From the NCBI GenBank assembly GCA_021779875.1, contig JAJXZV010000106.1, positions 1 to 14,766 on the forward strand: a stretch of DNA of 14,766 nucleotides, read 5' to 3'. The stretch is from Pseudomonadota bacterium (GTDB taxonomy: Bacteria > Pseudomonadota > Gammaproteobacteria > Steroidobacterales > Steroidobacteraceae). Both the position numbers and the translations under genes were made by a program. Below, piece after piece: positions 1 through 14,766 of the stretch. Position 1 is the first letter of the stretch, and every line of letters starts with the position of its first letter. The notes beneath the pieces are model-generated. The model was not told the origin of the DNA. It saw nothing but the letters and a program-made list of their open reading frames with translations, and ran no database searches.

Positions 1-492
1 GTAGGCGGCGAGCGCGAGCTCGAGATTGCTGTCGAAGCGGGTCAGCAGATCGCTCAGATAGTGCGCGCCGGCGCGCACGTTCTGCTCCGGGTCGAACGGG
101 TTCTTCGCCCCGTAGCGGCGCGCGGTTGCCGGCAGCAACTGCATCAGGCCGACCGCGCCGCGCTTGGACACCGCGCGCGGATTGAAGCCGGACTCGACCA
201 CGATCACGGCGCGCAGCAGCGCCGCCTGCACGGTCGCGGACTTGGCGGCGCCGGCGATCAGCGCGTCGTAATGGGCGGCGCGGGCGAGCCAGTCGATCCG
301 GCCCGCTTTGCCTGCGGCGGCCGCGTCATCCGCCGGCGCGATCAGCAGCCGCTCGAACCGCGCGTCGGCCGGTACGTTGCTGAAATGGGTGACGCCGCGC
401 TCGTCGGTGAAGGCGAACACGTCGGCTTCGGCCCAGGCGGGCAACAGCCCCGCGATCATCGTTCCGAGGAGCGCTGCGTGCGCGGCGCTCAT
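1..492 (-). CDS. Lytic transglycosylase, DUF4124 + SLT domains (3' end outside window)
   Basis: The visible 164 residues are the N-terminal part of a periplasmic murein lytic transglycosylase, which cleaves the MurNAc-GlcNAc bond of peptidoglycan. Residues 1-22 look like a signal peptide ending in AWAEA. Residues 24-41 (DVFAFTDERGVTHFSNVP) match the DUF4124 motif common in proteobacterial envelope proteins. The SLT (GH23) core follows: E100 in VVESGFNPRAVS is the expected catalytic Glu, followed by GLMQLLPATARRYG (115-128) and NVRAGAHYLSDLL (138-150). The window edge cuts at LAAY, just before the usual substrate-binding tail, so the true C-terminus is unseen. The ATG overlaps the stop of the SCO1 gene as ATGA, implying co-transcription and coupled translation. 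Family call is firm; the role of this paralogue is not determined. Confidence 0.9.
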   Translation of the reverse strand, partial: MSAAHAALLGTMIAGLLPAWAEADVFAFTDERGVTHFSNVPADARFERLLIAPADDAAAAGKAGRIDWLARAAHYDALIAGAAKSATVQAALLRAVIVVESGFNPRAVSKRGAVGLMQLLPATARRYGAKNPFDPEQNVRAGAHYLSDLLTRFDSNLELALAAY

Positions 493-1112
493 CGGGAGAC
501 CAGCAGCCGTCCCCATGACTGTGTTTCGGAGCGCAGATCCGCGACGGTCACGAAGCCGTCGAGCCGCACCCAGGGCTTGCCGGGCGCCTCGCGCAGGAAG
601 GTGAGCGGGGTATGGCTCATCTTGTCGCCGCGGTAGGCGTTGAACGCCTGCCGGACCGCCGCGACCGCCTCGACCGTGCCGGTATAGTGATCCCAGCCGC
701 GCCGTGCGTGGAAGCGGGCGGCGTACTCGCGCAGGCGGGCCGGGGTGTCCTGCTCCGGATCGATGGAGATGGACACGAGATGCACGCGGGCGCGCTCCTT
801 CTCGCCGAGCGATTCCTGGAACTCGGAGAACACCTGGCTGGACAGCGGACAGATGGTGGTGCAGCTCGTATACACGAAGTTCAGCAGCACCGGCCGGCCG
901 TCGTCGAATTCCTCCGGCGCCCGCACGGTGCGGCCGTCGGCGCGCGTCAACGCCACGTTCGGCAGCACGTGTGTGGACGAGGAGCGCTGAAGTTCGCGGT
1001 TCGCGTCCGGGTGGTGGTGCGCGTGCGGATCGGCCGGGTCGACGGCCGCCGTGGTGGCCGCGCCGGCGGCCAGCGCACACGTGAGCGCGGCGGCGCTGAG
1101 GATCGCTCGCAT
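489..1112 (-). CDS. SCO1/SenC/PrrC-family copper-binding thioredoxin-fold protein
   Basis: A 207-residue exported SCO family protein. These proteins deliver copper to the CuA site of cytochrome c oxidase or act as thiol-disulfide redox proteins in the periplasm. A signal peptide covers about residues 1-23. A short His-rich stretch (PHAHHHPD, 29-36) could add metal binding. The hallmark CxxxC is C84-TTI-C88 in VYTSCTTICPLS, and the third copper ligand is probably H167 in KMSHTPLTF. SISIDPEQDTPARLREYA (114-131) is the typical SCO strand-helix segment. The ATG has a good ribosome site, GGGGAG, seven bases upstream (1120-1125). It is the first gene of a two-gene unit with the lytic transglycosylase. 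No oxidase genes are in view, so copper delivery versus redox sensing cannot be separated. Confidence 0.92.
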   Translation of the reverse strand: MRAILSAAALTCALAAGAATTAAVDPADPHAHHHPDANRELQRSSSTHVLPNVALTRADGRTVRAPEEFDDGRPVLLNFVYTSCTTICPLSSQVFSEFQESLGEKERARVHLVSISIDPEQDTPARLREYAARFHARRGWDHYTGTVEAVAAVRQAFNAYRGDKMSHTPLTFLREAPGKPWVRLDGFVTVADLRSETQSWGRLLVSR

Positions 1113-1148
1113 GCTAAGGCTCCCCGTTTGGCCCCGATGTGCGCGGCG

Positions 1149-1154
1149 ATTATC
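1149..1154 (-). promoter_or_regulatory. Probable -10 box of the SCO1 gene promoter
   Basis: On the minus strand this reads GATAAT, five of six matches to TATAAT, in an otherwise GC-rich leader. No recognisable -35 lies 16-18 bases upstream, which fits an activator-dependent promoter. The inferred transcription start is near 1142, about 30 bases before the ATG. Confidence 0.45.
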
Positions 1155-1180
1155 GGCCCCGCCGGGCCGGGACTCCTATG

Positions 1181-1195
1181 GGTAGAACACCTACC
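1181..1195. promoter_or_regulatory. Inverted repeat upstream of SCO1, candidate activator site
   Basis: GGTAG-aacac-CTACC is a perfect dyad with 5-base arms. Its centre (1188) lies about 46 bases upstream of the inferred start near 1142, the usual position for a class-II-like activator covering a poor -35. The flanking minus-strand heptamer TACCCAT fits the NarL consensus TACYNMT, but the second half does not, and the arrangement is not the classic 7-2-7. The neighbouring LuxR-type regulator (1216-1962) is the obvious candidate to bind it; that is inference. Confidence 0.4.
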
Positions 1196-1215
1196 TTGCC
1201 GCGCCGGCGCTCGTC

Positions 1216-1962
1216 TCACACCGGGACGGGTTGACTCCCGAGCAGGAGCGGCCTTGGCCGGTCGCCCTGGTTGATGAGCCCGTTGCGAATGGCGTACAGC
1301 GTCACGGCGGCCGTGTTGTGCAGCTGCAGCTTGCGCATCAGGTTCGAGCGGTGCTTCTCCACGGTCTTCGGGCTCACGTTGAGCGCGCGCGCGATGGTCT
1401 TGTTCGATTCCCCCAGCGCGATGCGCTTCAGCACCTCGCATTCGCGCGGCGTCACGCTCGCCGCGCCGCCCGCCTCGGGTGGCCGGGCTACGCCGAGCAG
1501 GTAGCAGGTGAGAAAGCTGCTGGCGATGGGCTTGCAGAGGAATCGGTGGCCGAGGCGCACCGTGCGGATCGCGAGCAGCAGCTCCGCGCAATCGGTGTCC
1601 TTCAGCAGATAACCCTCTGCGCCGGCATTCAACGCGGTGCGCACCTGCTCCTCGGCGGCGTGGGCGGTGAGCACGATGATCCGGGTGCGCGGCGCCCGGC
1701 GGGCGATCTCGGCGAACGCCTGTGCCGGCGTGCGCGGCGGCGCCGGCAGGTCGGTGAAGACGATGTCCGGTTGGTGCATCTCGATCTCGGCGAGACCGCG
1801 ATCGATCGAGCCCACGTCGGCGACGATGTGCAGGCCGGCGTCCGCCTCGATCAGCCGCTTCACGCCCTCGCGCAACAGCGCGTGGGACTCGATGAGCACG
1901 ATGCGGATCGGCACCTTCGCTCGCATGCCGGCGAATCGATCCATGTTCGTGGCCACATCCAT
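1216..1962 (-). CDS. LuxR/NarL-FixJ-type response regulator with altered receiver acidic pocket
   Basis: A 248-residue two-domain transcription factor. The receiver domain spans about 18-138 with phospho-acceptor D71 (VFTDLPAP), the Thr of VLTAH (T99) and the Lys of YLLKD (K121). The acidic pair that binds magnesium, normally DD or ED before the His in this family, is E25-S26 (VLIESHALLREG), so one carboxylate is missing. The LuxR-type HTH covers 169-231 (VTPRECEVLKRIALG, NKTIARALNVSPKTVEKHR). The ATG at 1962 is preceded by AGGGAG with six bases spacing (1969-1974); internal Met7 and Met13 lack such a site. No histidine kinase is adjacent in view, so it is an orphan here. It lies directly upstream of SCO1 in the same direction with a 103-base gap and may control it. 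Confidence 0.92.
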   Translation of the reverse strand: MDVATNMDRFAGMRAKVPIRIVLIESHALLREGVKRLIEADAGLHIVADVGSIDRGLAEIEMHQPDIVFTDLPAPPRTPAQAFAEIARRAPRTRIIVLTAHAAEEQVRTALNAGAEGYLLKDTDCAELLLAIRTVRLGHRFLCKPIASSFLTCYLLGVARPPEAGGAASVTPRECEVLKRIALGESNKTIARALNVSPKTVEKHRSNLMRKLQLHNTAAVTLYAIRNGLINQGDRPRPLLLGSQPVPV

Positions 1963-2044
1963 GCGTGACTCCCTGGAAACCGGTTCCCCGGCCTTCCGTG
2001 GCGCTCACCCCGCGGCCACGGACCGCCTACGCATCGTCAAGACA

Positions 2045-2064
2045 AGATTAAATTCCAGATTAAA
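2045..2064 (+). repeat. Tandem AGATTAAA direct repeat in an AT-rich island
   Basis: AGATTAAA occurs at 2045-2052 and again at 2057-2064, a 12-base period close to one helical turn. It sits in the 232-base gene-free gap between the response regulator start and the wrbA end, within a short AT-rich patch (about 2038-2080) in a GC-rich background. It could be part of the response regulator promoter or an operator. The rest of this gap shows no coding potential. Confidence 0.35.
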
Positions 2065-2169
2065 AATATCAAATGTACGGGCCTGAGAATAGTACGCAGT
2101 CGCCTTTTCATTGCCCGGACGCCCCTCGGTCGGCGCCGGGGCCGATATTCTGTCAAATCGGGACGGGCC

Positions 2170-2191
2170 GGGCGGGCGCCGCCGCCCGCCC
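2170..2191 (-). terminator. GC-rich hairpin just after wrbA
   Basis: GGGCGGGC and GCCCGCCC form a perfect 8-base-pair stem with a 6-base loop (GCCGCC), beginning three bases past the wrbA stop. It is a plausible end for the iclR/hydrolase/wrbA side of the cluster. No run of T follows on the minus strand, so intrinsic termination would be weak; it may instead be an mRNA 3' stabiliser. Confidence 0.45.
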
Positions 2192-2194
2192 TCG

Positions 2195-2812
2195 CTAGGC
2201 GCCGGCGCCGGCCACCAGCCGCGCGGTGATCTTCGCCACGTGCTCGCCTTGGAATCGGCACATGTCGAGTTCCAGCGCCGTCGGCATGCGCAGTTCCGGC
2301 CCGGCGCCGGTGACGCAGCTGGCTCCGTAGGGCGTGCCGCCCGTGACCTCGCGCAGGGTCGCCAGATCCCGGTAGGTGTACGGGAGCCCGACGATGATCA
2401 TGCCGTGATGGAGCAGGGTGGTATGGAACGAGGTGAGCGTGGTCTCCTGGCCGCCGTGTTGACTGGCGGTGCTGCAGAAGACGCTGCCGACCTTGCCGAC
2501 CAGCGCGTGGCGGGCCCACAACGCCCCGGTCTGATCGAGGAAGTTGCGCATCTGGGAAGCCATGTTGCCGAAGCGCGTGGGCGTGCCGAAGATGATGGCG
2601 TCGTACTGGTCGAGCTCGCCGGGCTGGGCGACGGGCGCCGCCTGCTCCAGCCGAAAGCCCGCGGCCTTGGCGACCTCGGGCGGTGTGAGTTCCGGTACGC
2701 GCTTCACCGTGACGCGGGTGCCGGCGACCCGGGACGCGCCTTCGGCCTGCGCGTGGGCCATGGCCTCGATGTGCCCGTAGCTGCTGTAGTAGAGAATCAG
2801 GATTTGGCTCAT
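2195..2812 (-). CDS. wrbA: NAD(P)H:quinone oxidoreductase, WrbA type (flavodoxin fold)
   Basis: A 205-residue cytosolic FMN protein of the WrbA (type IV) family, which reduces quinones by two electrons and so avoids semiquinones. The phosphate-binding loop is near the N-terminus ([13 protein letters not shown], 7-19). The isoalloxazine-binding segments GTPTRFGNM (76-84), [10 protein letters not shown] (117-126) and [12 protein letters not shown] (158-169) are all present, and length is normal. It starts ten bases after the hydrolase stop with GAGG eight bases before the ATG, so the two genes form a tight operon. Placement beside an IclR regulator and a hydrolase suggests it handles a quinone or catechol-type intermediate rather than general stress, but that is inferred from context. 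Confidence 0.93.
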
Positions 2813-2822
2813 GAATCGGACC

Positions 2823-3656
2823 TCAATGATCGGTGGAGGGAAGTGCGTGCCGTCGCAGGAACCCGTGCAGGACCTGTTCGTAGACGCGCGGGTTGTCGAG
2901 ATTGCTCAGGTGGCCCGCGCCGGGTATTTCGGCGAACTCGGCGTGCGCGAGGCGCGCCCGGATCCGTGCCGCATAATCCTTCCGGCTCGGCAGGTCGAAC
3001 TCACCGTTGAGCAACAGCACCGGGCAGGAGATCGATTCGAGCGGCGCCCCCTGCGCGGCGGCCGCCGACGCGGGCGCCGGCGCGATCAGGTCCCGGCCGG
3101 TGTAGCGGGCGAGCATGCGATCCAAGAGCGCATGCGTCGGCGGATCCTCGGTGCGCAGCCGTGCGAGGGGATGGCGGCGCCATTCGCGCCGAAACGCCGC
3201 CAGCCCCTGGGTGCGGACCAGCGTGCGGTAGTGGGCATAGGGCAGATCGGACGGTTCGTCGGCGGCCGGCGCGGCGTCGAGCCGCGGCGGCCCGTCGAGC
3301 ACCGCGCAGGAGATCATCGGCGCATGCGCGGCGGCGAACCGAGCGACGACGCGCGCACCTTGCGACATGCCGACCAGAGCCACGCGTTCGAGCGCGAGGT
3401 GTCGGCACAGCGCGTGCACGTCCGCGACGTCCGCGGCGATGGACGGCCGGCCCGACGATAGGCCGAATCCCCGGCGATCCAGGCGAACGACGCGAAAATC
3501 GCGGGCGAGCGCCGCCGCCTGCGCCTCCCACATGTCCAGATCGAGCGTCCAGCCGTGCACCAGCAGCACGCCGGGTCCCTGTCCGTCGACGCGATAGCGC
3601 AGGCGCGCGCCGTCGACCGCGAGATGGGAGCCGGCAGCTGAAGCGGATTCGGCCAA
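2823..3656 (-). CDS. Alpha/beta-fold hydrolase, enol-lactonase-like
   Basis: A 277-residue alpha/beta hydrolase resembling 3-oxoadipate enol-lactonase (PcaD-like) and related esterases. The oxyanion motif is HGW (34-36), the nucleophile S98 in LVGMSQGAR, the acid D221 in LNGEFDLPS and the base H249 in IPGAGHLSN: a complete triad. RRGFGLSSG (61-69) is the usual loop after strand beta-4. A cap domain lies around 130-205. The start is TTG, chosen because AGGAGA sits four bases upstream and no ATG or GTG is better placed. An IclR-type operator and a good promoter lie just upstream, so it is transcribed separately from iclR and carries wrbA behind it. The substrate (lactone, ester or C-C bond) cannot be assigned; an aromatic-catabolism role is suggested by neighbours. 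Confidence 0.88.
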
Positions 3657-3660
3657 TGGG

Positions 3661-3666
3661 TCTCCT
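3661..3666 (-). promoter_or_regulatory. Ribosome binding site fixing the TTG start of the hydrolase
   Basis: AGGAGA on the minus strand, with CCCA between it and the TTG at 3656-3654. This strong site is the main reason for accepting the rare TTG start. Confidence 0.6.
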
Positions 3667-3669
3667 GAA

Positions 3670-3684
3670 TTTCGTATAGCGAAA
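3670..3684. promoter_or_regulatory. IclR-type operator, box 1 (hydrolase-wrbA promoter)
   Basis: TTTCGTATAGCGAAA is a perfect 5-base-arm palindrome with a 5-base centre. Its reverse complement equals box 4 at 4668-4682 exactly. An extra half-site TTTCGC follows at 3689-3694. It lies between the probable promoter and the hydrolase start, at or just after the expected transcription start, where a bound regulator would repress. IclR-family regulators commonly bind palindromes of about this length; the iclR gene is adjacent. Confidence 0.75.
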
Positions 3685-3698
3685 AATATTTCGCTTTC

Positions 3699-3728
3699 AG
3701 GCTACGTGCAGCCGGAGGCGGTCGTCAA
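3699..3728 (-). promoter_or_regulatory. Probable sigma-70 promoter of hydrolase-wrbA
   Basis: On the minus strand TTGACG (3728-3723) is five of six to the -35 consensus. An 18-base spacer leads to TAGCCT (3704-3699), a weak -10. The expected start falls within operator box 1/its half-site. This supports independent transcription of hydrolase-wrbA from iclR. Confidence 0.45.
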
Positions 3729-3757
3729 GGCGTCGGCGGCGAACGCCCGGGTCCGGC

Positions 3758-4567
3758 TCAGATGTGCGCGCTGAGCGACAGGCCCGGAACCTTGGCGAGA
3801 TCCGCTGAGATCTCGCGGCTCAGCTGCTTGAGCATGGTGAAGCGCTCGCGCACCAGCTTCGCCTTGCTGATCCGCCGCGAGTGGCTGGAGGTGTTGAGCG
3901 CGGCGACCACGCGGGCGGATTGATCGAACACCGGCACGGCCAGCGCGACCACGCCGTAGGCCAGTTCATCCTCGACGGCCGAATAGCCGCAATGCCGGCA
4001 TTCCTCGACGAGCTGTCGCAGCTGCCTCGGGTCCGTGACCGTTCGATTGGTCAACTGCACGGGTCTCAGGCCGTCGAAGTATTCCTCCAGATGCGAAGGG
4101 CTCAGGCCCGCGAGCAGTACGCGGCCGGTGGAGGTCGGGTAGGCGGGGAAGCGGCTGCCCACATGCGCCTCCAAGCGCACCAGGGTCCGTATGGAGGCGC
4201 GCGCCACGTACACGGTCTCACCGCCCTCGAGCACACAGAGCGCCGCCGAGTCGCCGGTGCGCCGGGCGAGCTCCTCGAGGTGCGTCTTGGTGAGGAACTC
4301 GATGTTCATGGATTCGAGATACGCGGCGCCGAGCTCGAGCACCTTCGGCCGCAGCACGAACTGCCGGCCGCTGCGCGTGACGTAGCCGAGCTCCTCGAGC
4401 GTGAGCAGGCAGCGGCGGGTGGTGGCCGCGGGCATCTGCGTGGCCGCGGCGAGGTCGCTCAGGCTCATGGCGGCGCGTTCGCGCGTGAACGCGCGGATGA
4501 CGCCGAGTCCCTTCGCCAAGCCGCCCATGGCTTCGCGGCGCGGCGGTGCCGAGTTGTTCTTGCGCAT
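3758..4567 (-). CDS. IclR-family transcriptional regulator (PcaR/PcaU-like)
   Basis: A 269-residue regulator with an N-terminal winged HTH and C-terminal IclR effector-binding domain. Residues 16-80 carry the DNA-binding part (GLAKGLGVIRAFTRERAAMSL, cut here after 'SL', then LAAATQMPAATTRRCLLTLE and GYVTRSGRQFVLRPKVLEL). The effector domain runs from about 85 to 258 with SAALCVLEGGETVYVARA, AYPTSTGRVLLAG and VEDELAYGVVALAVPV. This resembles regulators of protocatechuate/beta-ketoadipate catabolism. An open frame continues to an ATG at 4648, but it would run through operator box 2 and the likely promoter, so the ATG at 4567 is preferred. No ribosome site precedes it, and the probable -10 ends eight bases upstream, so the message may be leaderless. 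Probable control of itself, hydrolase-wrbA and the divergent lyase operon is inferred from the four boxes. Confidence 0.92.
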   Translation of the reverse strand: MRKNNSAPPRREAMGGLAKGLGVIRAFTRERAAMSLSDLAAATQMPAATTRRCLLTLEELGYVTRSGRQFVLRPKVLELGAAYLESMNIEFLTKTHLEELARRTGDSAALCVLEGGETVYVARASIRTLVRLEAHVGSRFPAYPTSTGRVLLAGLSPSHLEEYFDGLRPVQLTNRTVTDPRQLRQLVEECRHCGYSAVEDELAYGVVALAVPVFDQSARVVAALNTSSHSRRISKAKLVRERFTMLKQLSREISADLAKVPGLSLSAHI

Positions 4568-4574
4568 GCGGCGC

Positions 4575-4603
4575 AGTGTATTTCGATATGCGAAATCTTG
4601 GAA
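4575..4603 (-). promoter_or_regulatory. Probable iclR promoter with operator inside its spacer
   Basis: On the minus strand TTCCAA (4603-4598, weak -35), a 17-base spacer and TACACT (4580-4575, four of six -10). Operator box 2 fills the spacer almost exactly. The implied transcription start is at or within a few bases of the iclR ATG. The -35 match is poor, so this rests on the -10, the spacing and the operator position together. Confidence 0.35.
4581..4595. promoter_or_regulatory. IclR-type operator, box 2 (iclR promoter)
   Basis: TTTCGATATGCGAAA has the same TTTCG/CGAAA arms as box 1. It lies 14 bases upstream of the iclR ATG in the probable -35/-10 spacer, an arrangement expected for negative autoregulation. 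Confidence 0.7.
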
Positions 4604-4619
4604 CGTCTTTCCACCGAGC

Positions 4620-4625
4620 TTGACG
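4620..4625 (+). promoter_or_regulatory. Possible -35 element of the lyase operon
   Basis: TTGACG lies upstream of boxes 3 and 4. The best -10 options (AGCATA with an 18-base spacer, CATATT with 20) are poor and touch box 3, so the promoter may need help from the regulator or may use another start. Confidence 0.25.
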
Positions 4626-4649
4626 CGCCCCGCGTTCGCGTTCAGCATA

Positions 4650-4662
4650 TTCGTTATGCGAA
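4650..4662. promoter_or_regulatory. IclR-type operator, box 3 (lyase promoter, upstream member of pair)
   Basis: TTCGTTATGCGAA is a 4-base-arm version of the palindrome; the outermost bases differ from the TTTCG/CGAAA form. Its centre is 19 bases from that of box 4, close to two helical turns, so the two sites face roughly the same side of the helix. Confidence 0.65.
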
Positions 4663-4667
4663 GGCGA

Positions 4668-4682
4668 TTTCGCTATACGAAA
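4668..4682. promoter_or_regulatory. IclR-type operator, box 4 (lyase promoter, downstream member of pair)
   Basis: TTTCGCTATACGAAA is the exact reverse complement of box 1 almost 1 kb away. It ends 32 bases before the GTG start of the lyase gene. Confidence 0.75.
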
Positions 4683-4714
4683 ATCTAAGAACGACAGCGG
4701 GGGACGGCACTGAC

Positions 4715-5524
4715 GTGAAAATCGGTCCACAGGCGCATCACAGTTCCGCGATCTCGACCTCGAACGAGGCGACCATCGTGGTCCGCGGCCGAGATCTCAC
4801 ACGGGATCTGATCGGCCGCATCAGCTTCACGGATCATTTCTGGCTGCTGCTGACCGGGCACATGCCGACCGATGCGCAGCGCCGCATCCTGGATGCCACG
4901 CTGGTGGCCATCGCGGAGCACGGTCTCGTGCCGAGCGTGCAGGCGAGCCGCATGACGCTCGCGGCGGCGCCGGAAGCGCTGCAAGGTGCGGTGGCCGCGG
5001 GAATTCTCGGGTGCGGCTCGGTGGTGCTAGGTTCCTCCGAGGCGGCGGGCCGGTTCTTCGCCGCCGTCGCGGCGCGCGCCGCCACGGGGCTGCCCGAGGA
5101 GCAGGCCGCGAGGGCGGTGATCCTCGAGTACCGCGCGGAGCGCCGTGCGATCCCGGGCTACGGGCATCCCCTGCACACCGCGAGCGATCCGCGCGCCCTG
5201 CGCCTGTTCGAGGTCGCCGCGGAGGCGGGCTCGAGCGGGGCGCACATCGGCATCGCGCGTCTGGTCGAAGGTCTGCTGCCGGAAGTCATCGGCAAGCGGC
5301 TCGCCCTGAACGTGTCGGGGGCGATCCCGGCCGCGCTTCTCGACGCCGGCTATCCGCTCGGCGCGCTGAAGGGCATTCCCATTCTCGCGCGCACCGCGGG
5401 CCTCATCGGCCATCTGCTCGAGGAGCAGCAGCGGCCGATCGGCTTCGTCCTGTCGCATGCGGCGGCCGCCGCGATCAGCTACGACGGGGACGCGCCCCCC
5501 GGATTCGAGCCGAGCCATGAGTGA
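4715..5524 (+). CDS. Citrate-synthase-fold 'citryl-CoA lyase'-like protein
   Basis: A 269-residue protein of the short citrate-synthase-related group usually annotated citryl-CoA lyase, expected to split (or form) a C-C bond between acetyl-CoA and an oxo acid. Recognisable blocks are ALQGAVAAGILGCGSVVLG (88-106), GYGHPLHTASDPRALRLF (148-165), equivalent to the GxGHxxxxxxDPR block of citrate synthase with H151, and LARTAGLIGHLLEEQQRPIGF (224-244, one residue dropped at will). The catalytic Asp normally found as NVDG or NVDF is Ser here: LNVSGAIPAALLD with S201. The GTG at 4715 is chosen because the next in-frame ATG would delete the N-terminal domain; GGGGGA lies ten bases upstream. The open frame reaches back into iclR but that part is antisense. 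It overlaps the CoA-transferase start by eight bases, so the pair is translationally coupled. Confidence 0.82.
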   Translation: MKIGPQAHHSSAISTSNEATIVVRGRDLTRDLIGRISFTDHFWLLLTGHMPTDAQRRILDATLVAIAEHGLVPSVQASRMTLAAAPEALQGAVAAGILGCGSVVLGSSEAAGRFFAAVAARAATGLPEEQAARAVILEYRAERRAIPGYGHPLHTASDPRALRLFEVAAEAGSSGAHIGIARLVEGLLPEVIGKRLALNVSGAIPAALLDAGYPLGALKGIPILARTAGLIGHLLEEQQRPIGFVLSHAAAAAISYDGDAPPGFEPSHE

Positions 5525-6710
5525 CGGGCGGGATCCGTTTCACCTGGGCGGCGCATTGAGCGGCATCCGCGTCGTCGAGCAGGGCACGTTCATCACCGGA
5601 CCGTGCGCCGGGATGATGCTCGCCGACCTCGGCGCCGACGTGATCAAGGTGGAGAGCCCCGACGGCGACCCGTACCGCAGCTATCAGGGGGAGCACTACT
5701 CGCCGCACTTCCAGGCCTACAACCGCAACAAGCGCAGCATCGCGCTCGACATGAAGGCGGCGCGGGACCGGGGCGTGTTCGACGGCCTGGTGCGCGATGC
5801 CGACGTCTTCATCCAGAATTTCAGACCCGGCACCGCGGAGCGCCTGGGGGCCGGCAGCGAGCGTCTGCTCGCGCTCAATCCCCGCCTGATCTACGCCTCG
5901 ATCAGCGGCTTCGGCTCGAGCGGTCCGTACGCGGAGCGCCCGAGCTACGATTCGGTCGCGCAGGCGCTGAGCGGGTTCCTGAGCGTCGTCGTCGATGCGG
6001 ACCGTCCGCGGTTCCTGGGTCCCGCGCTCGCCGACGCGATCACCGGCATCTACGCTGCGTACGGCGTGCTCGGTGCGCTGGTGCAGCGGGGGCGCACCTC
6101 CCGGGGAACCCTGGTCGAGGTGTCGATGCTCGAGGCCATGGCCCACTTCGCGGTCGAGCCGTTCGCCGCCTACTTCGCGCTCGGGCAGGCGCCCGCGTCG
6201 AGCGATCGCCCGCGGCTGGCGCAGGCTTACATCCTGCGCACGGCGGACCGCCGGCTCCTCGCCATTCACCTGTCGTCTCTGGAGAAATTCTGGGACGGGC
6301 TGGTCGGCGCCCTGGACGCGGCGGACCTGCGCGGCGACGCGCGATTCGCGACGCGCGCGGCGCGCATCGCCAACTACGAACAGCTCAACGCCGAACTCGA
6401 TCGGCGCTTCTCGCGCCACTCGCTGGCCCACTGGGTCGAGGCGCTCGGCCGCAACGACGTGCCGTACGCGCCCGTGAACAGCATCGACGAGGTCACCCAC
6501 GACCCGCAGGTCGAGCACCTCGGCCTGATCGTCCCGGTCGAGGGCGCGCACGGCGGCAGCCGCTCGGTGCGGCCGGCGGTGCAATTCGGCGGCGAACGCC
6601 GCGGCTCCGTGCGGGCGGCACCGATTCTGGACGAGCACGGAGATCGGATCCGCGACGCGTTGGCGCGCGGTGAGCGCTGGCCCGCCGCGGACGGCGGGAA
6701 TTGCGGCTGA
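5517..6710 (+). CDS. CaiB/BaiF-family (class III) CoA-transferase
   Basis: A 397-residue cytosolic CoA-transferase that moves CoA between an acyl-CoA donor and a carboxylic acid through an aspartyl-CoA anhydride. The N-terminal Rossmann-like part has GIRVVEQGTFITGPCAGMML (16-35) and LADLGADVIKVESPDGDPYR (35-54). FIQNFRPGTAERLG (98-111) and ISGFGSSGPY (129-138) are typical, and the nucleophile is probably D173 in ALADAITGIYAAYG. Length is normal. The ATG overlaps the lyase stop (ATGAGTGA), with no strong ribosome site of its own, as expected for coupled translation. Pairing with the lyase suggests one enzyme makes the CoA ester that the other cleaves. Members of this family cannot be assigned a substrate by sequence alone. 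Confidence 0.93.
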   Translation: MSDGRDPFHLGGALSGIRVVEQGTFITGPCAGMMLADLGADVIKVESPDGDPYRSYQGEHYSPHFQAYNRNKRSIALDMKAARDRGVFDGLVRDADVFIQNFRPGTAERLGAGSERLLALNPRLIYASISGFGSSGPYAERPSYDSVAQALSGFLSVVVDADRPRFLGPALADAITGIYAAYGVLGALVQRGRTSRGTLVEVSMLEAMAHFAVEPFAAYFALGQAPASSDRPRLAQAYILRTADRRLLAIHLSSLEKFWDGLVGALDAADLRGDARFATRAARIANYEQLNAELDRRFSRHSLAHWVEALGRNDVPYAPVNSIDEVTHDPQVEHLGLIVPVEGAHGGSRSVRPAVQFGGERRGSVRAAPILDEHGDRIRDALARGERWPAADGGNCG

Positions 6711-6799
6711 GGGAGCGCCGGATCGAACGAAGAGCAAGGAACGGGACTGCGTCGGATTTCGGATAACTACGATGATTTTCACATGGGGAGCGAACAACG

Positions 6800-9013
6800 A
6801 TGAGCCTATTCAGGGGGAGATGGGTCGCCGCCTTGGCGACTCTGACGGCCGCGGCGTCCACACCGCCGGCGCAGGCGCAGACCGCACCCGGTGCGGCCGC
6901 CGACTTGGAGGAGATCACCGTCACCGCACGAAAGCGTGACGAGACCTACCGGGACGTTCCGATCACGCTGAACGTCTTCACGGAACAGGCGATCGAGGCG
7001 GCGGGCATCGAGAAGCCCGGCGACTTCATCGCGATGATTCCCAACATGACCCTGGTCGAGACCCAGAACGCCGGCAGCGCGTTCGTGACGGTGCGCGGCA
7101 TCTCGCAGGCCCGAAACAGCGAGCCCTCCGTCGCGGTCCTGGTGGACGGGGTGCTCGAGACCAATCCGGCGGAGTTCGATCAGGAGCTGTTCGACATCCA
7201 GCAGATCGAGGTGCTGAAGGGTCCGCAAGGCGCCCTTTACGGCCGCAATGCCATCGGCGGCGCGATCATCATCCGCACCAAGGAGCCGGGCGACGAGTGG
7301 GCCGGCACCGCGCGGGTCGGCGTCGGCAACGGCGATTCCGAACGGGCGCAGCTCGCGCTCAGCGGACCCCTGAACGACTCGAAGACCTTGAAGTTCGCCG
7401 CTTCGGCGAACTTCTACAATACCGGGGGCTTCCTCGAGAACACGTACCTGCACCAGAAGGCCGACCCCGCGCGGGACTACTCCGGTCGCATGCGCCTGCT
7501 GTGGGAGCCGAGCGACGACTTCACCGCCGATCTGCGGGTGTCCGGGTCCTACCTGCACACCCAGGCGTTCTATTTCGTCATCCCGAGGGCGAATGAGGCG
7601 AATCCGTTCAGCACCTTCACCACGCCCCCGGATGCGAACAACGTCTCCACGCCGATCACCGTGAACAATCCGGGCGAGGACAACAGGGACATTTTCGACA
7701 CGGCCCTCAAGATCGACATCAAGCGGCCCTATGGCACCATCACCTCGATCTCGGCGTACAACGTCACCAAGGAGATCGCGACCGGCGACGCGTACGATTT
7801 CCGCCCCATAGCCGACTCCATCTACCACGCGTTGCTCGGCTTCGACCTGAATCAAAGTCAGTTCCTGAACGTCAAAGCCTTCAGTCAGGAGCTGCGCTTC
7901 ACCTCGCCGACCAGCGATCGGTTCAACTGGCTCGCCGGCGCCTATTTCGTCCATACGGACCGTTTCATCTCCACCGGCAACATGGTCGACACCGGCGCGG
8001 GCGTCTTTCCGGTCTACGAGACGCCGCGGCTGACGGGTCCGAACCGAAGCTTCACGTTCCTGGCGGACACCCAGAACAACAATGCCTGGGCGCTGTTCGG
8101 CGACGCGACCTACGAGATCTCGCGGCAGTGGGAGCTCGACGTCGCGGCGCGTTATGACCAGGACGAGCGGCAGAACACGACCAACACGCCGACCGCGTTC
8201 CTGCCAGATCCGGCCGACTCCTACAGCGGCGAGGTCCGCAAGCACACCTGGAGCGAATTGCAGCCGAAAGGCACGCTGCGCTACAAGCCCGCGGACGACC
8301 TCACCCTGTACGGCGGCTGGAGCCGCGGCTTTCGCAGCGGCGGCTTCAACCAGACCGGCGTGGGCGCCGTCGCCCGCGCCAACAACGTGCTCGGCGTGAA
8401 CGACCTGTTCGCGGGGGAGGTCGCCGACACGTGGGAGGTGGGCATGAAGAGCCAGATGTTGGAGCGCCGTGTGAACGTCGACTTCAGCCTGTTCGACACC
8501 AAGTCGCACAACGGATATTTCTTCGTGTTTCTGCCGGCCAATTCGACCCAGAACCTCGGCAATCTCGACGCGACCTACAAGGGTGCCGAACTGGCGATCA
8601 ACGCCAAGGCCACGGACCACCTGGACCTGTACGCGAGCGCGGGGTACACGGACAGCAAGATCACGAACATGGCGGACCGGACGGTTATCGGCAACCAGGC
8701 GCCGCTGGTGACCAAGGACACCTTCAACGCCGGAGCCCAGTATCACCAGCCCTTGCGCGGGGAGATCAACGGGGTGGTGCGCGTCGACTACCGATACCTG
8801 GGCCGCACCTGGTGGGACCCGTACAACGTGACTTCCCGCGATCCGGTGTCGCTGGTCGACCTGCGCACCGGGCTCGACGCCACACGCTGGTCGCTCATGG
8901 CGTGGTCGAAGAATCTGACCAACAAACTCTACAATGCAGAGTTCTCCCCGGGCGGCTTCCTATGGAGGGCCCCGCCGCGCATGTACGGCGTCGACTACAC
9001 CTATCACTTCTGA
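6800..9013 (+). CDS. TonB-dependent outer-membrane receptor
   Basis: A 737-residue TonB-dependent receptor for energy-driven import across the outer membrane. The signal peptide ends about PPAQA/QT (residue 26). The TonB box is EEITVTARKR (37-46). The plug domain covers about 50-165, with DVPITLNVFTEQAIEAAG, FVTVRGISQ, VAVLVDGVL, IEVLKGPQGALYGRNAIGGA (shortened here) and IIIRTKEP. The beta barrel follows and ends in the aromatic terminal strand GVDYTYHF, finishing in Phe as outer-membrane proteins do. Its style is that of the large receptor families of sphingomonads and Steroidobacter-like bacteria, which often import organic nutrients rather than iron. GGGGAG lies nine bases before the ATG. 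It follows the CoA-transferase by 89 bases and precedes the VOC gene by 16, so co-transcription is likely. Ligand unknown. Confidence 0.95.
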   Translation: MSLFRGRWVAALATLTAAASTPPAQAQTAPGAAADLEEITVTARKRDETYRDVPITLNVFTEQAIEAAGIEKPGDFIAMIPNMTLVETQNAGSAFVTVRGISQARNSEPSVAVLVDGVLETNPAEFDQELFDIQQIEVLKGPQGALYGRNAIGGAIIIRTKEPGDEWAGTARVGVGNGDSERAQLALSGPLNDSKTLKFAASANFYNTGGFLENTYLHQKADPARDYSGRMRLLWEPSDDFTADLRVSGSYLHTQAFYFVIPRANEANPFSTFTTPPDANNVSTPITVNNPGEDNRDIFDTALKIDIKRPYGTITSISAYNVTKEIATGDAYDFRPIADSIYHALLGFDLNQSQFLNVKAFSQELRFTSPTSDRFNWLAGAYFVHTDRFISTGNMVDTGAGVFPVYETPRLTGPNRSFTFLADTQNNNAWALFGDATYEISRQWELDVAARYDQDERQNTTNTPTAFLPDPADSYSGEVRKHTWSELQPKGTLRYKPADDLTLYGGWSRGFRSGGFNQTGVGAVARANNVLGVNDLFAGEVADTWEVGMKSQMLERRVNVDFSLFDTKSHNGYFFVFLPANSTQNLGNLDATYKGAELAINAKATDHLDLYASAGYTDSKITNMADRTVIGNQAPLVTKDTFNAGAQYHQPLRGEINGVVRVDYRYLGRTWWDPYNVTSRDPVSLVDLRTGLDATRWSLMAWSKNLTNKLYNAEFSPGGFLWRAPPRMYGVDYTYHF

Positions 9014-9029
9014 CACGGAGACACGCGAG

Positions 9030-9581
9030 ATGACCACCACAGCGAAGCTGCCGTCCCGGCTACACCATACGGCCTACGTCGCGAAGGATCTGGAGGCGAC
9101 CCGCAAGTTCTACGAGGAGGTGATCGGGCTGCCGCTGGTCGCCACCTGGTGCGAGATCGACGAGCTGTTCGGCTCCGAACGTGTCTATTGCCACCTGTTC
9201 TTCGGGCTCGGCGACGGCAGCGCCCTCGCGTTCTTCAACTTCGCAAACCCGGAGGATCAGGCGCTCTTCGGCCCGCCGCTGCCGAGTTCGCCGTTCCGGC
9301 ACATCGCCCTCAACGTCGATCACGAGACGCAGAGGGACATCGAGCAGCGCATCGCCGCGGCCGGCTACAAGGAGCCGCAGACCTACGTGCTCGAGCACGG
9401 CTACTGCCGCTCCGTGTACGTCACCGACCCGGACGGCATGATTCTCGAGTTCACCATGGACAACCCGGCGGCGGCGGTGGATGCGGCGCAGCGCCGGCGC
9501 ACGGCTCATGCGGAGCTCGCGCGCTGGCGTGCCGGGGATCACACCTCCAACAACGGCTTCCGCAAGGCGGCGCGCGGGTGA
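9030..9581 (+). CDS. VOC/glyoxalase-fold metalloenzyme (dioxygenase-like)
   Basis: A 183-residue protein of the vicinal oxygen chelate superfamily, which includes glyoxalase I and extradiol ring-cleavage dioxygenases. Two beta-alpha-beta-beta-beta modules are visible, about 10-72 and 88-143. Probable metal ligands are H13 (RLHHTAYVAKDLEATRKFY), H91 (FRHIALNVDH) and E140 (DPDGMILEFTMD), the usual H-H-E set. The C-terminal 40 residues are charged and probably flexible. GGAG lies nine bases before the ATG, and the gene starts 16 bases after the receptor stop, so it closes the plus-strand operon. A ring-cleavage or isomerase-type step in the same pathway is plausible from context, but a fosfomycin- or glyoxalase-like role cannot be excluded from sequence. 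Confidence 0.88.
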   Translation: MTTTAKLPSRLHHTAYVAKDLEATRKFYEEVIGLPLVATWCEIDELFGSERVYCHLFFGLGDGSALAFFNFANPEDQALFGPPLPSSPFRHIALNVDHETQRDIEQRIAAAGYKEPQTYVLEHGYCRSVYVTDPDGMILEFTMDNPAAAVDAAQRRRTAHAELARWRAGDHTSNNGFRKAARG

Positions 9582-9604
9582 TCGAGGTCCTGAAGCCGGG
9601 CGAC

Positions 9605-9641
9605 TAGGCGCCCCCGCCGGCCGTCGAGACGGCGCCGCCTA
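9605..9641. terminator. Hairpin between convergent genes, possible bidirectional terminator
   Basis: TAGGCG and CGCCTA form the outer 6-base stem, with further partly mismatched GC pairing inside. It fills the 57-base gap between the VOC gene and the convergent secreted-protein gene, and takes in the latter's stop codon. There is no T run on either side, so it is offered from position and pairing only. Confidence 0.35.
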
Positions 9642-10910
9642 AGGCGCCGCACCCGGACAGGTGAATTCCCGGTCGGCGGCGGTGCTCGGCTTCGGCGTCT
9701 CCCGGGTCCACCCGGAGGGTATGTCGAAGCGGTCCGCGGCGATGGTATCGGTGCGGATGGACACTGTCTCGATGGTGAAACGGGCCACCGGGGCCAGCGC
9801 GGCGAACGGGTCGGGGGACGGTGCGGCCGCCGCGGCGGGCGCCGGCGCGGGGGCGGGATCCGACGTCTTCTTCTTGCTGAACAGTCCGCCCATCACCTTG
9901 CCCACCGAGGCGCCCACCGCGGATCCGAGGATGGATCCCGCGACGCCCGTTCCCGCCGCGTGGCTCACCGCATCCTGCGCCGCCCCTGTGGCGGCCGCCT
10001 GGGCCGAACCGGCGGCCGCATTCGCGCCTGCCTGCGAGGCGTCGGCCAAGGTGCCCGAGCCCGCGGACGCGCCCTGATCGCGCATCTTGGCCGCGGCCGC
10101 GCAGTGCTCGCCGCCGACCAGAATGCGAATCACGCTGCGCAGCGGCTGTCCCTGCAGGTCGCTCGACTTGTCGGCGATCTGCTTGATCTGCGACTGGTAC
10201 GCGGCGAGGAATTTGGCCGCGGCGCCGCCCATCACGCCCTGAGGATCGTCCAAACCGAGCTTCCGGGCGTACGCCTGCTGGAATGCCTTTTGGTCGGCGA
10301 CGCCCGGCAGGGGGTCTTCGGTCAGCCACACGTCGAGGGCGACCACCGTGGCGCAGACGTCGCCCGTTTGGCGGTCGGTGCAGTTCTGCGTCAGGCTCAC
10401 GATGCTGTGCCGGGCGTCGTGTCCGGCGATGACGTTCGTCTCGTCGGTCCGGCGCACGTCCACGGTCGGCGGCGACATTTCGCACTTCGAGCGGTCGATG
10501 GGCGTCTGACTCTGCGGCACGGGACACGCCTGCATCTTGGCGGCCAGCGCCTGCGCCCGGGACCGCATGAGCCGCAATTGCTCCGGCGTCGCGAACGGGT
10601 CCTCACGGTAGCGCCTCTTGTCCGGCTCCAGGTGCCAGGTCACGTCCCGGTCCAGGCGCACGATCTCGCCCCCGCGCAGATTGCCGCAGAGCATGGACAT
10701 CATTCCCTCGCAGTGGGACTCGCTGTCGGTGCGTTTCTTATCGGCCGTGATGCTGTCGGTGGAGGTGCCGTGCATGCGGACCATGGAGGCCACGTCGAGC
10801 GCGGTGCTGCGCTCGATGGTCACGTCGCCGCGCGCCGCCGGCGAAGCGCCCAGCCACGCCAGCGCGAGCGCGGCGCCGGCGAAAGGGATTGCAGCCCGTT
10901 CCTTGTGCAC
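9639..10910 (-). CDS. Exported protein of unknown function, DUF4412-like with glycine-zipper insert
   Basis: Function not recognised. The 423-residue product has a signal peptide (about 1-28, ending AARG/DV), so it acts in the periplasm or outer envelope. Residues 38-102 (DVASMVRMHG, ITADKKRTDSES, EIVRLDRDVTWHLEPDKRRYRE) and the C-terminus (RFTIETVSIRTDTI, FDIPSGWTRE) resemble the two ends of DUF4412 periplasmic proteins; this similarity is judged by eye. Eight cysteines (67, 75, 129, 143, 177, 186, 270, 418) suggest disulfides. Between the halves lies an Ala/Gly-rich segment (about 280-345) ending in a GxxxG-rich stretch (GTGVAGSILGSAVGASVG, 320-337) followed by KKK, then a Pro/Ala linker (352-366). 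The start is GTG with a G-rich site (GGGGGGA) seven bases upstream. It is the downstream gene of the FAD oxidoreductase, 151 bases apart. Confidence 0.72.
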   Translation of the reverse strand: MHKERAAIPFAGAALALAWLGASPAARGDVTIERSTALDVASMVRMHGTSTDSITADKKRTDSESHCEGMMSMLCGNLRGGEIVRLDRDVTWHLEPDKRRYREDPFATPEQLRLMRSRAQALAAKMQACPVPQSQTPIDRSKCEMSPPTVDVRRTDETNVIAGHDARHSIVSLTQNCTDRQTGDVCATVVALDVWLTEDPLPGVADQKAFQQAYARKLGLDDPQGVMGGAAAKFLAAYQSQIKQIADKSSDLQGQPLRSVIRILVGGEHCAAAAKMRDQGASAGSGTLADASQAGANAAAGSAQAAATGAAQDAVSHAAGTGVAGSILGSAVGASVGKVMGGLFSKKKTSDPAPAPAPAAAAAPSPDPFAALAPVARFTIETVSIRTDTIAADRFDIPSGWTRETPKPSTAADREFTCPGAAP

Positions 10911-10945
10911 GAGGTCGTCCCCCCAAGGATTGTTCGTTCTTTCAG

Positions 10946-10965
10946 GGCGCCACCGTGGTGCCGCC
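10946..10965. repeat. 20-base inverted repeat upstream of the secreted-protein gene
   Basis: GGCGCCACCGTGGTGCCGCC pairs over its whole length with one mismatch. It lies 36 bases upstream of the GTG start at 10910, in the 151-base gap after the FAD oxidoreductase. It could be an operator or a weak transcription stop for the upstream gene; no T run follows. The rest of the gap shows nothing recognisable. Confidence 0.35.
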
Positions 10966-11061
10966 CGGTCTCCCCAATGCGCCCGATCTTATGCCTTTCG
11001 AGCCCCATTGCCCAGCCGAGCGCCGTTGCCCGGCGCCGGCTAGGCCAAATCCATGGCGGGC

Positions 11062-12933
11062 TCAGGCGTGCGCCAGCGCATGGTGCGCGGCGAGGTACCC
11101 CTGCTCGATGGCGTCGTGCGCATAGGCGGACCAGGCCGCGTCCGAGCCGCCGATGCTGATGCGGCCGAGGGGTTGCCGGCCGAGCTTCTGCATCGCCTGG
11201 TCCTTCGGCGTGTCGTACAGCGAGTTCGAGTCGTAGGCATAGCCGTGTCCCCAGCGGTTGACGGTGATCGCGGCGATGTCGCGTTCCGCGACGAATCCGC
11301 CGGGGCCGAGCGCGCGGGTGAGTTCGTCCTTCGCGGCGGTCTCGAACGCCGAGTACGGCATGCCGTACAGCACCGTCCGGGCGGCGCGCAGCGCGAGCCG
11401 GCGATCGGGAATCGCGTCGGGCGAGCGCGGAACGTAGACGAAGTGCACGATCACGGGCTCGTCGGGCGTCTTCGCGCAGCGGTAGTCGCCCAGGCTGACC
11501 GGGTAGTCGAGCTTGAAGACCGAGTAGAAGCCCGCCGGATTGTTGATGTTGTGCACGCCGCGCTGCGCCCACGGCCGCCAGTTGCGCAGCGCCACGTTCA
11601 CGTACACGAGCGGCGCCTTGACGCAGGCCGCGACGGCTTCCCGCTGGGCCGCTCCGAGGTCGGGGCAGATGTAGGGCAGCATGGTCTCGTAGCCCGAGTA
11701 GACCACGTGCCCGGCCCGCACGCGGCGCACGGCGCCGCCCTTGGCGTACAGCACGTCGACGGCCGACTTGCCGGCGTGGCGCACCTGCACGGCCGTGCTC
11801 GAGAGGCGCAGGCGCACCGGATTGCCGGCGACGTCGAGGCGGCCGTAGTCGAACGGCGCGGTCACGACGTCGTCCATCGTGCGGCCGGGCGCGACGCCGG
11901 GGATCAGCTCCCGGACGAACGAGCGCGCGATGCCCGCGTTGCCGTCGGGGAAGTGATAGATGTAGGGCTCCCGTTCGTAGCTGTACTCGCCGGCGGGTCC
12001 CAGATCGAGGCCGGCGAATCCCGGATACTCGCAGTCCGTGCAGTCGCGCGCCGGGATCGCGTCGGCGGGCGCGCCGAACAGGTCGCAGGTGCGGCCGCGG
12101 AACATCTTGAGGCTCTTCTCGTCGAGACCCCAGTAGGTGCGCAGGTAATCGAGGTAGGAGACGTGCGACAGCAGGTGCAGCTTCTCGGCCCGGGACTTGC
12201 CCGCGAGCACGTCGCGTCGGGATTCGTACAGCGCGATCAGCCGTGCCTTCTGCTCGGCGGACACGGGAATGTCCGCGACGAAGTCCGCGATCGGACGCCC
12301 GTTGTGCTTGGCGGCCGGCACGTCGGTCGGCAGGGAGCGCTGCGGATCGCCGGCGACCAGTTTGTCCTCGCCGAAGGTCTCGCGCTGGAACAGCACACCG
12401 GAGGAAAGACCGAGGCCCGGATACAGGTCGAGATCCATCGCGGCGGCCAGGCGCTCGACCGAAATGCCGATCTGCCCGAGCACCCGGGTCGCGTGGGCGG
12501 GCCACTCGCTGTACGGCGACTGGATCGACTCGCTGCCGCCGTAGCCGATCAGCCGGCGGCCGTCGACGTCGAATTCGTTGCGGCGCGCGTGACCGCCGAA
12601 ATCATCGTGATTGTCGAGGATGAGGATCCGGGCCCGCGGCCGCTCCCGACTGACGCAGTGGGCGGCGGTCAGGCCGCCGAGCCCCGAGCCGATGACCACG
12701 AGATCGACCGTCTCGTCCACCGGGTAGTCCTCCATCCGATACCGCAGGCCGTCGCGCACCGCATGCGCGGTGACGAGGTCCTCGGGACGGCTGCCGTGCA
12801 GCCCGGTGGCGCCGGGCGGGTAGGGGGCGGCGTCCGGCGGCGCCGCGCGGACCAGGGAGGGCAGGGTGGCGCCCAGTACGACGCTGCGGGCAACGCCGTC
12901 GACGAATTCGCGGCGGGTGATTCTGTCGCTCAG
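11062..12933 (-). CDS. Tat-exported FAD oxidoreductase, spermidine dehydrogenase-like
   Basis: A 623-residue flavoprotein matching the length and layout of spermidine dehydrogenase (SpdH)-like amine oxidoreductases, which oxidise polyamines or related amines in the periplasm. The twin-arginine signal ITRREFVDGVARSVVLGATL occupies 5-24, followed by an Ala/Pro cleavage region. The FAD Rossmann motif is LVVIGSGLGGLTAAH (78-92), with D107 of LILDNHDDFGGHARR as probable ribose ligand. The C-terminal FAD-contact region is near GRISIGGSDAAWSAYAHDAI. The in-frame open stretch continues far upstream to 13716, but that part is antisense to the bioF-like gene. The only start giving MSDRITRREF is CTG at 12933, with GGAG seven bases upstream; no in-frame ATG, GTG or TTG is suitably placed before the Tat motif. 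The true substrate may not be spermidine. Confidence 0.86.
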   Translation of the reverse strand: MSDRITRREFVDGVARSVVLGATLPSLVRAAPPDAAPYPPGATGLHGSRPEDLVTAHAVRDGLRYRMEDYPVDETVDLVVIGSGLGGLTAAHCVSRERPRARILILDNHDDFGGHARRNEFDVDGRRLIGYGGSESIQSPYSEWPAHATRVLGQIGISVERLAAAMDLDLYPGLGLSSGVLFQRETFGEDKLVAGDPQRSLPTDVPAAKHNGRPIADFVADIPVSAEQKARLIALYESRRDVLAGKSRAEKLHLLSHVSYLDYLRTYWGLDEKSLKMFRGRTCDLFGAPADAIPARDCTDCEYPGFAGLDLGPAGEYSYEREPYIYHFPDGNAGIARSFVRELIPGVAPGRTMDDVVTAPFDYGRLDVAGNPVRLRLSSTAVQVRHAGKSAVDVLYAKGGAVRRVRAGHVVYSGYETMLPYICPDLGAAQREAVAACVKAPLVYVNVALRNWRPWAQRGVHNINNPAGFYSVFKLDYPVSLGDYRCAKTPDEPVIVHFVYVPRSPDAIPDRRLALRAARTVLYGMPYSAFETAAKDELTRALGPGGFVAERDIAAITVNRWGHGYAYDSNSLYDTPKDQAMQKLGRQPLGRISIGGSDAAWSAYAHDAIEQGYLAAHHALAHA

Positions 12934-12940
12934 GATGGAT

Positions 12941-12944
12941 CTCC
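12941..12944 (-). promoter_or_regulatory. Ribosome binding site supporting the CTG start of the FAD oxidoreductase
   Basis: GGAG on the minus strand, with a seven-base spacer (ATCCATC) to CTG at 12933-12931. The spacing is ideal and the resulting protein begins two residues before the Tat region, which argues for this rare start. Confidence 0.5.
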
Positions 12945-13024
12945 GTGCGGACCGGCGCCGCCGTGTGAAGGCGGTAGTCTGCCTGATCGCCCGGCGCAGG
13001 TCACTCGGCGCGCGGCTTGGTGGC

Positions 13025-13030
13025 GGAGGA
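13025..13030 (+). promoter_or_regulatory. Ribosome binding site deciding the BioF-like start
   Basis: GGAGGA followed by a seven-base spacer to GTG at 13038. This is much better than the site before the in-frame ATG at 13056 (GGATGG, three-base spacing). Confidence 0.55.
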
Positions 13031-13037
13031 TCAAAGC

Positions 13038-14240
13038 GTGCATCATGGATGGACGATGATTCCCGCCGGCGAACATGAAGGTCCGTTCGCGCATCTTGCG
13101 CGCGACCTCGAGTCTCTGTCCTCGCGCGGACGCCGCCGTGCGCTCGCGGCGGCGTCCGGCCGGGACTTCTCCTCGAACGACTATCTGGGTCTCGCCGCCT
13201 CGCCGGAGCTGCGCGACAGCGCACTGGAGGCGGCGCGTCGCGGTGTGCCGATCGGTGCCGGCGGGTCGCGGCTGCTGCGCGGGAATCATCCCGAACACGA
13301 GGCGCTGGAGGACGCGGCGGCGCGGTACTTCGGCGCGCCGTCGGCCCTTTACTTCGGCAGCGGGTACGCGGCCAATCTGGCGCTCTTCGGCGCCGCTCCG
13401 CAACGCGGCGATCTGGTCGTCCACGACGAATTCGTGCATGCCAGCGTACACGACGGCATGCGGCGCGGACGGGCCGAGATCGTCTCCGCTCCCCACAACA
13501 GCGTCCAAGGCATCGAGGACGCCATCGCCCGGTGGCGTTCCCAAGGGGGCGCTGGGCGGGTGTGGATCGCGGTGGAGAGCCTGTACAGCATGGATGGCGA
13601 CGGACCGAATCTGGCCGAGCTCGATGCGCTCGCGGCCCGCCGTGAAGCGATCCTCGTGATCGACGAGGCGCACGCCACCGGCGTGCTGGGTCCGAAGGGT
13701 CGAGGGCGCGCGGCATTCCTCGAAGGACGGGAGAACGTGGTCACCCTGCACACCTGCGGCAAGGCCCTCGGGACCGCGGGGGCGTTCGTCTGCGGTCCGC
13801 GGGTGCTCGCCGACTTTCTGGTCAATCGCGCCCGCCCGTTCATCTTCTCGACCGCGCCGTCGCCGCTGCTGGCGGCCGTCACCCGGGCGGCGATGTCGAT
13901 CTGCGAGCACGGCGACGAGCGGCGGGCGCGGTTGGCGGGACTCGTGGAGCACGCGCACGCCGCCCTCCGGCGTGCGTTCGGTCTCGCGGGATCGGGATCG
14001 CACATCCTGCCCATCATCATCGGCGAGGACCGGGCGGCGGTGGAACTGGCATCGCGGATCCGTGCCCGCGGCTATGACGTGCGCGCGATACGTCCGCCGA
14101 CGGTGCCCGCCGGCATGGCCCGCCTACGCATCGCCCTGACCTTGAACGTCGACGAAGCGGCCATCGACGGTCTCTTCGAGGCCATGTCTCTCGAGCAGGT
14201 GGCCGACTACGCCGGCCGTGCGCGCCCGCAGCGCGTGTGA
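13038..14240 (+). CDS. bioF: BioF-like PLP-dependent alpha-oxoamine synthase
   Basis: A 400-residue fold-type I PLP enzyme of the alpha-oxoamine synthase family. It most resembles 8-amino-7-oxononanoate synthase, which condenses pimeloyl-ACP/CoA with alanine in biotin synthesis. Visible motifs are FSSNDYLGLA (44-53), IGAGGSRLLRGNHPEHEALE (72-91), the PLP-stacking H134 in DEFVHASVHDG, ESLYSMDGDG (180-189), D209 and H212 in VIDEAHATGVLGP, and the Schiff-base K242 in TLHTCGKALGTAGAF. The GTG start is preferred for its ribosome site; starting at the ATG at 13056 would lose only six residues. No other bio gene is adjacent, so another acyl-CoA plus amino acid condensation is possible. It is divergent from the FAD oxidoreductase, with 104 bases between the starts and no clear promoter seen there. 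Confidence 0.88.
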   Translation: MHHGWTMIPAGEHEGPFAHLARDLESLSSRGRRRALAAASGRDFSSNDYLGLAASPELRDSALEAARRGVPIGAGGSRLLRGNHPEHEALEDAAARYFGAPSALYFGSGYAANLALFGAAPQRGDLVVHDEFVHASVHDGMRRGRAEIVSAPHNSVQGIEDAIARWRSQGGAGRVWIAVESLYSMDGDGPNLAELDALAARREAILVIDEAHATGVLGPKGRGRAAFLEGRENVVTLHTCGKALGTAGAFVCGPRVLADFLVNRARPFIFSTAPSPLLAAVTRAAMSICEHGDERRARLAGLVEHAHAALRRAFGLAGSGSHILPIIIGEDRAAVELASRIRARGYDVRAIRPPTVPAGMARLRIALTLNVDEAAIDGLFEAMSLEQVADYAGRARPQRV

Positions 14241-14250
14241 CATAACGCGC
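14231..14250 (+). terminator. Weak hairpin at the end of the BioF-like gene
   Basis: GCGCGT and ACGCGC form a 6-base stem with an 8-base loop that spans the bioF stop. A T-rich stretch (TTATTTTC) begins only about 12 bases later. It is a doubtful terminator, and the next gene may be co-transcribed. Confidence 0.25.
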
Positions 14251-14316
14251 CCGGGACGTGCCTTATTTTCGATTCTGCGACACGCTCGCGGCTCGCGGAG
14301 GACGACCACCATATCC

Positions 14317-14766
14317 ATGGGCGCCGCCGTTCGGGAGAATGACACGGCCCATCGCGAAGAACGACTTGAGGACGGAAGCGTGGCCCGAGACGGCAATACG
14401 CGTGTGTCTGGCGACATATGGCATCTGAGCATCGACGACCTGTTCGAACGGCCGGTCGTGCGCGCGCAGGTTGCGGATTCCGGTCCGTTCGTGATCACGC
14501 TGAGAACATCCGATGCGCCGATCGGAGCCCCGCCGAAGGATCTGCTGCGTTTCGAGGGGCTGCGGGTCTACCAACTGATGCACACGCAGGCCGGCCGCAC
14601 GCGCTACCTGCTGCGTCTCGGCGTCATCGGCACGGACCTGGAGGCGGACGCGATCCTCGAGGCGGTGCGCGAGTTCTATCCGCGCGCGAGCAAGGACGCG
14701 GCGCGGGCGAGCGACCAGGCGGCGGCAGCCCGCGCGGCGGACGCGGCGAAGCCGGCGCCCACGCGG
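14317..14766 (+). CDS. Protein with SPOR-like C-terminal region (3' end outside window)
   Basis: The frame stays open for 150 codons to the window edge. Residues 33-50 (DIWHLSIDDLFERPVVRA) open a conserved-looking region. YQLMHTQAGRTRYLLRLGVI (85-104) and EADAILEAVREFYPRA (109-124) resemble the core of an SPOR (peptidoglycan-binding) repeat, where an RLG strand is followed by an EA-rich helix; this is a judgement by eye. An Ala-rich linker begins at about 126, so further domains probably follow. There is no signal peptide, suggesting a cytosolic or N-in membrane protein with later segments unseen. The ATG at 14317 has GGAGGA 14 bases upstream, too far. A GTG at 14380 has GAGG at eight bases and may be the true start. 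It follows the BioF-like gene by 76 bases. Confidence 0.6.
   Translation, partial: MGAAVRENDTAHREERLEDGSVARDGNTRVSGDIWHLSIDDLFERPVVRAQVADSGPFVITLRTSDAPIGAPPKDLLRFEGLRVYQLMHTQAGRTRYLLRLGVIGTDLEADAILEAVREFYPRASKDAARASDQAAAARAADAAKPAPTR

Follow-up and report, generated by a model that had tools for sequence, protein, structure and literature searches.

The window analysed here, a stretch of 14,766 nucleotides from a Steroidobacteraceae genome, carries four palindromic boxes around a gene encoding an IclR-type transcriptional regulator, and the locus raises the question of whether these boxes are the operators of that regulator, which genes they place under common control and with what sign. Taken together, our analysis makes it likely that an adjacent PcaR/PobR-like IclR repressor uses the boxes as operators on three promoters, from which an inducer would release it, and in this way controls the uptake and CoA-dependent breakdown of a compound. 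The shared docking sequence is very likely a genuine genetic switch of a well-known kind, because it has been retained at corresponding positions in bacteria that are only distantly related, and the regulator probably controls its own gene too.

Boxes and genes in the window

The features of the locus are collected in Table 1. An earlier note on this DNA, made from the letters of the sequence, had listed the four boxes, and its coordinates, the palindromes and the version with four-base arms are all exact in the sequence, as are the 19-bp spacing of boxes 3 and 4 (4650 to 4669) and the observation that box 1 is the exact reverse complement of box 4.

Table 1. Boxes, predicted promoter elements and genes of the cluster (positions are those of the window)
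Feature	Position	Strand	Description
Box 1, full palindrome	3670..3684	.	TTTCGTATAGCGAAA; putative operator of the hydrolase-wrbA unit; exact match, kept in relatives
Half-site TTTCG	3689..3693	.	Fifth element, same 19-bp register as box 1; not in the earlier note
Box 2, single	4581..4595	.	TTTCGATATGCGAAA; putative operator in the predicted iclR -35/-10 spacer; exact match, kept in relatives
Box 3, proximal member of 19-bp pair	4650..4662	.	TTCGTTATGCGAA; 13-base version
Box 4, distal member of 19-bp pair	4668..4682	.	TTTCGCTATACGAAA; exact match, kept in relatives
Predicted -35 (TTGACG), lyase operon	4620..4625	+	TTGAC 49-58 bp before distal box in 30/30 rows
Predicted -10 (CAGCAT), lyase operon	4643..4648	+	17 bp after -35; predicted from sequence and aligned rows
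Predicted -10 (TAGCCT), hydrolase promoter	3699..3704	-	Adjoins and partly replaces the missing arm; predicted from alignment
Predicted -35 (TTGACG), hydrolase promoter	3723..3728	-	TTGA 44-45 bp from box in 22/24 rows
Predicted -10 (TACACT), iclR	4575..4580	-	TANACT within one base after box in 22/30 rows
iclR, PcaR/PcaU/PobR-like regulator, 269 aa	3758..4567	-	HTH_IclR and IclR_C above Pfam cut-offs
Alpha/beta hydrolase	2823..3656	-	Abhydrolase_1, 91.1 bits; beyond iclR 3' end
wrbA, NAD(P)H:quinone oxidoreductase	2195..2812	-	NF002999, 317 bits (cut-off 141); beyond iclR 3' end
Citryl-CoA-lyase-like enzyme	4715..5524	+	GTG start; NF004868, 313.5 bits (cut-off 193); divergent from iclR
Class III CoA-transferase	5517..6710	+	CoA_transf_3, 355.9 bits
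TonB-dependent receptor	6800..9013	+	Barrel and plug domains
VOC (glyoxalase-fold) enzyme	9030..9581	+	Glyoxalase, 42.4 bits; scanned from 9024, two codons early

The regulator passes the IclR family models (HTH_IclR, 57 bits against a cut-off of 22; IclR_C, 134.2 against 24). Its nearest subfamily model is TIGR02431 (PcaR/PcaU/PobR), against which it scores 256.1 bits, under the cut-off of 284.75, and it is not filed as a member; the genes of the cluster belong to families other than the beta-ketoadipate and 4-hydroxybenzoate target genes that characterize this subfamily, and the hydrolase reaches 94.7 bits with the PcaD model, far under its cut-off of 255.85. A distant profile match links the regulator to the TtgV structures 2xrn and 2xro (E 8.4e-19). 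A longer iclR frame from the ATG at 4648 was rejected: the orthologue matches listed start at, or close to, codon 1 of the frame from 4567, and the added stretch is the conserved promoter. The lyase matches the solved citryl-CoA lyase 6hxp_A with 116 bits, and its substrate could be a 3-hydroxyacyl-CoA other than citryl-CoA. Elsewhere in the window, the minus strand encodes a protein of 423 aa that matches no Pfam or NCBIfam family (9639-10910), a LuxR-type response regulator (1216-1962) and a SCO1/SenC protein (489-1112), the last two lacking boxes nearby and apparently outside the regulon.

The number of near-exact boxes in the window was compared with 500 dinucleotide shuffles of the same sequence. 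The exact 15-mer TTTCG-N5-CGAAA occurs in the shuffles with a mean of 0.004 and a maximum of 1, against three copies present, and the 13-mer TTCG-N5-CGAA with a mean of 0.306 and a maximum of 4, against four present. The host assembly (2,366,673 bases in 451 contigs, 72% complete) contains the 15-mer in three places, all of them in the window, with none for the reversed-pattern control, and the 13-mer in 27 places, four of them in the window (control, 8); at the background rate, the Poisson tail for four 13-mers within 1,013 bp is 4e-10, a post-hoc figure. When two mismatches are allowed, the motif is common both in the host (393 places; control, 177) and in the window (6 places against 3.91 expected), and only near-exact boxes are therefore informative. 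The 23 places of the 13-mer outside the window were considered as further regulon sites of the host and rejected on the basis of one of them, C351, which lies inside mechanical reading frames and has no match to the cluster proteins in its neighbourhood.

Predicted promoters and mode of control

The promoter context of the boxes was analysed on aligned rows from related loci. Thirty rows (29 relatives and the window) comprise loci in which iclR and the lyase gene are divergent within 400 bp, and 24 rows comprise the hydrolase promoters of loci whose regulator exceeds 64% identity and which have an exact core no more than 260 bp from the iclR end, using wrbA where there is no hydrolase match; L081, in which a hydrolase is present and no exact core lies near the iclR end, falls outside the latter set. 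In close relatives, the boxes that had been placed at the starts of hydrolase-wrbA, iclR and lyase occupy fixed places on predicted promoters. The lyase promoter, previously described as weak, has a TTGAC -35-like element in every row, and in 26 of the 30 this element lies 49-52 bp ahead of the distal core. The partner of that core matches all eight arm positions in 20 rows and seven of eight in the other 10 and, given the 17-bp spacer, the -10 element is predicted to lie just ahead of the 19-bp pair, with the transcription start inside it. On the opposite strand, the iclR start codon lies 6-8 bases beyond TANACT in 22 of the 30 rows (7 bases in the window, 4565-4580), so that a nearly leaderless iclR message is predicted in the close group.

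The hydrolase promoter departs from the earlier description, which had set a single site at the hydrolase against a pair before the lyase. A CGAA half-site six bases from the hydrolase core is kept in 22 of the 24 rows, the exceptions being L068 and L072, and the hydrolase operator therefore consists of three half-sites in a 19-bp register; of the three operators, only that of iclR is a single site. The two exceptional loci have regulators 69-71% identical to that of the window and may represent a variant regulon: cores lie next to amidohydrolase genes in both, and L072 has cores next to a gluconolactonase-like gene and a TonB receptor as well. Promoter geometry counts as an argument in the close group only, since TTGAC does not keep its position in the distant one: it falls in the -36 to -28 range for 4 of 20 occurrences in distant loci, compared with 22 of 26 in close ones.

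Box position bears directly on the sign of regulation. For PcaR, position sets the sign, and the protein acts as repressor or activator depending on the promoter (PMC12455658): boxes placed after the -10 element of engineered promoters gave repression, activation is possible from positions upstream or within the spacer, and one construct carrying its box after the -10 was repressed more deeply when inducer was present. Repression is the simplest reading of the present locus, where two of the three operators appear to lie over the predicted -10 and start, like the repressing PcaR boxes. The same regulator, sites and regulon would also accommodate inducer-dependent activation of the catabolic operons, or a dual action of the PcaR type. 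This reading draws on the nearest model being PcaR/PcaU/PobR, with PcaR able to act either way, and on the spacer position of the iclR box, from which PcaR can activate. We consider it unlikely, as the lyase and hydrolase operators of the close group lie over the predicted -10 and start, and both promoters have TTGAC -35-like elements, a combination more in keeping with a promoter that needs blocking than with one that needs help. Because a PcaR spacer box can activate and an inducer can deepen repression, position does not fix the sign or the inducer effect.

Under the favoured reading of repression, the regulator would occupy all three promoters when inducer is absent. One dimer would sit in the -35/-10 spacer of iclR itself, whereas RNA polymerase would be blocked over the -10 and start of the lyase promoter by two dimers in the fixed 19-bp register, and over those of the hydrolase promoter by a dimer plus a half-site contact in the same register. 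A spacing of 19 bp would suit a pair of dimers bound to the same face of the helix, an arrangement that has been argued for the family (PMC8222616). The promoters would then be freed by the inducer, which is probably either an intermediate of the pathway or its substrate.

Conservation of boxes, regulator and cluster

Among the matches listed from a search of 296 genomes, host included, the regulator is found at 67-74% identity in eight further genomes, all from the host's family. No orthologue of the regulator is present in the eight other genomes sampled from the host's genus, whose best listed matches are 38-40% identical, and the cluster is thus patchy in the genus, through gain, loss or a misbinned contig of the incomplete assembly. 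The order iclR, lyase, CoA-transferase, receptor is kept in all eight loci, followed by the VOC gene in seven; the contig of the eighth, L037, breaks off inside the receptor gene. Hydrolase and wrbA lie directly beyond iclR in six of the eight, and in the remaining two (L042 and L043) a hydrolase is located elsewhere and no wrbA match of 50 bits is present.

The boxes are kept along with the genes. One core precedes iclR in 9/9 loci (the eight relatives and the window), and the lyase gene is preceded in 9/9 by a core that has its partner at a distance of 19 bp, the partner having one mismatch in L036-L039. Single 15-mers occur in those eight genomes at 42 places, 14 in the cluster and 28 elsewhere (reversed control, 31), and specificity therefore rests on the paired, promoter-placed arrangement. 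The exact pair TTCG-N5-CGAA-N6-TTCG-N5-CGAA is present in 11 of the 296 genomes, once in each, with no occurrence of the reversed control, and 10 of the 11 pairs lie at a locus of the regulator or of its relatives with 42-43% identity. The off-cluster pair (G276:C91) was rejected as a regulon site, as it sits inside long reading frames and no match to a cluster protein is present over 9.6 kb. The proposal that the boxes define one regulon with two arms and probable autoregulation is supported by these results, and two of the conditions named in the earlier note as refuting it do not hold, the exact motif being confined to the cluster in the host and kept in orthologous clusters.

Conservation beyond the order was assessed in loci obtained by running the regulator alignment against a single genome of each species and taking the best 80 of 131 relatives; the motif was not a criterion. 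These loci come from Steroidobacteraceae, other Gammaproteobacteria, Sphingomonadales, Hyphomonadaceae, Azospirillum and Nitrospirillum, and since locus and genome sets overlap (e.g. L057 is G237), the two are not independent. The 13-base core occurs in 77 of the 80 loci, with 282 copies, and 91 pairs of cores are exactly 19 bp apart, the only other spacing below 60 bp being 59 bp (five cases). By comparison, 11 control half-sites of the same composition yield 2-48 occurrences in the same 80 loci and no pair under 60 bp. Windows of up to 400 bp upstream of a matched cluster-gene start make up 19% of the bases and hold 254 of the 282 cores and 88 of the 91 pairs. Counting divergent promoters once per side, the pairs lie upstream of the lyase (55), receptor (36), CoA-transferase (22), iclR (20) and VOC (9) genes. 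Gene order varies between groups, and the operators therefore follow the genes. Within the same best 80 of 131, 70 loci bear a lyase gene; an exact pair is present in 57 and a one-mismatch partner in nine others, and in the lyase loci L083-L086, from Nitrospirillum and Azospirillum, all boxes are single. No core is present in L089, L107 and L111, and these three loci lack the cluster, save that L107 has a wrbA match at its edge. A scan of twenty neighbouring frames in the relatives yielded several without a family and no clear pathway member beyond a gene of the Meth_synt_2 family (cobalamin-independent methionine-synthase type), which lies between the CoA-transferase and receptor genes in L040 (12365-13462) and L055 (2792-3832) and is absent from the window.

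These data also bear on the identity of the regulator. The host assembly holds a second IclR gene (C299) and, being 72% complete, may be missing more regulators, so the boxes might belong to another protein, IclR or unrelated, with the adjacent iclR as a bystander. We regard this as highly improbable given that the core accompanies the regulator in 77 of the best 80 of 131 relatives, across two classes and changing gene orders, whereas among 16 loci of other IclR genes (L020-L035, with 1.5-kb flanks) a stray core is seen in four and the 19-bp pair in none. An origin of the palindromes by chance in a GC-rich window, to which the commonness of the two-mismatch motif and the mostly off-cluster position of single 15-mers in relatives might lend colour, is ruled out for all practical purposes by the conservation result, since the exact copies, their strict spacing and their place on the promoter are kept in tens of loci and those of the controls are not.

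Proposed pathway and relation to known IclR systems

From the family names alone we infer the outline of a pathway substrate, pointing to outer-membrane uptake, CoA transfer and citrate-type cleavage. The compound would enter via the TonB receptor, receive CoA and then undergo a citrate-type carbon-carbon cleavage, with the hydrolase, WrbA and the VOC enzyme acting in the same route. We put at roughly even the chances that this is a regulon undescribed so far, spanning Steroidobacteraceae, other Gammaproteobacteria, Sphingomonadales and Azospirillum-type bacteria and serving a TonB-imported compound that is activated by CoA-transferase and split by the lyase, whose regulator and 19-bp operators have moved as a module through repeated rearrangements. 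The shared operator ties orphan enzymes into one testable pathway and indicates which genes work together in many species. Carriers of the cluster include Peristeroidobacter soli JW-3, Steroidobacter gossypii S1-65 and Sphingosinicella terrae KCTC 52780; the shared operator offers a promoter reporter with which the inducing compound could be sought, and the locus provides a natural series of operators for one IclR regulator, ranging from one site through one and a half to two.

Among the papers listed in our search of the library, none deals with the gene set and none contains any of six box sequences; an earlier listing in the supplements of PMC8222616 or in RegPrecise is possible. The main text of PMC8222616 does not name the gene set of the cluster, with no mention of citryl or TonB. 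In that work, Suvorova and Gelfand (2021) describe for IclR group-1 operators the subgroup WTT-11-AAW, with consensus WTTYCRYW3RYGRAAW, to which boxes 1 and 4 with their flanks conform at 17 of 17 positions, box 2 at 16 and box 3 at 14. They also report tandem sites with centres 18-22 nt apart in 94 orthologous groups, a range that includes the 19-bp pair of the window and the 91 pairs of the 80 loci.

Among individual regulators, PcaU, PobR and HmgR have three-box operators (PMC8222616), and the hydrolase operator likewise comprises three half-sites of alternating direction; these proteins govern the use of protocatechuate, 4-hydroxybenzoate and homogentisate, whereas the family scans of the present regulon matched no pca, pob or hmg gene. 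PcaR of Pseudomonas putida belongs to the same regulator subfamily and has an operator core (GTTCGATAATCGCAC) similar to the present boxes, but it works through a single box, on beta-ketoadipate genes and with a response to succinate (PMC12455658). The TtgV tetramer on its operator (2xro; PMC8222616) provides a model for dimers on neighbouring sites of the kind proposed here, although TtgV is an efflux regulator and its operator differs from these boxes. The mechanism is thus not new, since motif class, tandem spacing, three-box sites and autoregulation have all been described for IclR regulators (PMC8222616); to these known systems the present analysis adds a well-bounded regulon with its operators, a corrected hydrolase operator and, probably, a pathway not described before.
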